Source of the DNA: Acidobacteria bacterium Mor1
GTDB lineage: Bacteria > Acidobacteriota > Polarisedimenticolia > Polarisedimenticolales > Polarisedimenticolaceae
Assembly (NCBI GenBank): GCA_001664505.1
Contig: CP011806.1
Span: 1,092,400 to 1,156,399 of the forward strand
DNA: 64,000 nt
Direction: 5' to 3'
Shown here in pieces: positions 1 through 64,000 of this stretch. Numbering within the stretch: the stretch's first letter is position 1; every line of letters starts with the position of its first letter. A program made the position numbers and the translations under genes. The notes beneath the pieces were generated by a model that was given only the letters and a program-made list of their open reading frames with translations, made no database searches and was not told where the DNA came from.

Positions 1-424
1 CCTTGGCCTCGTAGGTCGGTCCGACACCCCGCTGGGTCGTGCCGATGCGCCGTCCCTCCTCGGCCGCGGACTCGGTCAACGCGTCGAGCCGGGTCATCAG
101 TGGCAGGATCACGTGGGCGCGGTCGCTGATGAAAAAGCGGCCGTCAAGCCCGACATCCGCCGAGCGCAGGCTCTCGATCTCCTGCAGTAGCGTGCGCGGG
201 TCGATCACCGTCCCGTTGCCGATGACGCAACGGGTGTCCGGCCGGAACACCCCCGAAGCCACGTGATGCAGCGCGTGGCGTTTGCCGTCGAAGGTCACCG
301 TGTGCCCGGCGTTGGGCCCCCCTTGAAAGCGGGCCACCACGTCGAAGCGGTCGGAGAGGAGATCGACGATCTTCCCCTTCCCCTCGTCGCCCCACTGAGC
401 ACCAACTACCGCAATGTTCGGCAT
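1..424 (-). CDS. purA: Adenylosuccinate synthetase (5' part, truncated by window edge)
   Basis: This enzyme joins IMP and aspartate using GTP, the first step of the AMP branch of purine synthesis, in the cytoplasm. About 141 codons are visible and the 3' part lies beyond position 1. Residues 10-18 carry the phosphate loop QWGDEGKGK with catalytic Asp13, and GPNAGHT places His41 as in the E. coli enzyme. The ATG at 424 gives the family's usual N-terminus. The DUF2065 gene is divergent; in E. coli the DUF2065 gene yjeT also sits beside purA, which supports the call. The identity is very secure; only the missing C-terminus is unknown. Confidence 0.97.
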   Translation of the reverse strand, partial: MPNIAVVGAQWGDEGKGKIVDLLSDRFDVVARFQGGPNAGHTVTFDGKRHALHHVASGVFRPDTRCVIGNGTVIDPRTLLQEIESLRSADVGLDGRFFISDRAHVILPLMTRLDALTESAAEEGRRIGTTQRGVGPTYEAK

Positions 425-517
425 GCTTCTGAACCATTGTCCGGGATGCGAGATCCAGGCGGGAAATCGCGGCCGTCCCGTCCGGTGATCCGGGGATCCG
501 CCGCTTCTTGAACCGGG

Positions 518-523
518 AGTATA
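518..523 (-). promoter_or_regulatory. Putative extended -10 of purA promoter
   Basis: Read on the minus strand this is TGG-TATACT, an extended -10 element about 95 bp upstream of the purA start. The same GGTATACT(C/T)CCG string precedes the genes at 13560 and 54009. No good -35 is visible. Confidence 0.45.
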
Positions 524-546
524 CCACCTGTTAGCATCTCGGCCCC

Positions 547-741
547 GTGAGCACCTGGACCTTGCTGTTGGCAGCGCTGGGCTTGGCGATGTTCCTCGAA
601 GGGCTGCCCTACTTCGTGTCTCCCGCGGGGGTTCGTCGGTACCTCGAGGAGATTTCCGGCTTCCGCGACGCGGCCCTGCGACTCATGGGACTGACCCTGA
701 TGGCGGGCGGCCTCGGGTTGGCCTACCTCGCCCTGCACTAG
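547..741 (+). CDS. DUF2065 (YjeT-type) small membrane protein
   Basis: This 64-residue protein has two hydrophobic helices, at about residues 4-20 and 45-62, joined by a short basic loop containing FVSPAGVRRYLEEI. That arrangement and length fit the DUF2065/YjeT family of inner-membrane proteins of unknown function. It starts at GTG 547 and ends 40 bp before hutH. The divergent neighbour is purA, the same partner seen in enterobacteria. No catalytic motif is visible and no function is claimed. Confidence 0.85.
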   Translation: MSTWTLLLAALGLAMFLEGLPYFVSPAGVRRYLEEISGFRDAALRLMGLTLMAGGLGLAYLALH

Positions 742-781
742 TGCGTTTCACGGCGGCTTTCCCCGCCCTGGAGATCGTCCC

Positions 782-2317
782 ATGCCGCGTCGCAGCGTCA
801 CTCTCGACGGCGAGTCCCTGACCCTCGAACAACTGGAGCAGATCGCGGACGGCGCGCCCTGCAAGCTGTCGGCGGCCGCGCTCAAACGGGGTGACCGCTC
901 CCGGGCCGTGGTCGATCGCGCCGCCGCCGGCGACGATCAGGTCTACGGAGTCAATACCGGCTTCGGCCGTCTCTCGCGGATCCGCATCGACGCTCGGAGC
1001 CTCGACGACCTTCAACTCAACCTGATCCGCAGCCACGCCGCCGGCGTCGGCAATCCGCTGCCGGAACGGGTCGTCCGCGCGATCCTGGCGCTGCGGGCCA
1101 ACTGCCTCTGCCGGGGGCATTCGGGCATTCGCCGGGGAGTCCTGGGACGCATGATCGAGTTGCTCAACGCCGGTATCCATCCGGTGATCCCCGAGCAGGG
1201 CTCCGTCGGCGCCTCGGGAGACCTCGCCCCTCTCGCCCACATCGCGCTATGCGTGATCGGTGAAGGAGAGGTCCACTACCAGGGGCGGCGGATGAAGGCG
1301 GCTACGGCGCTCAAACGAGCCGGCCTCGCGCCCATTCGCCTCGAGGCCAAGGAAGGGCTGGCCCTGATCAACGGCACCCAGGTCATGAGCGCCATCGGCA
1401 GCCTGGCGCTGCTGCGTGCCGAGCGCCTCGCGGTCAGCGCCGACATCACCGGCGCCATGAGCCTGGAGGCCATGCTGGGCAGTGCACGCGCCTTCGACTC
1501 GCGCATCCATGACGCCCGCCCCCATCCGGGCCAGCTGGCGTCGGCCTCGAACCTGCGCCGGCTACTCGACGAGAGCAAGATCGCCGAGTCCCACGCCGAT
1601 TGCGACAGGGTCCAGGACGCCTACTCCCTGCGCTGCATGCCCCAGGTCCACGGGGCCGCCCGGGATACCCTGGCCCACGTCCGCCGGGTCCTCGAGACCG
1701 AGATCAACTCCAGCACCGACAACCCGATGGTCTTCATCGACGAGGATGAGTTGATGAGCGGGGGCAACTTCCACGGCCAACCGGTCTCGGTGGCCCTGGA
1801 CCTGATGGGAATCGCCGTCTGCTCGCTGGGAACCATCAGCGAACGCCGGATCGACCGGATGCTGAACCCCGACCTCTCCCGGGAACTCCCGGCGTTTCTG
1901 ACCCGCGAACCCGGCCTCAACTCCGGTTTCATGATGGCCCAGGTGACCGCCGCGGCGCTGGTCTCCGAGAACAAGGTCCTGGCCCATCCCGCCAGCGTGG
2001 ACAGCATCACGACCTCGGCCTCACAGGAGGACCATGTCTCGATGGGGGTCCACGCCGCCCGCAAGGGCGCCTCGATCGTCGAACACATCGCCCGGGTACT
2101 GGGAATCGAGGCGATGTGCGCCGCCCAGGCCCTCGACCTGCGGCGTCCACTGACCCCTGGGCGGGGCGTCGCCGCCGCTCACACGGCGGTCCGGTCACGG
2201 ATCAAGGAGCTGAAGCGGGACCGGGTCCTGGCCGGCGACATGGACCGCGCCGCGGAGCTGGTCGACGACGGCAGCCTGGTGCGGGCCGCCCAAAAGCGGA
2301 TCGGCCCCCTGGCCTAG
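782..2317 (+). CDS. hutH: Histidine ammonia-lyase
   Basis: The enzyme converts L-histidine to urocanate and ammonia, the first step of histidine breakdown. The 511-residue length is typical. The Ala144-Ser145-Gly146 triad in GSVGASGDLAPLAH forms the MIO cofactor autocatalytically. Other family signatures include YGVNTGFG near residue 58 and NPMVF. The start at ATG 782 has GGAG about 8 bases upstream. No other hut gene is next to it. A tyrosine ammonia-lyase of the same superfamily is possible but less likely from the overall motifs. Confidence 0.92.
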   Translation: MPRRSVTLDGESLTLEQLEQIADGAPCKLSAAALKRGDRSRAVVDRAAAGDDQVYGVNTGFGRLSRIRIDARSLDDLQLNLIRSHAAGVGNPLPERVVRAILALRANCLCRGHSGIRRGVLGRMIELLNAGIHPVIPEQGSVGASGDLAPLAHIALCVIGEGEVHYQGRRMKAATALKRAGLAPIRLEAKEGLALINGTQVMSAIGSLALLRAERLAVSADITGAMSLEAMLGSARAFDSRIHDARPHPGQLASASNLRRLLDESKIAESHADCDRVQDAYSLRCMPQVHGAARDTLAHVRRVLETEINSSTDNPMVFIDEDELMSGGNFHGQPVSVALDLMGIAVCSLGTISERRIDRMLNPDLSRELPAFLTREPGLNSGFMMAQVTAAALVSENKVLAHPASVDSITTSASQEDHVSMGVHAARKGASIVEHIARVLGIEAMCAAQALDLRRPLTPGRGVAAAHTAVRSRIKELKRDRVLAGDMDRAAELVDDGSLVRAAQKRIGPLA

Positions 2318-2369
2318 CAGAGAATCCGAACTCGGGAATAGGCAAGCGGGAATGGCCTGCCATGAGCGA

Positions 2370-2388
2370 GCGGGGCCGAAGGCCCCGC
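2370..2388 (-). other. Stable hairpin just after tRNA-Ala
   Basis: GCGGGGCC and GGCCCCGC form an 8-bp stem around three bases; on the minus strand the loop is a cUUCGg-type turn. It lies 8 bases beyond the encoded CCA of the tRNA-Ala gene. There is no T run, so it is more likely a processing or Rho-assisted 3' end than a classic terminator. Confidence 0.45.
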
Positions 2389-2396
2389 GAGTCGAA

Positions 2397-2472
2397 TGGT
2401 GGACGGCAAGGGGATCGAACCCTCGACCTCGGCATTGCGAACGCCGCGCTCTCCCAACTGAGCTAGCCGCCC
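2397..2472 (-). tRNA. tRNA-Ala (anticodon CGC)
   Basis: The minus strand folds into a full cloverleaf. The acceptor stem GGGCGGC/GCCGTCC contains the G3-U70 pair that marks alanine tRNAs. The D arm is GCTC/GAGC, the anticodon loop TTCGCAA gives CGC at positions 34-36, and the T arm carries GTTCGATCC variants. CCA is encoded at 2397-2399. Confidence 0.95.
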
Positions 2473-2524
2473 GTACCTATTCGACTGACCCCATCCTCGG
2501 CGCCCGCAAGCTCCGGGGACGGAT

Positions 2525-2539
2525 CCCCCGGCCCGGGGG
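2525..2539. other. Inverted repeat between the two tRNA genes
   Basis: CCCCCG-GCC-CGGGGG forms a 6-bp GC-only stem in the spacer between tRNA-Val and tRNA-Ala. It may mark processing of a shared precursor or separate the two transcripts. No T run follows on either strand. Confidence 0.35.
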
Positions 2540-2568
2540 TCATCGGTTTCCGCCGGAACGGAGCCCGA

Positions 2569-2643
<75 letters not shown>

Positions 2644-2661
2644 AGCCGCAAAAGCCCGCAC

Positions 2662-2667
2662 CTTATA
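2662..2667 (-). promoter_or_regulatory. Putative extended -10 for the tRNA-Val/tRNA-Ala unit
   Basis: On the minus strand TGC-TATAAG forms an extended -10 element ending 18 bp before the mature 5' end of tRNA-Val. No clear -35 is present. Confidence 0.5.
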
Positions 2668-2770
2668 GCACAACGATCCCCCGCCGGGCCAGATTCGCGC
2701 CTGATCGACCGCCTGCTGTGCCCGAACGGCGGGGTTGTCCGGTTTGGCGCACCTGAGTGGCACGTCGCGA

Positions 2771-2785
2771 TGACGCGCCGCGTCA
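2771..2785. promoter_or_regulatory. Perfect 15-bp palindrome upstream of the first sigma-54 promoter
   Basis: TGACGCG-C-CGCGTCA is perfectly symmetric. It is centred about 74 bp upstream of the predicted start of the small RNA. It could be an activator or integration-factor site; it does not match the GTYGC-N5-GCRAC palindromes nearby. Confidence 0.4.
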
Positions 2786-2825
2786 CGGACCTCTCGATTC
2801 CCGCCGTTTCAGGGTTGGCCCAGGA

Positions 2826-2841
2826 TGGCACGGCACTTGCT
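2826..2841 (+). promoter_or_regulatory. Sigma-54 (-24/-12) promoter P1
   Basis: The sequence TGGCACG-GCAC-TTGCT matches the RpoN consensus TGGCACR-N4-TTGCW at every defined position, with GG at 2827-2828 and GC at 2839-2840 separated by exactly ten bases. The predicted start is about 2852. No ORF with a ribosome site follows before the terminator at 2901-2934. Confidence 0.85.
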
Positions 2842-2851
2842 CAATATGAGG

Positions 2852-2934
2852 GCGGAACGAAAAACCCCTGACTCCTTTTCCAGACCAGCACGATGGAAAG
2901 CCGGCGGGCCACCCCCCCGCCGGTTTTTGTTTTT
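2852..2934 (+). ncRNA. Predicted sigma-54-dependent small RNA 1 (about 83 nt)
   Basis: The 5' end is placed 12 bases after the -12 element and the 3' end at the T tract of an intrinsic terminator. The unpaired middle carries ACTCCTTTTCC, whose CTCCTTT part (2872-2878) is complementary to a strong Shine-Dalgarno AAAGGAG. TTTCC and GGAAA can form a small second hairpin before the terminator. There is no credible reading frame. Small RNAs under sigma-54 control are known (Qrr in Vibrio, GlmY/GlmZ in enterobacteria, Pxr in Myxococcus), but I see no family resemblance to those. Promoter and terminator are seen; the RNA and any target are inferred. Confidence 0.65.
2901..2934 (+). terminator. Intrinsic terminator of small RNA 1
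   Basis: CCGGCGGG (2901-2908) pairs perfectly with CCCGCCGG (2916-2923) around a C-rich 7-base loop, followed by T5-G-T5. Confidence 0.88.
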
Positions 2935-3066
2935 GGGGACCCTTTTTCGGGAAACCCCTGAAAACATTGGCCTTTTCCCCGCCATTTCACGCCGGAAGCC
3001 GCCGATCCCCCCGGCGGGACCCTGCGAACCGCCCTCTGCCCCCCACTGGAATGCGACACTTGGAAC

Positions 3067-3083
3067 CGTCGCCCGATGCGACG
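3067..3083. promoter_or_regulatory. Degenerate activator-type palindrome, upstream copy
   Basis: CGTCGC-CCGAT-GCGACG is an inverted repeat whose core GTCGC-N5-GCGAC fits the same GTYGC-N5-GCRAC form as the palindrome 19 bp downstream (centre to centre). Two such sites in tandem suggest cooperative binding of a dimeric regulator, probably the adjacent Fis-type activator. Confidence 0.45.
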
Positions 3084-3086
3084 CCT

Positions 3087-3101
3087 GTTGCATAGTGCAA
3101 C
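3087..3101. promoter_or_regulatory. Palindrome GTTGC-N5-GCAAC upstream of the activator gene
   Basis: GTTGCATAGTGCAAC is a perfect inverted repeat. It covers the -35 hexamer of the putative sigma-70 promoter, so binding should repress the downstream gene. It also lies about 240 bp downstream of the P1 start, close enough for enhancer action by looping. A copy with the same arms lies just after the gene at 8514-8528. Confidence 0.65.
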
Positions 3102-3116
3102 GGTTCGATCTATATC
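3088..3116 (+). promoter_or_regulatory. Putative sigma-70 promoter of the kinase/activator gene
   Basis: TTGCAT (3088-3093) and TATATC (3111-3116) are separated by 17 bp. The start would be near 3123, giving a leader of about 18 bases that begins with GAGGCGG, a usable though distant ribosome site for ATG 3141. Confidence 0.55.
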
Positions 3117-3140
3117 TCTCGCGAGGCGGACACTGACCCG

Positions 3141-6100
3141 ATGAGCACTGCGACACCCCCTTCGATCGGACGTTTCAAGATCCTCCGCGAGCTCGGCCGC
3201 GGCGGCATGGGTGTGGTCTACCTGGCGGAAGACCCCGGCCGGAAGGAGCCGGTGGCCCTCAAGGTGCTCACCCGGGGCTTCTCCAGCTCCGCCCTGCGCC
3301 ATTTCGAGCAGGAGTTCCACATCCTGACCGGCCTCGATCACCCCAACCTGACCGAGGTGTACGACTTCGGCCGGGTGACCGAGCAAGGGGAAGAAGCCCC
3401 CTTCTTCACCATGGAGTTCGTCGACGGCGAGACCCTGGACCACCATTTCGACACTCTGGGCCGGGAACTGGACCGGCTCCCCGGCCTGCTGGCCCAGCTC
3501 GGCCACGCGCTGGCCTACCTCCACGGCCGGGGCCTGGTCCACCAGGACGTCAAACCTTCCAACGTCCTGGTCACCTCGGCGGGCCAGGCCAAGCTGATGG
3601 ACCTTGGGCTGGCCAGCACCGGCCACGAGGGCGCCGGCGCCGGCCGGGTGCGCGGCACCGTGGCCTACCTCTCGCCGGAAGCGGCCCGGGGGGAAGGGGT
3701 CGACCCCCGCTCGGATCTCTACAGCCTCGGATGCATGGCCTATCAACTGGTTACCGGGCGGCCACCCTTCCGGGGCGACAGCGCCCTGGGGATCCTCCGC
3801 GGACACCTGGAAGAGGCTCCGCTGGCCCCCTCCACCCTGAACCCCGAGACGCCGTCTCCCCTCGAGTCCCTGATTCTGAGATTGCTGGCCAAGGAGCCGG
3901 CCGACCGGCCCCAGAGCGCCGATCGCTTCCTGCACGAGTTGAACGAGGTCGCCGGCGGGGCGCTGACCATCGAATCCGCGGACACACGCCGCACCCGGGT
4001 GCTCGGCGCTGGATTCGTCGGCCGTGCTACGGAGTTGGAACGTCTGCAGCGGCAGGTTCGGGACGCCCGGGCCGGCCGCGGCCGCATGGTCTTCCTGGTC
4101 GGCGAGGCAGGGGTCGGCAAGAGCCGCCTGATTCGCGAGCTTCAGGTCCAGAGCCAGCTCGACGGCTTCGACCTCTACATCGGGCGCCCGCGGGAATCCC
4201 AGAGCGCCCTGGCCGATGCCCTGGACAGGGCGCTGCTCGACCGCGGAGCCGACGCCTCGGTAAGGGAACGGCTGGCGCCGCTGCTCGGCGAAGAGATCGA
4301 CGGGAGCGACCGCAATGTCGCCGGCGCTCCCCAACTGGCCAGCGCCCTCAGCGAGATTCTGTCGGATCTCTCCCGGGACAAACCGATCGGCCTGGCCCTG
4401 GAAGACCTGCACCTGGCCGACGAAACCACGTGCACGTTGCTGGCATCGGTGATGGAGCGTCTGGCCGACGCGCCGGGTGACCGCCCGAGTGTCCCGCTCC
4501 TGATCGTGGCGGCCTACCGCGGGGACGAGGTCTCCCGGGCGACTCCCCTGTTCGAGCTGCTCGAAGGCGCGAGGCGGGTGGATCAGATCGTCGAGGAGCA
4601 GGTCCTCGAACCGCTCTCCGCCGACGAAACCGATCAGCTGGTGCGCTCCCAGTGCGGCGCCTCGACGGTACCGCCGGCGTTCCTCGAACGAATCCTGGAA
4701 GAGACCCGGGGCAACCCGCTGCACATCGGCGAACTGCTGGCGCTCCTGGCCGAGGAGGGGCACCTGCGTCCCGGCGCCGAGAACCCCTTCGGCTCCTCGG
4801 CGCTCCAGAACCTCGAACTGCCCCGCAGGATTCATGACCTGCTCGCCCGCCGCCTCGAACGCGCCGGAGAGGAACCGATGGCGGTCCTCCAGGCCGGGGC
4901 GATCCTCGGCGGCATGACCCTCGACCCCGAAGCCATCGCTGCGGTGACCGGCCTGCGTTGGGAGCACGTCGTCGGACGCTTCCTCGAACTGCGCGAGACC
5001 GGCTTGCTGGAGCGGGAGCAGGTCGAGGGGCGCGAACCCGAGTACCGGCTCGTGCACCCGGTGCTGGCCGGGCTCGCCCTCGAGTCGATGCCCGCCGGCG
5101 AACAGAAGGAGCTTCACGCCCGGGCGGTTTCCTATCTCGAAAGACGGCGGATCCCGCGGCGCCACGGCGCCTGGAGGTCCCTGGCGCGGCACGCCGAAGC
5201 CGCCGGACAACCGGGCCGCGCCATCGAGGCCTACCGCCGGGCGGCAGACCTGGCCTGCGACCTGGCGGCCCACCGCGAGGCCGTCGCCGACTACAGCACC
5301 GCCATCGATCTCGCGTTGCGCCAACCCGCCACGCCGGCGACGGTGCTCTGCGAGCTTTACCAGCGACGCGGCGACACCCGCGCCCTGACCGGCGACCTGC
5401 GCCGCGCCGAGGAGGACTACCGCTGGATGCTGGCGCGGGCCGAGAAGAGTGGCGAGCAACACCTCAAGGCCTGGGCGCACCTCTCCCTCGGCGATGTCCT
5501 CGCCGCCGGCGAGCGGTACTCCGAAGCTCAGGATGAACTCGAGGTCGCCCTGGACATCGCCGAGCGGGTCGAGGAACCCGCCGTGATCGCGCGTTCCCAA
5601 CTGGCGCTGGGCGAGATCCTGGCCCGGCAGGATCGGTTCGACGAGGGTATTCGTTTCCTCGATGCGGCCGCCGAGGCGGCCCGGGACGCCGAGCGCGAGG
5701 ATCTCGCGATCCAGACGCTATTGCGCAAGGGTGTGCTGCTGCGCGAACACGGAGACCTCAAGGCGGCGCTGGCCTGCTACGAGGCGGTTCGCGAACGGAT
5801 CGGCGACCGCGCCGAGCCGTCGGTCGAGGTCTCGATCGACGAGGGCACTGCGGTGGCGCTGGAGGTCCAGGGAGACCTGGGCGGCGCCCTCGAGGCCTGC
5901 CGGCGGGCGCGGAAACGGGCGCAGGAGCTGGGAGACACCCGGCGCTCGGCCTCCCTATCGATCCGGGTCGGCCGCCTGCTCTCGATGCGCGGCGACATGA
6001 ACGGCGCCGACGAGGAACTGCGCGACGCCCTGCAGCGTCATCGCGACCTCGGCCTGCGGGAAGGGCTCGCCGCGACGCTCCACGCCCTGAGCCGGCTTCA

Positions 6101-8504
6101 GTCGCGCAGAGGCCGCTTCGCCGAGGCGGCGCGCAATGCGCGAGAAGCGCTGGAGCTCTGTCGAAGACTCGACCGGCGGGACCTGACCGCGACTTCGCTG
6201 ATGTTGCTCGGCGGCGTCGATCGAGATGCCGGCGATCCGGAACGAGCCGCGTCGCGCCTCGAAGAAGCCGACCGCATGATGAGCGGCTCGCGCAACCTGC
6301 AGTGGCACCCGGGCTTCCTGCTGGAGCTGGCCACGCTGCGCCATCTGCAGCGGAACTACGACGAGGCGATGAAGCTGTTCCAGGAGTCGGCCTTCCTCTC
6401 GCGCCGTGCGGGAGATCCACGCCGGGAGGCCCGGGCCTTCTGCGGCCTCGGTGAAGCGCATCTGTCCAGCAACGACTACGACCGCGCGCGGGTGGCGGTG
6501 CGCAAGGCGCTGCGCCTGGTGGAGTCTGGAGAATTCGGCCACGAGGTCTCTCTGGCCCGTCTGCTGCGGGCCAGGATCGAACTGGCCCTTCCCGGCGGCG
6601 ATCTGGTATCCGCCGAGCTCGACGCGGGAACCGCACTCGAGACCTTCCGCGAGTTGCAGCAACCCGAATGGGTCTGGCAGGCCGAGCATCTCGTCGGCCG
6701 GGCTCAACTGCGGCTCGGCCGTCGGTCCGACGCCATCGAACGACTGCAGCGTGCCCATCGCTACGTCGACCGGGCCCACGCCCGGCTCGACGGCCGCTTC
6801 CGGCGGACCTTCCTCGAACACCCGGCTCGCCGGGAACTGATCGAGGACTGGAAGCGCCTGCGTGTCGAGGCCGCCGAGGAGATCCCCCAGGAAGAGAAGG
6901 TCGAATCCGGCGAACTTGCGCGGGCGCAGAACACCATCGAAGCGCTGGAAGGCCTGCTCGACCTCAACCGCAAGTTCCTCTCTGCCGAGAGCACCGACGC
7001 ACTGCTCGATGCGATCCTCGAATCCGCGCTGCGCCACAGCGGCGCCGAGCGTGCGCTGCTTCTGGTCCGCGACGGCGAGGGCGAAATCGAGTTACGGCGC
7101 GGCCGCTCCGGCGACGGGCAGCCCCTGGGCAAGGAGGATGAGCGCTTCTCCCGCTCGATCGTCCAGGCAACCATCTCCCGGGGTTCTGCGCTCAGCGCAG
7201 CCGATGCCGAGGCGGACTCCCGCTTCAGCGGTTTCGAGTCGGTCCATGAACTGCGCATTCGTTCGGTGCTCTCGGTACCGCTTCCCGATAGTGGAGGCAC
7301 CACCGGCGCGCTCTATCTGGACGCCCGCATGAACCGCCGCGCCTTCTCCGTCGAACAGGAGAACCTGGTCGGCCGGCTCGCGGTCCAGGCCGCTCTGGCG
7401 CTGGGCCACGCATCCCTGCTGGAGCGGCTGGCTGAACAGAAGCAGAGCGTCGACCGGCTCAACCGCGAGCTCCAGAAGACCATCGCCGCGCAACGGGACG
7501 AGCTCGCCGAGGTGCGCGAGGCGCTCTCGTTCAGCCGCACCAGCATCGAGATGCGCTACCGCTTCGAGGACATCATCGGCGGCTCGCCGGTGATGCAGCG
7601 GGTCTATCACGTGATCGAGCGGCTGGCACCCAAACGGCTGCCGGTGCTGATCATCGGCGAATCCGGCACCGGCAAGGAGTTGATCGCGCGTGCGCTCCAC
7701 ACCAAGAGCGACCGCAGCAGCGGGCCCTTCTTCACGGTCAACTGCGCCGCGGTCAGCGAGACCCTGCTGGAGAGTGAGCTGTTCGGCTACCGCAAGGGCG
7801 CGTTCACCGGCGCCGACCGGGACAAGCCCGGCTACTTCGAGCTGGCCGACGGCGGAACGCTGTTCCTCGACGAGATCGGTGAGATGGGCCAGGCCATGCA
7901 GGCCAAACTGCTGCGGGCCATCGAACGGGGCGAGGTGATGCCCGTCGGCGGCAAGACGCCGAGCAAGATCGACGTGCGCATCGTCTGTGCGACCCACCGG
8001 GACCTGCCGGCGATGATCGCCGAGGGCGCCTTCCGCGAGGACCTCTACTACCGGGTCAACGTCGGCCGGGTCGATGTGCCCCCGCTGCGCAAGCGGCTCG
8101 ACGACGTGCCGCTGCTGATCGACCACTTCCTGGCCCGCCAGGCAGAAGAAGAAGGCACCGATCCACTGGAACTCGAACCCTCGGCACTCAAGGCGCTGCG
8201 ACAGCACCAGTGGCCCGGCAACGTCCGGGAGCTGCAGCACCAGTTGATGCGGGTCGCGACCTTCGCCAAGGGCAAGGTCATCACCGTCAAGGACGTGGCC
8301 CGCTACGCCGACCTGCCCAGCTCCAGACCCGGCGACCCGGCACCGGCCCAGGACGATCGCTCGGTGGTCAGCCTCGAGGAGCTCGAGCGCCGCCAGATCC
8401 AGAAAGCGCTGGAGTCCGCCGGAGGCAACAAGACCAAGGCCGCGGAGCTCCTGGGAATCAACCGGGCCACCCTGTTCCGCAAGCTGAAACGCTACGGGAT
8501 CTGA
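3141..8504 (+). CDS. Ser/Thr kinase - AAA ATPase - TPR - GAF - sigma-54 activator fusion
   Basis: This 1787-residue cytoplasmic protein should sense a signal, phosphorylate proteins and activate sigma-54 promoters. Residues 10-270 form a PknB-like kinase: glycine loop GRGGMGVV near 19, [12 protein letters not shown] near 134 (Gln replaces the usual Arg of HRD), DLGLA, and SPEAARG. Residues about 295-560 form an AAA_16/STAND-type ATPase with GEAGVGKS. A long helical TPR-like region follows to about 1250, then a GAF domain (about 1310-1435) and a short coiled coil. The sigma-54 AAA+ domain (about 1465-1700) has Walker A GESGTGKE at 1506-1513, intact GAFTGA at 1553-1558 and Walker B LFLDEIGE near 1575. 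A Fis-type helix-turn-helix ends the protein (about 1745-1787). It therefore keeps everything needed to contact sigma-54, hydrolyse ATP and bind DNA. Small-RNA promoters and palindromes on both sides point to its targets. The domain calls are firm; the signal is unknown. Confidence 0.93.
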
Positions 8505-8513
8505 GCCGGCACC

Positions 8514-8528
8514 GTTGCAAGCTGCAAC
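8514..8528. promoter_or_regulatory. Palindrome GTTGC-N5-GCAAC, putative enhancer site 1 for P2
   Basis: GTTGC-AAGCT-GCAAC is a perfect inverted repeat with the same arms as the site at 3087-3101. Its centre is about 139 bp upstream of the GG of the sigma-54 promoter at 8659, a normal distance for an enhancer-binding activator. Confidence 0.68.
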
Positions 8529-8542
8529 AGCCGGCGTCCACC

Positions 8543-8557
8543 TGTGCAACGTGCAAC
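8543..8557. promoter_or_regulatory. Imperfect palindrome, putative enhancer site 2 for P2
   Basis: TGTGC-AACGT-GCAAC keeps one full half-site and the inner TGC of the other. It is centred 29 bp after site 1 and about 110 bp before the sigma-54 promoter. Confidence 0.55.
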
Positions 8558-8658
8558 GGTTTCCACAGCGCCTTGAGTAGCCGACGGCGCCGATCATCCT
8601 CACCTAAATCACTGCGCTAAAAGCACTTATCAAAAAAGACAAACCTGGATTACGAAAC

Positions 8659-8674
8659 TGGCACGGGGGTTGCT
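8659..8674 (+). promoter_or_regulatory. Sigma-54 (-24/-12) promoter P2
   Basis: TGGCACG-GGGG-TTGCT matches the RpoN consensus at every defined position, with GG 8660-8661 and GC 8672-8673 ten bases apart. P1 and P2 also share TTGCTC(A/T)ATA just past the -12 element. The predicted start is about 8685. Confidence 0.87.
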
Positions 8675-8684
8675 CTATAGGGGG

Positions 8685-8920
8685 GCAGGCAACGGCGAAC
8701 CCGAGAGGGGCCGTAGGAGAGAGCGGACAACGTTCTTCGTTTGCTTGAGAACGGTAGAGAACCCCCTCCTGCGATCCGATCGATCCTCGGTCTTTCGAGG
8801 GAGCGCTGGCAGCGGAGTGCCACTGGTCGCTATGAGGCTCCACCGGCCCATAGATTCTTGCACTCCCCCCCGACTCCGGCGGCCCGACGTCGCGAAAGCG
8901 ACGCCGGGCCGTTGTTTTTT
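8685..8920 (+). ncRNA. Predicted sigma-54-dependent small RNA 2 (about 236 nt)
   Basis: The RNA is bounded by P2 and the terminator at 8881-8920. Several hairpins are readable: CGTTCT/AGAACG (about 8730-8753), CCTCG/CGAGG around GTCTTT, and TGGCA/TGCCA with GCGGAG in the loop. Between them lies CCCCCTCCT (8762-8770), containing CCTCCT, the complement of a perfect Shine-Dalgarno sequence. A second C-rich run (ACTCCCCCCCGACTCC) precedes the terminator; small RNA 1 has a similar C7 run. No frame has a ribosome site and coding character; the frame that runs through it belongs to the gene at 9001. Function and targets are inferred only. Confidence 0.65.
8881..8920 (+). terminator. Intrinsic terminator of small RNA 2
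   Basis: A 13-bp stem with one mismatch (8881-8893 with 8898-8910) closes on a GAAA tetraloop and is followed by GTTGTTTTTT. Confidence 0.92.
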
Positions 8921-8960
8921 CGGGACCGGCCGATCCAATCCCCACCCCCGCGCAGCCGGT

Positions 8961-8990
8961 TTGACAGCCCGCAGAGCGCAACACTATTCT
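8961..8990 (+). promoter_or_regulatory. Sigma-70 promoter of the DUF4783-like / NtrY-like operon
   Basis: A perfect -35 TTGACA (8961-8966) and -10 TATTCT (8985-8990) are 18 bp apart. The start would fall near 8997, only about four bases before ATG 9001, so the message would be nearly leaderless. Confidence 0.7.
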
Positions 8991-9000
8991 CGGTTGGCGA

Positions 9001-9452
9001 TGGATCGCTCGAGGCGACGGAACTGGTGGCCTTGCCTGTTGCTCCTGCTCGCATTGCCGCTCGGGCCGGTGCTCGGCGGCAACACCGAGCACGAAGCCCG
9101 GCAGGCAGCCCTCACATTCGGGTCGGCGCTGACCGGCGCCGATGCATCGTCGATCCGGCCGCTCCTCCCCTCCCAGGGCAAGATTCAACTGACCCTCGAC
9201 CGGCTGGGCCCCGAACGCGGCCACTTCAGCGCCCAGCAGGTGGAAGCGCTGCTCGGAGACTTTTTGGCCCAGGGAACGGTGCGGGCCTTCGAGATCCTGC
9301 GGCTCGAGTGCGAGGGCTCGCTGGCCCTGGTGCATGGCGAGGCCTCGCTGATCGACCGCCGCGGCCGGCGGGCACGGGTCGAGATTCACCTGGCCTTCCG
9401 GTCCGACGGTGAGAGCTGGCAACTACGGGAGATCCGGGAACTCTCCCCATGA
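9001..9452 (+). CDS. Secreted DUF4783-like (NTF2-fold) protein
   Basis: The 150-residue product starts with MDRSRRRNWW and a hydrophobic stretch ending near residue 26, a likely Sec signal peptide. The mature part resembles DUF4783: a helix with EARQAALTFGSAL, then GHFSAQQVEALLGDFL, then alternating strands ending in WQLREIREL. Such small NTF2-like proteins often bind ligands, but no active site is visible. The ATG at 9001 was preferred to upstream in-frame starts because those lie inside the small RNA and terminator. The stop overlaps the next gene's ATG (ATGA), so the two are translationally coupled. Confidence 0.72.
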
Positions 9453-12400
9453 GCGGAGACCGGCACGGCTCCGCCGGAACCTGGCGCCGGGTCGCTCTCC
9501 TGGTCGGCCTCCCCCTCCTGCTCTGGGGCAGCGCCCAGGTCCGGGCGGTCATCGCCCGTGGCCAGGAGACCCCGACCCGGTCGGAGCTGGCCCGGCCGCT
9601 CTCGGCCGCCTTCGAGGACCTGCTGGAAGAAGCGCGGTCCGTCGCCGAGGCCGCCCTCGACGGCGCCACCTGGGACGCGGCCTCCGACGCCCGTCTGGAG
9701 CGGCTGGAAGGAACCGTAGAGGGGATCGGCCTGTTCGACCCCGACGGGAACCCGGTGGAGTGGTGGCGCACCCCGGTCGATCCCGCCCCGGCGTTCCTCG
9801 CGCCGGCGCCGCCCACCTGGATCATCCGCCAGGACGGTATCCGCACCCGGCTGATCGCCTGCGTCGGGCCGAACAAGCTCGGCTTGCGCGCCCTGGCCAG
9901 TTTCGCCATCGACTCCCGGGCAGCCGATCTGAATTTTCTCGAGCTGGCCGACCCGGCGCTTGATCCCCGCGCCATCGTCGACGTCGAGTTCCTCGATACC
10001 CGGGCGCTCTACGGCGCCGGGCTTGCCGACCCCGCCGTGCGGGAACGGGACGGCCGGCGCCTGGCCGCCGAGCTCGAGAGCGGAGACCCTCCGCGGGTTC
10101 TTTTGCGCAGCGACGAAGGGGTGATCCTCGGACGCGCCGAGATCCAGGCGATCACGCCGGAGCGCCGTGCGTCGGATCTGGAGCGGAGCGGTCGCGCCTG
10201 GGCCGCGCTGCTGTTGGCGGTTCTGCCGCTGCTGCTGTTCCGCTGGAGCCACATCTGCCGCAGTCCCGCAGGTTTCCTCGCCGCGCTGGTGACGTTGGTG
10301 TTGGTCCGCCAGGCGTTGCTGGCGACCAAGGCATCGATCCGGCTGTTCCCGCGAGAGATGGGTTCCTCGAGCCTGTTCGGGTCGGCGGACTTCGGCCGCC
10401 TGCTCGGGTCGCCGCTGGACCTGCTGTGGACCGCGCTCACGATCTACTTCGCCGCGCTTGCCCTGCGGGTCTTCGCCGGTTCGCTGGCCCGCTCCTGGAA
10501 GCGGAGCGCGGCGTTGCTGGTCACCGTCGGCGCCGCCCTGTCGACCGGCGCGCTCTACGGAGTCACCCGTTCGCTGGCCGTCGACGCACGAGTCCCGCTG
10601 CTGGAGCTCGGCAACCTCGCCCGCTACGACGGACCGGCGCTGCTGTTGCTCGGCTGGTCTTTCGTGCTGCTCGGCTCCGCCGAGCTCTGGGGCGCGGCCT
10701 GGAGCCTGCTGCGTGGAGGAGACATCCCGGCAGCGGTACGCCCCCACCGGGTGGTCGTGGCCGTCGCGATCCTGCCCCTGGCGATCTTGGGCATCGCACA
10801 GCTTCACTCCCTCGACCAACAACTCGCCATCGAACGCCTGCGCAGCGAGTTCGCCCCCCAGGTACTGGGCCAGACCGACCATCGCCGGGTCACCCTGATC
10901 TCCGCGGTGCGTCAGGTGGCCGATGCCCTCAGCAGTCACGAGCGCCCCCGGGGCCGCAGCCGGGACTCCCGTTTCCAGGCCTACGAATTGTGGCTGCAGA
11001 GCGATCTCTACCAGGTGGGCTACAAGTCATCGCTGGATCTCCACAACATCGGCGGAGATCGAGTCAGCCATTTCGGCTTCGATCTGCCCGCGTTCGACAA
11101 GGAAACCCGGCCCGATCCGGCCACCATGCCGCTGTCCCCGGAGCTTCACCGGGAAGACCTGGGCAAAGGGGCGCAGCAACAGCTGGTGCTTCACGCCGAG
11201 GCTCCGGTGATCCGGGACGGCCACGCCGTCGGCGCCGTGGTCGGGCACATCCTCGACGCCCCCTCCAATCTGCCCTTCATTCCGACCAGTCAGCCCTACC
11301 TCGCCGCTTTGGGTAGCGGCCGGGGCGCCGGCGTTGAACGCCAGGCCTGGTCGAGTCCTGCATACGTGCTGTACGACCGTCGCGGAACGGTGCTCTACCG
11401 CACCGTGGACCAGCCGCCGACCCTGACTCGCGAGCTGGAAATGGCCGCGGCACGGGACGGCACCGTGCGGGTGCGCGCCGCCGAGGAGAGCTACATCGGG
11501 CTGCCGCTGCTCGACGGAGACTCCCTGCACCTGCTGATGTTGCGGGCCCGCACGCCGATCGAGTGGTTGGGTGCGCTGATTCGGCTGGTGCTGGTCAGCC
11601 TCGGACTCCTGACCCTGTTGTTCCTGTTGGCCAACCTGTTCCGCCGCGACGGACCGCAGGAGCTGTCGCGGGCCATCCGCGGCTCGTTCTACCGCAAGCT
11701 CGCGGCGACCCTGCTCCTCGCCGCCGGGGTGCCGCTGCTCGGACTCTCCCTGTTCGTCCGCGGCTACATCGAGAGCCGCGGCCTGGCGGCGCTGGGTGAG
11801 TCGGCGGTGCAGTCCGCCAGCGTCGCCCAACGCGCCGTGGAGGACTACCTCGCCGGCACGAGAGAGCCGATCGGTGACGACGACGATGGCGACGGATTCG
11901 ACGACGGCTCACTGGACGACGACATCCTCTACGGCCTGCGCTGGCTGGTCGAAGCGGACATCCACGTCTACCGGGACGGCCGCCTCGAGGCATCGTCCAA
12001 ACGGGAGCTGTTCGACTCGGGGCTTCTGACCCGCCGGCTCCCCGGCGACGTCCAGGACCAGATGGTGCGCCAGGGTCTCCCCTACCTGGTGCTGAACCAG
12101 CCTCTCGGCTCCGCGGAGATGCAGGTGGCCTACGCTCCGGTGCGGGCGCCGTGGATCCAGGGGTCCCTGGTGGTCGCCGTGCCTAGGGTCCTCGAGGAGC
12201 AAACGGTCAGCCGGGACGTGGACCGGGTGCTGGAGGTCTTGCTGCTGGTCACCGTGGCGATGATCGGCCTCGTGATTCTCAGCGCCGCGGTGCTGGCCCG
12301 CTCGGTGGCCCGGCCGGTGCGCGATCTGGTCGGCGCCACCAGCAGCATCGCCGCCGGGGACTATCGCACCCGCCTCAGCACCCGCAGCCAGGACGAGGTC

Positions 12401-13516
12401 GCCGATCTGGTCGACGGCTTCAACACCATGGCCTCGGCGCTGGCGGCCCAGCGCGCCGACCTGGAATACCGCCGCGACTACATGGAGACGCTGCTGGGCC
12501 ACGCCACCACCGGAGTCGTCTCCACCGACGCCGAGGGTCGCATCGTCACGATCAACCCGGCGCTGACCGCCCTCCTCGGCCTCGGGACCGAACAGCTTGT
12601 CCCGGGGCAGCACCTGACCCGCACCCTCGGCCGCGAAGAGGTGCTCGGGCCCCTGGTCGAAGCGCTGGAGCGCCCCTCCCGGGGGGATGAGCCGCGGGAT
12701 GTGGACCTGCCCGCGGCCGACGGCCAGACCCGCCGCCTGCGGGTGATGCAGGTGGAGCTCCCGGACCCGCGCGGCGCGGCCACCGGATCGCTCCTGATGA
12801 TGGACGACGTCACCGAGCTGATGCGCAGCAACCAGCTCACCGCATGGGCCGAGATGGCCCGGGCCATCGCTCACGAGATCAAGAACCCGCTGACGCCGAT
12901 CCAGCTCTCCACCGAACACCTGCAGCGGATCCTGCGGGACCGTGGCGTGCTCCCTGCACCTCAGCTGGAATCCTGCATCGACACGGTGTTCAAACAGGTG
13001 CGGGCGCTGCGGGAGATCGCCGGCGAGTTCTCGACCTACGCGAAGCTACCGGTCCTGGTTCCGGAATCCGCCGACGCGGTGGCCTTCATGCGCGAAGTGG
13101 TCGGCCCCTACCGGGCGTCGCATCCCCAGGGGGTCGAGATCGAGGAGCACTACAGCGAGGTACCCCCGGTGCGGATCGACCGGCGGGTGCTCGGACGGGC
13201 GGTGATCAACCTGATCGAGAACGCCCTGCAGGCGATGCCCGATGGCGGCACCCTGACCGTCTCGGTGGACCGCGACGCCGCGGCCCGGGAGGTGCGCCTC
13301 AGCGTCGAGGACACCGGCACCGGCCTCGACCCCGAGGTGCGCAAGCGCCTGTTCGAACCCTACTTCTCGACCAAGTCGTCGGGGACCGGGCTCGGACTCG
13401 CCATCGTGCAGCGCTCGGTCGAGGCCCACGCCGGCAGTATCGAGGTCAGCAGCCGTCCCGGCCACGGCACTCGATTCGTCATTTCACTGCCCGGCGCCAA
13501 TTCGCCCGCCTCCTGA
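9449..13516 (+). CDS. NtrY-like membrane sensor histidine kinase
   Basis: This 1355-residue histidine kinase is unusually large. Multiple hydrophobic segments cross the membrane: near residues 12-30, several between about 250 and 460, then about 705-740, 755-775 and 930-955. A HAMP domain (about 950-1005), a PAS domain (about 1015-1110), a HisKA domain with AHEIKNPLTP (His1142) and an HATPase with N box NLIENALQ, DTGTGL and GTGLGLAI follow. This order matches NtrY. NtrY normally signals to NtrX, a sigma-54 activator, but no response regulator is adjacent. Residues 810-825 hold an acidic DDDDGDGFDDGS loop, possibly calcium-binding, between the last two membrane regions. It is coupled to the DUF4783-like gene. 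Family confidence is high; the signal and partner are unknown. Confidence 0.9.
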   Translation: MSGDRHGSAGTWRRVALLVGLPLLLWGSAQVRAVIARGQETPTRSELARPLSAAFEDLLEEARSVAEAALDGATWDAASDARLERLEGTVEGIGLFDPDGNPVEWWRTPVDPAPAFLAPAPPTWIIRQDGIRTRLIACVGPNKLGLRALASFAIDSRAADLNFLELADPALDPRAIVDVEFLDTRALYGAGLADPAVRERDGRRLAAELESGDPPRVLLRSDEGVILGRAEIQAITPERRASDLERSGRAWAALLLAVLPLLLFRWSHICRSPAGFLAALVTLVLVRQALLATKASIRLFPREMGSSSLFGSADFGRLLGSPLDLLWTALTIYFAALALRVFAGSLARSWKRSAALLVTVGAALSTGALYGVTRSLAVDARVPLLELGNLARYDGPALLLLGWSFVLLGSAELWGAAWSLLRGGDIPAAVRPHRVVVAVAILPLAILGIAQLHSLDQQLAIERLRSEFAPQVLGQTDHRRVTLISAVRQVADALSSHERPRGRSRDSRFQAYELWLQSDLYQVGYKSSLDLHNIGGDRVSHFGFDLPAFDKETRPDPATMPLSPELHREDLGKGAQQQLVLHAEAPVIRDGHAVGAVVGHILDAPSNLPFIPTSQPYLAALGSGRGAGVERQAWSSPAYVLYDRRGTVLYRTVDQPPTLTRELEMAAARDGTVRVRAAEESYIGLPLLDGDSLHLLMLRARTPIEWLGALIRLVLVSLGLLTLLFLLANLFRRDGPQELSRAIRGSFYRKLAATLLLAAGVPLLGLSLFVRGYIESRGLAALGESAVQSASVAQRAVEDYLAGTREPIGDDDDGDGFDDGSLDDDILYGLRWLVEADIHVYRDGRLEASSKRELFDSGLLTRRLPGDVQDQMVRQGLPYLVLNQPLGSAEMQVAYAPVRAPWIQGSLVVAVPRVLEEQTVSRDVDRVLEVLLLVTVAMIGLVILSAAVLARSVARPVRDLVGATSSIAAGDYRTRLSTRSQDEVADLVDGFNTMASALAAQRADLEYRRDYMETLLGHATTGVVSTDAEGRIVTINPALTALLGLGTEQLVPGQHLTRTLGREEVLGPLVEALERPSRGDEPRDVDLPAADGQTRRLRVMQVELPDPRGAATGSLLMMDDVTELMRSNQLTAWAEMARAIAHEIKNPLTPIQLSTEHLQRILRDRGVLPAPQLESCIDTVFKQVRALREIAGEFSTYAKLPVLVPESADAVAFMREVVGPYRASHPQGVEIEEHYSEVPPVRIDRRVLGRAVINLIENALQAMPDGGTLTVSVDRDAAAREVRLSVEDTGTGLDPEVRKRLFEPYFSTKSSGTGLGLAIVQRSVEAHAGSIEVSSRPGHGTRFVISLPGANSPAS

Positions 13517-13543
13517 CCCGGTCCTCCCCGATTCCGCCTGGGG

Positions 13544-13549
13544 TATACT
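13544..13549 (+). promoter_or_regulatory. Putative -10 (TATACT) upstream of the cysteine-cluster gene
   Basis: GGGGTATACTCCCG lies 11 bases before the ATG at 13560. The same core occurs before purA and the plsC-like gene. No -35 is evident, and the start would fall almost on the ATG. Confidence 0.4.
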
Positions 13550-13559
13550 CCCGCCCGCG

Positions 13560-13991
13560 ATGCCCCGGGGATCATCCGACAAAGCAAAGTGGTATGCCGA
13601 CGGCCTGCGCTTCGAATGCCAGCCGGACTGCGGCGCCTGCTGCACCAACCACGGCGACTACGCCTACGTCTACCTCGAGAACGAAGAGATCGAGGCCATG
13701 GCCGCACTCCTCGGCCTGACCCGAACCCGCTTCGAGCAGGACTACACCGTGCTGGACGAGGGCTACCGGGTTCTGCGCATGGACCAGCCGGACTGCCCGT
13801 TCCTCGAGGACAAGCGCTGCAACGTGTACGAGGCCCGGCCGGTCCAGTGCCGCACGTTCCCCTTCTGGAACGAAAACCTGCGGAACAAGACCAGCTGGAA
13901 GAAGCTCCGGGAGTTCTGTCCGGGCATCGATCAGGGTGAGAAGGTCCCTTTGGTCCAGATCGAGCGGCAACGAATCGAACGCGGGGACTGA
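13560..13991 (+). CDS. YkgJ-family cysteine-cluster protein
   Basis: The 143-residue protein carries the family's metal-binding cysteines: CQPDCGACC near residues 20-28, DCPFLEDKRCNVYEARPVQCRTFPFW near 78-103, and a late FCPG. These are thought to bind zinc or an iron-sulfur cluster, and some homologues have been linked to protein or flagellin modification. The ATG at 13560 gives a normal length. It stands alone, 43 bp after the sensor kinase and 86 bp before the transporter gene. The substrate is unknown. Confidence 0.88.
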   Translation: MPRGSSDKAKWYADGLRFECQPDCGACCTNHGDYAYVYLENEEIEAMAALLGLTRTRFEQDYTVLDEGYRVLRMDQPDCPFLEDKRCNVYEARPVQCRTFPFWNENLRNKTSWKKLREFCPGIDQGEKVPLVQIERQRIERGD

Positions 13992-14077
13992 TACTCCGCA
14001 CAAATTACGATTTTGGTATGCCCGCCAAAGGTGCCAGGCATTAGGTTATTCACGGGATGGCCGTGGAGAGGTACCGG

Positions 14078-15691
14078 ATGATGACCCTGAGGGGATGGGC
14101 AGCCCTTGCCCTGGCGACGCTGTCGCTGTTCCTTGCGGCATGCAGCGGCGGGTCCGACGACGGCGCCGCGACCCCGCCGGCCCCACTCGAACCCCGCTCG
14201 GGAGGCATCGCGGTCGTCGGCAGCATCACCGCCCCCGAGAACCTCAACCCCTACCTCGGGATGAGCACGATCGAGTCGGGAGTACAGCGGCGGCTGTTCC
14301 CGGCACTGGCCTATCGCGACCCCTCGCGACCTGACGGCCACCGGCCTGGCTTGGCCGAATCCTGGAGTTTCTCCGAGGACCGGCTGACCTGCACCTTCAA
14401 GCTGGCCGATGCCCGCTGGAGCGACGGCAAGCCGATCACCGCTTCGGACGTACGGTTCACCTGGCAGACCCAGATCTCCGCCGAGCTTCGCTGGCCGAGC
14501 GCGGGCAGCAAGGAGCTGATTCGCGACGTCGAAGTCGTCGATCCTCGAACCGTCGTCTTCCACTACGAAAAGCAGAGCCCCTATCAGCTCGAGGACACCG
14601 TCGACGGCATGATCCTGCCCGAACACGTGTTCGGCGCCGTCCCCCTGGCGGAGTGGCGTGAGCACGACTGGAACAACCCGCCGGTCAGCGGCGGTCCGTA
14701 TCTGCTCGAGGAGTTCCGGGCTGCCGACTCGGTGCGCCTGGTGCGCAACCCGGACTACTTCGGGCCGCCGGCCTATCTCGATGAAATCCTGCTGCGCATC
14801 GTCCCGCTCCAGAGCAACCTGATCGCCCAGCTCCGCGCCGGTGAGATGCACTACGCCGACGGCATCTCCGCCCGCTCCGCCCAACCGCTCTACCGGGACG
14901 ACCGGCTCCAGGTGGTCGAGTTCGACAGCGCCGGCTTCGAATTCATCGCCTGGAACAACCGCCGCGCGCCGATGAACGACCGGCGCTTTCGCCAGGCCAT
15001 GACCATGGCGATCAACCGGGAGGCACTGGTCGAGGAGATCCTGTTCGACAAGGGCTCGGTGACCGGCGGCCCGTTCCGCCAGGGAACCTGGGAACAGGAC
15101 AGCGACCTCGAACCCTGGCCCTACGATCCCGATCAGGCGGGACGCCTGCTCGACGAGTTGGGCTGGACCCGTCCCGCCGACGGCGGCACCCGCCGGAAGG
15201 ACGGCAAACCACTAACGCTCGAGATCCTGGTGCAGAGCGGCAACGAACGCCGCGAGGCGGTCTTGATCGCCGCCCAGGCCCAGTTGGCCCGGGTCGGCAT
15301 CGAGATCGGCATCACCTCGCTCGAGTTCGGCACCATCCGCTCCCGGGTGGGCCAGGGAGACTACGACGGCCTGATTCAATCCTGGACCTTCACCACCGGC
15401 AAGGTCGACATCGAGGCGCTGTTCGCCTCCCACCGGCCCGGCGAGATGAACATCGTGGGCTACGACTCCCAGGTGATGAACGACCTGCTCGACCGGGCCT
15501 ACGGCTCGGAGACCCGGGAACAGGCCAAGCCGCTGCTCGACGAGATCCAGCAGCTGCTCCACCGCGACCAGCCCTACTCGTTTCTCTACCGTGTCGGGCG
15601 CATCGGCGTCGTGCAGGAGCGGATCCACGATGTCGCCGGCTTCGATGCCGCCGATCCCCTGGGACCGCTCGACCGGGCCTGGCTCGAGTAG
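14078..15691 (+). CDS. Peptide-type ABC transporter substrate-binding lipoprotein
   Basis: The 537-residue protein belongs to the SBP_bac_5 family (DppA/OppA), which binds peptides or similar solutes outside the inner membrane. A signal peptide ends in LFLAAC, with Cys22 as the lipid-attached residue. Family motifs include NLNPYLGMST, the LAESWSFSEDRLTCTFKL region and DVRFTWQ. I chose ATG 14078 because GGAGAGG lies about six bases upstream; the in-frame ATG at 14057 would put that site inside the gene. Two permease genes follow at once. Binding specificity cannot be read from sequence; nearby tryptophan-catabolism genes hint at peptides. Confidence 0.9.
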   Translation: MMTLRGWAALALATLSLFLAACSGGSDDGAATPPAPLEPRSGGIAVVGSITAPENLNPYLGMSTIESGVQRRLFPALAYRDPSRPDGHRPGLAESWSFSEDRLTCTFKLADARWSDGKPITASDVRFTWQTQISAELRWPSAGSKELIRDVEVVDPRTVVFHYEKQSPYQLEDTVDGMILPEHVFGAVPLAEWREHDWNNPPVSGGPYLLEEFRAADSVRLVRNPDYFGPPAYLDEILLRIVPLQSNLIAQLRAGEMHYADGISARSAQPLYRDDRLQVVEFDSAGFEFIAWNNRRAPMNDRRFRQAMTMAINREALVEEILFDKGSVTGGPFRQGTWEQDSDLEPWPYDPDQAGRLLDELGWTRPADGGTRRKDGKPLTLEILVQSGNERREAVLIAAQAQLARVGIEIGITSLEFGTIRSRVGQGDYDGLIQSWTFTTGKVDIEALFASHRPGEMNIVGYDSQVMNDLLDRAYGSETREQAKPLLDEIQQLLHRDQPYSFLYRVGRIGVVQERIHDVAGFDAADPLGPLDRAWLE

Positions 15692-15693
15692 CG

Positions 15694-16668
15694 ATGCTGC
15701 GTTACGCGCTGCGCCGAGTCGCCGCCGGGTTGCTCGTGGTCCTGTGCGTGATCGTACTCAACTTCGCCCTGCTCGAACTGCTGCCCGGCGACGCCGCGTC
15801 GCGACTGGCTTCCTCCCCTCCCCGGCCGGGCGAACTGGAGATGTGGCAGGAGTGGACCTGCGCCGACTGCCCGATTCACGAACGACTGGGGAGCTGGCTG
15901 TGGAACTTCGCCCGGGGCGACCTCGGCACCTCGTTCTCCCGGCAGCGCCCGGTGACCGCCTGTCTGCGCGACGCTCTCCCGCCGACCCTGGCCCTCGCCA
16001 CCTTCGCGGCGCTGGTCAACCTGATCGTGGGAATCGCCCTCGGCCTCGTGTCGGTGCTGCGGAGGAACCGTGCCGGCGATCAGCTACTTACGGCCGGCGC
16101 CCTGGCGCTCTACGCCATGCCCACCTTCTGGCTCGGACTGATGGCGATCCTGGTGTTCGGCTTCTGGTTGCGATGGTTTCCCATCTCGAGTCTCGAAAGC
16201 GTGGGGAACGCGGCGATGACACCCCTCGGCAGGGTGGCGGACCGGCTGTGGCACCTGGCGCTGCCGGCGCTGGTGCTCGGCCTGGGAAGCGCCGCGGCGA
16301 TGAGCCGTTTCGTGCGCACCGGACTGCTGGAGAGCCTGACCGAGGAGTTCACCCGGGCGACCCGGGCCCGCGGCGCCGGCTTCATGCGGGTCCTGTTCAA
16401 CGCCTTGCGGCACTCCGCCGTCCCCTTGCTTCAGATCCTGGGCCTGACGCTGCCCGTGCTGGTCTCCGGATCGCTGGTGGTCGAGGTGGTGTTCAGCCTC
16501 CCTGGTATGGGACGCCTGGCCTTCGACGCGATCATGGCCGAGGACTACCCGCTGCTCCAGGCCTGCTCCGTTCTGGCCACGTCGCTGGTGGTCGCCGGTA
16601 GCCTGTTCGCCGATCTCGGAACCTGTCTCGCCGATCCGCGGATCAGGCTGGCGCGCAGCTCGTCATGA
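15694..16668 (+). CDS. ABC transporter permease, DppB/OppB type
   Basis: The 324-residue inner-membrane protein has an N-terminal helix at about 9-30 and five further hydrophobic helices. The EAA-type loop near residues 215-235 (TRATRARGAGFMRVLFNALRHS) contacts the ATPase in this family, and VEVVFSLPGMGRLAFDA is a strong DppB signature. Residue 50-65 carries two cysteines in WTCADCP, an uncommon feature. It starts 2 bp after the binding protein and overlaps the next permease by 4 bp. Confidence 0.9.
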   Translation: MLRYALRRVAAGLLVVLCVIVLNFALLELLPGDAASRLASSPPRPGELEMWQEWTCADCPIHERLGSWLWNFARGDLGTSFSRQRPVTACLRDALPPTLALATFAALVNLIVGIALGLVSVLRRNRAGDQLLTAGALALYAMPTFWLGLMAILVFGFWLRWFPISSLESVGNAAMTPLGRVADRLWHLALPALVLGLGSAAAMSRFVRTGLLESLTEEFTRATRARGAGFMRVLFNALRHSAVPLLQILGLTLPVLVSGSLVVEVVFSLPGMGRLAFDAIMAEDYPLLQACSVLATSLVVAGSLFADLGTCLADPRIRLARSSS

Positions 16669-17657
16669 AGGACTTCCGCTATCGAGGCGCCGTGGCGCTC
16701 CTGGTGCCGCTGGCACTGGTCGCCATCCTCGCCCCGTGGCTCGGCCTGCGAGACCCCGACGCCCAGGAAGACATCCTGGTATTGCGGGATCTCCCGCCGC
16801 TCTCCCGAGTCGACGTGGTGAACCTCGCCGACGGCAGCCGGCTCTACGCCCACGAGCTCGAGCCCGACGACGACGGCGGCGTGCGCCTGCGGCGCGGAAA
16901 GCGCTGGACCGAGGTCGGAGCGGGTGAACTTGCGGGACCGTCTCCCTCGGACTGGCACGAGCGGCCGCTGTTCTTGTTCGGAACCGACCAGTTCGGCCGT
17001 GACCTGGTCAGCCGTGTGATCTGGGGCTCCCGCATCTCGCTGTGGGTCGGCTTGTTGGCCGCGGCTCTGGCCATCGGTCTCGGCCTTCTGATCGGACTGG
17101 CCGCCGGGGCGGCCGGCGGCGTGGTCGACGGCGCCCTGATGCGCTTCACCGACATCGTGCTGGCGGTGCCCCGCCTGTTCCTGGTGTTGCTGCTGGTTTC
17201 GCTCTTCGGGCGGGGCTTCGGCGTGACCGTCGTGGCCCTGGGCGTCACCTCCTGGATGGCCGCCGCCCGGCTGGTCCGCGGCGAGGTGCTGTCCTTGCGC
17301 GAACGCGGGTTCGTCCAGGCCGCCCGGGCCTCGGGGGCCGGACCGCTTCAGGTGGCCCTGTGGCACCTGCTCCCCGGCGCCGCGCCGCCGCTTCTGATCG
17401 AGGCGACCCTGCGGGTCGGCGAAACGATCCTGCTGGAAGCGACCCTCTCCTTTCTCGGCCTGGGTGTCCAGCCCCCCGCCGCTTCCTGGGGCAACCTGGT
17501 TTCCGACGGCCAGCAGAGCCTGCCCGACGCCTGGTGGATCTCGACCTTCCCCGGCGTGGCCATCGTGCTGACGGTGATCGGCTTGAACCTGCTGGGAGAC
17601 GCCCTGCGGGACCGCTGGAATCGCCGCTCGGTGGTGGGGCTCGCGCCCCACGGTTGA
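16665..17657 (+). CDS. ABC transporter permease, DppC/OppC type
   Basis: The 330-residue membrane protein pairs with the preceding permease. After the first helix it has an acidic soluble insert (about 25-100) ending in the family motif LFGTDQFGRDLVSRVIWG. The later EAA loop reads RGFVQAARASGAGPLQVALWHLLPG and the C-terminus has WISTFPGVAIVLTVIGLNLLGD. No ATPase gene follows; the transporter must borrow ATP-binding subunits encoded elsewhere or lack them. Confidence 0.9.
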   Translation: MKDFRYRGAVALLVPLALVAILAPWLGLRDPDAQEDILVLRDLPPLSRVDVVNLADGSRLYAHELEPDDDGGVRLRRGKRWTEVGAGELAGPSPSDWHERPLFLFGTDQFGRDLVSRVIWGSRISLWVGLLAAALAIGLGLLIGLAAGAAGGVVDGALMRFTDIVLAVPRLFLVLLLVSLFGRGFGVTVVALGVTSWMAAARLVRGEVLSLRERGFVQAARASGAGPLQVALWHLLPGAAPPLLIEATLRVGETILLEATLSFLGLGVQPPAASWGNLVSDGQQSLPDAWWISTFPGVAIVLTVIGLNLLGDALRDRWNRRSVVGLAPHG

Positions 17658-17718
17658 CCCACCGGCCGCTACGCTTCTATCCTCCGGAATCGGGCCCGGC
17701 CCGTTTGCGGAGAGACCC

Positions 17719-19191
17719 TTGAGCCAGATTCGGAACTACATCGACGGTGAATCCCGCCCGGCTGCAGGCGGCGGCGCCCTGGACAACATCGAGCCGGCGA
17801 CCGGCCGCGCCTACGGCACCATCCCCGACAGCGACGAGCGGGATGTCGAACAGGCGGTGGCCGCCGCGGTCCGGGCCTTCCCCGGCTGGTCGACGACACC
17901 GGCGGAAGAGCGCACCCGCTGGATGCTGCGGCTGGCGGACCGCATCGAAGAGCGTCTCGAGGAATTCGCCCGGGCGGAGAGCGTCGACAACGGCAAGCCG
18001 CTGGCGTTGGCCCGGCGGATGGACATCCCCCGGGGCGTGGCCAACCTGCGCTTCTTCGCCACGGCGGTGACCCACTTCCGTTCGGAGTCCCACGCCACCG
18101 ATCACACCGCGCTGAACTACACCTTGCGGCGCCCCCGGGGCGTGGCCGGCTGCATCTCGCCGTGGAACCTGCCGCTGTATCTCTTCACCTGGAAGATCGC
18201 CCCAGCGCTGGCCACCGGAAACACCGTGGTGGCCAAGCCTTCCGAGCTGACGCCTCAGACGGCGTTCATGCTGGGCGAGGTCTGCCGCGAAATCGGCTTC
18301 CCCGCCGGCGTGTTGAACATCGTCCACGGGCTCGGCCCCAAGACCGGCGGGCCGATGACCGCCCACCCCGACGTGGGCACCGTCGCTTTCACCGGCGGTA
18401 CCGTCACCGGACGCACCATCGCCTCGGTCACCGCGCCGATGTTCAAGAAGGTCGCCCTCGAGATGGGGGGCAAGAACCCGACGGTGGTCTTCGGCGACGT
18501 CGACCTGGACGAGGTCATTCCCGCGACCCTCAGGGCCGCCTTTACCAATCAGGGCCAGATCTGCCTGTGCGGCTCCCGCATCTTCGTGCAGCGCAACATC
18601 TACGATCGCTTCGTCGACCGTTTTGCCGCCGCCGCCCGCGACCTGCACGTCGGCGACCCGCTTGAAGACGGGACCGATCAGGGGGCCGTGGTCAGCGCCG
18701 CCCACCGGGACAAGGTTCGCGGCTATATCGAACTGGCCCGGAAAGAAGGGGGCACCCTGCTCACCGGCGGACTCGAGGTTCCCGAACTGCCCGAACGTTG
18801 CCGGGACGGATTCTTCGTCGCGCCGACGGTGGTCACCGGCCTCGACGCCGGCTGCCGGGTCAACCAGGAAGAGATCTTCGGTCCCGTCGCATCGTTGATC
18901 CCCTTCGACGGCGAGGGGGACCTGATCGAGATGGCCAACGGCACCCCCTACGGCCTGGCCGCGTCCCTCTGGACCCGGGACCTGAGCCGGGCCCACCGGG
19001 TGGCCGACCGCCTGGAGAGCGGCACGGTGTGGGTCAACTGCTGGTTGCTGCGTGATCTGCGGGTGCCCTTCGGCGGAATGAAACAGAGCGGCGTCGAGCG
19101 CGAGGGTGGCGAGGAGGCGCTACGCTTCTTCACCGAACCGAAGAACGTCTGCGTGCAGGTGCCCTACGACCTGCCCGGGAAGGACTCATGA
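17719..19191 (+). CDS. Aldehyde dehydrogenase, 2-aminomuconic/2-hydroxymuconic semialdehyde type
   Basis: The 490-residue NAD-dependent enzyme is closest in pattern to AmnC/ALDH8A1, which oxidises 2-aminomuconate 6-semialdehyde late in the kynurenine pathway. Catalytic Cys282 sits in NQGQICLCGS, the general base Glu in LEMGGKNP, and the cofactor loop in FTGGTVTGRT. TTG at 17719 is used as start; GGAGAG precedes it by about five bases. The next gene, a RidA-type deaminase, overlaps its stop and would act on its product. A 2-hydroxymuconic semialdehyde substrate is the main alternative. Confidence 0.88.
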   Translation: MSQIRNYIDGESRPAAGGGALDNIEPATGRAYGTIPDSDERDVEQAVAAAVRAFPGWSTTPAEERTRWMLRLADRIEERLEEFARAESVDNGKPLALARRMDIPRGVANLRFFATAVTHFRSESHATDHTALNYTLRRPRGVAGCISPWNLPLYLFTWKIAPALATGNTVVAKPSELTPQTAFMLGEVCREIGFPAGVLNIVHGLGPKTGGPMTAHPDVGTVAFTGGTVTGRTIASVTAPMFKKVALEMGGKNPTVVFGDVDLDEVIPATLRAAFTNQGQICLCGSRIFVQRNIYDRFVDRFAAAARDLHVGDPLEDGTDQGAVVSAAHRDKVRGYIELARKEGGTLLTGGLEVPELPERCRDGFFVAPTVVTGLDAGCRVNQEEIFGPVASLIPFDGEGDLIEMANGTPYGLAASLWTRDLSRAHRVADRLESGTVWVNCWLLRDLRVPFGGMKQSGVEREGGEEALRFFTEPKNVCVQVPYDLPGKDS

Positions 19192-19610
19192 GCGAAGACC
19201 GCAAGTTCGTCAGCCAACGGGCCCCGGAGCCGGTAGGCGCGTTCCCCCACTCTCGCCGGGTCGGCAACCTGCTGTTCCTCTCGGGCATCGGGCCGCGCAA
19301 GCGGGGTACCAAGGACATCCCCGGCGTAACCCTCGACGCCGAGCGCAACATCGTCGACTACGACATCACCGCCCAGACCCTCTCGGTGTTCGAGAACGTG
19401 CGCACCGTGCTCGAAGACTCCGGCTCGAGCTGGGACCGGATCGTCGACGTGCAGGTGTTCCTGACCGACATGAAGGCGGACTTCAAGACCTTCAACGCGC
19501 TCTACGCCGAACACTTCGCCGACAACCAGCCGACCCGCACCACCATCGAGGTCGGATCGCTTCCGACCCCGATCGCCGTGGAGCTGAAGGTCATCGCCAC
19601 CATCGACTGA
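19188..19610 (+). CDS. RidA-family 2-aminomuconate deaminase
   Basis: This 140-residue member of the RidA/YjgF/Rid family probably hydrolyses 2-aminomuconate to 4-oxalocrotonate and ammonia. Features shared with AmnD/NbaF include the N-terminal APEPVGAFPHSRRVGNLLFLSGIGPR, the RNIVDYDITAQT region and the arginine of QPTRTTIEVGSLP, which anchors the carboxylate. It overlaps the aldehyde dehydrogenase by 4 bp, so the two are coupled. General imine-deaminase activity is possible; the context favours the aminomuconate role. Confidence 0.85.
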   Translation: MSEDRKFVSQRAPEPVGAFPHSRRVGNLLFLSGIGPRKRGTKDIPGVTLDAERNIVDYDITAQTLSVFENVRTVLEDSGSSWDRIVDVQVFLTDMKADFKTFNALYAEHFADNQPTRTTIEVGSLPTPIAVELKVIATID

Positions 19611-19658
19611 CCTCGGCACGTCGAAGCAGTCGGGGGGCACCCAGGGTGACAGCAGCGC

Positions 19659-20285
19659 CTACTCCGCCAGGGATCGAAGCACCGCCCGCACCGGGCTGGC
19701 GTCGAAGCCGACCAGCTTGAGCGGCAACGCGATCAGCTCGTAGATCCCCTCGGGCACGCCGTCGAGCACGACTCCTTCCAGGATCGCCAGATCGTGGGCC
19801 AGACAGCGAGCGTGGCTCGGAAGGTCCTTGGAACTGAACAGATCGACACTCGGCGTGTCGAGGCCGATCAGGCGCCCTCCGCCGGCGGCGAATGCGTCGA
19901 TCAGCGCCGGCTCGAAGGCGGCGAAGTCCTCATCGAAGGGTTCGGCCTCGGGAGCGTAGGTACCCGTGGCGAACAGCAGCCGCGGCGCCAGCAGCGGGAC
20001 CGGCAGGAGTTCCGGCGCCATGCGGGCACCCCGCGCCGCGTCGACCCGCACCACCTGGCAACGCCCGAGGTACGGCTCGAGATCACGCTGTTCGATCGAC
20101 GGCGCGCCGGCACCGTAGTGGCTGGGCGCGTCGGCGTGGGCCCCGAGGTGCACCGTGGCGCGAAGAGTCGACAACGTCAGGTTGTCCCCTCGGGCCATGT
20201 CCATCAACACTTCCCGGGAGGCCGGCGTGTCCCCGGGCCAGACCTGGAGCTGCGGCGAAACCGGGGGCGTGATGTCGTAGAGCAT
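19659..20285 (-). CDS. kynB: Kynurenine formamidase
   Basis: The 208-residue cyclase-family hydrolase converts N-formylkynurenine to kynurenine and formate. The metal-binding motif HLGAHADAPSHYG lies near residues 46-58, WPGDTP near the N-terminus, and DTPSVDLFSSKDLPSHARCL in the second half; these are typical of bacterial KynB. It is the last gene of kynU-kynA-kynB, 42 bp after the dioxygenase, and converges on the aminomuconate genes. Confidence 0.93.
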   Translation of the reverse strand: MLYDITPPVSPQLQVWPGDTPASREVLMDMARGDNLTLSTLRATVHLGAHADAPSHYGAGAPSIEQRDLEPYLGRCQVVRVDAARGARMAPELLPVPLLAPRLLFATGTYAPEAEPFDEDFAAFEPALIDAFAAGGGRLIGLDTPSVDLFSSKDLPSHARCLAHDLAILEGVVLDGVPEGIYELIALPLKLVGFDASPVRAVLRSLAE

Positions 20286-20327
20286 CTCGGATCTCCAGGA
20301 CCGACGTCGGGCGAGGACCGGGCCGGG

Positions 20328-21110
20328 CTAGAACCGGTGGCGGATCGCCCAGAGATCCTCGAACACCGGCTTGAACAGCGACTTGCGCAGGAACTCGACG
20401 CCCAGGCTGCCGCCGGTGCCCCGTTTGTTGCCGATGGTCCGCTCGACCATCTTGACGTGGCGATAGCGCCACTCCTGCTGGCCCTCGTCGAAGTCGGTCA
20501 TCAGTTCGATCAGGATTACCAGATCGGGTTGGCTCTCGTGCAGCCGCACGATCTCGTCCTGGAGCGGCTCCGACGGCGCGGTCGCGGCGTCGGCGGGACG
20601 CTTGCGCAACTCCTCGGGGATCTCGGCCCCACGCTGCTCGAGAAAATCGTAGAAGTGATCGACCACCGAGCGGGTCGTCAGCCGCCGGCGCAGGCGCTCG
20701 TAACCCGGGTAGCTCTCGTCGTAGAAGCTGAAGGTCTCGGGCCGTTTGTAGCCGAGTTGAAACTCCAGCTCGCGGAACTGCACCGACTGAAACCCGGATG
20801 CGGTGTCGAGGCGGTCCCGGAAAGCGGAGAAGGAGGTCGGAGTCATGGTCTCGAGGATGTCGAGCTGCTGCACCAGGGTCTTCATGATGGTGCGCGTGCG
20901 TTTGAAGGTGTGGATCGCTGCGTAGAGATCGCCGGCCGAGAAGTCCGCCCGCACCTTGTCGAACTCGTGGATCAACTGCTTGAACCAGAGCTCGTAGGTC
21001 TGGTGGATGATGATGAACAGCGTCTCGTCGTGCTCGGCCGGTTCGGAGCGGGGCTCCTGAAGCTGCAGCAAGCGCTCGATGTGCAGGTAGGTTCCGTAGG
21101 TCAGTTCCAT
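20328..21110 (-). CDS. kynA: Tryptophan 2,3-dioxygenase
   Basis: This haem enzyme opens the indole ring of tryptophan to give N-formylkynurenine. The 260-residue protein starts MELTYGTYLHIERLL and has the family's HQTYELWFKQLIHEFD, RTRTIMKTLVQQLDILETMTP and the late KRGTGGSLGVEFL segment. ATG 21110 is chosen over one 66 bp upstream because GGAG lies nine bases before it and the longer form would overlap kynU. It sits 23 bp after kynU and feeds kynB next. Confidence 0.94.
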   Translation of the reverse strand: MELTYGTYLHIERLLQLQEPRSEPAEHDETLFIIIHQTYELWFKQLIHEFDKVRADFSAGDLYAAIHTFKRTRTIMKTLVQQLDILETMTPTSFSAFRDRLDTASGFQSVQFRELEFQLGYKRPETFSFYDESYPGYERLRRRLTTRSVVDHFYDFLEQRGAEIPEELRKRPADAATAPSEPLQDEIVRLHESQPDLVILIELMTDFDEGQQEWRYRHVKMVERTIGNKRGTGGSLGVEFLRKSLFKPVFEDLWAIRHRF

Positions 21111-21132
21111 GGGGACTCCAGTTCGGATGCGC

Positions 21133-22440
21133 TCAGCGGGTCGCCCGGTCGAGCACCTGCACGAAGCGCCAGGCATCGTGGAAGGAGTTGTAGAGCGGCA
21201 CCGGCGCGACGCGGATCACGCCGGGCTCCCGGTAGTCGCCGACCACCCCTTCCCGTTGCAGCGTCTCGAACACCTCCCGGGGACGCTCGTGCCGCACCTT
21301 GAGCGACAGCTGACAGCCACGCTGTCGCGAATCGGCGGGGGTGATCACGTCGACCCGGTCGGCGCAGAGTTTCTCCAGCATCCCCGCCATGTAGCCGGTC
21401 AGGGACACCGACTTGGCCCGTAGCGAGGTCATGCCCGCCCGGTCAAAGAGCGCCAGCGACGCCCGCAGCGGCGCCAGGGCCAACACCGGCGGGTTGCTCA
21501 GCTGCCAGCCGTCGGCCCCTTCCACCGGCACGAACTCTTCCTCGAGGTGCATGCGGAAGCGGGTCTTAGGGTCGTTGCCCCACCAGCCTGCGAAACGCGG
21601 GAGGGTCTTGTCCCCTCCGTTGCGTGCGTGAACGAAACAGCCGGCGACCGCACCCGGCCCGGCATTCAGATACTTGTAGGAACACCAGACGGCGAAGTCG
21701 GCGCCGTCGTCATGCAGGCTCAGCGGCAGGTTGCCGGCGGCGTGGGCCAGGTCGAATCCGACCCGGCAGCCCTGCTTGCGTGCGGCGGCGGCGATGGCCG
21801 CCAGGTCGTAGGCCTGGCCGTTGTAGTAGCCGACTCCGGGGAACAGCACCAGGGCCGTTTCCCTGCCGTGCTTGTCGATGCTCTCGAGAATGTCCTCGTG
21901 GCGCAGGCACTCCTCCCCTTCCCGGGGCCGCACCAGCACGATGGCGTCGTCGGGCTCGTAGCCGTGGAAGCGCACCTGGGAGCGCACGGCGTAGTTGTCC
22001 GAGGGGAAGGCGTCCGCCTCCATCAGGATCTTGTAGCGGTCCCCTTCCGGCCGGTAGAACGAGACCATCATCAGGTGCAGGTTGGCGGTGAGGCTGTTCA
22101 TCATCACGACTTCGCGGGGCTCGGCCCCGACCAGTCGCGCGCCGGGCTCGCGAAAGGCCTCGTGGTAGCTGTACCAGGGGTTGGCGCCGTCGAAGTGAGC
22201 GTCCACCGCCAGCTTCGACCAATCCTCGAGCTCCTGCTCGATCGCCGCCGCCGTTCCCCTGGGCTGGAGCCCCAGGGAGTTGCCGCACAGATAGACCGCC
22301 GGTTCCCCGTCGGGTCCGGGAGGCAGCAGAAACTCGTTGCGCATTTCCCGCAACGGGTCGCGCTCATCGAGCCGCTGGGCAAAGCCTTCGTCGGTCTCGA
22401 TGATCGGGAAGCCGCCGCGCCCCTGGCCTTGCTCGCTCAT
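21133..22440 (-). CDS. kynU: Kynureninase
   Basis: This PLP enzyme cleaves kynurenine or 3-hydroxykynurenine to anthranilate or 3-hydroxyanthranilate plus alanine. The 435-residue protein has VYLCGNSLGLQPRG near the N-terminus, GFDLAHAAGNLP (the PLP-contacting Asp) and WCSYKYLNAGPGAV with the Schiff-base lysine near residue 255. It is the first gene of the three-gene kyn set, 12 bp after the lipoprotein gene upstream, so it may share that transcript. Kynurenine monooxygenase and later ring-cleavage genes are not in this window. Confidence 0.95.
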   Translation of the reverse strand: MSEQGQGRGGFPIIETDEGFAQRLDERDPLREMRNEFLLPPGPDGEPAVYLCGNSLGLQPRGTAAAIEQELEDWSKLAVDAHFDGANPWYSYHEAFREPGARLVGAEPREVVMMNSLTANLHLMMVSFYRPEGDRYKILMEADAFPSDNYAVRSQVRFHGYEPDDAIVLVRPREGEECLRHEDILESIDKHGRETALVLFPGVGYYNGQAYDLAAIAAAARKQGCRVGFDLAHAAGNLPLSLHDDGADFAVWCSYKYLNAGPGAVAGCFVHARNGGDKTLPRFAGWWGNDPKTRFRMHLEEEFVPVEGADGWQLSNPPVLALAPLRASLALFDRAGMTSLRAKSVSLTGYMAGMLEKLCADRVDVITPADSRQRGCQLSLKVRHERPREVFETLQREGVVGDYREPGVIRVAPVPLYNSFHDAWRFVQVLDRATR

Positions 22441-22451
22441 CTTCAGAACGC

Positions 22452-23105
22452 CTACTCGGGCACCTGGAAGCGCACGTAGACCGGCTCCTCCAGATTCGGC
22501 GAGCTGACGAACAGCTCGAACTCCTTGCCCAGTACGCCGTCGGGCGGCGCCGGGAAGTACAGCATGTCGACGATGAACCCGAAGCGAGGCAGGATCAGGT
22601 TGTCCCGGATCAACTCGGTGGATTCGATCACCTGGGCCCGGCCGGTGCGTTCATTGAACATCCCGGCCCGGGTGGGCGAGAACTTGGTGCGATAGCGGGT
22701 GAGCGCAGCGAATTTGTCGAAGGTCAGTCCTTCGAGCTCCGCCAGCCGCACGTCGGGATCGAGGAAGTTGTATCCGTCGATAAGCTCCCGGGGAAGAGCC
22801 AGCGGGTAGCGGTTACCCTGGGCGTCGACCAGTTCGAAGGACTCCCGGGCCAACTGCAGGCGCTTGACGCCGGTATTGGCCAGGGCAACCTCGAACGGGA
22901 TGTAGGGCTCCCCCTCGCGATAGCGGGTGGCGTTGACGCTGACCACCAGGGTGATCAGGTCGCCGTCCTCGATGTAGGCAAAGCGGGATAGCTTGCGATC
23001 GAGTTGGCCCGAGGTGGGCACCCCTCGAATCTCTTCGCGCAGCTCGCAGGACGCGCCGACGAGCAGGACGACCAGCAACGATGCGACGATCAGTCCTCGC
23101 TTCAC
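22452..23105 (-). CDS. Predicted lipoprotein of unknown function
   Basis: The 217-residue protein has a signal peptide ending in LLVGASC, so it should be lipid-anchored at about residue 20. The mature part is mostly predicted strand (LITLVVSVNATRY, YIPFEVALANTGVKRLQL, VYVRFQV), resembling an immunoglobulin-like or DUF4352-type fold, but I cannot assign a family. It lies between aroDE and kynU in the same direction. Confidence 0.75.
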   Translation of the reverse strand: MKRGLIVASLLVVLLVGASCELREEIRGVPTSGQLDRKLSRFAYIEDGDLITLVVSVNATRYREGEPYIPFEVALANTGVKRLQLARESFELVDAQGNRYPLALPRELIDGYNFLDPDVRLAELEGLTFDKFAALTRYRTKFSPTRAGMFNERTGRAQVIESTELIRDNLILPRFGFIVDMLYFPAPPDGVLGKEFELFVSSPNLEEPVYVRFQVPE

Positions 23106-23163
23106 GGAATCTCCTCGGTGAAATAAGGCGGCGCTGCGAGGTTAGGACGGGCACCCCGGCAGG

Positions 23164-24675
23164 TCAAGAGGCCCCCGCGGACCGGGATTGGAGCCAAGCC
23201 GCACCCGCCTCGGCCATGACTTCCGGGTCCGGCCGAACCCCGGCGTGATGCTCGAACTGGACCACCGCCTGGGCAACCAGCAGGGAGAAGCCGTCGATGG
23301 CGGCAAGGCCCCGTTCCTGGGCCGCGAGGACCAGCGGAGTCGGGCTCGGCCCGTAGACGGCGTCCAGCACGGCCCTGCCCCGCAGCAACTCCGGATCCAG
23401 GGCCATCTCCCCCTGTTTGCCCAACGGGGTGGCCTGCACGAGGCCTTCCCAGGGGGCATCCCTCAGGGCATCCAGGCCGCCCGCCTCGACGCCGAGCTCG
23501 GCGGCGACGCTCCGGGCCCGGTCCTCGGTGCGGTTGTAGAGCGTCGGCCGCGCTCCTGCCGCAGCGAGCGCCGAGGCGGCAGCCCGGGCGGTGCCCCCGG
23601 CGCCCAGGATCGCTACCCGCGCCCCGGCGAGATCGAGGTGCCGGGCCAACAGCTCCACCACGGCGGGCCCGTCTGTGTTGAATCCGAGCGCGCGGCCGGA
23701 CTCGTCGATGCGCACGGTGTTGACCGAGCCCGCCGCAGCGGCGATCCGGTCCAGCTCGACGCATCGCCCGGCCATCGGCTCCTTGAACGGCATCGTCGCG
23801 GCGAAGCCGGCGAAGCGCGACCAGGATTCCGGCGAGCGATCGAAGATCCAGCCCGCGAGTTCCTCCCAGGCCGGCGCCTCCAGCGGCACGTAGCGGGGCC
23901 GGCGCCCCAGCGCCCGATAGGCGGCGTTGTGCATCGCCGGCGAAGGGCTCCCACGCACCGCCGAACCGACGATACCGATCAGGTCTCCCGGGTCGATCTC
24001 CCCGACCCGATACTCGTCGAGCATCTCGGCCGCGGTGAACTGCCCCGGCGCCGTAAGCCGGTCCGGCCGTTCGGCGGCGTAGGTACCCCAGCTACCCCAG
24101 GCACAGGCCAACAGCCGGCTGAGCGCTCCCGGCCCCCCCATGGCAAAGGCGGCAAGCCGCAGCCGCTGCCGGCCCGCGCGCCGCAGCAGATCCCGTAGCG
24201 CGCCGAGCTCCCCGGTCGTTTCGGCCACCGGCACGATCTTGAGCCATGCACCGCTGGGCGCCATGGCATCCAGCAGCGGCTCCAGCGCATCGGCCCGGCA
24301 GGCGCTGCCGTGATCCGAGAGCACGACCCGCTCGGGATGCGCCGCGGCCAGGTCGGCGCAGTCCGAGCCGTGCTCCACGTCGATCATGGCGCCGCCGGCG
24401 AGGGCGGCTTCCAGCATCTTCCGACGCCGGGCGGGAGAGCCGTCGTAGCCGCCTCCGTCGGCGGGCAGGCGCAGGGTGACCAGCAGCGGGCGGCTGCAGG
24501 CATCCAGCACCGCCGACAGCTCCTTCGGTTGCATGCGGTCGGCGCGCAACTCGACCAGACCGCAGCCGGACGGGGCGGCGGCGATCCGCGCCAGTGCATC
24601 CTCGGCGAGCTCCGCCTGGATCGAAACGACGACGCCGATTCGGTCGCCGAACTCGGGCTCTGAAGTTTGGTTCAC
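23164..24675 (-). CDS. Bifunctional 3-dehydroquinate dehydratase / shikimate dehydrogenase
   Basis: The 503-residue fusion carries steps three and four of the shikimate pathway. Residues 1 to about 225 are a type I dehydroquinate dehydratase: VELRADRM, VLSDHGS with the catalytic histidine region, and LKIVPVAET with the Schiff-base lysine. From about 232 a shikimate dehydrogenase follows: GSPSPAMHNAAY, TMPFKEP with the catalytic lysine, NTDGPAV, and NADP-binding AILGAGGTARAAASAL. This order matches plant and chlamydial AroDE; most bacteria have separate genes. Its ATG overlaps the priA stop (ATGA). Confidence 0.93.
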   Translation of the reverse strand: MNQTSEPEFGDRIGVVVSIQAELAEDALARIAAAPSGCGLVELRADRMQPKELSAVLDACSRPLLVTLRLPADGGGYDGSPARRRKMLEAALAGGAMIDVEHGSDCADLAAAHPERVVLSDHGSACRADALEPLLDAMAPSGAWLKIVPVAETTGELGALRDLLRRAGRQRLRLAAFAMGGPGALSRLLACAWGSWGTYAAERPDRLTAPGQFTAAEMLDEYRVGEIDPGDLIGIVGSAVRGSPSPAMHNAAYRALGRRPRYVPLEAPAWEELAGWIFDRSPESWSRFAGFAATMPFKEPMAGRCVELDRIAAAAGSVNTVRIDESGRALGFNTDGPAVVELLARHLDLAGARVAILGAGGTARAAASALAAAGARPTLYNRTEDRARSVAAELGVEAGGLDALRDAPWEGLVQATPLGKQGEMALDPELLRGRAVLDAVYGPSPTPLVLAAQERGLAAIDGFSLLVAQAVVQFEHHAGVRPDPEVMAEAGAAWLQSRSAGAS

Positions 24676-26918
24676 ATCAGACTCAGCGGGTCGACATCCA
24701 CCTGGATCGCCCGTGACGGAATCTTACCCTCGACCCGATCCAGCGCCCGCCCGACGGTTTCCACCAGCCGGCGGCGGCCGGCGGACCGCACCAGGATCTG
24801 CTGGCGATACTTCCCGCGCAGCAGTTCCAGCGGCGCCGGCCCCGGGCCCGCGATCAACAGCCGCTCGCCGCCGGCTTCCTGCAACGCCTCGGAGAGAGTT
24901 CGCGCCCACTCCCGCGCGCGGCCGAGCTCCCGGTCGACCACCCGCAGCTGGACCATCGCCGACAGCGGCGGATAGCGCAGCGCCCGGCGATAGCGGATCT
25001 CTTGCTCGAAGAACGACTCGTAGTCATGTTTCGCCGCCAGCCGAATCACCGGATGGTCCGGCTCGAAGGCCTGCACCACCACCGCTCCCGGACGTTCCCC
25101 CCGACCGGCGCGGCCGGCGACCTGGGTCAGCAACTGGAAGGTTCGCTCACCGGCGCGAAAGTCGGGAATGCCCAGGGAGTGATCGGCGGACAGCACGCCC
25201 ACCACGGTCACGTTGGGGAAGTCGTGTCCCTTGGCGATCATCTGGGTCCCGACCAGCAGGTCGATCTCGCCGGCGTCGAACCGGCGCAACACGTCCTCGT
25301 GGGCTCCCTTGCGCCGGGCGCGGTCCCGGTCGAGGCGTTCGATCCGCGCCGACGGCAGGTGTCGCCGCAGCGCGTCTTCGATCTTCTCGGTCCCTTCCCC
25401 CAGAAGCTGCAGTTCCTGAAAACCGCACTGGGCGCAGGCTTCGGGGAAGCGGTGTTGCCGATCGCAGTAATGGCACTTGAGACGCTGGTCCGAACGATGC
25501 CAGGTCATGGCGATGCTGCAGTGATCGCACTGGAAGCGATAGCCGCAGCGCGGGCAGTGCACCACCGCGGCCCAACCCCTCCGGTTGCGCAGCACCATCG
25601 CCTGCTCACCCCGCTCCAGCGCCTGCTCCAGCGCGTCGATCAACGGCCTGGAGAGCGAGACCACCTCCCGGGCATCGACGAACTCCTTGCGCATGTCGAC
25701 GATCGCGACTCGCGGAAGCGGGCGGTCGACCACCCGGCCACCGAGGGAGAGCAGGCGGTAACGCCCCTCCCGGGCATGGTGGAAGGACTCCATCGACGGC
25801 GTGGCCGAACCGAGCACTACCGTCGCGTCATGATGCCGTGCGCGCACCATCGCCAGATCCCGGGCGTTGTAGCGCGGCGTCTCTTCCTGCTTGTAGGAAC
25901 TGTCCTGCTCCTCGTCGATGACGATCAGCCCCAGATCCGCCACCGGAGCGAAGATCGCCGAACGGGCTCCCACCGCGAAACGCAGACGCCCGCGGCGCAA
26001 CCCGTCCCAGGCTCGATGCCGCTCCCGGGCCGGCAGTCCGCTGTGGAGCACCGCGATCTCTTCGCCGAAGCGGCGACGCAGCTTGCTGACGAGAAGCGGC
26101 GTCAGCCCGATCTCGGGCACCAGATAGAGCACGCCCCGACCCGCGGCCAGGACATGCTCTGCCGCACGCAGGTAGACCTCGGTCTTGCCCGACCCGGTCG
26201 AGCCGAACAACAGGAAGGGGTGGTAGCGTCCGGTATCCAGCGCCTCGATCAACGGACCGAGAGCGGCGGCCTGGCCGTCGGTCAGGGTGAAGCGAGGCGT
26301 TCCCTCTCCGCCCGGCGAAGGGGTTGCAGGGGCTCCGGCGGCCACGGTCTCGAGGGTGACCTGCCCCCGGGCAGCCAGCGCCCGGACCGCCCGCTGGGCC
26401 GAGTCCGAGAGAGATGAAAGCGGCACACTGCCGGTCTCGGGAAGCGCCTGGAACGCCTCCCGCTGGGCACGGGCACGAGCGGGAATCGCCTCGAGATCGA
26501 CACCTGCAGCCCGGGAGACCTGTTTGATCCGGCGTTCCGGCCCGGGGTCGGGGGGCAGCGACGTCTCGATCGCCTCTCCCCAGGAGCAGAGGTAGTAGTC
26601 CGCAACGAAGCGGGTCAACTCCAGCACACCGGGGTCGATCGCCGGCGCCCCTTCGACGAGCCCGGTCATCGGCTTGACCTTGACCCCCTCCTCGGGGGGA
26701 TCGACGGGGAAAGCCACCACCGTAGCCTCGAGCCTTCGCGGACCGAAGGGCACCCGGACCCGGGTCCCGGGCTCGATGCGGCCGGTCAGTGTCTCGGGTA
26801 CTTCGTAGGTGAACAGGCGGCGCAGCGGTACCGGTATCGCCACCGAGGCGTAGAGCGGCTCGCCGCCGTCGGGGTCGCGAGGGAACAGTCCCGCCGCCGA
26901 GGGCTCGCTAGCCTTCAT
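24672..26918 (-). CDS. priA: Primosomal protein N' (replication restart helicase)
   Basis: PriA reloads the replicative helicase at stalled forks. The 748-residue protein has an N-terminal DNA-binding domain (to about 105), helicase motifs LFGSTGSGKTEVYLR (Walker A, about 235) and DEEQDSSYKQEETPRYNARDLA, and two zinc sites in CPRCGYRFQCDHC and CHYCDRQHRFPEACAQCG. Motif VI appears as TQVAGRAGRGERPG. It overlaps the glycosylase gene by 11 bp upstream and aroDE by 4 bp downstream, so all three are probably co-transcribed. Confidence 0.96.
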   Translation of the reverse strand: MKASEPSAAGLFPRDPDGGEPLYASVAIPVPLRRLFTYEVPETLTGRIEPGTRVRVPFGPRRLEATVVAFPVDPPEEGVKVKPMTGLVEGAPAIDPGVLELTRFVADYYLCSWGEAIETSLPPDPGPERRIKQVSRAAGVDLEAIPARARAQREAFQALPETGSVPLSSLSDSAQRAVRALAARGQVTLETVAAGAPATPSPGGEGTPRFTLTDGQAAALGPLIEALDTGRYHPFLLFGSTGSGKTEVYLRAAEHVLAAGRGVLYLVPEIGLTPLLVSKLRRRFGEEIAVLHSGLPARERHRAWDGLRRGRLRFAVGARSAIFAPVADLGLIVIDEEQDSSYKQEETPRYNARDLAMVRARHHDATVVLGSATPSMESFHHAREGRYRLLSLGGRVVDRPLPRVAIVDMRKEFVDAREVVSLSRPLIDALEQALERGEQAMVLRNRRGWAAVVHCPRCGYRFQCDHCSIAMTWHRSDQRLKCHYCDRQHRFPEACAQCGFQELQLLGEGTEKIEDALRRHLPSARIERLDRDRARRKGAHEDVLRRFDAGEIDLLVGTQMIAKGHDFPNVTVVGVLSADHSLGIPDFRAGERTFQLLTQVAGRAGRGERPGAVVVQAFEPDHPVIRLAAKHDYESFFEQEIRYRRALRYPPLSAMVQLRVVDRELGRAREWARTLSEALQEAGGERLLIAGPGPAPLELLRGKYRQQILVRSAGRRRLVETVGRALDRVEGKIPSRAIQVDVDPLSLM

Positions 26919-27744
26919 CCACTCGGGCGCGGGCGGCCTTGAGATCTTCCCAGACCTTCTTGCGGTTCTCGACGGTGTACGCCCGCAGCAGGTAGGCCGG
27001 GTGGAAGGTCGGCATCACCGGGATACCGCGGAACTCCTGCCAGTTGCCCCGCAGCCGGGTGATACCGACCGATGTGTTGCACAGCAGCTTGGTCGCCGGA
27101 GCGCCGAGGGTCACCAGGACCTTCGGCTTGATCGCCTCGATCTGCTGGAACAGGAACGGAGAACAGGTGGCGACCTCATCGGGCTGCGGGTCGCGGTTTC
27201 CCGGAGGGCGGCACTTGACCACGTTGGCGATGTAGACCTCGCTTCGCTCGAAGCCGATCGCCTTGATCATCTCGTTCAGTTTTTGCCCGGCGCGGCCGAC
27301 GAAGGGCTCCCCCTGCATGTCCTCGTCCGCTCCCGGACCCTCGCCGACGAACATCAGGTCGGCGTCGGGATTGCCCACGCCGAACACCAGATTGCGCCGG
27401 CGCTCGTGAAGCTTGCAGCGGGTGCAGTCGCCGAGTTCCTCGCGGATCGCGGCCAGCCCGCCGGAAAGCGCTGCGCTCGGTGCTGCGGGGGCAGGCGCCG
27501 CTCGCGGCGCCGGAGTCGATGCCGGGGCCGCCGGTTTTGTTGCCGGCGGGCGGGACTCGGGGGACGCCCCCTTGCGTGGAGCGGCCGGCCGGGGATCGGC
27601 GGCGGGACGGCGCACCGGCATCTCGCGAGCAGAGGCGGCGGTTCGGGCGGCCGGCGGCGCTGCCGCGGGTACGTGCAGCTCCTTGATGCCGATGTCGCGC
27701 AGGTAGCGAATCCACTCGGCGAGTTCGCCGCGTGGATCAAGCAT
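26908..27744 (-). CDS. Uracil-DNA glycosylase, family 4 (Fe-S type)
   Basis: The enzyme removes uracil from DNA as the first step of base-excision repair. The conserved core has [31 protein letters not shown] (catalytic GE.PG motif), [21 protein letters not shown] and the C-terminal HPAYLLR. Four cysteines should bind a [4Fe-4S] cluster. About 80 N-terminal residues rich in Ala, Pro and Arg form a low-complexity extension not present in short family members. The ATG at 27744 overlaps coaBC by 8 bp; an alternative lies 21 bp upstream. Confidence 0.93.
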
Positions 27745-28918
27745 CGCCGGCACTCGCGAATACATGATCGAGAATCGCGTCGGCGATACGGGACTTCTGG
27801 GCCTTGGGCACGGTCAGCGGCTCGCGGCCCCGCCCGAGGATCGTCACCGCGTTGTCGTCGGCGTCGAAACCGATATCCGAGCGGGAAACATCGTTGACCA
27901 CGATGTAGTCCAGGTTCTTGCGCTCGAGCTTGGACTGCCCGTAGGCCAGCACGTCGTCGGTCTCGGCGGCGAAACCGACCAGGAGCAGGCCGTCCTTATG
28001 GGCCCCGAGGCCGGCGAGGATATCCGGGCCTTCCTCGAGGCGCAGCTCCAGCGGGCCGCCGGTCTTCTTCAGTTTGCTCGAGGCGGCGACCGGCGCGTAG
28101 TCGCCGACCGCGGCCGCCATGAACACCGTGTCCACCTCGGGCCGGTGGCGTTCCACAGCCTGCTGCATCTTGACGGCGCTCTCGACCCGCACCACGTCGA
28201 CCCCGAACGGGGGCGGCAGGTCGACCGGGCCGCTGATCAGGATCACCCGGGCGCCCCGGCGCTGGGCCGCCTCGGCCAGGGCGTAGCCCATCTTGCCCGA
28301 CGAGCGATTGGAGACGAACCGCACCGGGTCGATCGCTTCCCGGGTGGGCCCGGCGGTGACCATCACCGTCCGCCCCTCGAGGGCGCTGCTGCGACGGGCG
28401 GCCGCAAGGGCGGCCTCGACGATGGCGTCGGGCTCGGCGAGACGGCCGGCCCCGGTTTCCCGTTCGGCCAACCAGCCGGAGCCGGGGGGCACGATCTTTA
28501 CCCCGCGGCGCTCCAGAGCGGCGAGGTTTTCCCGGGTCGACGGGTGCACCAGCATGCGGGTGTTCATCGCCGGCGCGACGACCACCGGCGCCGTGACCGA
28601 GATGTAGAAGGTGGAGAGAAAATCGTCGGCGACGCCTCGGGCGAACTTGGCCAGCACGTTGGCCGTGGCCGGCGCCACGACAAAGGCGTCGATCTCCCGG
28701 GAGAGCTCGATGTGCTGGACGACCGCGTCGGGATCGTCCCAGTCATCGGTCAGCACGCGGCGCCCCGAAAGAGTCTGCAGCGTGAGCGGGGTGATGAACC
28801 GCTCGGCGTTGCGGGTCATCACCACCTGCACCTCGGCGCCGGCCTTGAACAGGCCGCGGACCACCTCGCAGGCCTTGTAGGCCGCGATGCCGCCACTGAC
28901 GCCGAGGGCGATGCGCAC
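27737..28918 (-). CDS. coaBC: Bifunctional phosphopantothenoylcysteine decarboxylase / ligase
   Basis: This 393-residue flavoprotein carries out two coenzyme A steps: CTP-dependent addition of cysteine to phosphopantothenate and its decarboxylation. The CoaC half opens with GVSGGIAAYKACE and includes HIELSREIDAFVVAPATAN (the active histidine) and PAMNTRM. The CoaB half includes TAGPTREAIDPVRFVSNRSSGKMG and AAAVGDY. It follows rpoZ by one base, the common bacterial gmk-rpoZ-coaBC-priA order. Confidence 0.97.
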   Translation of the reverse strand: MRIALGVSGGIAAYKACEVVRGLFKAGAEVQVVMTRNAERFITPLTLQTLSGRRVLTDDWDDPDAVVQHIELSREIDAFVVAPATANVLAKFARGVADDFLSTFYISVTAPVVVAPAMNTRMLVHPSTRENLAALERRGVKIVPPGSGWLAERETGAGRLAEPDAIVEAALAAARRSSALEGRTVMVTAGPTREAIDPVRFVSNRSSGKMGYALAEAAQRRGARVILISGPVDLPPPFGVDVVRVESAVKMQQAVERHRPEVDTVFMAAAVGDYAPVAASSKLKKTGGPLELRLEEGPDILAGLGAHKDGLLLVGFAAETDDVLAYGQSKLERKNLDYIVVNDVSRSDIGFDADDNAVTILGRGREPLTVPKAQKSRIADAILDHVFASAGDA

Positions 28919-28919
28919 G

Positions 28920-29147
28920 CTAGTCCTCGCCTTCCTCGTCGTCGTAGGCCTCGATCGCCTCGGCCTCGATCTCCGGATCGATCTTCTCGACCAGGCCGCG
29001 AGCGACCTCTTCCTGGGCGATCACCGTGAACTTCCGCGCCGGATCTTCCGTCCGCGGCCGAGCACCCGCCTGCAGCTGTTCGGCGCGCTTGGACGCCAGC
29101 GTGACGAAGGCGTACTTGCTCTCCAGGTCCTCAGGTAGCTTGTACAT
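28920..29147 (-). CDS. rpoZ: RNA polymerase omega subunit
   Basis: The 75-residue protein stabilises the beta' subunit. It shows the family's YAFVTLASKRAEQL helix and PARKFTVIAQEEVARG segment, followed by an acidic tail (EAIEAYDDEEGED). AGGAGA lies 5-6 bases before the ATG. It sits between gmk and coaBC as in many bacteria. Confidence 0.94.
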   Translation of the reverse strand: MYKLPEDLESKYAFVTLASKRAEQLQAGARPRTEDPARKFTVIAQEEVARGLVEKIDPEIEAEAIEAYDDEEGED

Positions 29148-29176
29148 CGCGTTCTCCTCTGCCCCGATTCACAACA

Positions 29177-29182
29177 ATTGTA
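29177..29182 (-). promoter_or_regulatory. Putative -10 of an rpoZ promoter
   Basis: TACAAT on the minus strand lies 30 bp upstream of the rpoZ ATG in the only sizeable gap of this housekeeping run. No -35 with good spacing is visible. Confidence 0.35.
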
Positions 29183-29197
29183 GCGCGATCGACCCGG

Positions 29198-29818
29198 TCA
29201 GCGCGGGAGGGTTCCCAGCACTCGCTCGGCGTCACCGGCGCATCGTTCGCGGCGGCGGCGCTCTGCCCGGACGATCGCGTCGATTTCGACGAACGCCCGG
29301 CCCAGGTCATCGTTGATTACCAGATAGTCGTAGTGCCGGTACTCTTCGAGTTCCTGGCGCGCCACGGCGAGCCGCCCCTCGAGCTGGGCCGCGGCCTCGC
29401 TCTGACGGCCACGCAGCCGCTGTTCCAGGGTCTCGTAGTCCGGCGGGAGGATGAAGATCGACACCATGTCGACGTCCGCCTCCCGGATCTGCTCCGCCCC
29501 CTGCACATCCACGTCCAGCAGGAGGTCCGCCTTGTTCAGGGCCTCGCGGGTCACGGCGCGGCCGGTGCCGTAGCGCCGGTCATGAACCCGGGCCCACTCC
29601 AGAAACGCCCCCTCGTCGACCATGCGGTCGAAGGTCGCGTCATCGACGAAGTGATAGTCCACCTCGTTCTTCTCCCCTTCGCGCCGGGCGCGGGTGGTGA
29701 AGGACACCGAGAAGGAGAGGCCGGGGATCGACTCCAGCAGGCGGCGGGCAAGGGTCGACTTGCCGCTCCCCGAGGGGCCGGACATCACGAACATCGCTCC
29801 CGCTCGCGACGCACCCAA
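29198..29818 (-). CDS. gmk: Guanylate kinase
   Basis: The 206-residue kinase phosphorylates GMP to GDP with ATP. It has the P-loop SGPSGSGKSTLARRLL near residue 13, the GMP-binding SVSFTTRARREGEKNEVDYHFV and FLEWARVH, and DVDVQGAEQIR. It starts 2 bp after the yicC-family gene. The conserved order yicC-gmk-rpoZ supports the call. Confidence 0.96.
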   Translation of the reverse strand: MGASRAGAMFVMSGPSGSGKSTLARRLLESIPGLSFSVSFTTRARREGEKNEVDYHFVDDATFDRMVDEGAFLEWARVHDRRYGTGRAVTREALNKADLLLDVDVQGAEQIREADVDMVSIFILPPDYETLEQRLRGRQSEAAAQLEGRLAVARQELEEYRHYDYLVINDDLGRAFVEIDAIVRAERRRRERCAGDAERVLGTLPR

Positions 29819-29820
29819 CG

Positions 29821-30708
29821 CTACTCCAGATTCAGGATCTGCTCGCGGACCTTCTCGGTCTCGAGCTTCAGATCCAGGGCGTGGCGGCTCAACTCCAGAT
29901 CGGCCGCCTTGCTGTTGATCGTGTTGGTTTCCCGGTGGATCTCCTGCAGCAGGAACTCCAGCCGCTTGCCCACCGGCTCACCGTCGGGCTTGGAGAGAAT
30001 GCGGGCCAGTTGCTCCAGATGGCCACCCAGCCGCACCAACTCCTCGGAAACATCGGCCCGGTCGATCAGATGCACCACCTCTTGTTCGACCCGGGCCGGA
30101 TCGAGCTCGATGCCCTTGGCCAGTTCGCCGAGGCGAGCGGCAAGCTTGGTCCGGATCCCGGCAGGTAACTCCTCGGCCCGGCGGCCGGCGGCTTCAGCCA
30201 GCTCCCGCATGCGGCCCGCCCGTTCCAGCAGGTCGCTGCGCAGCGACTCCCCTTCCCGCAGCCGGTCGGCGTCCAGGGCGTCGAGGGCGGCTTTCAGGGC
30301 CTGCTGCGCCAGGGGCCCGGCGGCGTCCTCCCCTTCACCGCTGCTGATCTCGAGGATCCCGGGCAGCCCGAGCACCGTGGAGAGATCCAGCTCGCCCTGA
30401 ACCCCCAGCTCGCTGCGCAGACGGTCGGCGGCCTCGCCGACCCCCCGCACCAGAGCCTCGTTGAGTTCGACCCGGGCCTCCTGGCTGGGGCGCTCGATGG
30501 TGAAGCTGGCCTCGATCCGTCCCCGGCGCACCCGGCCCTGGATCAGGCGGCGCAAGGCCGCCTCGCTGCCGGCGACCTCCGAGGGCAGGCGCAGCCGCAC
30601 GTCGGCGAAACGGTTGTTCACCGTCTTCATCTCGACGCTGACGCGCAGGCCGTTCTGTTCGGCGGTCCCCTGACCGAAACCGGTCATGGATCGGATGCTG
30701 GGTTTCAT
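29821..30708 (-). CDS. YicC-family endoribonuclease
   Basis: The 295-residue protein begins near MTGFGQG and contains VEMKTVNNRFADVRLRLP and the C-terminal DUF1732 segment FLLQEIHRETNTINSKA. E. coli YicC acts as an RNase in turnover of the small RNA RyhB, so an RNA-processing role is plausible here. ATG 30708 was chosen over one 42 bp upstream because it matches the family N-terminus and has GGTGAG just upstream. Confidence 0.92.
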   Translation of the reverse strand: MKPSIRSMTGFGQGTAEQNGLRVSVEMKTVNNRFADVRLRLPSEVAGSEAALRRLIQGRVRRGRIEASFTIERPSQEARVELNEALVRGVGEAADRLRSELGVQGELDLSTVLGLPGILEISSGEGEDAAGPLAQQALKAALDALDADRLREGESLRSDLLERAGRMRELAEAAGRRAEELPAGIRTKLAARLGELAKGIELDPARVEQEVVHLIDRADVSEELVRLGGHLEQLARILSKPDGEPVGKRLEFLLQEIHRETNTINSKAADLELSRHALDLKLETEKVREQILNLE

Positions 30709-30740
30709 CTGGCTCACCGGGGGTGGACGCGGAAGCGGGC

Positions 30741-30769
30741 ATTGGAGCACAACCGCCCCGGAACGTCAA
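30741..30769 (-). promoter_or_regulatory. Putative sigma-70 promoter of the yicC-gmk-rpoZ run
   Basis: On the minus strand TTGACG (30769-30764) and TCCAAT (30746-30741) are 17 bp apart, giving a start near 30734 and a leader of about 26 bases. Confidence 0.5.
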
Positions 30770-30782
30770 CGATTGCTATAGC

Positions 30783-31922
30783 TTACGCCTCGCCGAGGAC
30801 CGCGGCGGCCGCCCGTTCGAAGGCGCCGGGATCCCCCAGGCGGCGACGCACCTCGGCGAGCTCCTCCCGCACCCGGGCGATGCGGCCGGGATCCTCCAGA
30901 TAGCCGGCCAACTCCTCGGCGATCGCCTCGGGGGTGCACTCCCCCTGGATCAGCTCGGGGACCACCCGGCGCTCGGCGATCAGGTTGGGCATGGCGATGT
31001 GAGGCACCTTCACCAGCATGCGGCCGATGAAGTACGACATCGCCTTCATCCGGTAGACCACCACCATCGGCAGGCCCGCCAGGGCGGACTCCAGGCTGGC
31101 GGTTCCCGACGCCACGGCGCCGGCATCGCAGGCGGTCAGGATCTCCGGGTAGTGGCCGGTGTGGATCACCGCGTCGGTCAGCCCCGCAGCCGCCACCCGG
31201 GCGTCGAGGAAGTCCGCGGGCAGGGTGTTGGCCCGCTGGAGCAGGAACTGGGTTCCCGGCCGGCGCTGCTGGACGATCCCGGCCGCGCCCAGCAGCGGCT
31301 CCAGCAGGCGGTCGACCTCGCCCACCCGGCTGCCGGGCAGAAGCGCCACCACCGGCCGCTCGGGGTCGAGTCCGGCTCCTTGGATCAGCGGCGCCCGCTC
31401 GGGGGTTTCGGTCAGCCCCTCGACCCCCGGGTGCCCGACGAAGGTCACCGGCACCCCCTCGGACTCGTAGAACGAACTCTCGAACGGGAACAGCACCAGC
31501 ACCCGCTTGACCAGCCGGCGCATCAACTTGACCCGGGAGCGGCGCCAGGCCCAGATCTGGGGACTGACGAAGTAGACCACCGGCACACCCGCATCGTGGG
31601 CCCGGGCGGTCAGGCGCAGATTGAAATCGGGGAAGTCGACGGGGACCAGCAGGTCCGGCTTCTCGGTCTTGAGAATGTCCTCGAGCCGCCCCATGGCCCG
31701 TCGTATCGCCGGCAAATGGGCCAGCACCTCGGTGATGCCGACCACCGCGACCTCCGAGGCCTGCTGGACGATCTTGACGCCGGCGGCCTCCATCTCCTCG
31801 CCGCCCATCCCGATCAACTCGATGTCCGGATGCTGGGCGCGGAGCGAGCGGGCCAGGCCCGCACCCAGGCGGTCCCCCGAGGCCTCACCGGCGGAGATCA
31901 TGATCTTGAGCGGCTTGCTCAT
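30783..31922 (-). CDS. lpxB: Lipid-A-disaccharide synthase
   Basis: This GT19 enzyme joins UDP-2,3-diacylglucosamine and lipid X in lipid A synthesis at the inner-membrane face. The 379-residue protein starts with KIMISAGEASGDRLGAGL and includes GIGGEEM-type and VGITEVLAHLP segments, DFPDFNLRL, YFVSPQIWAWRRSR and LLPGSRVGEVDRL. Its start overlaps the acyltransferase stop by one base. It shows that the organism makes lipid A. Confidence 0.96.
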   Translation of the reverse strand: MSKPLKIMISAGEASGDRLGAGLARSLRAQHPDIELIGMGGEEMEAAGVKIVQQASEVAVVGITEVLAHLPAIRRAMGRLEDILKTEKPDLLVPVDFPDFNLRLTARAHDAGVPVVYFVSPQIWAWRRSRVKLMRRLVKRVLVLFPFESSFYESEGVPVTFVGHPGVEGLTETPERAPLIQGAGLDPERPVVALLPGSRVGEVDRLLEPLLGAAGIVQQRRPGTQFLLQRANTLPADFLDARVAAAGLTDAVIHTGHYPEILTACDAGAVASGTASLESALAGLPMVVVYRMKAMSYFIGRMLVKVPHIAMPNLIAERRVVPELIQGECTPEAIAEELAGYLEDPGRIARVREELAEVRRRLGDPGAFERAAAAVLGEA

Positions 31923-32620
31923 CAGGCGGCCTCCACCGGCGGACGATCGGATTCGACCTCGAAGCCGACGTGGCGGTCCGCCTCGTCGGTCAACCGGTCC
32001 AACTCCTGCTCGAGCTGCAGCCGCAGCCGCTCCTGCTCCTCGTCATCGGCATCCCGCGGCACGTGGATCGGCTCGCCGTAGACGATCACTCCTCGGGAGA
32101 AGAGCTTGGGAATGAACGTCTGATCCCAGTTGCGCAGCCGCCGCGCCCGGCCGGCCGAGTAGCTGACCGGCACGATGGGCAGGCCGGCCATGCGGGCGAT
32201 GGCGATGGTGCCGATCTTGGCCCGCCGCCGGGGCCCCTTGGGCCCGTCGGGAGCGATCCCCACGTCGTAGCCCTCCTTGACCTTGCGCAGGATCGCCTTG
32301 ATCCCCGAGACCCCGCCTCGGGTCGAGGAGCCGCGGGCAATGCTGTAGCCGAAGCGGCCGAGCACGCCGGCCAGGATCTCGGCGTCGGTGTGGCGGCTCA
32401 GCAGGGCGACCAGACGGGTCGTGCGGCAGGCGTAGGGCATCAGCAGGAAGCGGGCGTGCCAGAAGGCGATCAGATAGTGTCCGCCCGAGGCCTCCACGGC
32501 CCGCTCCATCGCCTCCTTGTTGACCGATTCGACCCGCATGGTCAGATGCAGCAGCCGGATGAACCGGTATCCCAGGGCCGGGACCAGGGTGACCTTGAGC
32601 CGGTCGGTGAGGGCACTCAT
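31922..32620 (-). CDS. DUF374 lysophospholipid acyltransferase-family protein
   Basis: The 232-residue protein shows the acyltransferase-like signature of DUF374: FWHARFLLMPY (in place of H-x4-D), LLSRHTDAEILAGVLGRFGYSIARGSSTRGG, and GIAPDGPKGPRRRAKIG. Homologues are found beside lipid A or Kdo genes, so an envelope-lipid acylation role is likely. The first gene of the unit with lpxB. Acyl donor and acceptor are unknown. Confidence 0.88.
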   Translation of the reverse strand: MSALTDRLKVTLVPALGYRFIRLLHLTMRVESVNKEAMERAVEASGGHYLIAFWHARFLLMPYACRTTRLVALLSRHTDAEILAGVLGRFGYSIARGSSTRGGVSGIKAILRKVKEGYDVGIAPDGPKGPRRRAKIGTIAIARMAGLPIVPVSYSAGRARRLRNWDQTFIPKLFSRGVIVYGEPIHVPRDADDEEQERLRLQLEQELDRLTDEADRHVGFEVESDRPPVEAA

Positions 32621-32629
32621 CGGCGGCCC

Positions 32630-32658
32630 ACGTTAGTGGTTCGCCGCGACCGGGTCAA
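32630..32658 (-). promoter_or_regulatory. Putative promoter of the DUF374-lpxB unit
   Basis: On the minus strand TTGACC and TAACGT are 17 bp apart, just upstream of ATG 32620. The -10 is weak. Confidence 0.38.
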
Positions 32659-32685
32659 CGGCGCCCCGGCCCCGGTTTCGCTACC

Positions 32686-33774
32686 ATGCGGCAGATGAGC
32701 GACCATCACGAGTCCCGGTTGCTGCTTGCGGTGCTCCAGGGGCGCTGGGAGCACTTCGACCGCCTGCTGGACGAGCGGGCGCCGGAACCGTCGGCGTTGC
32801 TGCGACTGGCCCGGGAATGCGATGTTTTTCCCTACGTCCACGCCCGCCTAGCCGAGTCCGGGCGGCTGCCGGCCTGCCCTGCCGAGGTGGCCGAAACCCT
32901 GGCCGCCTGGCGCCACAAGACCCGGATCGACAACCTGGTCCTGCTGGACCGCACCGAGGCCGGGCTGGATGCGCTGCTCGCGGCCGGAGTCGTCCCCCTG
33001 GCGCTCAAGGGGCTGGACCTGCTGCACCGTGCCTACGGGAGCTTCGACGAGCGCACCCTGGACGACGTCGACCTGCTGATTCGCCACGAAGATCTTCATG
33101 CCTGCCTGGACGCCCTGGCCAGGGCCGGTTGGGGGGACCTGCCCCAGGACCAGCGGGATCACTACCTGCGCAGCAGCCACCACCTGCCGCTGCCCCACCC
33201 CGGACCGCCCCAGGTGGATTTCGAGATCCACTGGAATCTGGCCCAGACCGGGCGCTTCCGCATCGCGCCGGAGGGGCTCTTCGAGCGGGCCCAACCGCTG
33301 ACGGTCTCCGGCCGCCAGATCCTGAGGATGGACGACCACGATCTGGTCGCCCACCTGCTGCTGCACCACTTCACCCACTACTTCGATCGGCGAATGAAGT
33401 GGTCGGTAGACATGCACTGGCTGGTGTCCCGGCCGGGCTTCGACTGGGGACGGGTGTGTGAGCGGCTCCACGAATGGGGCGCCACCGCTGCCTCGGGCAT
33501 GTCGATCAAGCACCTGCGCAAGGTCTTCCCCGACTGGATCCCCGCATCTGCCGAGCGCGAGGTCCCGGTCGCCGCCTGGCGCAACATTCTCACGGCACCC
33601 CTGCGCTCCAGCCATCCCCTTGATATGTTCCTTGCGTCCCGCAACCGCAGGATCCAGCTTTACCTGGCGGCGGTGTTGATGGAAAACCCGCTGGCCGTCC
33701 CGGGGTGGTTGATCCACCGCATCAGACGGGACCGTCAGCCGGAGTTGAGCCCGCTGGAAACCTCGAAGGAGTGA
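32686..33774 (+). CDS. Nucleotidyltransferase family protein (PF14907 type)
   Basis: The 362-residue protein resembles the uncharacterised nucleotidyltransferase family found in exopolysaccharide and lasso-peptide loci. The key stretch is [15 protein letters not shown]...[11 protein letters not shown] near residues 105-130, with the DDVD acidic pair expected to bind metal. HFEIHW-type residues ([10 protein letters not shown]) and LLHHFTHYF follow. It may start at ATG 32686 or 32695; neither has a clear ribosome site. It ends 2 bp before the UDP-xylose synthase gene, so it is probably part of the glycan locus. Substrate unknown. Confidence 0.78.
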
Positions 33775-33776
33775 TC

Positions 33777-34733
33777 GTGAAGCAACGCGTACTCGTCACC
33801 GGTGGCGCCGGTTTCCTCGGCTCCCACCTGACCGACCGGCTGCTGGCCGAAGGTTTCTCGGTCGTCTGCATGGACAACCTGATCACCGGCTCCACCGACA
33901 ACATCGCGCACCTGGCGGGCAACCGGGACTACCAGTTCATTCACCACGACGTCTCGGAGTTCATCTACCTGGACGGCCCGGTCTACGCCGTCGTGCACTT
34001 CGCCAGCCCGGCCAGTCCGCTGGACTATCACGAGCTGCCGATCCAGACCCTCAAGGTCGGATCCCTCGGCACCCACAAGGCGCTCGGCTTCGCCAAGGCC
34101 AAGGGCGCGCGCTTCCTGATCGCGTCGACCTCCGAAGTCTACGGCGATCCGCTGGTGCACCCCCAGCCGGAAAGCTACTGGGGCAACGTCAACCCGGTCG
34201 GCCCCCGCGGCGTCTACGACGAGGCCAAGCGCTTCTCCGAGGCGATGACCATGGCCTACCACCGGGTCCACGGCGTCGACACGAAGATCGTGCGCATCTT
34301 CAATACCTTCGGTCCGCGGATGCGGCTGAACGACGGCCGGGCGATCCCCAACTTCATGATGCAATCGCTGACCGACAAGCCGATCACCGTCTTCGGCGAC
34401 GGCAGCCAGACCCGCTCCTTCTGCTTCGTCTCCGACCTGATCGACGGGATCTTCCGGCTGCTCCAGTCGGACCTCCACGACCCGGTCAACATCGGCAACC
34501 CGCTGGAGTGGACCCTGCTGCAGATGGCCGAGGCGATCCGCGAGATCTCGGGCACCGGATCGCAGATCGTGCACAAGCCGCTGCCCGTCGACGACCCGAA
34601 GGTGCGGCAGCCGGACATCACCCGCGCCAAGGCCGAACTGGGCTGGGAGCCCAGAGTCGACCTCAACGAGGGCCTGCGCCAGACGATGGAAGACTTCCGT
34701 CGCCGGATCGAGCTGGAGAAGGTCGGAGCCTGA
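33777..34733 (+). CDS. UDP-glucuronate decarboxylase (UDP-xylose synthase)
   Basis: This SDR enzyme turns UDP-glucuronate into UDP-xylose and CO2 with bound NAD. The 318-residue protein has [12 protein letters not shown] at the N-terminus, the UXS-typical [26 protein letters not shown], catalytic YDEAKRF, and [13 protein letters not shown] 33777 is chosen because AAGGAG precedes it by about five bases. Its substrate can come from the UDP-glucose dehydrogenase at 45917-47224. Confidence 0.92.
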
Positions 34734-34743
34734 TTCCCGGGAG

Positions 34744-35193
34744 CTACTTGCTCTCGATCCCGGCGAGCTCCTCGAGGAAACCCTCCTGCTCGGCGGTCGG
34801 CGCGAACACCGGATCAAGTTGGAGGCCATCGAACTCGATGCCGCCGGTGGGTAGCGTCACCACCATGTCCTTGGACACGCCGCGGCGCACCGCCGAAACG
34901 TCCAGGGTGTGCCAGATGGAGTCGACCCGGTTCCCCTCGGCGTCCATGAGGTAGAACAGCACGGTCAGCTTCTCGAGTTCGGTCTGGGTCGGGCCCTTGA
35001 CCTTGAGGGAGGCCACCGCCGAAACATCGGAGAGGCGGAACGAGCGAAGCTCGACCTCCCACTGGGAACGTTCGGCCAACAGATCCGCCTTGGGATCGCC
35101 GCCGCCGCAACCGCTGAGTGCGGCGAGACAGGCCATCAAGAACAGGATGGAAGCGGTCCGGCGGACCCACGAGCGATCAGTCGTCACGAACAT
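34744..35193 (-). CDS. Predicted lipoprotein of unknown function
   Basis: The 149-residue protein has a signal peptide ending in LAALSGC and a strand-rich mature part (WEVELRSFRLSDVSAVASLKVKG, TVLFYLMDAEGNRV). The start at ATG 35193 is supported by AAGGGGG about six bases upstream; an ATG 54 bp further out lacks one. It lies 69 bp after the BY-kinase gene, so it is probably the last gene of the export operon. No family is recognised. Confidence 0.78.
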   Translation of the reverse strand: MFVTTDRSWVRRTASILFLMACLAALSGCGGGDPKADLLAERSQWEVELRSFRLSDVSAVASLKVKGPTQTELEKLTVLFYLMDAEGNRVDSIWHTLDVSAVRRGVSKDMVVTLPTGGIEFDGLQLDPVFAPTAEQEGFLEELAGIESK

Positions 35194-35262
35194 CGGAACC
35201 CCCTTTGATCGACGCGGCTCCACGGAGGGACCGCGCCGGGGGCTCACCGGCCCGGGAAGTCC

Positions 35263-37407
35263 CTAGGCGCCGGCCCCGACCTTGAGGTCCTTGTCCGACT
35301 TCTTGCGCTTCTTCTTACGCTCGCCGTCGTCGCTGGAATAGTAATAGTAACCCGTGTAGTACAGGTCCTTGCTGAACGACTTGTCGATATCGACGTTGTT
35401 CAGCACCGCGCCGATCAGGTGCTCGTTGACGTTCTTGACCTGGGTCATCGCCCGGATGGCCACGTCGCGATCGGTGTGGTTGTGGCGAACCACCATCACG
35501 ACCATGTGGGCCAGGGTCGCCAGGAGCGGCGCATCGGACAGCGCGGCCGCCGGCGGCGAATCGATCAGCACCCAGTCGTATTCCTTCTGCAGTTCGTTGA
35601 CGAGCCACAGGAAGCGGTCGCTGGTCAGCATGTCCGGCGGGCTCGGCGGCGTCGGGCCCGCAGGAATGATCTGCAGGGTCGCCGTGTCGGTTTCCTTGGC
35701 GAAGGGGCGCCAATCCTTATCCGATTCCGGCGCTGCCAGGAAGTTGGTCAGACCGGGCGAACGAGGCACCTCGTTGTGCACCTGCTGGGTCGGACGGCGC
35801 AGGTCGCAATCGATGATCACCACCTTCTCGCCGCCGGTGGCCAGGGCGCGTCCCAGCCGCGAAATGGTGGTCGACTTGCCTTCTTGCGGTCCGGAGCTGG
35901 TAACCAGCACCACCTTGCGAGTGCGGTTCTTGCTCGAGAAGATCAGGCTCGTTCGTAGTGATTGATAGGCCTCTTTGATCACGCCGGAAGCGAGTTTCTT
36001 TTCCGAGTGCTTGGGAATCACCGAGAGCACCGAGAGACCGAGGTGCTGTTCGATGTCCTTGGGGGTGCGGAAGGTGTTGTCCAGGTAGTCGAGGAAGAAC
36101 ACCAGACCGATCCCGAGGAACATGCCCACCAGGCCGCCGATCATCAGGGCCACCTTCTTGCGCGGCCGGATCGGAGTGTCGGGAATGATCGCCTCGTCGA
36201 GGACCCGCACGTTGTTGGTCAGCAGGCCGGCGGCCAGGGAGATCTGGTTCGTCACCTTCGACATCGAGTCGAACACCTGCTTGCGGGTCTCGGACTCGAT
36301 GCGCTTGGTCTCGAGCCGCGAGGTCGCCTCGCCCAGTTGCTCGGAGCGGTCCTGGACGCTGCGCAGCTGGCCGCGCAGGTAGCGCTCCTGATCGCGCTTG
36401 AGCCCGTACTCACTGCGCAGACCCGAGACAACCTCGTCGATCCGGGCAGCGATCTTACGGTCGACGGTCGCAAGTTCGGCGACCTTCTCCTCGTACTTGG
36501 GGTGGCCGGGACGGTAGCTGACGTCGGCGGAGGCGATATCCCGTTCGACCCGGATGCGCTGGCGATTGAGTTCCTTGAGTTCGCTGTCCGAGGCGAGCTC
36601 GGGCAGGGTCATCGGATCGCCGCCGCTGTCCTGCAGCTCCTTCAGGCGAGTCAGGCTCTTGTCCAGCTTGCCCAGCTCGATCTCGATGCCGGTCAGCTCC
36701 TTGCTGTACTGGGATTGACGGTCCCGCACGATGGCCAGGCTGCCGTCGAGGTCGGAGATCCCCGCCTCGCTCTGGGCCTCGCGCCGGGCCTCCTCGGCCT
36801 CGATGAGCTTCTGCTCCATGATCTTGACCTGGCCGGTCAACTGGTCGACGGCGAAGCTCACGCTCTCCTGAGCGACTTCCAGGTTACGTTCGACGTAGGC
36901 CCGGGCGACCTCGTTGACCCATGCGGTGATCTGCTCGGGATCCTTGCCCTCGATGCTCACCTCGATCAGACCGGTCTCCCGGCGGGGATCGACGCGGATC
37001 ATGCTGCGGAAGGTCTGCACGGGGTTGTGCGCCGCTTCGAAGAACGGATCCGAGCGCAAGCCCAGGGTGTCGACCACCCGTTCGGCGATGTCATGGCTGC
37101 GCATGATCTCGACCTGGGTGTTGTGGTACTTGTTCTCGGCGAACCAGCCGTAGCCCGCGCTCCCCAATCCCGACACATCCTGTCCCGGAGTGATGCTGCT
37201 GCTCTTCGGCTGGACCTCGATGACCGCCACCGCGCGATACACCGGGGTGGCGAGGAAGGTCTTGACGGCGGCCAGGGCCACGACCACGACGAATACGGCC
37301 GCGATGGTGTAGCGCCCGTTCCAGATCACCCGCCAGTACTCGCGGAAGTGCGCGGTCTGGTCCGGGGAGGCGTTCCCCGATCCGGCGGCTTTGGTTGTGT
37401 CGACCAT
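35263..37407 (-). CDS. Wzc-like polysaccharide co-polymerase with BY-kinase domain
   Basis: The 714-residue inner-membrane protein controls chain length and export of an exopolysaccharide. A Wzz domain starts after FREYWRVIWNGRYTI; helices lie at about 32-52 and 420-445, with a long periplasmic coiled coil between. The cytoplasmic tyrosine kinase has Walker A SSGPQEGKSTT (about 505), Walker A' VVIIDCDLRRPTQ and Walker B WVLIDSPPAA. The tail contains KDLYYTGYYYYSSDD, the tyrosine cluster that is autophosphorylated in this family, then a very basic KKKRKKSDKD end. It follows the Wza-like gene by 45 bp. Confidence 0.94.
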   Translation of the reverse strand: MVDTTKAAGSGNASPDQTAHFREYWRVIWNGRYTIAAVFVVVVALAAVKTFLATPVYRAVAVIEVQPKSSSITPGQDVSGLGSAGYGWFAENKYHNTQVEIMRSHDIAERVVDTLGLRSDPFFEAAHNPVQTFRSMIRVDPRRETGLIEVSIEGKDPEQITAWVNEVARAYVERNLEVAQESVSFAVDQLTGQVKIMEQKLIEAEEARREAQSEAGISDLDGSLAIVRDRQSQYSKELTGIEIELGKLDKSLTRLKELQDSGGDPMTLPELASDSELKELNRQRIRVERDIASADVSYRPGHPKYEEKVAELATVDRKIAARIDEVVSGLRSEYGLKRDQERYLRGQLRSVQDRSEQLGEATSRLETKRIESETRKQVFDSMSKVTNQISLAAGLLTNNVRVLDEAIIPDTPIRPRKKVALMIGGLVGMFLGIGLVFFLDYLDNTFRTPKDIEQHLGLSVLSVIPKHSEKKLASGVIKEAYQSLRTSLIFSSKNRTRKVVLVTSSGPQEGKSTTISRLGRALATGGEKVVIIDCDLRRPTQQVHNEVPRSPGLTNFLAAPESDKDWRPFAKETDTATLQIIPAGPTPPSPPDMLTSDRFLWLVNELQKEYDWVLIDSPPAAALSDAPLLATLAHMVVMVVRHNHTDRDVAIRAMTQVKNVNEHLIGAVLNNVDIDKSFSKDLYYTGYYYYSSDDGERKKKRKKSDKDLKVGAGA

Positions 37408-37452
37408 CGTCAGCTCCTCGACGAACCTCGCGGGTTCGCCTCCCTCGATCGG

Positions 37453-38574
37453 CTACAGCACCCGCTTCTTGACCACCACGACCTCACCGCCGTAAAGCGG
37501 CGGATCGTCGGCCTTGCCGTTGCGGATCGCCTTCAGGTTGAACTCGCGCTCTTCGCCGGTGTCGCCGTCACTGAGGACGATCACCGATTTTTCCTTGGCC
37601 CATTCGGTCAGCCCACCGACCATCGTGATCGCCCGCAGCAGGGTCATGCCCCGCTCGATCTGCACCCGGCCGGGGGAACGAACCTCACCCTGGACGTAGC
37701 AGAAGGTGGCCCGGGCGACGGTGACGATGTCCCCGTGAGAAAGCACCGGGTTGTCGGCGCCGGACTCGAACTGCGCCCGTCGAATGATCGACTCGTCGGA
37801 ACCGCCGCGGCTCTGCTTGCGGGAGAGGTGAATCACCTCGCCGGCCGTGTCGGAGAACCCCTGGGCGTCACCGAGCACTTCCTTGAGAGTGGTCCCGCCC
37901 TTGAGCGGCACACGGCCCGGGCGACGCACTTCGCCCATGACCATCGCCCACTGGCTGTTGTACTCGTCGACGGAGACATCGACCTGGGGATCCACGATGA
38001 ACTGGTCGAGCTTGGCGGCCAGTTCGGCGCCCAACTCTCGAACCGTGAAGCCCTCGGCCCGCACCTCGCCGACCAGCGGCGCGCTGACGGTGCCGTCCTT
38101 GGTCACGGTCAGCGGGACACGGGTCAGGTCGGGATCGTTGTGAACGGTCAGCGTGATCTTGTCGTCCGGCCCCAGCCGGTACTGGGCGTCGGTGAGCGCC
38201 GGCGCCTCGACGAACGAGGCGGAAGGCATGACCGAGATCCGCAGGCGCCGGGAATCGAATTCCACCTTGCCCAGCTCGGCGCCGCGGAGCGGGACGCTCA
38301 TGGCCACCTTGCCGTTACCCATCAACTCGACCACCGCCGGGCCCAACAGGCCGCCGCTGGCCTGCTGCAGATCACCCGGGTAATCCGCCTGGACCGGCAA
38401 GACGATGTAGAGCGAATCTCCGCGGTTCTCGACGCTCGACGCCGGACTGTCCGCAGGGAGGCCGATCTCCAGCCGATAACCCACGTCATCCTGGCCCAGC
38501 GAGACCCCTTGGGCCGCGATCGCGACCAGGAGCGCCAGGGCGGCGACGGATCCGGGCATCCTCTTTGTTTGCAA
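37453..38574 (-). CDS. Wza-like polysaccharide export protein (Poly_export and SLBB domains)
   Basis: The 373-residue protein should form the export channel across the outer membrane. After a signal peptide (about 1-27, ending VSLGQ, no lipobox) comes an AMIN-like strand domain, then Poly_export starting YRLGPDDKITLTVHNDPDLTRVP near 140, and two SLBB repeats (VMGEVRRPGRVPLKGGTTLKEVL and YVQGEVRSPGRVQIERGMTLLRAI). The missing lipid cysteine differs from E. coli Wza. It stands between the outer-membrane barrel gene and the BY-kinase gene. Confidence 0.92.
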   Translation of the reverse strand: MQTKRMPGSVAALALLVAIAAQGVSLGQDDVGYRLEIGLPADSPASSVENRGDSLYIVLPVQADYPGDLQQASGGLLGPAVVELMGNGKVAMSVPLRGAELGKVEFDSRRLRISVMPSASFVEAPALTDAQYRLGPDDKITLTVHNDPDLTRVPLTVTKDGTVSAPLVGEVRAEGFTVRELGAELAAKLDQFIVDPQVDVSVDEYNSQWAMVMGEVRRPGRVPLKGGTTLKEVLGDAQGFSDTAGEVIHLSRKQSRGGSDESIIRRAQFESGADNPVLSHGDIVTVARATFCYVQGEVRSPGRVQIERGMTLLRAITMVGGLTEWAKEKSVIVLSDGDTGEEREFNLKAIRNGKADDPPLYGGEVVVVKKRVL

Positions 38575-38586
38575 GGTCTTGACTCC

Positions 38587-39867
38587 CTACCAACCGAGTT
38601 CGATACCTAGAGAGGTTACCGTACTATCGAACTTTCCGCTTCTGCTGTTGGAATCCCGATTCTGGGTCGTATGGCTCAACCGGACTCCCGCTCTGGGCGC
38701 CCAGCGCAGGCTGAGGGCCAGCGAGGCGAAAATCCGGTCGTCCCGGCGCACCAGCGGGCCCTCGTCCCGCAGCCACTCGATCTCGTCTCCGTACTGGTTC
38801 CTGGATGCGATCCCGCTGAGGGTCATGCTGGAGTAGCGCAGGAACGGGAGACGGTAGGTCAGCCCCACCTGGCTCCGTACGTAGAAGGTATTGAGGAACG
38901 AGGGAAAGGTACTGCGCTGGACGTTGAGGGTCAGGTTGCTGCGGCCGAACTCCGCGAGTTCGAGGTTGGCCCGGCCCACGATGCCGTTGAATTTCGAGCT
39001 GGTCTCGACGGTGGCGATCTCCTCGAGGCGGTACTCCTCGACGCCGATCTGGACGAAGAACTGCTGGCCGCCGCCGAGACGCCCCCGCACCCCGAGAAGA
39101 TACTGCTGCGCCTCCTCGGTCCGGTCGGAGAAGTTCTCGAAGCCTCCGACCCCGTCGGGGTTGGTGTCGAGATTGTCGATCCGGCGATTGACGAAGCCCA
39201 GGGTGAACCAGGAGTAGGCGGAGACCGGCTGCCGGTACTCCAGGCGAGCGACCCAACCGTCGGTATCGAAGAACGGAACCCGCTCATCGTTGTCGAACTC
39301 CGACGTCTCGTATTCGAACCGCACCAGGAACCCGGGTCGCTGGGGCACCAGGCGGGACCACTCGATCGAGGTCAGGTTGAAATCGAAGGGCTGGGCTACG
39401 AACTGCAGTTCAGTGCCGCTGCGCTCGACGGTATCCCGGATCCCGAGGGTGTAGTCGTTGGAGATCGTCAGGTTGTTGCCCGAGGAGAACTGCAGGTCCA
39501 GCTGCACCTCGAAATCTTGAGAAGTTCGCCGCCGCAGATCGGTAGTGCTCTCGTAGTCCAGTCGATCCGCCCGGTAGAGAAAGCGGAAGGTGCTGTTGCT
39601 GAAGTAGAGCACCGAGTCCAGGGTCGCGGTGGTACGGAAGACGTTGTCCGAGCGGGCGAAGTCCTCGGTCTGCCGGAAGATGTTGTCGTCCTTCTCCACA
39701 CCGAAGAAGAGGCTCGGGGTCAGCACCCAGGGGCCCTTCTCGAAGCCGTCCTGCTTCTCCGGCCGGCCCTGAGCGGCGGCCAGACCGATGGCGCAAAGGG
39801 AGACCAGCAGCAGTACCGCCGGATATCGGGCTGCAGCCGGAAGGAGAAAGGGTCGAAGCGACTTCAT
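38587..39867 (-). CDS. Outer-membrane beta-barrel protein of the exopolysaccharide locus
   Basis: The 426-residue protein has a signal peptide ending near AIGLAAAQG and then many alternating amphipathic strands with aromatic girdles (STFRFLYRADRLDYES, FLVRFEYETSEF, QFFVQIGVEEYRLEE). It ends in LGIELGW, the aromatic C-terminus recognised by the BAM complex. Barrel proteins of this type accompany Wza/Wzc-type export genes and may widen the exit pore. The specific family is not certain. It is 20 bp after the WecA-like gene. Confidence 0.85.
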   Translation of the reverse strand: MKSLRPFLLPAAARYPAVLLLVSLCAIGLAAAQGRPEKQDGFEKGPWVLTPSLFFGVEKDDNIFRQTEDFARSDNVFRTTATLDSVLYFSNSTFRFLYRADRLDYESTTDLRRRTSQDFEVQLDLQFSSGNNLTISNDYTLGIRDTVERSGTELQFVAQPFDFNLTSIEWSRLVPQRPGFLVRFEYETSEFDNDERVPFFDTDGWVARLEYRQPVSAYSWFTLGFVNRRIDNLDTNPDGVGGFENFSDRTEEAQQYLLGVRGRLGGGQQFFVQIGVEEYRLEEIATVETSSKFNGIVGRANLELAEFGRSNLTLNVQRSTFPSFLNTFYVRSQVGLTYRLPFLRYSSMTLSGIASRNQYGDEIEWLRDEGPLVRRDDRIFASLALSLRWAPRAGVRLSHTTQNRDSNSRSGKFDSTVTSLGIELGW

Positions 39868-39886
39868 GAGGGGGAGGTCGCGGCGC

Positions 39887-41080
39887 TCAGCGCCTGCCGA
39901 CCGACTCCTTGACCCCGGAGGCCGGCGGGTCGACCGCCGACTCCTCTTCTTGCTGCCTCGACTGGCGATGTACCAGCCCGAGGAACAACAGGCAGAGCAG
40001 GAAGATCACCCCGACGAGCAGGAGCGGCAGCCAGCCGCCCTTGAAGAACACCAGGGCCGACGCTGCGAGCACCATCAACGAGACCACGCCGTAGAGGACC
40101 AGCACCGCGTTGCGATGGCTGAGCCCGAACTCGAGCAGCCGGTGGTGAATGTGCTCCTTGTCCGGCAGGAAGATGTGATCCAGGTTGCGCACCAGATACG
40201 GCAGGCCGCGGCCCGGCCGCAGGCTGGAGGACCCGAGACGAATCGAGCGGCGCACCACGGCGTAGCTCGTGTCCAGCAGGGGCAGCCCCATGACCAGCAG
40301 CGGGATGAACACGGCGACGGTGGCGGGCCCCTTCTGGCCCTCCCGGGCCGCGGTCACCGCCAACACGAAGCCGACGAACAGCGACCCCGAGTCGCCGAGG
40401 AAGATCCGTGCGGGGTTGAAGTTGAAGAACAGAAAGCCGATCAGGCTGCCGGCCAGCGCAACGCTGCTGGCGGTGATGCCCAGGTCGCCCCGCACGAAGG
40501 AGAACGCGGCGATGGCGATGGTCATGATCGATGCGGTTCCCGCAGCGAGCCCGTCCAACCCGTCGATCAGATTGACCGCGTTGGTGATGCCCACGATCCA
40601 GAGGATCGTCAGCGGCAGCGACAGCAGCCCCATCTCGATGCTGCCGCCGAAGGGGCTGGTCACGATGTCGATGCGGAAGCCGCAGATCCAGACGTAGGCC
40701 GCCATGGCGGTGCAGGCGGCGAGCTTGAGCCGGAAGGAGACCTGCCAGAGGTCGTCGGCCAGGCCGACCAGGAACATGAACGTGGCGGCCAGGGCCAGAC
40801 CTCGCCACTGGACCCCGACCGAGGGCACCTTCAGCAGGTTGCCGGTCACCGCAGCGGCGAAGATCATCGCCGAGGTGAAGCCGAAAAACACCGCGACCCC
40901 GCCGATTCTCGGAATCGGTTGGGAGTGCATTTTTCGTTCGCCGGGAAGATCCTCCGCGCCGAGAGCGCGGGCGAGACGTACCACGAGCGGCGTGGTGACG
41001 ACGGTGACCGCAAATGCGACGAGAAGCGTCCCGGCCCCGATCAGGGGAATGCTCAAAGTCTGGACCTCTGCGTCGATCAT
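39887..41080 (-). CDS. MraY/WecA-like undecaprenyl-phosphate sugar-1-phosphate transferase
   Basis: This 397-residue membrane enzyme starts glycan assembly by moving a sugar-phosphate, probably GlcNAc-1-P, onto undecaprenyl phosphate. About ten helices are visible. Catalytic motifs are VGLADDLWQVS (Asp pair near 97), NAVNLIDGLDGLAAG, FLGDSGSLFVGF and HIHHRLLEFGLSHR. It opens with LLVAFAVTVVTTPLVVRLARALGAEDLPGERKMH in the usual place. The C-terminus is basic and acidic-rich. It could use another UDP-HexNAc. Confidence 0.93.
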   Translation of the reverse strand: MIDAEVQTLSIPLIGAGTLLVAFAVTVVTTPLVVRLARALGAEDLPGERKMHSQPIPRIGGVAVFFGFTSAMIFAAAVTGNLLKVPSVGVQWRGLALAATFMFLVGLADDLWQVSFRLKLAACTAMAAYVWICGFRIDIVTSPFGGSIEMGLLSLPLTILWIVGITNAVNLIDGLDGLAAGTASIMTIAIAAFSFVRGDLGITASSVALAGSLIGFLFFNFNPARIFLGDSGSLFVGFVLAVTAAREGQKGPATVAVFIPLLVMGLPLLDTSYAVVRRSIRLGSSSLRPGRGLPYLVRNLDHIFLPDKEHIHHRLLEFGLSHRNAVLVLYGVVSLMVLAASALVFFKGGWLPLLLVGVIFLLCLLFLGLVHRQSRQQEEESAVDPPASGVKESVGRR

Positions 41081-41091
41081 GACCCGATGCC

Positions 41092-41097
41092 TATATA
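41092..41097 (-). promoter_or_regulatory. Putative -10 upstream of the WecA-like gene
   Basis: TATATA on the minus strand lies 12 bp before the ATG at 41080, in the 104-bp gap after the TPR gene. No -35 is well placed; TTGACC occurs about 23 bp further upstream. It may give the export genes a separate transcript. Confidence 0.3.
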
Positions 41098-41184
41098 CGC
41101 CAGACCCGATGGCTTCGCAGGGTCAAATCCCACCCCGCTTTCGCCCTGAATTCGCCCCGGGATTCCCGTGACGGCGGAAAGCCC

Positions 41185-42441
41185 CTACCCGCCGGCCGTG
41201 GCGATCGAGGTCTCGTCGAGCATCCGGCGCAGCCGCTCCATCTCCGCGGCGGGCGGCTCCCGTTTTTCGATCTGCCTGAGCAGTCGTCGGGCGGCCGAGG
41301 TGTTGCCGTCGGCCAGGTAGACCTCGAACAGTTCGATCCGGTAGCTCAACTGGTTGGGGCTCAACTGGACCGCCCAGCGCAACGCCTCCCCGGCTGCGGC
41401 CTGGTCTCCCAGCTCCCGGGCGATCTCGGCGAAGCGAATCGCGCGCTGCACATTACGAGGTTGTAAACGGCGGACCCGCCGCAGGGTCTCGAGGGCGTTT
41501 TCGAGCTCCCCTTCCAGCACGTCGATCTCGGCGATCCGGGCATACGCGCCCGGCTCGAACACCGGGTCGACCTCGGCGGAGAGTTCCAACACTTCCCGGG
41601 CCTCGGTCAGGCGGCGCTGCCCGAAAAGCGCCAGACCCAGCCAGTAGTGCACCTCGGCGGTGAAGATGTCCGAGGCCGGATCCAGCAGGGCCTGATTCAG
41701 CAAGCGCTCGGCGTTCTCGTATTCCCCCCGTCGATGTTCCAGCTTGCCCAACTCCAGCAGATGGTTGAAGCGGGGCAGCATCGGGGTCTCCCCCAGCACC
41801 TCCTTCGAGGCTTCGGCGAAGGCCGCCATGATCTCGGGGTCCTCGGGACGCAGGAACCGGAAGGCGTGGTGGGTATAGACCGGCCGGACCCGGGCGGCGG
41901 CGCGTACCGCTTCCAGGGCCAACTCCCGAAAGCCCAACCGGCGGAAGGTCAGCGCCAGCTCGTCCATGTAGTAGGCGTCGTTGGGACTGGCCTCGATGGA
42001 ACGCCGGAGCAAGCCGAGCTCGATCCCGACCGGCCGCGCCACGGCAGAGGGCCCGACCCGCTTGGCCTCGTCGAGGCCTGCGTTGCGATAGACGTTGGCC
42101 AACCCGGCCCAGGGCCAGGCCGCCGCCGGCGAGGCCGACGCCGCACGTAGATAGTCCGCGGCCGATTCGCGCAACAGCTTCTGCGGGTCGTCTCCCAGTT
42201 CGTCGAGAGACCGGGCCCGGCGCCAGACGCTGATCCGGGTCCGCGCCCGCCATTGCAGCGCTTCGTTGCGCTGGAAACCGACGTCGGCCAGTTCCAGCAG
42301 CGGCAAGGCTTCCTCGTACTGTCCGGCCTCGGCCAGGGTCACCCCCTTGCGCAGGCCGTAGCCGCCGACGACGCCGTAACCCGCCCGGATCGCGAAGACC
42401 GCGATGAGCAAGACCCCGAAGATCGCAGGTAGCCGGCCCAT
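41185..42441 (-). CDS. TPR-repeat protein of the polysaccharide locus
   Basis: The 418-residue protein has one N-terminal hydrophobic helix (about 5-25) and then tandem TPR helices (AEAGQYEEALPLLELADVG, HRRGEYENAERLLNQALLD, EVHYWLGLALFGQRRLTEAREVLELSAEVDP). It is likely anchored in the inner membrane with the repeats in the periplasm or cytoplasm as a scaffold. It is coupled to the Wzy-like gene (TGATG). TPR proteins are common partners of Wzy-type polymerases; no enzymatic motif is visible. Confidence 0.82.
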   Translation of the reverse strand: MGRLPAIFGVLLIAVFAIRAGYGVVGGYGLRKGVTLAEAGQYEEALPLLELADVGFQRNEALQWRARTRISVWRRARSLDELGDDPQKLLRESAADYLRAASASPAAAWPWAGLANVYRNAGLDEAKRVGPSAVARPVGIELGLLRRSIEASPNDAYYMDELALTFRRLGFRELALEAVRAAARVRPVYTHHAFRFLRPEDPEIMAAFAEASKEVLGETPMLPRFNHLLELGKLEHRRGEYENAERLLNQALLDPASDIFTAEVHYWLGLALFGQRRLTEAREVLELSAEVDPVFEPGAYARIAEIDVLEGELENALETLRRVRRLQPRNVQRAIRFAEIARELGDQAAAGEALRWAVQLSPNQLSYRIELFEVYLADGNTSAARRLLRQIEKREPPAAEMERLRRMLDETSIATAGG

Positions 42442-43919
42442 CAGACCGCCCTCCCCGGCCGCCCCAGAAGCGCCGCGCAGAGGGTCACGAACAGGAGCGC
42501 GTTTGCCGGAATCTGGTGATTGAAGTCACCGACGGCATGAATTGCCAGACACAGAATGCCCAGGGCCAATCCCAATCGCTCGATGCGCATCCTCTCGCCG
42601 TCGCGCACCGCACGAATCGCGCGCCAACCGAACAGGGCCAGCAGGATCAGGGTCAGGGCACCGGCGACCACACCGCCCTCGATCAAGAGCTCCAGGTAGT
42701 CGTTATGCACCTGGTTCCAGATCTTGAACGAGCCCGGCGGGACGTAGGCGGGGAACAGCTCGCGGAAGGTTCCGAAGCCGGATCCGGTCACCGGGTAGTC
42801 GGCGAAGATATCCGTCGCCACGTTCCAGGTGGTCACCCGGGAGCCGGCCAGCAACAGCGTGCCTCCTTCCGAGTCGACAAAATCCTCGAAACGCTCACCG
42901 AGGGGGGTCAGGCTGATACCCCAGACCACCAGCGGCACCATCAGCACCAGGACCAGCAGCATGACCAGCCGGCCCTTCCAGCTGCGCGCCGCGGCAAAGG
43001 CGACCACCGCCAGTGCGCCGAGCATCAGGACCGTCGCCCCCTTGCTGGCCGCGACGATCCCGGCGAGGGTGCAAAGCACGACGCCGCCGGCCAGGATCGG
43101 AACCCGGCCCCGCCACAGCTCTTCACGGCGCTGGGAGCGGGCCAAGGCGATCACGTAGCCGGCCATCCAGGGCACCGCCATCTCCATCACGGCGGCGAAG
43201 TTGACCGGGTTGACGTAGGGGCCGAAAGGGTTGCCCTCGGGAGTCGGGATGCGCCAGAAGATCTTGCCGTTCCAGGTCGCGGCCTGGAGCAAACCGAAGG
43301 CGGCCAGGGCGGAGAACAGGCCGAACAGCACGTAGCGGTAGACCGTGTGCCGTTGGGGGTGCTGCAGCCGTTGGCCGATGGTCATGAACCCGAGCAGGAG
43401 AGCCAGGAACCAGAAGGCCCGCTCCCGGGTCGCATCGGGGCGCACCGACAGGGTGCGGGCGCCCTCCCACCAGCCCTCGGCCGGTGGTTCGAAGACTGCA
43501 CCGCCGTCCTGGACATCCAGTTCGGCGACCCGCTCGACCGAATCCTCCTCGAGCCACGCGATCGCGTCGTCGACGGGCTCGGAGTATCCGGGAACGGAAC
43601 GTTCATAGAGGGCGTGGGCCGAAGGGCTCAGGGTGCCGATCAGGCCGGCAGGCAGCGGAACCTGCTGGAACAATGCCCAGCCCAGCAGCAGGAAGGCCGG
43701 CAACAGCCAACGGCTACGGCCACCGCCGAGGCCCAGGCCGTTCCAACCGTCGCGGATCAGCGCCAGACCGGCACCGGTCACCAGCAGGAACGCCACGGGC
43801 CGGTAGGCCCACATGGAAACCCCGCCCAGGAGCCAGGGCAGGATGCACACGGCCGCGAGCAGCAGATAGTCCTCGAGGTCGAGGACCTCGAGAAACTCGT
43901 TGGGCTCCCCCAGTCTCAC
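42441..43919 (-). CDS. O-antigen ligase/polymerase family protein (Wzy_C)
   Basis: The 492-residue protein has about twelve hydrophobic helices and a large periplasmic loop between the fourth and fifth. The Wzy_C signature lies near residues 400-430 (SGFGTFRELFPAYVPPG...NQVHNDYLELLIEGG). It may polymerise repeat units or join glycan to lipid. GTG 43919 overlaps the ManC stop (GTGA), which fixes the start; longer versions would run into ManC. Confidence 0.9.
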   Translation of the reverse strand: MRLGEPNEFLEVLDLEDYLLLAAVCILPWLLGGVSMWAYRPVAFLLVTGAGLALIRDGWNGLGLGGGRSRWLLPAFLLLGWALFQQVPLPAGLIGTLSPSAHALYERSVPGYSEPVDDAIAWLEEDSVERVAELDVQDGGAVFEPPAEGWWEGARTLSVRPDATRERAFWFLALLLGFMTIGQRLQHPQRHTVYRYVLFGLFSALAAFGLLQAATWNGKIFWRIPTPEGNPFGPYVNPVNFAAVMEMAVPWMAGYVIALARSQRREELWRGRVPILAGGVVLCTLAGIVAASKGATVLMLGALAVVAFAAARSWKGRLVMLLVLVLMVPLVVWGISLTPLGERFEDFVDSEGGTLLLAGSRVTTWNVATDIFADYPVTGSGFGTFRELFPAYVPPGSFKIWNQVHNDYLELLIEGGVVAGALTLILLALFGWRAIRAVRDGERMRIERLGLALGILCLAIHAVGDFNHQIPANALLFVTLCAALLGRPGRAV

Positions 43920-44965
43920 AGCAGGTCCCTGCGCCCCCTCTTTTCCAGTTCCTTCACGACATCGCGAACCCGCTCGGATTGATCGTTGCGAACCACGAGC
44001 AGCGCGTCGGGGGTCTCGACGATGCTGACGTCGGGAAGGCCCACCACCGCCACGAGCTTCTCCGCACCGAACACCGCGGTCCCTTCGCTTCCGACCAGGA
44101 CCGGGCTGCGGTCGAGCAGGCCCGCCTCCTCCAGCAGTGCCGCGGCGGCCTGCCAGGAGCCCACATCGTCCCATCCTGCGTCGAGAGGAACCACCTTAAC
44201 ACCGCGGGCGCGCTCCATCACCGCGTAGTCCACCGACAGCTTGGTGGCCTTGTCCCAGGCTTTTGCCTTGCCGGCCAGCATCCGCTCGACGGCGGTTCGG
44301 ATCTCGGGTGCGGTGCGGTCGAGCTCGTCGAGGAAGCGGGTGGCGCGCCAGACGAACATCCCGGCGTTCCACAGATACGTTCCGGTCTTGAGGAATCGTT
44401 TGGCCTTGGCCAGATCCGGCTTCTCGACGAAACGGTCGACCTCGATCGGCCCCTTGGCCCGCACACTCCCCTTGCACTTGAGGTAGCCGAATCCGGTGGC
44501 CGGACGATCGGGCTTGATCCCCAGACAGCACAGATCTCCCGCTGCGGCCGCGCCCGCGGCGCGCTCGACGGCCGCCTTGAACGCGTCCACGTCGCGGACG
44601 ACGTGATCCGTGGGGAAGATGCCGACGACCGCCTCGGGATCGACGGCTGCCAGGGAAGCGCAGGCCAGGGCGATCGCCGGAGCGGTGTCCCGGGGGGACG
44701 GCTCGATGACCAGGCGGTCCGGCCGGAGTTGCGGCAGGAGTTCCCGGATCGAATCGGCAAGGGCCGCCGGAGCGACGACCCAGATGCGGGACGGTGGCGC
44801 GAGCTTGCGTACGCGACGCCAACTCTCGACCAGCAGCGGACGCTTGCCCGCCAGAGCCAGAAACTGTTTCGGTTTCCGCTTCCGGCTCTCGGGCCAGAAA
44901 CGGGTGCCGCTGCCCCCCGCCAGCAGCATCGCGTGGAAATTGGGGGCCTTCGCCCCCCTAGCCAC
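43916..44965 (-). CDS. Mannose-1-phosphate guanylyltransferase
   Basis: The enzyme makes GDP-mannose from mannose-1-phosphate and GTP. The nucleotide loop LLAGGSGTRFWPESRKRKPKQF begins near residue 14, followed by EPSPRDTAPAIALA, GIFPTDHVV and FVEKPDLAKAKRFL, all typical of ManC. GTG 44965, overlapping the epimerase stop, gives a 349-residue protein; longer versions add unrelated sequence. No isomerase domain is fused. GDP-mannose could feed the fucose-synthase-like enzyme at 61962. Confidence 0.9.
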   Translation of the reverse strand: MARGAKAPNFHAMLLAGGSGTRFWPESRKRKPKQFLALAGKRPLLVESWRRVRKLAPPSRIWVVAPAALADSIRELLPQLRPDRLVIEPSPRDTAPAIALACASLAAVDPEAVVGIFPTDHVVRDVDAFKAAVERAAGAAAAGDLCCLGIKPDRPATGFGYLKCKGSVRAKGPIEVDRFVEKPDLAKAKRFLKTGTYLWNAGMFVWRATRFLDELDRTAPEIRTAVERMLAGKAKAWDKATKLSVDYAVMERARGVKVVPLDAGWDDVGSWQAAAALLEEAGLLDRSPVLVGSEGTAVFGAEKLVAVVGLPDVSIVETPDALLVVRNDQSERVRDVVKELEKRGRRDLL

Positions 44966-45914
44966 GGTCGATCGCCTGCCAGGTGCGGTCGAGCCCCTCG
45001 AGCAGATCGATTTGCGGATCGAAACCGACGAGTTCACGCGCCTGCCCGATATCGGCCAGGGAGTGTTTGACGTCTCCGGCACGGGCCTCGGTGTACTCGG
45101 CGCTCACCTCGCGGCCGACAAGTTTGCCGATGTTGCGCATCAGGTCGTTGAGGCTGATGCGGTCGCCGCAGCCGACGTTGTAGGGCTTGCCCAGGGCCTC
45201 GGGTCCGGCATGGCAGGACTTGAGGTTCATCTGCACCACGTTGGCGATGTAGGTGAAGTCCCGGCTCTGCTCGCCGTCGCCGTAGATCGTCGGCTTCTGC
45301 TCCCGGGCCACGCAGGTGAGGAACTTGGGGATCACCGCGGCGTACTCGCTGTTGGGATCCTGGCGCGGGCCGAACACGTTGAAGTAGCGCAGCGCCACGG
45401 TGGGCACACCGTAGAGCTGGTGGAACAGCATGCAGTAGCGTTCCGCCGCCAGCTTTTGCAGGGCGTAGGGCGAGATCGGATCGGTGGCCAGGGTCTCGAC
45501 CTTGGGTAGCGTCGGGTTGGCGCCGTAGACCGAGGACGAGGAGGCCGCGACGAAGCGCTTGACGCCGACCTCCCGGGCCGCCAGCAACAGGTTGAGGGTC
45601 CCGTTGACGTTGACCTCGTGGGAGCTGAGCGGATCGCGCACCGAGCGCGGCACCGACGGGATCGCCGCCTGGTGCAGCACGTAGTCGACACCCTGCATCG
45701 CCTGCTGGCAGACATCCCGGTCGCGGATATCCCCTTCCATCAGCTCGAAGGAACCGCCGCCGTCGGAGGCCCAGCTCTCGACGTCGGTCAGGTTCTCCCG
45801 CCGCCCGGTCGAGAAGTCGTCGAGAACGCGGACGTCCTGCCCGTCACCCAGAAGGGTCTGGGTCAGGTGCGAGCCGATGAAACCGCCGCCGCCGGTTACC
45901 AGGTACTTGGCCAT
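44958..45914 (-). CDS. NAD-dependent sugar epimerase (WbpP/UDP-GlcNAc 4-epimerase-like SDR)
   Basis: The 318-residue protein has GGGGFIGSHL near the N-terminus, LHQAAIPSVPRSVRDPLSSHEVNVNGT (typical of WbpP-type 4-epimerases), the catalytic SPYALQKLAAERY and ALRYFNVFGPRQDPNSEYAAVIPKF. It probably interconverts UDP-GlcNAc/GalNAc or their uronic acids. ATG 45914 has GGGGAG upstream. It starts 3 bp after the UDP-glucose dehydrogenase gene. Confidence 0.87.
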   Translation of the reverse strand: MAKYLVTGGGGFIGSHLTQTLLGDGQDVRVLDDFSTGRRENLTDVESWASDGGGSFELMEGDIRDRDVCQQAMQGVDYVLHQAAIPSVPRSVRDPLSSHEVNVNGTLNLLLAAREVGVKRFVAASSSSVYGANPTLPKVETLATDPISPYALQKLAAERYCMLFHQLYGVPTVALRYFNVFGPRQDPNSEYAAVIPKFLTCVAREQKPTIYGDGEQSRDFTYIANVVQMNLKSCHAGPEALGKPYNVGCGDRISLNDLMRNIGKLVGREVSAEYTEARAGDVKHSLADIGQARELVGFDPQIDLLEGLDRTWQAIDRG

Positions 45915-45916
45915 GG

Positions 45917-47224
45917 TTATCTCCCCACTCCGACGTAGCTGAAGCCGCGGGACAGCATGGTCTCGGGCTCGTAGACATTGCGCAGATCGATCATCACCGG
46001 CGACTTGACCAGGGACTTGACCCGGTCGAAGTCGAGGCCGCGGAACTGGTTCCACTCGGTGGCCAGCACGATGGCGTCGGTGCCCTCGATCGCCGCGTAC
46101 TCGTCGTCGCAGTAGGTCACGCCGCTGCGGTCCTTCTCGGCCTTGGCGGCTTCCATTCCGGCGGGATCGTAGGCCTGCACCTTGGCACCGGCCTCGATCA
46201 ACCGGTCGAGGATCAACATCGCCGGAGACTCGCGCAGATCATCGGTATTGGGTTTGAAGGCCAGCCCCAGAAGTCCGAAGGTCTTGCCGGCGATGGAGCC
46301 CCCCGCAGCCTTGGTGATCTTGTCCATCATCGTCTCGATGCGGTCGTCGTTGACCCGGATGACCGCGTCGACGATTTTCAGGTCGCCTCCGGCGTCCTGG
46401 GCGATGCTCAGCATCGCGCGGGTGTCCTTGGGGAAACAGGACCCGCCGTACCCCGGACCGGGGTGCAGGAACTTCGAACCGATCCGGTTGTCGAGCCCCA
46501 TGCCCTTGGCCACCGCGTGGATGTCGGCGCCGAGCCGCTCGGCCAGGTCCGCCATTTCGTTGATGTAGGAGATCTTGGTCGCGAGGAACGCGTTGGACGC
46601 GTACTTGATCATCTCCGCCGTGACGACGTCGGTAACGACGAACGGGGTCTCGATCAGGTACAGCGGCCGATAGAGGTCGCGCAGGATCGCCGCGGCCATC
46701 TCGTCCTCGACGCCGACCACGACCCGGTTGGGGCGCATGAAGTCTTCGATCGCGGAACCCTCCCGGAGGAACTCCGGGTTCGAGGCCACGCTGAACTTGT
46801 GCTCGCCGGTGCAGGATTCCTGCATGATCTCGCGCACCATCTTGCCGGTGCCTGCGGGCACGGTGCTCTTGGTCACGACGACCTTGAACGAGTTCAGGTT
46901 CTCACCGACCGCCTTGGCCACGGCGCGCACGAAGGAAAGGTCTGCGCGGCCGTCGTTACCCTGGGGCGTGCCGACGGCGATGAACACCACGAGCGAATCA
47001 CGCACGCTGGCCTGGAGGTCGGTGCTGAAGTGCAGCCGTCCGGCCTTGACGTTGCGATCGATCATCTCGTCGAGGCCGGGCTCGTAGATCGGCACCTTGC
47101 CGTCCTTGAGGGCGGCGATCTTGCTCTCGTCCTTGTCCACGCAGATCACGTTGCTGCCGAACTCGGCGAAGCACGTCCCGGTGACGAGCCCAACGTAGCC
47201 GGTTCCGACCACGCAGATATTCAT
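45917..47224 (-). CDS. UDP-glucose 6-dehydrogenase
   Basis: This enzyme oxidises UDP-glucose to UDP-glucuronate with two NAD. The 435-residue protein begins MNICVVGTGYVGLVTGTCFAEFG and has VGTPQGNDGRADLS, the TKSTVPAGTG segment, SNPEFLREGSAIEDF and catalytic cysteine in YGGSCFPKDT (about residue 260). Its product feeds the UDP-xylose synthase and the next epimerase gene. It overlaps that gene by 4 bp. Confidence 0.95.
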   Translation of the reverse strand: MNICVVGTGYVGLVTGTCFAEFGSNVICVDKDESKIAALKDGKVPIYEPGLDEMIDRNVKAGRLHFSTDLQASVRDSLVVFIAVGTPQGNDGRADLSFVRAVAKAVGENLNSFKVVVTKSTVPAGTGKMVREIMQESCTGEHKFSVASNPEFLREGSAIEDFMRPNRVVVGVEDEMAAAILRDLYRPLYLIETPFVVTDVVTAEMIKYASNAFLATKISYINEMADLAERLGADIHAVAKGMGLDNRIGSKFLHPGPGYGGSCFPKDTRAMLSIAQDAGGDLKIVDAVIRVNDDRIETMMDKITKAAGGSIAGKTFGLLGLAFKPNTDDLRESPAMLILDRLIEAGAKVQAYDPAGMEAAKAEKDRSGVTYCDDEYAAIEGTDAIVLATEWNQFRGLDFDRVKSLVKSPVMIDLRNVYEPETMLSRGFSYVGVGR

Positions 47225-48213
47225 GACGCATTACCTCCAGTGCGAACTTCTCGCGACCCGGTGTCTGTCCGGTCGCGGTACCATGCGAGAAAGAGCTCCA
47301 GACCTCGATCGAAGTCGGTGCGGGGTTGCCAATCCAGCTCGCGGCGGGCGCGGCTGATGTCGGCGCAGGTCCGGTCCACGTCGCCGGGCTGCATCGGCAG
47401 ATAGCGAATGCGGGGCTCGACTCCCAGGCCCGCGGCGATCTTGGCGATCATCTCGCTCAGCCGCACCGAGCCGGAGTTGCCCAGGTTCCAGATGTGATAG
47501 TGCTCCGCCCGGTCGTAGGCGCGGACGATCCCGTCGACGATGTCGTCGACGAAGGTGTAGTCCCGCGCCGAGCTGCCGTCGCCGTACTGATCGATCTCCT
47601 GCCCCTCCGCCATCATGCGGGTGAACTTGTGGATCGCCAGGTCCGGACGTTGGCCGGGGCCGAACACCGTGAAAAAACGCAGGCACGCCACCTTGATGCC
47701 GAAAAGGTGGTGATGGGCGTGACACAGCACCTCACCGGCCTTCTTCGTCGCCGCGTAGGGAGACACCGGGTGGTCGACGGCGTCATCCTCGGAGAAGGGC
47801 ACCTTCTCGTTGTTGCCGTAGACCGACGAGGACGATCCGAACACGAAGCGATCGACCTCGTGGCGCCGGCAGGCTTCGAGCAGGGTCGTCGTCCCGGCGA
47901 GATTGACCGAGGTGTAGAGCTCGGGTTCCTCGATCGAGGGCCGCACTCCCGCCCGGGCCGCCAGGTGGATCACCCCTTCGACGGCGCAGCGGGCGAACAG
48001 CGCATCGACCGTGGCGCGATCGCGAATATCGCCTTCGACGAGCTCGAAGCCGGAGCGGCTTTCGAGCTCGGCCACATTGCGCTGCTTGATCGCCACGTCG
48101 TAGAACGGGTCGTAGTTGTCGAGCACGACGACCCGGCGGCCTTCGTCCAGCAGCCGCCGAACGGTATGGGAGCCGATGAAACCGGCGCCGCCCGTGACCA
48201 GGATGCTTCCCAT
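47221..48213 (-). CDS. NAD-dependent epimerase (UDP-glucuronate 4-epimerase-like)
   Basis: The 330-residue SDR opens with [19 protein letters not shown] and LDNYDPFYDVAIKQRN, the latter a mark of UDP-glucuronate 4-epimerases, as is HLAARAGVRPSIEEP. The catalytic YAATKKAGE and FFTVFGPGQRPDLAIHKF follow. It would convert UDP-glucuronate to UDP-galacturonate, acting directly after the overlapping dehydrogenase gene. Plain UDP-glucose 4-epimerase activity is the alternative. Confidence 0.88.
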   Translation of the reverse strand: MGSILVTGGAGFIGSHTVRRLLDEGRRVVVLDNYDPFYDVAIKQRNVAELESRSGFELVEGDIRDRATVDALFARCAVEGVIHLAARAGVRPSIEEPELYTSVNLAGTTTLLEACRRHEVDRFVFGSSSSVYGNNEKVPFSEDDAVDHPVSPYAATKKAGEVLCHAHHHLFGIKVACLRFFTVFGPGQRPDLAIHKFTRMMAEGQEIDQYGDGSSARDYTFVDDIVDGIVRAYDRAEHYHIWNLGNSGSVRLSEMIAKIAAGLGVEPRIRYLPMQPGDVDRTCADISRARRELDWQPRTDFDRGLELFLAWYRDRTDTGSREVRTGGNAS

Positions 48214-48221
48214 GCCGCGTC

Positions 48222-49535
48222 CTAGAGCTTGTGGATCTTGCGCCGGCCGGCCTTGACCTTGCCGGTGGCGTTCCGCGTGTCGAGAACCAGCGGCGAATGC
48301 CGCACGACCCAGTTGAAGTCGTAGTCCGAGTGGTCGGTCACGATGATGACCAGGTCGGCCTTCTTCAGGTTCGCCTCGGTCAGCGCCGTGCGCCGGCAGA
48401 CGCCCTCCTCCAGCTTGACCTGGGCGTTGAAGGGGTCGTGGAACTGGATACGGGCACCCCGGCGCTGCAGCAGGTTCATCACGTCCAGTGCCGGTGACTC
48501 ACGCACGTCCCCGGTGTCGCGCTTGTAGGCAACACCGAGTACCAGGATCTTGGACCCCTTGATGCTCTTGCGCCGCTCGTTGAGCAGGCGGGACGCCCGG
48601 CGAACCACCACCTCGGGCATGCCGCCGTTGATCTCCGAGGCAAGCTCGATGAAGCGGGCCGAGTAGTTCAGCGTCTTGAGCTTCCACGAGAGGTAGTGGG
48701 GATCGAGGGGGATACAGTGCCCGCCGATTCCGGGGCCCGGATAGAAGCGCATGAAGCCGAAGGGCTTGGTCGCTGCGCCGTCGATCACTTCCCAGACGTC
48801 GAGATTCAGCTTCTCGCACATCAGCGCGACTTCGTTGACCAGCCCGATGTTGACCGCCCGGAAGGTGTTCTCCAGCAGCTTGATCATCTCGGCGGCCTGG
48901 GTGCTGGTCACCGGATGCACGGTCTCGATGGCGGTGCGGTAGAGCGCCGCCGCGATCTCGGTGCAATCCGTGGTGGTTCCGCCGACCACCTTGGGCGTGT
49001 TGTGGGTTCCGTAGGTCTTGTTGCCGGGATCGACCCGCTCGGGAGAGAAGGCCAGGAAGAAATCCTTGCCCGCGCGCAGCCCCTTGGCCTCGAGGCGCGG
49101 ACGGATGATCTCCTCGGTGGTCCCGGGATAGGTGGTCGACTCGAGCACGATCAACTGACCGGCACGCACTTCCTTGGCGATCTGTTCGACCGACGAGACG
49201 ATGTACGAGATGTCTGGATCGCGGGTCTTGCGCAGCGGCGTCGGCACGCAGATGAAGATCGCGTCCATCTTGCCGGTGCCCCGGTAGTGATCCTGGGCCT
49301 TGATCAGACCGTCCTTGACCAGCGGGCGCAGCTCGCGGGTCGGAACGTCCTCGACGTGAGACCGCCCGGCGTTGACGCCGGAGACCTTGCGGCTGTCGAC
49401 ATCGATCCCGACTACCCGGAACCCCTGGCGCGCGAACTCGACGGCCAACGGCAACCCGACGTAGCCCAACCCGATCACACCGATGCGCGCCTTGCGCGAC
49501 TCGATCTTCCCGATCAACTGCTTGGAGGCATCCAT
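48222..49535 (-). CDS. UDP-N-acetyl-D-glucosamine dehydrogenase (WbpA type)
   Basis: The 437-residue enzyme oxidises UDP-GlcNAc or a similar HexNAc to the uronic acid. Motifs are IGVIGLGYVGLPLAVEFARQG, ICVPTPLRKTRDPDIS, LESTTYPGTTEE, FSPERVDPGN, and catalytic cysteine in PGIGGHCIPLDPHYL. These differ from the UDP-glucose enzyme downstream. First gene of the long minus-strand polysaccharide operon, preceded by a leader hairpin. With the WbpP-like epimerase it could provide UDP-GalNAcA. Confidence 0.94.
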   Translation of the reverse strand: MDASKQLIGKIESRKARIGVIGLGYVGLPLAVEFARQGFRVVGIDVDSRKVSGVNAGRSHVEDVPTRELRPLVKDGLIKAQDHYRGTGKMDAIFICVPTPLRKTRDPDISYIVSSVEQIAKEVRAGQLIVLESTTYPGTTEEIIRPRLEAKGLRAGKDFFLAFSPERVDPGNKTYGTHNTPKVVGGTTTDCTEIAAALYRTAIETVHPVTSTQAAEMIKLLENTFRAVNIGLVNEVALMCEKLNLDVWEVIDGAATKPFGFMRFYPGPGIGGHCIPLDPHYLSWKLKTLNYSARFIELASEINGGMPEVVVRRASRLLNERRKSIKGSKILVLGVAYKRDTGDVRESPALDVMNLLQRRGARIQFHDPFNAQVKLEEGVCRRTALTEANLKKADLVIIVTDHSDYDFNWVVRHSPLVLDTRNATGKVKAGRRKIHKL

Positions 49536-49553
49536 GACTGGCTAATTTCCCCT

Positions 49554-49571
49554 CGGGGGATCCGTCCCCCG
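49554..49571 (-). promoter_or_regulatory. Perfect leader hairpin upstream of the polysaccharide operon
   Basis: CGGGGGA and TCCCCCG form a 7-bp stem with a 4-base loop 18 bases before the first ATG (49535). It has no T run, so an effect on translation or RNA stability is more likely than termination. A TATATT string 30-40 bp further upstream could be a -10. Confidence 0.4.
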
Positions 49572-49706
49572 GCACTAGGTGGTGCAAGCCGTAAAATATA
49601 GGAAGATCGCTGTTTGGGCGCCATGGTCCCGGGGTGAAATCGGGGCAAAAGTCGGCGGGATCGCCACGCCGCCGCAACCGCCTCGTGGCGTCGGACGGAT
49701 CCGGGC

Positions 49707-51011
49707 CTAGGGAGCCGCCTCGGGCCGCCGCGATGAAGCCCTGCCCGACCGGCTGCGAGGGGACGTCCCGGGGGTGCGGGCGGGCGCCCGCCAGTGCCGC
49801 TTCTGCCCGGTGACCGACTCGAGAGCGGCCCGGATCCCCTCGACGTTGCGTTCCACGCTGTACCCGGCGATGAGCTCCCGGGCCTCCCGACCCATCCTGG
49901 CCGCGAGGCCCCGGTCGGTGAGAAGGTCCCGAAGGTGGCCCGCCAGCTTCCCGGCGTCGCCCCGGGGGAAGACGAATCCCGTGCGGCCGTGCTGGACCAG
50001 ATCGTCCCGGCACCCGACCCCGTCGCTGACCAGCGCCGGGCGGCCGAAGGTCATCGCCTCGTTGACCACCAGCCCCCAGCTCTCGCCCCGGTCGGAGCAG
50101 AGCACCAGGCAGTCGGAAGCGGCGTGGTAGCGGCCGACTGCCGACTGGTTGACGAACCCGAGCATGTGGAGCCGCGGTCCCAGCAGCGGCCGGGCCGCCT
50201 GCTCCAACTCGCCGCGCAGGGGGCCGTCCCCCATCACGATCAGGTGCAGGTCGGGGCAGGGCCCGAGGATCTCCAGGGCCTCGGCCAGCAGCAGCGGAGC
50301 CTTCTGGCTCGAAATCTTGCCCGAATACAGCAGGACCAGCGCCTCCGGGGGGATGCCCAGTTCTTCCCGGATCGTGTCCCGCTGGGGCAGAAAACGCGCT
50401 CGCTGATCCTCGAACAGCGCGTCGTCGATGCAGTAGGGAGTGTCGAAGATGCGGCTGTCGTCGACCCCGAACTCGTGGAAGTGGCGGCGCATGTACTTGC
50501 CGATCGAGAGAAAGGCGTCGATCCGGCCGTAAACCCGGCGCAGGGCGAGTCGCCGCGCGGTGCGCTTGAGCAGCGGCCTCGGGTCCCCGGTCTCGTCCCG
50601 GTTGTTGCCCCGGAAGAGGATCGCCGTCCCGCTGCGCCGCGCCCCCTCCATCGCCTGGAGGTAGAACAGCCGGGCGTATCCCGGCACCAGTAGGGCGTCG
50701 AACCGGGCCTCGCGCAAACGATCCCGGATCTCGGGGGCGTTGAAGACCAACATCCGGCGCAGCAACCCGGGCTCGGCGGCGCTGTTGCTCATGGTGGCCC
50801 GGTTGCCCAGCACCGTGTACGGATACCCCTCGAGCAGGGGTACGTCCCAGGCCATGGTCACCCCGAACTGGGGCGAATAGGTCGGACGGACGTTGTCATC
50901 GTTGGCGTAGAAGACGTGGAGGTCGATGTCCGGCTGACGAGCCAGGCAGCGAAACAGGGGGACCTGAACCTGAATCGGGTGGGTCGCGCAGGCGGCCAAC
51001 CGAATCGCCAT
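49707..51011 (-). CDS. Glycosyltransferase family 4-type protein
   Basis: The 434-residue GT-B glycosyltransferase begins IRLAACATHPIQVQVPLFRCLAR. The C-terminal donor domain shows LLYSGKISSQKAPLLLAEAL, LHMLGFVNQSAVGRYHAASDCLVLCSDRGESWGLVVNEAMTFGRPALVSDGVG with the E-x7-E-like pair, and GFVFPRGDAGKLAGHL. It transfers a sugar from a nucleotide donor in the cytoplasm. The last 35 residues are basic and disordered. It lies upstream of the operon in the same direction, 171 bp away. Confidence 0.9.
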   Translation of the reverse strand: MAIRLAACATHPIQVQVPLFRCLARQPDIDLHVFYANDDNVRPTYSPQFGVTMAWDVPLLEGYPYTVLGNRATMSNSAAEPGLLRRMLVFNAPEIRDRLREARFDALLVPGYARLFYLQAMEGARRSGTAILFRGNNRDETGDPRPLLKRTARRLALRRVYGRIDAFLSIGKYMRRHFHEFGVDDSRIFDTPYCIDDALFEDQRARFLPQRDTIREELGIPPEALVLLYSGKISSQKAPLLLAEALEILGPCPDLHLIVMGDGPLRGELEQAARPLLGPRLHMLGFVNQSAVGRYHAASDCLVLCSDRGESWGLVVNEAMTFGRPALVSDGVGCRDDLVQHGRTGFVFPRGDAGKLAGHLRDLLTDRGLAARMGREARELIAGYSVERNVEGIRAALESVTGQKRHWRAPARTPGTSPRSRSGRASSRRPEAAP

Positions 51012-51095
51012 CGTTGAACCTCGGGGGCTAATGCGCTAATCGCAAACCTGCCGAAGTCTAACAAAGACCCTGCGAATTTAGAACGACTCTTTGAG

Positions 51096-51111
51096 CCCGG
51101 AAAAGACCGGG
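51096..51111. other. Hairpin between mlaD and the glycosyltransferase gene
   Basis: CCCGG and CCGGG enclose AAAAGA just past the mlaD stop in the minus direction. No T run follows on the minus strand, so it is at most a weak 3' end signal for the mla operon. Confidence 0.3.
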
Positions 51112-51112
51112 T

Positions 51113-52234
51113 TTATTCCTCTTTTTGGCCTTCTTCCTGGAGCTCGATCCCCTTCTTCCGATAGCGCCGCAGCAACCAGCGCATGAACTTGCTGTCGTTG
51201 ACCCCGGTGGTGATCGATTCGGCGCCTTCGTAGACCCCGCGCTCGTTGATCAGGGCGCCAATGGTGCCCTCGCCGCGATTGATCTTGTCGGTGATCTCCC
51301 GCAGGTTCGCCAGGGTCGCGCTGAGGTCCTCGGCGGTCGACCGGGAGAACTCCTCGTCGTGGATCAGCTTGGAGAGCAGCCCGTCGCCGGTCTCGATCTT
51401 CTCGGCGGTTCGGGAGAACGAGGCGGAGGCCGTACGCAGGTTCTCGGCAGCGCCGCGCAGTGGGCCGTCCTCGGCCAGCAACTCCCGCAGCGAGGTCTTC
51501 TCGGCGCCGACCTCGCCCAGGAGGCCGGCCAGGTCTTCGATGGCGCTCCCCAGGTCGTCCACCTTGCCCGCGAACTCCTGGTCGTAGAGCAACCGGCCGG
51601 CAAAGCCCCGGCCCGACCGGATCTGGCCGGTGACCTTCTCGAGGTTGTTGAGGATGCCCTGCAGATCGTCGAGTCCCTTGCGACCGAACTCGGGGTTCTG
51701 GATCATCTCCCCGAGCAGGCTCTCTCCCCGCTCCAGCGGCTCGAGAATGCCCTTGAGCGACTGGGTCACGTCGTTGAGGTTGTCGGCGATGTACTCACCC
51801 TGCTCCAGCAGCCCCTCCTCGTCGAGCAGCGGGATCTCGGCGTTGGCCGGCAGCGGAGCGCTGTCCGCCGTGCCCGTCACGATCTCCACGTACTTCTCAC
51901 CGGAGAGCAGCTGCAAGATGCGCAGAGCCGCCCGGGACCCTTCGCGAATTCTGGGCGCATGAAGATTGTCCACACCGAGAACCACCTCGATCCCCTCGGC
52001 GGCGGTGTCCGTTGGCAGCCGCACCTTGCGAACGGTGCCGACCTGCACCCCGGAGATCATCACCGGCGATCCCTGTCGCAGGCCGATGGTGTCCGGGAAG
52101 ATCACCCGGTAGTCGGTCTTCTGGGCGAAGAACGCCGACTCCTCACCGACCACCATCACCGCCAACGAGAGGATGGACAGCGCCAGCGCCGCCACCACGC
52201 CGATGGTCAGGTCTCTTCCGCTACGCCTGGGCAT
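51113..52234 (-). CDS. MlaD-like MCE-domain protein
   Basis: The 373-residue protein has one N-terminal helix (about 8-30), then the MCE domain starting YRVIFPDTIGLRQGSPVMISGVQVGTVRKVRLP, and a long helical tail with repeats of DDLGSAIEDLAGLLGEVG-type heptads. MCE proteins form hexameric rings in the periplasm that carry phospholipids between membranes. It overlaps the ATPase gene by 14 bp. It is longer than E. coli MlaD (183 residues) because of the helical tail. Confidence 0.93.
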   Translation of the reverse strand: MPRRSGRDLTIGVVAALALSILSLAVMVVGEESAFFAQKTDYRVIFPDTIGLRQGSPVMISGVQVGTVRKVRLPTDTAAEGIEVVLGVDNLHAPRIREGSRAALRILQLLSGEKYVEIVTGTADSAPLPANAEIPLLDEEGLLEQGEYIADNLNDVTQSLKGILEPLERGESLLGEMIQNPEFGRKGLDDLQGILNNLEKVTGQIRSGRGFAGRLLYDQEFAGKVDDLGSAIEDLAGLLGEVGAEKTSLRELLAEDGPLRGAAENLRTASASFSRTAEKIETGDGLLSKLIHDEEFSRSTAEDLSATLANLREITDKINRGEGTIGALINERGVYEGAESITTGVNDSKFMRWLLRRYRKKGIELQEEGQKEE

Positions 52235-52970
52235 AGCCGCCTCCTTGCAGAAAGTCCCGCAACAGGGGTTCCTCGGAACGTTTGGCTTCGTCCACCGTAC
52301 CGTCGAAGCGAATCCTCCCCTCGTGGAGGAACGCCATGCGGTCTCCGACCATCAGGGCCGATTGGATGTCGTGGGTCACCACGATCGAGGTCACGCCCAG
52401 CCGGCTCTGCAGGCCGCGAATCAGCCGGTTGATCGCGTTGGATGTGATCGGGTCGAGGCCGGTGGTCGGCTCGTCGTAGAGCAACCCCCGGGGGGCGAGG
52501 GCGATCGCCCGCGCCAGCGCGACCCGCTTGCGCATCCCGCCGGAAAGATCGGCGGGCATCAGATGCTCGACGTTCTCCAGTTCGACCATGCCCAGCACCT
52601 CGGTGACCCGGTCGGCCACGGCGTCGGACGTCATGTCCGTGTGTTCGACCAGGGCGTAGGCAACGTTATCGAACACCGACATCGAATCGAACAGCGCGCC
52701 GCCCTGGAACAGCATGCCGACCTTCTTGCGGGTGGCCCGCAGTCCGGCCTCGTCCTGTTCACCGACGGATACGCCATCGACGAGCACCTCGCCGGAATCG
52801 GGCAGGTGCAGCCCGATGGTGTGTTTGATCAACACCGACTTGCCCGAACCGGAACCACCCAGGACCACCAGGGTCTGCCCCCGGGGAACCCCGAGATCGA
52901 CGCCACGCAGCACCTGCTTCTCGCCGAAGCTCTTGTGCAGATCCCTGAACTGGATGAAGGGTTGTTCCAA
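52221..52970 (-). CDS. MlaF-like ABC transporter ATPase
   Basis: The 249-residue ATPase energises the Mla lipid transporter. It has Walker A LGGSGSGKSVLIKH near 38, signature DLSGGMRKRVALARAIAL, Walker B GLLYDEPTTGLDPI and the switch histidine in VVTHD. It lies between mlaD and mlaE, 10 bp from the permease gene. Confidence 0.95.
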   Translation of the reverse strand: MEQPFIQFRDLHKSFGEKQVLRGVDLGVPRGQTLVVLGGSGSGKSVLIKHTIGLHLPDSGEVLVDGVSVGEQDEAGLRATRKKVGMLFQGGALFDSMSVFDNVAYALVEHTDMTSDAVADRVTEVLGMVELENVEHLMPADLSGGMRKRVALARAIALAPRGLLYDEPTTGLDPITSNAINRLIRGLQSRLGVTSIVVTHDIQSALMVGDRMAFLHEGRIRFDGTVDEAKRSEEPLLRDFLQGGGYAQA

Positions 52971-52980
52971 CGCCGCCGCC

Positions 52981-53757
52981 TCAGAAGAGCAGGAAGATCT
53001 TGGTCAGGAAGAAGTCGGAAATGATGACGAAGATCGAGGCGGTCACCACCGTGTTGGTGGTCGCCTTGCCCACGCCGTCGGCACCCCCGGTCGCCCGGAT
53101 GCCGTTGTAGCAGGCCACCGTACCGATGATGACCGCGAAGAACACCGTCTTGCCGACACCGCTGGCGATATCGCCCAGGGTCAGCGAGGCGACCGCACGG
53201 CTGATGAAGTAGGAGCGGGTCTGACCGATCTCGAAGACCGCCATCAGCATGCCGCCGAACACGGCGACGGTGTCGGCCAGGATGGTCAGGATCGGCACCA
53301 TGATCACCAGCGCCCCGACCCGGGGCACCACCAGCTTCTTGACCGGATCGGTGGCCAGGGCCCGCAGTGCGTCGACCTGCTCGGTCACCGCCATGGAACC
53401 CAGCTCAGCGGTGATCCCCGCCCCCACGCGGCCGCAGATCATGAGCGCGGTCAGCACCGGCCCCAGTTCGCGGACCACCGATACGGTGATGATGTCGCCG
53501 ACGAAGGTCTTTCCGCCGTAGGCCGCCAGGGAGTAGGCGGTCTGGATCGAGAGCACCATCCCGGTAAACAGGAGGGTCAGGTTGGTGATGGTCAGGGAGC
53601 GGACGCCGATCTGGTAGAGCTGCTCCAGCCACAGATCGAGGTCCAGCGGCCGGCGCAGGGCCTGACGCAGGGTGTCCCATGCGAGCCCGACCATGCCGCC
53701 GAGTTCGGTGAGGTATGGGCCGAGAAGACCGGTCAAGGAGCGGCCCCCTCCCGGCAT
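52981..53757 (-). CDS. MlaE-like permease
   Basis: The 258-residue membrane protein is the permease of the lipid-transport complex. Family marks include FTGMVLSIQTAYSLAAYGGKTFVGDIITVSVVRELGPVLTALMICGRVGAGITAELGSM and EQVDALRALATDPVKKLVVPR. ATG 53757 gives the normal length; the frame is open for 63 further codons upstream, but that stretch lacks family sequence. It heads the mlaE-mlaF-mlaD operon, divergent from the plsC-like gene. Confidence 0.92.
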   Translation of the reverse strand: MPGGGRSLTGLLGPYLTELGGMVGLAWDTLRQALRRPLDLDLWLEQLYQIGVRSLTITNLTLLFTGMVLSIQTAYSLAAYGGKTFVGDIITVSVVRELGPVLTALMICGRVGAGITAELGSMAVTEQVDALRALATDPVKKLVVPRVGALVIMVPILTILADTVAVFGGMLMAVFEIGQTRSYFISRAVASLTLGDIASGVGKTVFFAVIIGTVACYNGIRATGGADGVGKATTNTVVTASIFVIISDFFLTKIFLLF

Positions 53758-53933
53758 CGGGACGGCACCGGACCGGGCCGGCCAGTCCACCGCTGGTGTG
53801 TGACGTGCACCATCCTTCCCGTAACGCGCCGGAGCGCTGCTGGTTCCATCGGCCCCGGTTCGCGGCCCGAAGAAGGCCCCGACTACCGAGGATTGACAGC
53901 ATAGGGGCGCAATCGCTCCGGGGTCAAGTTGAT

Positions 53934-53950
53934 GCAAATCCGGCATTTGC
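53934..53950. promoter_or_regulatory. 17-bp inverted repeat between mlaE and the plsC-like gene
   Basis: GCAAAT-CCGGC-ATTTGC is a perfect 6-5-6 inverted repeat that ends 12 bp before a TATACT -10. Its place over the expected -35 suggests an operator. Confidence 0.42.
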
Positions 53951-53962
53951 GGCTACCGGCGG

Positions 53963-53968
53963 TATACT
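53963..53968 (+). promoter_or_regulatory. Putative -10 of the plsC-like gene
   Basis: TATACT in GGCGGTATACTTCCG lies 40 bp before the TTG start and matches the elements at 518 and 13544. No -35 is recognisable, perhaps because the inverted repeat occupies that place. Confidence 0.42.
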
Positions 53969-54008
53969 TCCGTCCCGGTCATACTCCCGGCTCCGGAGGA
54001 TCGAAGAT

Positions 54009-54764
54009 TTGATTCGCGGAATCCTCAGCCTGGGGACGCTGGCGCTGCTGACCGTGATTCTCGGTCTTCCGGCGCTGGTGATCGCCCTGGTCTACCCGCG
54101 CAGCTTTGCCGTGATGCGCTTCGGGCGGTTCTGGGCCCGCGGAACCCTCGCCGTGATGGGGGTTCGGGGCAGCTACAGCGGGCTCGAGCACCTGGAATCG
54201 CTGCGCCGCGGGCAGCCGACGGTCCTGGTGGCCAATCACATGTCCCTGGCGGACGTGCTGCTGCTCGTCGCGATCCTGCCGCTGAACATTCATTTCGTGG
54301 CCAAGGAATCGCTGTTCCGCATCCCCTTTTTCGGGATGCTGCTGAGGGCGGCCAACTACATCCCGATCGATCGAACGAACCGGCAGCGGGCCATTCGCAG
54401 CCTCAAGCGAGCCGCCGAGCGCATTCGCGGCGGCGATCCGGTGCTGGTCTTCGCCGAGGGCACGCGCAGCCGGGACGGCCGGCTCCAGCCGTTCAAGAAA
54501 GGGGCCTTTCACCTGGCCCTGCAGGCGCCGGCGCCGGTCCTGCCGGTCGCGATCTCGGGAACCTGGAAGATCATCCGGCCCAGCGAGATCCGGGTACAGC
54601 CCGGGGCGGCCCACGTCAGCTTCGGCAAACCGATTCCCATCGACCCCTACCTCCCCTCGGACCTGAACGGCCTGATCGGTGAGGTACGCCAGGCCATCGC
54701 CGGGCGGCTCGCCCCCGAGGAGGTCCACCCATCCGACTGGGGCCAGGAAGCCCAGGCCCGGTGA
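54009..54764 (+). CDS. 1-acyl-sn-glycerol-3-phosphate acyltransferase
   Basis: This PlsC-like enzyme adds the second acyl chain to make phosphatidic acid at the inner membrane. The 251-residue protein has an N-terminal helix (about 5-28), the catalytic ANHMSLADVLLL (H-x4-D form), IPIDRTNRQRAIRSL, and FAEGTRSRDGRLQPFKKGAF. TTG 54009 is chosen because CGGAGGA lies eight bases upstream; no ATG or GTG fits as well. It overlaps the CCA-enzyme gene by 4 bp. Confidence 0.92.
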   Translation: MIRGILSLGTLALLTVILGLPALVIALVYPRSFAVMRFGRFWARGTLAVMGVRGSYSGLEHLESLRRGQPTVLVANHMSLADVLLLVAILPLNIHFVAKESLFRIPFFGMLLRAANYIPIDRTNRQRAIRSLKRAAERIRGGDPVLVFAEGTRSRDGRLQPFKKGAFHLALQAPAPVLPVAISGTWKIIRPSEIRVQPGAAHVSFGKPIPIDPYLPSDLNGLIGEVRQAIAGRLAPEEVHPSDWGQEAQAR

Positions 54765-56215
54765 GGCCGGGGCCGCCCAGACTTCTCGACCGGACAGCCC
54801 TGGGAAGGCGCCTGCGATTCCGAACCTCCCGCGACCCGCTCCTTCGCCGGCTCAAGGAGCTCAGCCTCGAGACCGGCGTGCCCCTCTGGCTCGTCGGCGG
54901 CGCGATCCGCGATGCGGCGCTGGGTCTTGCCGGCAAGGACGTCGACCTGGTCTGCGGCCCCGGTACCCGGCGGCTGGTCGCCGAGCTGCAGAAAAGCTTC
55001 GGTACCCGGGGGTTCCGCGTGCGCAAACGAGGCGTGACCACCTGGCGCTTCGACGGTGAAGACGGACCGATGGATCTGGTGGACGCATCCAGGCGCGGCC
55101 TCGAGGCCGATCTGCGGCGCCGGGAGCTGACCATCAACGCCATGGCCTACGACCTGGCGGCGCGGAAGCTGGTCGACCCGCTGGGCGGTTTGCCGGACCT
55201 GCGCGCCGGCCGGTTGCGAGCTCCGCGACGAGAGGTTCTGGCCGAGGATCCGGTGCGCGCCCTGCGGCTGGCCCGCTTCATCGCCCAGTACCCCTGGATG
55301 CGCATCCATCGGCAGACCCGGGCCGCCGCAACCGCGGTCGCCCCCCGGCTCCGCCGGGCGTCGGCGGAACGGCTGCGCGATGAACTGCTCAAACTGCTTC
55401 GAGGGAAAGCCCCGCACACCGGGTTGATCGAACTGGAGCGCCTGGGCCTGCTCCCGTCGGTGTTGCCGGAACTGGTTCCCCTTCAGGGCTGCGCCGCCGG
55501 CTTCGACCGGCCCGACGTCTGGACCCACACCCTCGCCACCCTCGAGCACAGCACCCGGCTGGGCCGCTTGCCCGCCGCCGACGCAGCCGCTCGAGACGAA
55601 GACCTGCTGGTGCTGCGCTTCAGTCTGCTGCTTCACGACATCTCCAAGCCGGAGACCTTTCGGGTCTCGCCCGAGGGCAAGCCTTCGTTCCATGGCCACG
55701 AGACACTCGGCGCCGAACGCGCCGACGGGCTGCTCCAGCGGTTGCGGGTATCCCGCCGGACCCGGCGGCGTATCGTGCGGCTGGTTCGCTTTCACCTGAG
55801 GCCGGGCAACCTCGCCGACTCCGGTCCGACCCCCCGGGGGATGGCGCGGCTGGCCAGGGACACCGGCGACGACCTCGGCCTGCTGATTCTTCATGCCGCC
55901 TGCGATGCCCGCGGCAGCGGGGCGGGCTCACTCGGAGCGGCGGATGCGCGCCGGCGCTGGCGCAGGCTACGCGAGTTGCTGCACAGCCTGGACGGAATGC
56001 GGGGACGCACGAAGGCTACCGGGACCCGGCCGCTCCTCGACGGCAGCGAGGTCATGCGCCTCCTCGGTTGGAAACCGGGACCGGCGATCGGCCGGGCGCT
56101 GGAGGAATTGCTCCAGGCACAGATCGAGGGCAAGATCCGCGACCCGCGAGAGGCGCGGGAACACCTGCTGAAGCACTGGACGGAGCGTGACGGTGCCGGC
56201 GGCGGCGCCGCCTAG
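54761..56215 (+). CDS. CCA tRNA nucleotidyltransferase / poly(A) polymerase family with HD domain
   Basis: The 484-residue enzyme adds or repairs CCA at tRNA 3' ends, or polyadenylates RNA. The head domain has LWLVGGAIRDAALGLAGKDVDLV with the metal-binding DVD pair, RRRELTINAMAYDL, and EDPVRALRLARF. A tail HD domain shows LLLHDISKPETF and GHETLGAERAD. The two tRNAs in this window already encode CCA, so a repair role would suffice for them. GTG 54761 overlaps the upstream stop (GTGA). Confidence 0.9.
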   Translation: MRPGPPRLLDRTALGRRLRFRTSRDPLLRRLKELSLETGVPLWLVGGAIRDAALGLAGKDVDLVCGPGTRRLVAELQKSFGTRGFRVRKRGVTTWRFDGEDGPMDLVDASRRGLEADLRRRELTINAMAYDLAARKLVDPLGGLPDLRAGRLRAPRREVLAEDPVRALRLARFIAQYPWMRIHRQTRAAATAVAPRLRRASAERLRDELLKLLRGKAPHTGLIELERLGLLPSVLPELVPLQGCAAGFDRPDVWTHTLATLEHSTRLGRLPAADAAARDEDLLVLRFSLLLHDISKPETFRVSPEGKPSFHGHETLGAERADGLLQRLRVSRRTRRRIVRLVRFHLRPGNLADSGPTPRGMARLARDTGDDLGLLILHAACDARGSGAGSLGAADARRRWRRLRELLHSLDGMRGRTKATGTRPLLDGSEVMRLLGWKPGPAIGRALEELLQAQIEGKIRDPREAREHLLKHWTERDGAGGGAA

Positions 56216-57003
56216 ATCTCGTAGTTCAGGCGTTCCATGACCGGGCCGCAGATGCGCACGAACTGCGCCTTCTGCTCGTCCGTCCAGGCGTCCCACTTGG
56301 GGAACGACGTGTCGCGACTGGCGTTCTTCGGCTTGCCCGCCTGCTCCTCCCAGATCTCCCGGGCGAGGGGCAGATCGAGCCGGTCGGCGACCTGGGTCTG
56401 GAACGCCTCGTAGGAGCGGGTGATGTCCTCGAAGCGCACCAGCGGCAGGTCGTGAGACAACAGATCGCGATTGGTGCTGGCCCAGTACCAACAGGCCCGG
56501 CCGAAGCGGTCGAGGGAGTCCCATTCGCCGGCGATCGGGTCGTCGGGACGCGGCCGCAGGTTGTGGGTAAACGGATCTGCGGGGGTGAAGGTCGTGCGGT
56601 TCATCACCGAGCGCACCTGCGGCCGCCCGTCGCGGACCATGTGCAGGATCGTCGGCGCCCAGCGTTCCTGAAGCGCCGCGACGTGGTATCGCAGGTAACT
56701 GTTGACCTCACCGTAGACGGCGCAGCGGCTGGATTCGATGCGGGCCGCGACCAGGCGCTCGCGGCCTCCGGCAAGAAACGGGGCCGCCGATTCGGGACGC
56801 CACCATGCGTCGGCCAGAGCGTCGTCATCCCCCCGGGACTCGTGGAACACGGCGCAACCTTCGGTCCGGTCCAGCAGGTCCGCCAGGAAGGTCGTCCCTG
56901 CGCGTCCGAGTGCGACGACGAAGAACATCCGCGTGCGGTCGATCGTATCGCGCACTCGCGCCGGCTCGAAGCGCAACCAGGCCTGTCGAAGAAACGTGCT
57001 CAT
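56212..57003 (-). CDS. Sulfotransferase family protein
   Basis: The 263-residue protein has the PAPS-binding 5' loop FFVVALGRAGTTFLADLL near residues 27-44 and the 3' region HMVRDGRPQVRSVMNR near 130. It would transfer sulfate from PAPS, most likely to a sugar of the locally made polysaccharide. It lacks a signal peptide, so it acts in the cytoplasm. It is the last gene after the Wzy-like gene in this arm and converges on the CCA-enzyme gene with a 4-bp overlap. Confidence 0.82.
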   Translation of the reverse strand: MSTFLRQAWLRFEPARVRDTIDRTRMFFVVALGRAGTTFLADLLDRTEGCAVFHESRGDDDALADAWWRPESAAPFLAGGRERLVAARIESSRCAVYGEVNSYLRYHVAALQERWAPTILHMVRDGRPQVRSVMNRTTFTPADPFTHNLRPRPDDPIAGEWDSLDRFGRACWYWASTNRDLLSHDLPLVRFEDITRSYEAFQTQVADRLDLPLAREIWEEQAGKPKNASRDTSFPKWDAWTDEQKAQFVRICGPVMERLNYEI

Positions 57004-57098
57004 CGAGAACCCGCGTGGGGGTAGCCCCCGAAGTCAGAAGTCGAAAATCGAATATACGGCATGTCCCCGGGGCCGCCATGGCGGATCGGAGGGTGGAC

Positions 57099-58553
57099 TC
57101 AGCTCGCCTCGGGAGCCTCCACCGGACGCAGCCAACCGAGCTTGGCGCAACCCCAACGCAGGATCAGCAGCACCAGCAGGTTCTTGATGATGAAGGCCGA
57201 TGAGGCGAGCAAGGCGCCCTCGATCACCATCAGGCGCATCAACAGGTAGATGTAGATCGAGCGATCCAGGGACACCACCGGACTCGTCGCGCAGAACCGG
57301 GCGTAGACCCATCGCAGGATGAAACCGATCAAACCCATCCCGATCAGGATGCCGGGCAGGTCGAACTCCCAGTAGAGCTCGCCCGGTAGGGAGGGCGCGA
57401 TGCTGGTCAGGTTGTCCTGGGGGTTGACCACCCGGAACTTCTGGCCGAACTCGAGCCCGATGCCCAGCTCCGGTTTGTCCGGCCACAAGATACGTGGGAC
57501 CAGGATGATCGCCGGAGCCATGACCCAGCTCTCACCCTGGAGATAGGGCTCCCAGCGTGGCACGTCCCGCAACACGATCGCCATGGAATTTATCAGCGCC
57601 AGCCGGCTCTGGAACGAGCCGACCGACTGGTCCATGTACTCCCCGCGATCCCAATCCCGCATCCGGTCGAAGGTCTGGGTCAGACGGGCGTCGAGGGATT
57701 GATCCCAGTCAAAGAAGCGAACCGTGTTGTAGATCGGGAAGACAATGAAGACGAAGATCAGGAACAGGACCAGCAGCGGGACCCAGGGAACCCGTCGGCG
57801 GGAATACCAGAAAGCCACGGCGGGCACCAGCACCAGGGTCAACAGCAACTGTTTGCGGCTGACGTTGGCGCGGGCGATCATCACCGCGGCCGGCAGCAGG
57901 AACGCCAGGTAGACCAGCTTCTGGGTCTTGGCGAGCTTGCCCGAAAACAGCATCAGGTGGGTCAGGCCCCAGACGATGACGAAGAAGAAGGCGACCTGCC
58001 CCAGGAGGCTGGTCAGCCCGGTCAACGCCGAGCCGCCGGCGTAGCGGGCGCGAAAGACCTCGGCCCAGACCACGTAGCCGACCAGGCCGATCCCGCCGAC
58101 GGCCACCATGAACATGGTTCCCCGGGGAGCGAGATGGACCCGGCCGGGGCCCTTGCCCAGGCGCTTGGTCCACGGGCCGTAGTAGCCGGCCAGGAAGGCC
58201 AGATACCCCAGCAGCGCATAGAACGCCGCCCTGGGGATGTAGGGCACGATGTGAATGTCGTAGGCCAGCGACGGGTCGAAGGTGACCCACAGGGCGGCGG
58301 CACCGAAGTTGAGGAAGTAGATGAAGCCGAACAGGTGGACGATCTCGAAGTAGTCGAGGTTGCCCCGGACGGCACCAACCACGGCGGGCAGGAAACAGGC
58401 GACGAACAGCACCGCCACGGTAATGAAGAGGCCCACGAGCCCCGGATCGGCGCTGGAAAGGCTGGCGATCACCACCGCGAGGCCGACGCACAGCGTCGCC
58501 CCCAACAGCGAATTGCGGGAACGCCCGCCCACCGTGCCCTGTAGAGCCGTCAT
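57099..58553 (-). CDS. Wzy-like multi-spanning polysaccharide polymerase
   Basis: The 484-residue protein has about twelve hydrophobic helices and a large loop before the last ones (about 300-400) with RLALINSMAIVLRDVPRWEPYLQGESW and LPGELYWEFDLPGILIGMGLIGF. These features recall O-antigen polymerases of the Wzy type, which join repeat units at the periplasmic face. Sequence similarity in this group is low, so the call rests on topology and on its place between a flippase and a sulfotransferase. It is a second polymerase-like gene besides 42441-43919. Confidence 0.75.
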   Translation of the reverse strand: MTALQGTVGGRSRNSLLGATLCVGLAVVIASLSSADPGLVGLFITVAVLFVACFLPAVVGAVRGNLDYFEIVHLFGFIYFLNFGAAALWVTFDPSLAYDIHIVPYIPRAAFYALLGYLAFLAGYYGPWTKRLGKGPGRVHLAPRGTMFMVAVGGIGLVGYVVWAEVFRARYAGGSALTGLTSLLGQVAFFFVIVWGLTHLMLFSGKLAKTQKLVYLAFLLPAAVMIARANVSRKQLLLTLVLVPAVAFWYSRRRVPWVPLLVLFLIFVFIVFPIYNTVRFFDWDQSLDARLTQTFDRMRDWDRGEYMDQSVGSFQSRLALINSMAIVLRDVPRWEPYLQGESWVMAPAIILVPRILWPDKPELGIGLEFGQKFRVVNPQDNLTSIAPSLPGELYWEFDLPGILIGMGLIGFILRWVYARFCATSPVVSLDRSIYIYLLMRLMVIEGALLASSAFIIKNLLVLLILRWGCAKLGWLRPVEAPEAS

Positions 58554-58631
58554 CGTTCGAACCTGTTCGGAAGGTACAGTTACCCAGGAAGACCCTTATA
58601 CCCCCGGGGGCGTGCCACCGCCATACCGAAC

Positions 58632-59903
58632 TCAGGTTCCTCGCCGGGCTTCCCGCAACAGGGCGAGACCCAGCACCAGCACCACGGTGCCGCTGCCCAC
58701 GACCAGGGCCCAGGGAGCGCCGAAAAGCCCGTAACGGCCGATCAACCAGATGGCCGCCGGAACCAGCAGGATCAGTCCGCTCCATTCGGCGATGGTGATC
58801 GGCACCGTCCGCCCCAGGCCCTGCATGCTGACCTTGAGCATGTGGTCGATGCCCTGCAGGAAGATGCTGATCAGGGCCACGAAGGAGATGCCGATCGCCG
58901 CCCTGAAGTCCGCCCCGAAGGCCATCGGAAGCGCCCAGGGTGTCGCCGCGGCGATCACCAGGACGGTCAGCGCGGAGACCGCCACCGCCCCCAGGCCCGC
59001 TCTCCAGATGAAGCGCAGCTGCTCGCTTCGTTGTTCGATGCCGGCGAGCTTCGAGAAGGCGACCCCGGTGAGCGCGGTCACCGGAAGGAGCCCGATGCGG
59101 GTCCAGGAAATCGCGACGGTGTACTGGCCGAGTTCCGCCGCCGGAAGCATCCCGGCGATGATCAGGCGATCCAGGCTCTGGTTGAGCGCCAGCGGCGCGG
59201 CTCCCAGGGTCAGGGGCAACCCGTAGCGCAACAGCTTGCCCCAGGCTCCCGCGGCGGGCTTCATCGGCCGCCCGATCAAACCGCGCACCGCCGCGATCAT
59301 GATCAGGGCCGCGACGAAGAAGAGCGACAGGTAGATGAACAGCACCGCCGCCGGGTGGTCCAGGTCCACCAGGAACAAGGCGGCGACGACGACCAACCAC
59401 AACACCGGGCTGACCAGCCGCAGGCGATTCCAGATCGAGATGCGGTGCAGGGCGCGGGAGGTGGCGACGGGCAGCAAGTGGATCGCCGTGGGGACCAGCA
59501 GCAGGACGTAGATCTGGCCCAGCCGCACCACCTCGCTCCGCTGCTGTTCGAGAAACCAGGGTGTGATCGCCGCGGTGAGCGCCATCAACGGCACCCCGAA
59601 GCCCAGCATCAGGAGCGTCGCCGAGACGGCGTACTCCCCTGCCCGCTCCCGGTCCCGGGCGCCGAAGTAGATCACCGCCTGGGGCAGGCCGAGCTGCCCG
59701 ACCATGCACAGGATCATCGGCAGGGCCTGGGCGGCGGCGAGCTCCCCTCGCCCTTCGGCGCCGAGCAGGCGCGCCAGCAGGATGCCCGACCCGATATTCA
59801 CCGCCGCGATGACCATGTTGACCACGAAGGATTCGAACACCTCTCCGGTGAACGACCCCTTTCCCGGTCTCAGGCGGGCAAGCAGCTCACGGAACGTGAG
59901 GAT
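58632..59903 (-). CDS. Wzx-like oligosaccharide flippase (start uncertain, possibly AUC)
   Basis: The protein has about twelve to fourteen helices beginning VVNMVIAAVNIGSGILLARLLGAEGRGELAAAQ, typical of MATE-fold polysaccharide flippases that move lipid-linked repeat units across the inner membrane. No ATG, GTG or TTG with a ribosome site exists near the N-terminus. A strong AGGAGG sits five bases before an in-frame ATC at 59903, giving 423 residues and overlapping the DUF4838 stop. The frame stays open further upstream, but that part lies over the DUF4838 gene and has no family character. CTG codons just downstream are the alternative. Confidence 0.85.
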   Translation of the reverse strand: MLTFRELLARLRPGKGSFTGEVFESFVVNMVIAAVNIGSGILLARLLGAEGRGELAAAQALPMILCMVGQLGLPQAVIYFGARDRERAGEYAVSATLLMLGFGVPLMALTAAITPWFLEQQRSEVVRLGQIYVLLLVPTAIHLLPVATSRALHRISIWNRLRLVSPVLWLVVVAALFLVDLDHPAAVLFIYLSLFFVAALIMIAAVRGLIGRPMKPAAGAWGKLLRYGLPLTLGAAPLALNQSLDRLIIAGMLPAAELGQYTVAISWTRIGLLPVTALTGVAFSKLAGIEQRSEQLRFIWRAGLGAVAVSALTVLVIAAATPWALPMAFGADFRAAIGISFVALISIFLQGIDHMLKVSMQGLGRTVPITIAEWSGLILLVPAAIWLIGRYGLFGAPWALVVGSGTVVLVLGLALLREARRGT

Positions 59904-61812
59904 GAGATCCTCCTCTCGCCGCCGAGGCGTTCTCCGCTTCGCGGGCAGCCCTGGCCTCGGCGCGGGCGGCGCGGTCCAGCCAGCGAGCCAGATCCAGCTC
60001 CATCGCCTCTCGTTCCGCTTCGAATCTCGGCGCGGGGAAACGGCGCGACTCCCGGTACCAGGTCTCGCGCATACGGTTGGCGATGGTGTCCAGGCTGGGC
60101 AACGGCGCCGCCGCGCCGGCGCCGGACACACTCCGCTCGGCGACCAGCCCGGGCCAGATCTGCAGGGTCGCACGGTCCAGAGATATCCGCGCATGCTGCA
60201 CCCGCGCCCGAAGCCCGTCGTCTCCGGCCACCGCCTGTTCCGCCCGGTCGAACAGTGCATGGGCGCGGCTGACGAAGTCCAGATCCAGGTAGCAGTACTG
60301 GGGCGCGGCCGCGTGAGTCCGAATGCGGCACTCAGCTTCGGCCGAGGCCTGATCCAGGCCGGCGAGGTATTCGAGGATCGGCCCCGCCGCCGGACCGTAG
60401 AAGCCGTGAGCGAACTCCTCGATCAAGGCCTGGACATCCTGCCCCGGATCCTGCATCAGCCGCGTCAGGACCCAGAGCTTGAGATCCCGCATGTCCGAGG
60501 TGACCGGATGGGCGTGCTGGATGAAGATCCCCTCGACCCCACGGTCGAGGAAGTAGCGGAAGTCGGCGGCGAGGGGGCCGAGGTTGGAAAGGGGCAGATC
60601 CCCCGCAGGCCCGAAGGTCACGCTGTAGTCCCAGATCCGCAGCCGCCGGGTGATCGCCGACCAGGCCTCGAAGAACTCCCGGTACTTCTGGTTCCGCGGG
60701 TCCTCGATGGAGCGGGAGAAGTCGCGCCACTGAAGCCCCGAGAGCCGTACGACCAGGTCGTCGGCCGGGCGCTCGTTCCGCGGCGGCTTGAGAGTGTAGT
60801 AGTAGGCCAGGGTGTCGAGCCGCACGTCCGGGTGGTCGTGACGAATCGCCGCCGCCAGGCGATTGACGAACCGCAGCAACAGGCCGGACTCCGAGCCGGT
60901 CTCGGCGATCACCTTCCGGCAAGCAGCGCAGGCACACGACCGGCCCCAATCGTTGGGGCCCACGTGGTAGAGCTCCGGCGGTTTGCGGCGTTGGCGTCTC
61001 GCCCGCCGCTCGCCCTGCTCGATGTAGTCCCGCAGCCGGGCTTCCATCGCCTGATAGAGCCCTTCGTCGGTCAGACAGAGCTGCCCCTCGGCAACCCGCA
61101 CGCCGCCGATCTCGGAGTAGTACTCGGGGTGTTCGTCGAAGTGCTCATCGGGAGGCAGGTAGAGCGCGAAGGTGTGGACCATGAACGGCGGGCCGTAGCG
61201 CTCGGCGCCGCCGTACACCTCGGCCGCTTCGCCGTAGTGGCCGTTGATCCGGTTGCGGGCGAAGAACAACCCCGCCCCCTGTTCGCCATGGATGTCCCGG
61301 TACGGGAACGCCGGGGTCCCCGACTCGTCCAGCTCTCCCACCGTGAGCCGGGCATGCCGCGGCACGTCGGTGACGTAGCGGTTCCACCAGCGCACCCCGA
61401 CGTGGTCCTCGAGAAAGTGAAACACCGCGTAGAGGGTGCCCCGCGGGCTGCCGCCGGTCAGGACCAATCCCTCGGGCACCCGGCGGATCACCCAGGATTC
61501 CGGGCCCAACCCCTGGGGATCGATCCCGTTGGAACGGGCCACTCCGGTGTCGCCGACGTAGATACCGGGCTCCGCCGGCGGGTTTCGGCGCTCGCGGCGG
61601 ACCGCAAATCGGGCATCGGTTGCCCGAACCAGGTGCCGGGAGAGTTCCCGGGCTGCTGTCCGTTCGGCCGGAGTCGCCCTGCGGGGAACGTAGATCCGGG
61701 CGCCGCGGTCCCCTTCGGACAGGGAAAGCTCGCCCTCTGCGGCGGAAACTCCGGCGGCAGCCAAAACCAGCAGCAGGCAGAGAAATAGGGGCCGCTGAAG
61801 CCGAAATTCCAT
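59887..61812 (-). CDS. Secreted DUF4838 (glycoside-hydrolase-like) protein
   Basis: The 641-residue protein has a signal peptide ending VLAAAGVSAAEG. It then shows the domain that precedes many glycosidases (RATPAERTAARELSRHLVRATDARF, LTGGSPRGTLYAVFHFLEDHVGVRWW) and the DUF4838 core with LYHVGPNDWGRSCACAACRKV, LAYYYTLKPP and WDYSVTFGP. The fold resembles alpha-glucuronidase-type TIM barrels, so it may cut or edit a uronic-acid polysaccharide outside the inner membrane. Two cysteine pairs in CACAAC are notable. It is divergent from the fucose-synthase-like gene and overlaps the flippase start. Confidence 0.85.
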   Translation of the reverse strand: MEFRLQRPLFLCLLLVLAAAGVSAAEGELSLSEGDRGARIYVPRRATPAERTAARELSRHLVRATDARFAVRRERRNPPAEPGIYVGDTGVARSNGIDPQGLGPESWVIRRVPEGLVLTGGSPRGTLYAVFHFLEDHVGVRWWNRYVTDVPRHARLTVGELDESGTPAFPYRDIHGEQGAGLFFARNRINGHYGEAAEVYGGAERYGPPFMVHTFALYLPPDEHFDEHPEYYSEIGGVRVAEGQLCLTDEGLYQAMEARLRDYIEQGERRARRQRRKPPELYHVGPNDWGRSCACAACRKVIAETGSESGLLLRFVNRLAAAIRHDHPDVRLDTLAYYYTLKPPRNERPADDLVVRLSGLQWRDFSRSIEDPRNQKYREFFEAWSAITRRLRIWDYSVTFGPAGDLPLSNLGPLAADFRYFLDRGVEGIFIQHAHPVTSDMRDLKLWVLTRLMQDPGQDVQALIEEFAHGFYGPAAGPILEYLAGLDQASAEAECRIRTHAAAPQYCYLDLDFVSRAHALFDRAEQAVAGDDGLRARVQHARISLDRATLQIWPGLVAERSVSGAGAAAPLPSLDTIANRMRETWYRESRRFPAPRFEAEREAMELDLARWLDRAARAEARAAREAENASAARGGSHPHVP

Positions 61813-61871
61813 TTCGTAAGAGTAGCCCCTCCCCCGGGGAGGTGCACGGTGGCACCGGCGGGACCGGAGTC

Positions 61872-61877
61872 TATATA
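61872..61877. promoter_or_regulatory. Putative shared -10 region of two divergent genes
   Basis: CTATATAG is self-complementary, so it offers a TATATA -10 on both strands, 84 bp before GTG 61962 on the plus strand and 60 bp before ATG 61812 on the minus strand. No clear -35 is present on either side. Confidence 0.38.
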
Positions 61878-61961
61878 GTTGCGATTTGGGCTATCGCCGA
61901 AGGGTTGAGACTCGCCGGCGACGGGCATCGGGAACCGGTCCCGGCCGCGGGAGACTCACGG

Positions 61962-62903
61962 GTGATCAACAAGAGCGCCACCATCGCCGTAACCGGCGGG
62001 CGGGGTTTCCTCGGCCGTTTCGTTGTCGAAGAGCTGCGGCGGCGTGGGTACTCGAATCCGCTTCCCCTGGGCAGCAAGGACTTCGACCTGGTCGATTCCG
62101 CCCGGACCGACGCCTACTTCGCCGAACATCGCCCCGAAGCGATCATCCATCTGGCCGCCGCCGTGGGCGGCATCGGCGCCAACAAGGAGAACCCCGGCTG
62201 GTTCTCCTATGCCAACAGCATGATGGGCGCCAACGTCTTCGAGTGCGCCCGCAAGTACGAGGCCCGCAAGGTGGTGACCATCGGCACCATCTGCGTGTAC
62301 CCCGGCGACGCACCGGTGCCGACTCCGGAAAGCGCCATGTTCGAGGGCTTTCCCGCCATCGACACCGCTCCCTACGGGATCGCCAAGCGCAACGTGTGGA
62401 TGATGGGTGCCGCCTATCAGCGGCAGTACGGTTTGAACGCGGTCTTCTTGATCCCGACCAACCTGTACGGCCCTCACGACCACTTCGACGAGGCCAAGTC
62501 CCACGTGATCCCCGCGTTGATCCGGCGCTTCATCGAGGCCCGGGAGAACGGGACGCCGGAGGTGATGATCTGGGGCGACGGCTCCGCCACCCGGGAGTTC
62601 CTCTACGCCGCCGACGCGGCCCGGGGCATCGTCGATGCCCTGGAGCGCTACGACGCCCCGGAACCGGTCAACCTCGGCACCGGCAACGAGATCTCGATCA
62701 AGACCCTCGCCGAAGAAATCAAGGCGCAAACCGGCTACGAAGGTGCCCTGACCTGGGACACCGACAAACCGACCGGCGCGCCCCGGCGCAGCCTGGCGGT
62801 GGAGCGTGCCCGGGAGGCCTTCGGCTTCCAGGCCGAGACCCCGTTCAAGGATGGCCTCCGCCGCACGATCGAATGGTACGAACTCGAACGCAAGAAGGAC
62901 TGA
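61962..62903 (+). CDS. GDP-L-fucose synthase-like SDR epimerase/reductase
   Basis: The 313-residue protein has AVTGGRGFLGRFVVEEL, HLAAAVGGIGANKENPGWFSYAN, TICVYPGD, catalytic YGIAKRNVWMMG and NLYGPHDHFDEAKSHVIPALIRRF. This set is typical of Fcl, which converts GDP-4-keto-6-deoxymannose to GDP-fucose, and of close relatives acting on other nucleotide sugars. GTG 61962 has GGGAG eight bases upstream. No GDP-mannose 4,6-dehydratase is in this window, so the exact substrate is open. Confidence 0.85.
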   Translation: MINKSATIAVTGGRGFLGRFVVEELRRRGYSNPLPLGSKDFDLVDSARTDAYFAEHRPEAIIHLAAAVGGIGANKENPGWFSYANSMMGANVFECARKYEARKVVTIGTICVYPGDAPVPTPESAMFEGFPAIDTAPYGIAKRNVWMMGAAYQRQYGLNAVFLIPTNLYGPHDHFDEAKSHVIPALIRRFIEARENGTPEVMIWGDGSATREFLYAADAARGIVDALERYDAPEPVNLGTGNEISIKTLAEEIKAQTGYEGALTWDTDKPTGAPRRSLAVERAREAFGFQAETPFKDGLRRTIEWYELERKKD

Positions 62904-62907
62904 CCGC

Positions 62908-64000
62908 ATGTACGACGACAATCGGGTCTGCATCATGGGGATGGGCTACGTCGGCCTAACCCTCGCCGTGGCCATGGCCGAGAACGGCTTCGAGGTCCAC
63001 GGAATCGAGATCAACCCCGAGATCCTCGACACGATCCAGGACGGCAAGGCCCACTTCTACGAGGCGAACCTGGACTACATGATCCGGCGCAACCTGGAGA
63101 AGGGCCGGCTCAAGTTCAGCGAGACGATCCCCGAGGGGGACTCGTTCGACGTCTACGTGGTCACCGTCGGCACGCCGCTGGACGACAACAAGAAGCCGCG
63201 CATGGACATGATCCAGCGGGTATCCCAGCAGATCGCCGATCACATGAGCGACGGCGCACTGATCATCCTGCGTTCCACCGTGCGGCTGGGCGCCTCGCTG
63301 AACGTCGCGAAGCCGAAGTTCGACGCAAGCGGCAAGAAGTTCGATCTGGCCTTCTGCCCCGAGCGGACGATGGAAGGCCGCGCCCTGGCCGAGCTGCCGG
63401 TGCTGCCCCAGATCGTCGGCGGCATGAACCGTCAGTCCCAGGACCGGGCGGGCACGATCTTCCAGCGCATCACCCCGACGATCCTCAAGGTCTCGAGCAT
63501 TCAAACCGCTGAGCTGATCAAGCTGCTGGACAACTCCTACCGGGATCTGTTCTTCGCCTTCGGCAACGAGGTGGCGCTCCTTTGCGAGGCCATCGGCGTC
63601 AACGCCACCGAGGTGATCAAGACCGCCAACCTGGGTTACGAACGCACCAACATCGCCTGGCCCGGCTTCGTCGGCGGACCGTGCCTGGAGAAGGATCCTC
63701 ACATCCTGGTGGAGTCGGTGGCCGATACCGGATTCCTGCCCAAGATGATCCACACCGCCCGGCACCTCAACGAAGACCTGGTCCAGCACGTGTTCGATCG
63801 CACCATGCGCATGATCGACAAGAAGGACAACCTCTCGATCGGAATCATGGGCATGGCCTTCAAGGGCCGTCCGGATACCGACGACCTGCGTGGCTCGCCG
63901 TCGCTCTGGATGATCGATCACATCCGCAAGACGATGCCCTCGGCCACGATCAAGGCCCAGGACTACGTCTGCAAGGACGAGGCGCTGGCAAAGCTCGGGG
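62908..64000 (+). CDS. UDP-N-acetylhexosamine-type nucleotide-sugar dehydrogenase (3' end outside window)
   Basis: About 364 codons are visible. The protein has CIMGMGYVGLTLAVAMAENG, VTVGTPLDDNKKPRMD, LRSTVRLG, FCPERTMEGRALAELP, and catalytic cysteine in GFVGGPCLEKDPHIL. These fit the WecC/UDP-ManNAc dehydrogenase side of the family more than UDP-glucose dehydrogenase. It starts 4 bp after the Fcl-like gene and is probably co-transcribed. It is the third nucleotide-sugar dehydrogenase of the locus. Confidence 0.9.
   Translation, partial: MYDDNRVCIMGMGYVGLTLAVAMAENGFEVHGIEINPEILDTIQDGKAHFYEANLDYMIRRNLEKGRLKFSETIPEGDSFDVYVVTVGTPLDDNKKPRMDMIQRVSQQIADHMSDGALIILRSTVRLGASLNVAKPKFDASGKKFDLAFCPERTMEGRALAELPVLPQIVGGMNRQSQDRAGTIFQRITPTILKVSSIQTAELIKLLDNSYRDLFFAFGNEVALLCEAIGVNATEVIKTANLGYERTNIAWPGFVGGPCLEKDPHILVESVADTGFLPKMIHTARHLNEDLVQHVFDRTMRMIDKKDNLSIGIMGMAFKGRPDTDDLRGSPSLWMIDHIRKTMPSATIKAQDYVCKDEALAKLG

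Follow-up and report, generated by a model that had tools for sequence, protein, structure and literature searches.

The stretch of DNA analysed here (the window) comprises 64,000 nt of the genome of Acidobacteria bacterium Mor1. Near its start lies a large gene for a sigma-54 activator, flanked on each side by a sigma-54 promoter (P1 and P2) and a predicted small RNA (sRNA1 and sRNA2) and accompanied by copies of a palindrome (Table 1). Upstream of P1, two tRNA genes stand on the minus strand (2400-2472 and 2572-2643); a tRNA pair is also found upstream of the activator locus in the related genomes G018, G027, G031, and G035 and can be seen in the contigs of G039 and G025. At gathering score, the Rfam models matched the two tRNAs in the window and neither sRNA1 nor sRNA2.

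Table 1. Features of the activator locus (window coordinates).
Feature	Position	Strand	Basis
Sigma-54 promoter P1, TGGCACGGCACTTGCT	2826..2841	+	Perfect match; orthologous loci have sigma-54 sites in the corresponding position
sRNA1, predicted, 83 nt	2852..2934	+	Start from -24/-12 spacing, end from terminator; related RNAs elsewhere
sRNA1 block A, CCCCTGACTCCTTTTCCAG, complementary to the ribosome-binding site of G000:C1:949115-949981(-), a lipoprotein gene	2865..2883	+	Open search, duplex, co-variation
sRNA1 block B, ACCAGCACGATGGAAA, complementary to a second leader element about 25-30 nt further upstream	2884..2899	+	Duplex
sRNA1 intrinsic terminator, overlapping the last bases of block B	2896..2934	+	Terminator scan, folding
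Palindrome GTTGCATAGTGCAAC, candidate activator site, overlapping the -35 of the activator promoter	3087..3101	.	Exact; kept in orthologues
Sigma-70-type promoter of the activator gene, TTGCAT-17-TATATC	3088..3116	+	17-nt spacing the same in 10/11 loci
Sigma-54 activator gene, 1787 aa: Ser/Thr kinase, AAA_16, TPR, GAF, Sigma54_activat (GAFTGA), HTH_8	3141..8504	+	Domain matches
Palindrome GTTGCAAGCTGCAAC, upstream of P2	8514..8528	.	Exact copy
Third palindrome copy, weaker, 2 mismatches	8543..8557	.	Pattern match
Sigma-54 promoter P2, TGGCACGGGGGTTGCT	8659..8674	+	Perfect match; conserved behind orthologues
sRNA2, predicted, about 236 nt: long hairpin, linker, terminator	8685..8920	+	Folding, homologues, covariation

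The consensus for sigma-54 promoters is TGGCACG-N4-TTGCW, and a pattern search of the window showed that P1 agrees with it at all defined bases, as the original prediction had stated; the site is a -24/-12 promoter with the GG and GC elements at the correct spacing. Since perfect sites number 2 in the 5.985-Mb genome, compared with 3 for a reversed control pattern, and a general terminator scan found 1 terminator where 1.2 were expected, the P1 site alone is not beyond chance. It is the context that exceeds chance. The genome's only two perfect sites (2826 and 8659) are 5.8 kb apart, flank one activator gene, and lie on that gene's strand, and a scan with a position weight matrix at a cut-off of 15.5 bits gave 0 sites in 257,072 strand-bases of other loci. 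The P1 site, the terminator, and the RNA sequence recur upstream of activator orthologues in other genomes. Indeed, sigma-54 sites occur on both sides of the activator gene in Mor1, G001, G009, G018, G027, G031, G035, and G011, with additional single sites at loci where contigs end. G013 carries the activator, shows no P1 site of at least 12 bits in the 2.1 kb upstream, and has sigma-54 sites downstream only. A chance promoter followed by a chance hairpin, with no RNA made, would be in keeping with pattern counts that by themselves are at chance level, but conservation of the unit in 11 genomes and its links to the activator, the palindrome, and a target make this reading extremely unlikely.

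RpoN and enhancer-binding proteins are both encoded in the Mor1 genome, which has one rpoN match and 35 Sigma54_activat matches, about 25 of them full-length. Several further sigma-54-like sites lie near genes with a Sigma54_activat match (for example in G000:C1, the Mor1 contig, at 344193, 463065, 1232034, 3571346, and 3763948), so that local activator-promoter pairs may be common in this genome. Within ~100 kb at G000:C1:3506761-3605115, eleven of the listed sigma-54-like sites, each with no more than 1 mismatch, form a cluster.

Counting 26 bases from the sigma-54 site places the +1 of sRNA1 near 2852. A hairpin at 2896-2928 is followed by a T-rich tail that ends at 2934, in agreement with the 83-nt transcript and the early terminator that had been predicted. 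Folding of the terminator stretch gave -22.5 kcal/mol (z -5.1), a value that none of 200 shuffled sequences equalled; a factor-independent terminator thus follows soon after the predicted start. Eleven genomes retain the promoter, the RNA, and a terminator-like hairpin, and G039 carries the complete promoter-RNA-terminator unit twice in tandem. The homologues share a common UGGCUCCUUUUCCUCUACCAG-like stretch, followed by the terminator. A covariance model (R2) built from six sRNA1 copies matched 9 of the 41 genomes of the class that were searched, strongly in seven of the nine (the six training genomes and G039) and more weakly in G025 (E 3e-5); two matches in G037 (E 0.03-0.04) were left out of the count. 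The total of 11 includes the copies of Mor1, G001, and G009, which the model missed and which were assigned by position, promoter, and hairpin; the G001 hairpin has no T-run and that of G009 no immediate one.

When the segment was searched as DNA against the 41 genomes, it matched itself and, besides, only a 37-nt terminator-like stretch at 2151030 of the Mor1 genome; the primary sequence of sRNA1 diverges too fast for a plain DNA search. Scanning GTDB genomes by pattern turned up 32 stretches, of which four (L073, L085, L097, and L098) are true copies in Acidobacteria records; L085 was taken to be the same contig as G029:C474 and counted once. Since the other 28 look like chance matches, sRNA1 is not widespread in that exact form. 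Among known RNA families, the GlmY/GlmZ models found no match at E up to 5 in eight loci and so do not claim sRNA1 as a member. Likeness to mmgR/suhB (RF00519) is confined to a weak match at the G035 sRNA1 locus, which at 24.1 bits falls below the gathering score of 41 and does not amount to membership; the other seven of the eight loci scanned had no match. As judged by these Rfam models, there is no sign that sRNA1 belongs to a known family.

The activator sequence had matches with E no higher than 1e-100 in 24 of the 41 genomes of the class. Sixteen of these, with a best match of at least 473 bits, were taken as orthologues, while in the remainder the similarity is mostly to the C-terminal part. 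The domain order is the same in three orthologues from other genomes, although in G027 no TPR family scored above the cut-off. At two loci, G020:C52 (L069, site 6050) and G016:C108 (L068, site 4681), a sigma-54 site stands behind another large gene that matches the activator's C-terminal part and is followed by a small secreted protein, not by an RNA; the protein at the G020 locus has repeated NIGGAGP-like motifs.

The orientation of P1 raises the question of whether its transcript could be the 5' leader of the activator mRNA, with the hairpin as an attenuator that would permit positive self-control by read-through. In loci that have both, P1 and the activator gene are indeed co-oriented and a few hundred bases apart. 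However, the activator gene has its own sigma-70-type promoter, with a 17-nt spacer in 10 of the 11 loci read (the register is shifted in G001), and because this promoter is conserved the gene needs no read-through from P1. Furthermore, the tandem units of G039 have a terminator each, and a mere leader would leave unexplained the co-varying complementarity between the RNA and a distant mRNA that is described below. We therefore consider the leader reading very unlikely, and a separate sigma-54-driven small RNA at 2826-2934 is, on the comparative evidence, the supported and best reading. The original prediction that the product is a small RNA thus holds, given the unit kept in 11 genomes, the activator gene's own promoter, and the co-varying target in trans; what it missed were the link to the activator, the palindromes, the target, and the second RNA of the locus.

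The palindrome GTTGCA-N3-TGCAAC (searched as TTGCANNNTGCAAC) has exactly two mismatch-free sites in the 6-Mb genome, at 3087-3101 and 8514-8528. Orthologous loci carry it at equivalent places, mostly with 0 or 1 mismatch and with two in the downstream copy of G001. The palindrome nearest to P1 lies downstream of it, not upstream. From the position of these sites, the activator probably represses itself and activates P1 and P2.

Since the core of sRNA1, CUCCUUUUCC, is complementary to Shine-Dalgarno sequences, we searched seven genomes for targets with the pattern GGAAAAGGAG-N(1-12)-RTG. Of the 39 places found, 2 are the antisense strand of sRNA1 itself, and 9 lie in front of genes of one lipoprotein family, with each of the 7 genomes contributing one or more (two of the nine, in G011, were taken as contig-end copies of one gene). 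In Mor1, 6 places fit the pattern; among the 5 frames inspected, only one is a true-looking gene start, that of the lipoprotein gene at G000:C1:949115-949981 on the minus strand. Members of the family have a signal peptide with a lipobox, followed by a CAITNYP-like sequence, and they gave no useful Pfam or NCBIfam match and no meaningful match among PDB sequences. Of the 41 genomes of the class, 18 have the family, frequently in tandem copies; such arrays are seen, for example, at L194 (G000:C1:5826500-5834000), L196 (G018:C10), and L197 (G029:C112). Its distribution follows that of the activator: 16 genomes have both the activator orthologue and the lipoprotein family, 0 the activator only, 2 the lipoprotein only, and 23 neither (Fisher p 1.5e-9, a value that ignores kinship). 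The two lipoprotein-only genomes are G037 and G007, in which no activator orthologue was recognised at the cut-off used. At about -110 to -90 from the start codon, target leaders (for example L196, L210, and L211) have a conserved AAAGGGGGTCGGTT-like element, and further upstream lies a promoter-like stretch, TTGAC...CGTACTTT.

Nearly all of the unpaired part of sRNA1 is complementary to two blocks of the lipoprotein leader. In Mor1, CCCCUGACUCCUUUUCCAG forms base pairs across the ribosome-binding site, and ACCAGCAC..AUGG, which adjoins it, does so with the leader element further upstream, giving a duplex of -54.6 kcal/mol. The same two-block plan can be drawn in the other genomes, most weakly in G001 (cognate z -2.0). 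When ten sRNA1 sequences were paired with ten targets, one chosen per genome, the cognate mean was -39.8 versus -30.7 for non-cognate pairs, the cognate target was the best of its row in 8 of 10 cases, and 0 of 20,000 permutations, which take no account of relatedness, were as good as the cognate pairing. Bases that flank the anti-Shine-Dalgarno core vary in concert with the target (permutation p 0.0004-0.0015); C-G, U-A, and A-U pairs are all represented at the fourth position, where 2 of the 10 are mismatched. The complementarity of sRNA1 to the ribosome-binding site of its target therefore co-varies, as in a trans-acting antisense RNA. When 9324 windows from 282 kb of the Mor1 genome served as background, the target ranked first outside sRNA1's own gene, but the next window, at -52.2, is so close to -54.6 that duplex energy alone would not single it out genome-wide. 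Within the nine family members of Mor1, only G000:C1:949115-949981 pairs well (z -5.3); the other eight (z -1.6 to +1.9) have different ribosome-binding sites. In G025, G027, and G031, two paralogues each pair well with sRNA1.

The core CUCCUUUUCC resembles the 3' end of 16S rRNA, and sRNA1 could on that account act against Shine-Dalgarno sequences in general, with many targets among which the lipoprotein would be merely the best match; other windows of the Mor1 genome with good energy would fit such a role. However, the pairing spans almost the whole unpaired RNA, includes the second leader block, and co-varies, and only one of the five inspected among the 6 pattern places in the genome is a true-looking gene start. 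A general function of this kind is unlikely. We favour instead, with a probability of roughly 85%, that sRNA1 is a trans-acting antisense RNA which is made from a sigma-54 promoter, is switched on by the adjoining activator, and lowers synthesis of the lipoprotein.

The second predicted RNA, behind the activator gene, ends in a terminator hairpin (8880-8911) with a T-run at 8915-8920. The RNAalifold consensus of eight homologues from family f5 has 26 pairs, 7 of which show a pair-keeping change on both sides; the long stem is where this covariation is seen. The corresponding model (R1) found sRNA2 in 11 of 396 genomes of the phylum, all of them f5; it misses the Mor1 copy, which was assigned by position, promoter, and hairpin. 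In G037, sRNA2 is present, no intact activator gene was recognised, and long open frames lie upstream of the RNA; at this locus (L128, G037:C1:720000-739000) the activator gene seems split into several frames beside an intact-looking sRNA2, and the broken frames are perhaps sequencing errors. In G025 (C57, L130), sRNA2 does not adjoin the activator gene and lies ~4.8 kb behind it. Several sRNA2 linkers have C-tracts that match the conserved G-tract of target leaders.

The twin promoters of the two RNAs would also suit an sRNA1 that acts mainly with or against sRNA2, as a decoy or sponge, comparable to GlmY for GlmZ. Several sRNA2 linkers contain a CTCCTTT-like stretch, and that of G013, a genome in which the analysis found no sRNA1, pairs with the leader of the lipoprotein (z -3.9). 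In the other genomes, Mor1 included, no convincing partner for sRNA2 was found in the lipoprotein family, and the helix test of sRNA2 and target gave no co-variation (p 0.17), both of which argue against such a main role; we regard it as improbable, about as much so as a general anti-Shine-Dalgarno function.

Returning to sRNA1 as an antisense regulator of the lipoprotein, the features of the locus can be arranged as follows. A signal would reach the Ser/Thr-kinase activator (3141-8504), which most likely binds the GTTGCA-N3-TGCAAC palindromes around its own gene; through the palindrome at its own -35, it would limit its own synthesis. Sigma-54 transcription would then yield sRNA1 from P1, with the structured sRNA2 probably co-induced from P2. 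The two adjacent blocks of sRNA1 would pair with two separated parts of the leader and cover the ribosome-binding site, possibly with the help of Hfq, which is present in the Mor1 genome, and the site covered suggests that less lipoprotein would be made. Transcription itself, activation by the 3141-8504 protein, the sign of the regulation as repression, and a role for Hfq are steps that we infer. In its full extent, the scheme would be a self-contained envelope-control circuit of one Acidobacteria class, in which a self-repressing kinase/TPR/GAF activator governs two dedicated flanking sRNAs, sRNA1 clamping the lipoprotein leader at two sites and sRNA2, a long hairpin and the older partner in lineages without sRNA1, acting on the same lipoprotein family; this wider version is tentative, and we give it slightly less than an even chance.

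In our assessment, GlmY beside qseEGF is the known system closest in logic, and MicL with Lpp the closest in outcome. In Enterobacteriaceae, the sRNA gene glmY immediately precedes the genes that encode its own sigma-54 activator system, qseEGF (PMC6075780; PMC8745638). The likeness extends to the sigma-54 promoter, the sRNA gene beside its activator, the activator sites (defined there, candidates here), and the relation to the envelope; in contrast, the enterobacterial system has a two-component pair with a histidine kinase, the upstream activating sequence TGT-N12-ACA, and an overlapping sigma-70 promoter (PMC6075780; PMC8745638), whereas the Mor1 locus has Ser/Thr kinase and activator in one protein, two flanking RNAs, another palindrome, and pairing with a lipoprotein leader. 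MicL of E. coli likewise lowers an envelope lipoprotein, Lpp, but depends on sigma-E instead of sigma-54 and is made inside another gene; we claim no sequence relation. The Qrr RNAs of Vibrio (see also PMC10162802), which differ in their quorum-sensing targets and two-component activator, resemble the present case in that several sigma-54-dependent sRNAs are under one activator, LuxO, with one of them adjoining it.

Acidobacteria are abundant, yet hardly any regulatory RNAs have been annotated in them; a table in a 2022 survey gives 4 distinct sRNAs for the phylum (PMC9029176). A partial literature search, covering titles and the beginnings of abstracts, found no such circuit from Acidobacteria. 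At the Mor1 locus, sequence alone yields a chain from activator to candidate sites, promoter, RNA, and target site, with co-variation as internal support, and the route by which the target was found is repeatable in other uncultured lineages. If the circuit is true, sRNA1 and sRNA2 would each represent a new RNA family, and the amplified surface family to which the lipoprotein belongs would be new as well. A candidate regulator is thereby proposed for this amplified and uncharacterised group of lipoproteins, and the results suggest that sigma-54-dependent sRNAs control the envelope not only in the GlmY/QseEGF system but also in a distant phylum, where the activator carries a Ser/Thr kinase.

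What the first reader, a model, noticed from the sequence alone, without database searches (positions are those of the whole stretch)
8659..8920. Small RNA 2: 236-nt predicted sigma-54 transcript with enhancer-like sites at the right distance
P2 is a consensus sigma-54 promoter. Two palindromes lie 110-140 bp upstream, where enhancer-binding proteins normally bind. The downstream terminator has a 13-bp stem, a GAAA loop and a T run, which isolates it from the next operon.
Basis: partly seen in the sequence, partly recalled or inferred. Interest (0 to 1): 0.78.

Follow-up and report, generated by a model that had tools for sequence, protein, structure and literature searches.

The report
Conserved sigma-54 small RNA beside its activator
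This stretch is very probably a real small-RNA gene, switched on by the sigma-54 activator encoded next to it; a companion RNA on the activator's other side has changed in step with the ribosome-binding region of one lipoprotein mRNA, which points to an undescribed control circuit in a poorly known class of Acidobacteriota.

Summary
8659-8673 is a perfect sigma-54 -24/-12 element. Its palindrome GTTGCANNNTGCAAC occurs exactly only twice in the 5.985-Mb genome, once on each side of the kinase/sigma-54-activator (bEBP) gene 3141-8504. The 236-nt RNA folds far better than shuffles and ends in a terminator. Sixteen loci from sixteen class Polarisedimenticolia genomes, the window included, repeat the arrangement: palindrome, sigma-54 promoter, structured RNA. 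All 13 RNAs tested fold better than shuffles (z -2.4 to -6.2), and the main stem shows compensatory changes. Downstream genes differ or have their own sigma-70-type promoter, so it is an independent sRNA gene, in no Rfam family.

The partner RNA at 2852-2934 is a conserved, predicted trans-acting sRNA: a 17-nt perfect complement covers the Shine-Dalgarno region of one lipoprotein gene, the same lipoprotein family is hit in ten genomes of another bacterial family, and a second pairing site covaries.

The target of RNA2 (this finding) was not found: pairing with the lipoprotein mRNA, RNA1 and bEBP mRNA gave no consistent signal. Expression, rpoN presence and activator binding are untested. Closest known: Pxr, Qrr, GlmY. 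New variant of a known kind.

The parts
2826..2840 (+). P1: perfect sigma-54 -24/-12 element (TGGCACGGCACTTGC) of partner small RNA 1
   Evidence: conserved in 8 loci
2852..2934 (+). RNA1: predicted ~80-nt small RNA with terminator (stem 2896-2928, T run)
2868..2884 (+). RNA1 seed 1 (CTGACTCCTTTTCCAGA): 17-nt perfect complement of the SD region of a lipoprotein gene at G000:C1:949979-950000 (L119)
2883..2892 (+). RNA1 seed 2 (GACCAGCACG): pairs with an element about 50 nt upstream of the same start codon; covaries across genomes
3087..3101 (.). Palindrome GTTGCATAGTGCAAC, putative bEBP site overlapping the -35 of the bEBP gene's own putative sigma-70 promoter (TTGCAT-N17-TATATC)
3141..8504 (+). 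bEBP gene: Ser/Thr kinase, AAA_16, TPR, GAF, Sigma54_activat, HTH_8 (1787 aa); putative activator of P1 and P2
8514..8528 (.). Exact palindrome GTTGCAAGCTGCAAC, putative upstream activator site for P2
8543..8557 (.). Second, imperfect copy of the palindrome
8659..8673 (+). P2: perfect sigma-54 -24/-12 element (TGGCACGGGGGTTGC)
8685..8920 (+). RNA2: predicted 236-nt structured small RNA (the finding)
   Evidence: start inferred from sigma-54 spacing
8700..8713 (+). 5' arm of the conserved main stem of RNA2 (CCCGAGAGGGGCCG)
8761..8769 (+). C-rich ACCCCCTCC segment enclosed by the main stem, identical in L053 and L054 and similar in L056 and L062; candidate seed, partly accessible in prediction
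8788..8801 (+). 3' arm of the conserved main stem (CGGTCTTTCGAGGG)
8877..8920 (+). Rho-independent terminator: stem with GAAA loop, then T run
8961..8990 (+). Putative sigma-70 promoter of the downstream operon (TTGACA-18-TATTCT)

Best explanation
8659-8920 is a free-standing sigma-54-dependent small RNA gene, the second of two that flank the gene of their presumed activator, a fusion of Ser/Thr kinase, sensor domains and a sigma-54 activation domain with a Fis-type DNA-binding domain. The activator binds GTTGCANNNTGCAAC about 110-145 bp upstream of P2 and, after sensing an unknown signal, drives sigma-54 polymerase to make RNA2. A further copy, overlapping the -35 of the activator's own promoter, probably lets it repress itself and may serve P1 as a downstream enhancer. 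RNA1 acts in trans by pairing with the 5' leader and Shine-Dalgarno region of a lipoprotein mRNA, probably blocking translation. RNA2 most likely also pairs with mRNAs through its accessible C-rich or CUCCUU-type segments, but its targets are not identified. Shown here: the sequence elements, their conservation, the compensatory stem, and the RNA1-target complementarity. Inferred: transcription, activator binding, direction of regulation, and everything about how RNA2 acts. The confidence given is for the sRNA gene and its sigma-54/bEBP control; for RNA2 acting by mRNA pairing I would say about 0.55.
For: Perfect P2 and a genome-unique pair of palindromes. Promoter pattern only in P1/P2 intervals, 16/16 on one strand, 0 elsewhere. 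Palindrome upstream of P2 in all 16 loci, 100-170 bp in 15. All 13 RNA2s tested fold better than shuffles, z -2.4 to -6.2. Main stem: 92% of cells paired, 8/14 pairs with changes on both sides, covariation 0.53 versus at most 0.205 for slid versions, 0/500 shuffles. A covariance model from eight loci finds a strong copy in 11 of the 12 genomes of family f6, and the three copies not used to build it also have palindrome and promoter. No conserved reading frame: block spacings are not multiples of 3. The downstream operon has its own promoter. RNA1 pairs with the lipoprotein start region at z -3.4 to -6.5, 0/200 shuffles in each of six tests, and not significantly with the tandem paralogue; second site 7/12 pairs compensatory, 0/500.
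Against: No RNA or protein data. rpoN was not searched for. The covariance model from family f6 does not recover the window's RNA2, so homology of the window copy rests on position, promoter, palindrome and stem, with the arms of three of the ten rows chosen by eye. RNA2 showed no consistent pairing with the lipoprotein leader, RNA1 or the bEBP mRNA. Covariation at RNA1 seed 1 alone is weak against shuffles (43/500) and its targets outside the window genome were found with a pattern built from the seed. L054 has its palindrome only 43 bp from P2.
Confidence: 0.8

Rival explanations
1. RNA2 is the 5' leader (cis-regulatory element or attenuator) of the downstream operon rather than a separate small RNA.
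For: It lies directly upstream of a co-oriented 150-aa ORF and histidine-kinase gene in the window.
Against: A strong terminator ends it and the operon has its own sigma-70-type promoter at 8961-8990, recurring in L053, L056 and L062. In family f6 the gene behind it is a different one.
Confidence: 0.07
2. The transcript is the mRNA of a small protein.
For: A few relatives have short ORFs behind a purine-rich stretch (L056, L063, L094).
Against: None in the window RNA, none conserved, and spacing between conserved blocks varies by non-multiples of 3. Conservation follows base pairing, not codons.
Confidence: 0.04
3. RNA2 is a real sigma-54 small RNA but works by titration, for example as a decoy that protects or tunes RNA1 in the manner of GlmY and GlmZ, or by binding a protein, not by pairing with its own mRNAs.
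For: Both RNAs share a CUCCUU(UU) segment in several family f6 genomes and would be induced together; RNA2 is large and highly structured; no RNA2 target was found.
Against: The shared segment is absent from the window's RNA2 and from L063 and L094. No pairing between RNA1 and RNA2 beyond chance. No adaptor protein was sought.
Confidence: 0.2

Closest known systems
Pxr small RNA of Myxococcus (Rfam RF01812)
   Same: Small RNA in the intergenic region just downstream of a sigma-54 activator gene (nla19), with its own sigma-54 promoter (PMC5568312).
   Different: No match to the Pxr model on this strand (14.3 bits on the other strand, gathering 80). nla19 is described there as a response regulator; here the activator carries a Ser/Thr kinase. 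Two RNAs flank it.
Qrr1-5 with LuxO in Vibrio
   Same: Small RNAs from sigma-54 promoters under a bEBP (PMC2680268, PMC10162802; titles and abstracts).
   Different: No Rfam match; different activator architecture; no quorum-sensing genes seen next to it.
GlmY/GlmZ with QseEF in enterobacteria
   Same: glmY is transcribed from a sigma-54 promoter with upstream activator sites (PMC6075780); two small RNAs act in one envelope circuit (PMC7073468; both abstracts).
   Different: No sequence match. No RapZ counterpart sought. Here the two RNAs are not similar overall.
MicL repressing Lpp in E. coli
   Same: Works alike for RNA1 only: a small RNA directed at an outer-membrane lipoprotein (MicL and Lpp, PMC12137417).
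   Different: MicL is, from memory, sigma-E-dependent; this lipoprotein has no Pfam family and is not Lpp.

Membership tests
Sigma-54-dependent small RNA under a neighbouring bEBP | -24/-12 promoter at the 5' end of the RNA | tested here: met
Sigma-54-dependent small RNA under a neighbouring bEBP | Candidate activator site upstream at typical enhancer distance | tested here: met
   palindrome 100-170 bp upstream in 15 of 16 loci; binding itself not tested
Sigma-54-dependent small RNA under a neighbouring bEBP | Adjacent gene encodes a sigma-54 activator with intact AAA+ domain and GAFTGA | tested here: met
Sigma-54-dependent small RNA under a neighbouring bEBP | Expression requires RpoN and the bEBP | not testable with these tools
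   no expression data; the rpoN gene itself was not searched for
Independent small RNA gene | Own promoter and terminator, no conserved ORF, conserved structure | tested here: met
Trans-acting base-pairing small RNA (RNA2) | Conserved complementarity to an mRNA | tested here: inconclusive
   lipoprotein leader, tandem paralogue, RNA1 and bEBP start region gave no consistent signal; no genome-wide target search possible
Trans-acting base-pairing small RNA (RNA1) | Conserved complementarity to an mRNA | tested here: met
Pxr (RF01812) | Match to the Rfam model at gathering score | tested here: not met
Any Rfam 15 family | Match at gathering score for RNA1 or RNA2 | tested here: not met
   only tRNAs found in the window and eight relatives

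The most novel reading that the evidence does not exclude
A kinase-fused sigma-54 activator drives two co-induced but structurally different small RNAs that act jointly on one envelope lipoprotein circuit: RNA1 silences the lipoprotein mRNA through a two-site pairing and RNA2 controls RNA1's stability or access, or a shared RNA-binding protein, while the activator represses itself through the same palindrome.
Probability: 0.2. Interest if true: 0.75.

Novelty: new variant of a known kind. Interest (0 to 1): 0.62.

Why it matters
I found no literature on small-RNA regulation in this class. The module links a one-protein kinase/sensor/sigma-54 activator directly to post-transcriptional control. 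It comes with a named predicted target for one of the two RNAs, so the idea that a sigma-54 circuit controls an envelope lipoprotein in this class can be tested with a simple two-plasmid reporter. It also gives two new RNA families, both supported by covariation (within the RNA for RNA2, with its target for RNA1).

Tried and rejected
A DNA-level search for RNA2 in the family found only short chance matches. Rfam at gathering and relaxed thresholds gave nothing. The search for related loci with the bEBP gave one true ortholog, Candidatus Polarisedimenticola svalbardensis, plus distant paralogues. A third, one-mismatch palindrome at 4,872,825 lies near no sigma-54 promoter and was treated as chance. 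I suspected that RNA2's C-rich segments pair with a conserved G-tract (AAAGGGGGTCGGT) about 100 nt upstream of the lipoprotein start, but duplex energies were mostly no better than shuffles; dropped. RNA1 x RNA2 and RNA2 x bEBP start region: no signal. Lower-scoring kinase-bEBP relatives (L099-L102) also have sigma-54 promoters behind them, but several lead into small secreted-protein genes, so they were not counted as orthologs. Alignment A1 included one row read on the wrong strand and was replaced by A2; A7 had one row out of register and was replaced by A8.

Full report
Observation. The sequence is as described. P2 (8659-8673, TGGCACGGGGGTTGC) is a perfect -24/-12 element, one of only two in the window and of 14 of that strict form plus W in the genome. 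Near-matches are not enriched in the window, so a match alone proves little. The palindrome at 8514-8528 is exact; the one at 8543-8557 is imperfect. In the 5.985-Mb genome the exact palindrome GTTGCANNNTGCAAC occurs only at 8514 and at 3087, on the two sides of the activator gene. The RNA from 8685 to 8920 folds at -112.6 kcal/mol, z -4.1, and ends in a stem with GAAA loop and a T run.

Surroundings. The gene between the two perfect promoters, 3141-8504, encodes a Ser/Thr kinase, AAA_16, TPR repeats, GAF, sigma-54 activation domain and HTH_8. P1 at 2826 precedes a short RNA with terminator. Downstream of RNA2 lie a 150-aa ORF and a 1355-aa histidine kinase behind a TTGACA-18-TATTCT promoter; similar promoters recur at the corresponding place in L053, L056 and L062.

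Relatives. A protein search found orthologs in 11 of 41 class genomes, the window's included, and a profile found more in family f6. Among 199 genomes drawn from the phylum, none outside the class passed E 1e-190. Of the first ten loci, nine have P2 behind the bEBP with the palindrome upstream. The tenth, L065, did not in the stretch fetched, but its RNA2 was later found 4.8 kb downstream on the same contig, with promoter and palindrome. Four more came and two more. That makes 16 loci from 16 genomes, the window included. For G022 (L118) only the C-terminal part of a bEBP was found, about 3 kb upstream, and for G031 RNA2 and bEBP are on different contigs. Across the first ten loci the promoter pattern hits only the P1 and P2 intervals, all on the bEBP strand, and nowhere else in 264,800 position-strands. 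The palindrome core starts 100-170 bp before P2 in 15 of 16; in L054 it is 43 bp.

RNA2 is a structured RNA. All 13 tested copies fold better than dinucleotide shuffles, z -2.4 to -6.2, part of which is due to the terminator. The main stem, compared in ten copies, keeps 92% of pairs, with 8 of 14 pairs showing changes on both sides; covariation 0.53 against at most 0.205 when slid, and 0 of 500 shuffles. The arms of three rows (window, L053, L056) were picked by eye from their folds, which favours pairing in those rows. A covariance model from eight family f6 copies finds a strong copy in 11 of the 12 f6 genomes, plus one weak match overlapping the true copy on the other strand in G032. Eight of these built the model; the copies in G033, G031 and G022 are independent, and each has the palindrome and promoter in front. 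The model does not find the window's RNA2: the sequence has diverged too far, and its identity rests on position, promoter, palindrome and stem. No reading frame is conserved.

Activator autoregulation. In ten of ten loci with the stretch available, the palindrome before the bEBP gene overlaps a TTGC-type -35 that stands 17 bases before an ATA-containing -10-like hexamer (in L053 the second half-site serves). This suggests self-repression by the activator. Whether this site also serves P1 as a downstream enhancer is open; no second copy lies upstream of P1 in the window's genome.

Partner RNA1 has a predicted target. RNA1 carries CTGACTCCTTTTCCAGA. The complement of its core, GGAAAAGGAGTC, occurs exactly at only one other place in the genome, and there the match extends to 17 nt and covers the SD of a 289-aa lipoprotein gene. 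A class-wide search for GGAAAAGGAGYC before a start codon hit the same lipoprotein family in ten f6 genomes (G022, G023, G025, G026, G028-G033). The pattern came from the seed, so finding the seed is circular, but finding the same gene family is not. Duplex energies of RNA1 with these start regions beat all 200 shuffles in six of six tests, z -3.4 to -6.5, and are not significant with the tandem paralogue's start region. A second pairing site of 10-15 bp lies about 50 nt upstream of the start codon in six of the seven pairs compared; in the seventh (L093) the leader is cut by the contig end. That site was not part of the search pattern. In five genomes 7 of its 12 pairs have changes on both sides, 0/500 shuffles, though it was chosen as the longest helix. 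Covariation at seed 1 alone is weak, 43/500.

RNA2's target. Tests against the lipoprotein leader, both lipoprotein start regions, RNA1 and the bEBP start region gave no consistent signal; isolated values (L063 z -2.9, L095 and L067b about -2.3) are what several dozen tests can give. RNA2's mode of action therefore stays inferred.

Known systems. It works like the small RNAs under sigma-54 and a bEBP: Pxr (downstream of nla19; PMC5568312), Qrr and GlmY (abstracts). It is not a member of Pxr or any other Rfam family. What differs is the kinase-fused activator, the two flanking RNAs, the apparent double use of the palindrome and the two-site lipoprotein target of RNA1. No paper on such RNAs in this class was found.

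Verdict. Function of RNA2 beyond that is open.

Noticed in passing
L099:6381, L100:5508, L101:4681, L102:6050 (coordinates in those loci): Other kinase-bEBP genes of the class have a sigma-54 promoter 186-418 bp behind them, leading into small secreted proteins, some with repeats (GAIWG, NIGGAGP).
   Followed up: partly
L119 (G000:C1:949979-950000) and the tandem copies in L146, L147, L148, L151, L163, L164: Tandem lipoprotein family (GCAITNYPVI at the lipobox) without any Pfam match; in family f6 the leader has a conserved AAAGGGGGTCGGT element about 100 nt upstream of the start, unexplained.
   Followed up: partly
window 3087-3116: Activator palindrome overlaps the -35 of the activator gene's own putative promoter in ten of ten loci.
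   Followed up: yes
G000:C1 2710960, 3274469, 3506761 (L044, L047, L048): Three copies of an identical perfect sigma-54 element TGGCACACCCCTTGCT elsewhere in the genome; genes behind them not examined.
   Followed up: no
window 2397-2643 (-); also L054, L063, L064, L066, L067: A tRNA pair lies near the module in several families (Ala/Val in the window), possibly conserved synteny.
   Followed up: no
L118 (G022:C1:728500-742000): Only the last ~130 residues of a bEBP are found upstream of RNA2 in this single-contig, 74%-complete genome; decay or assembly error.
   Followed up: partly
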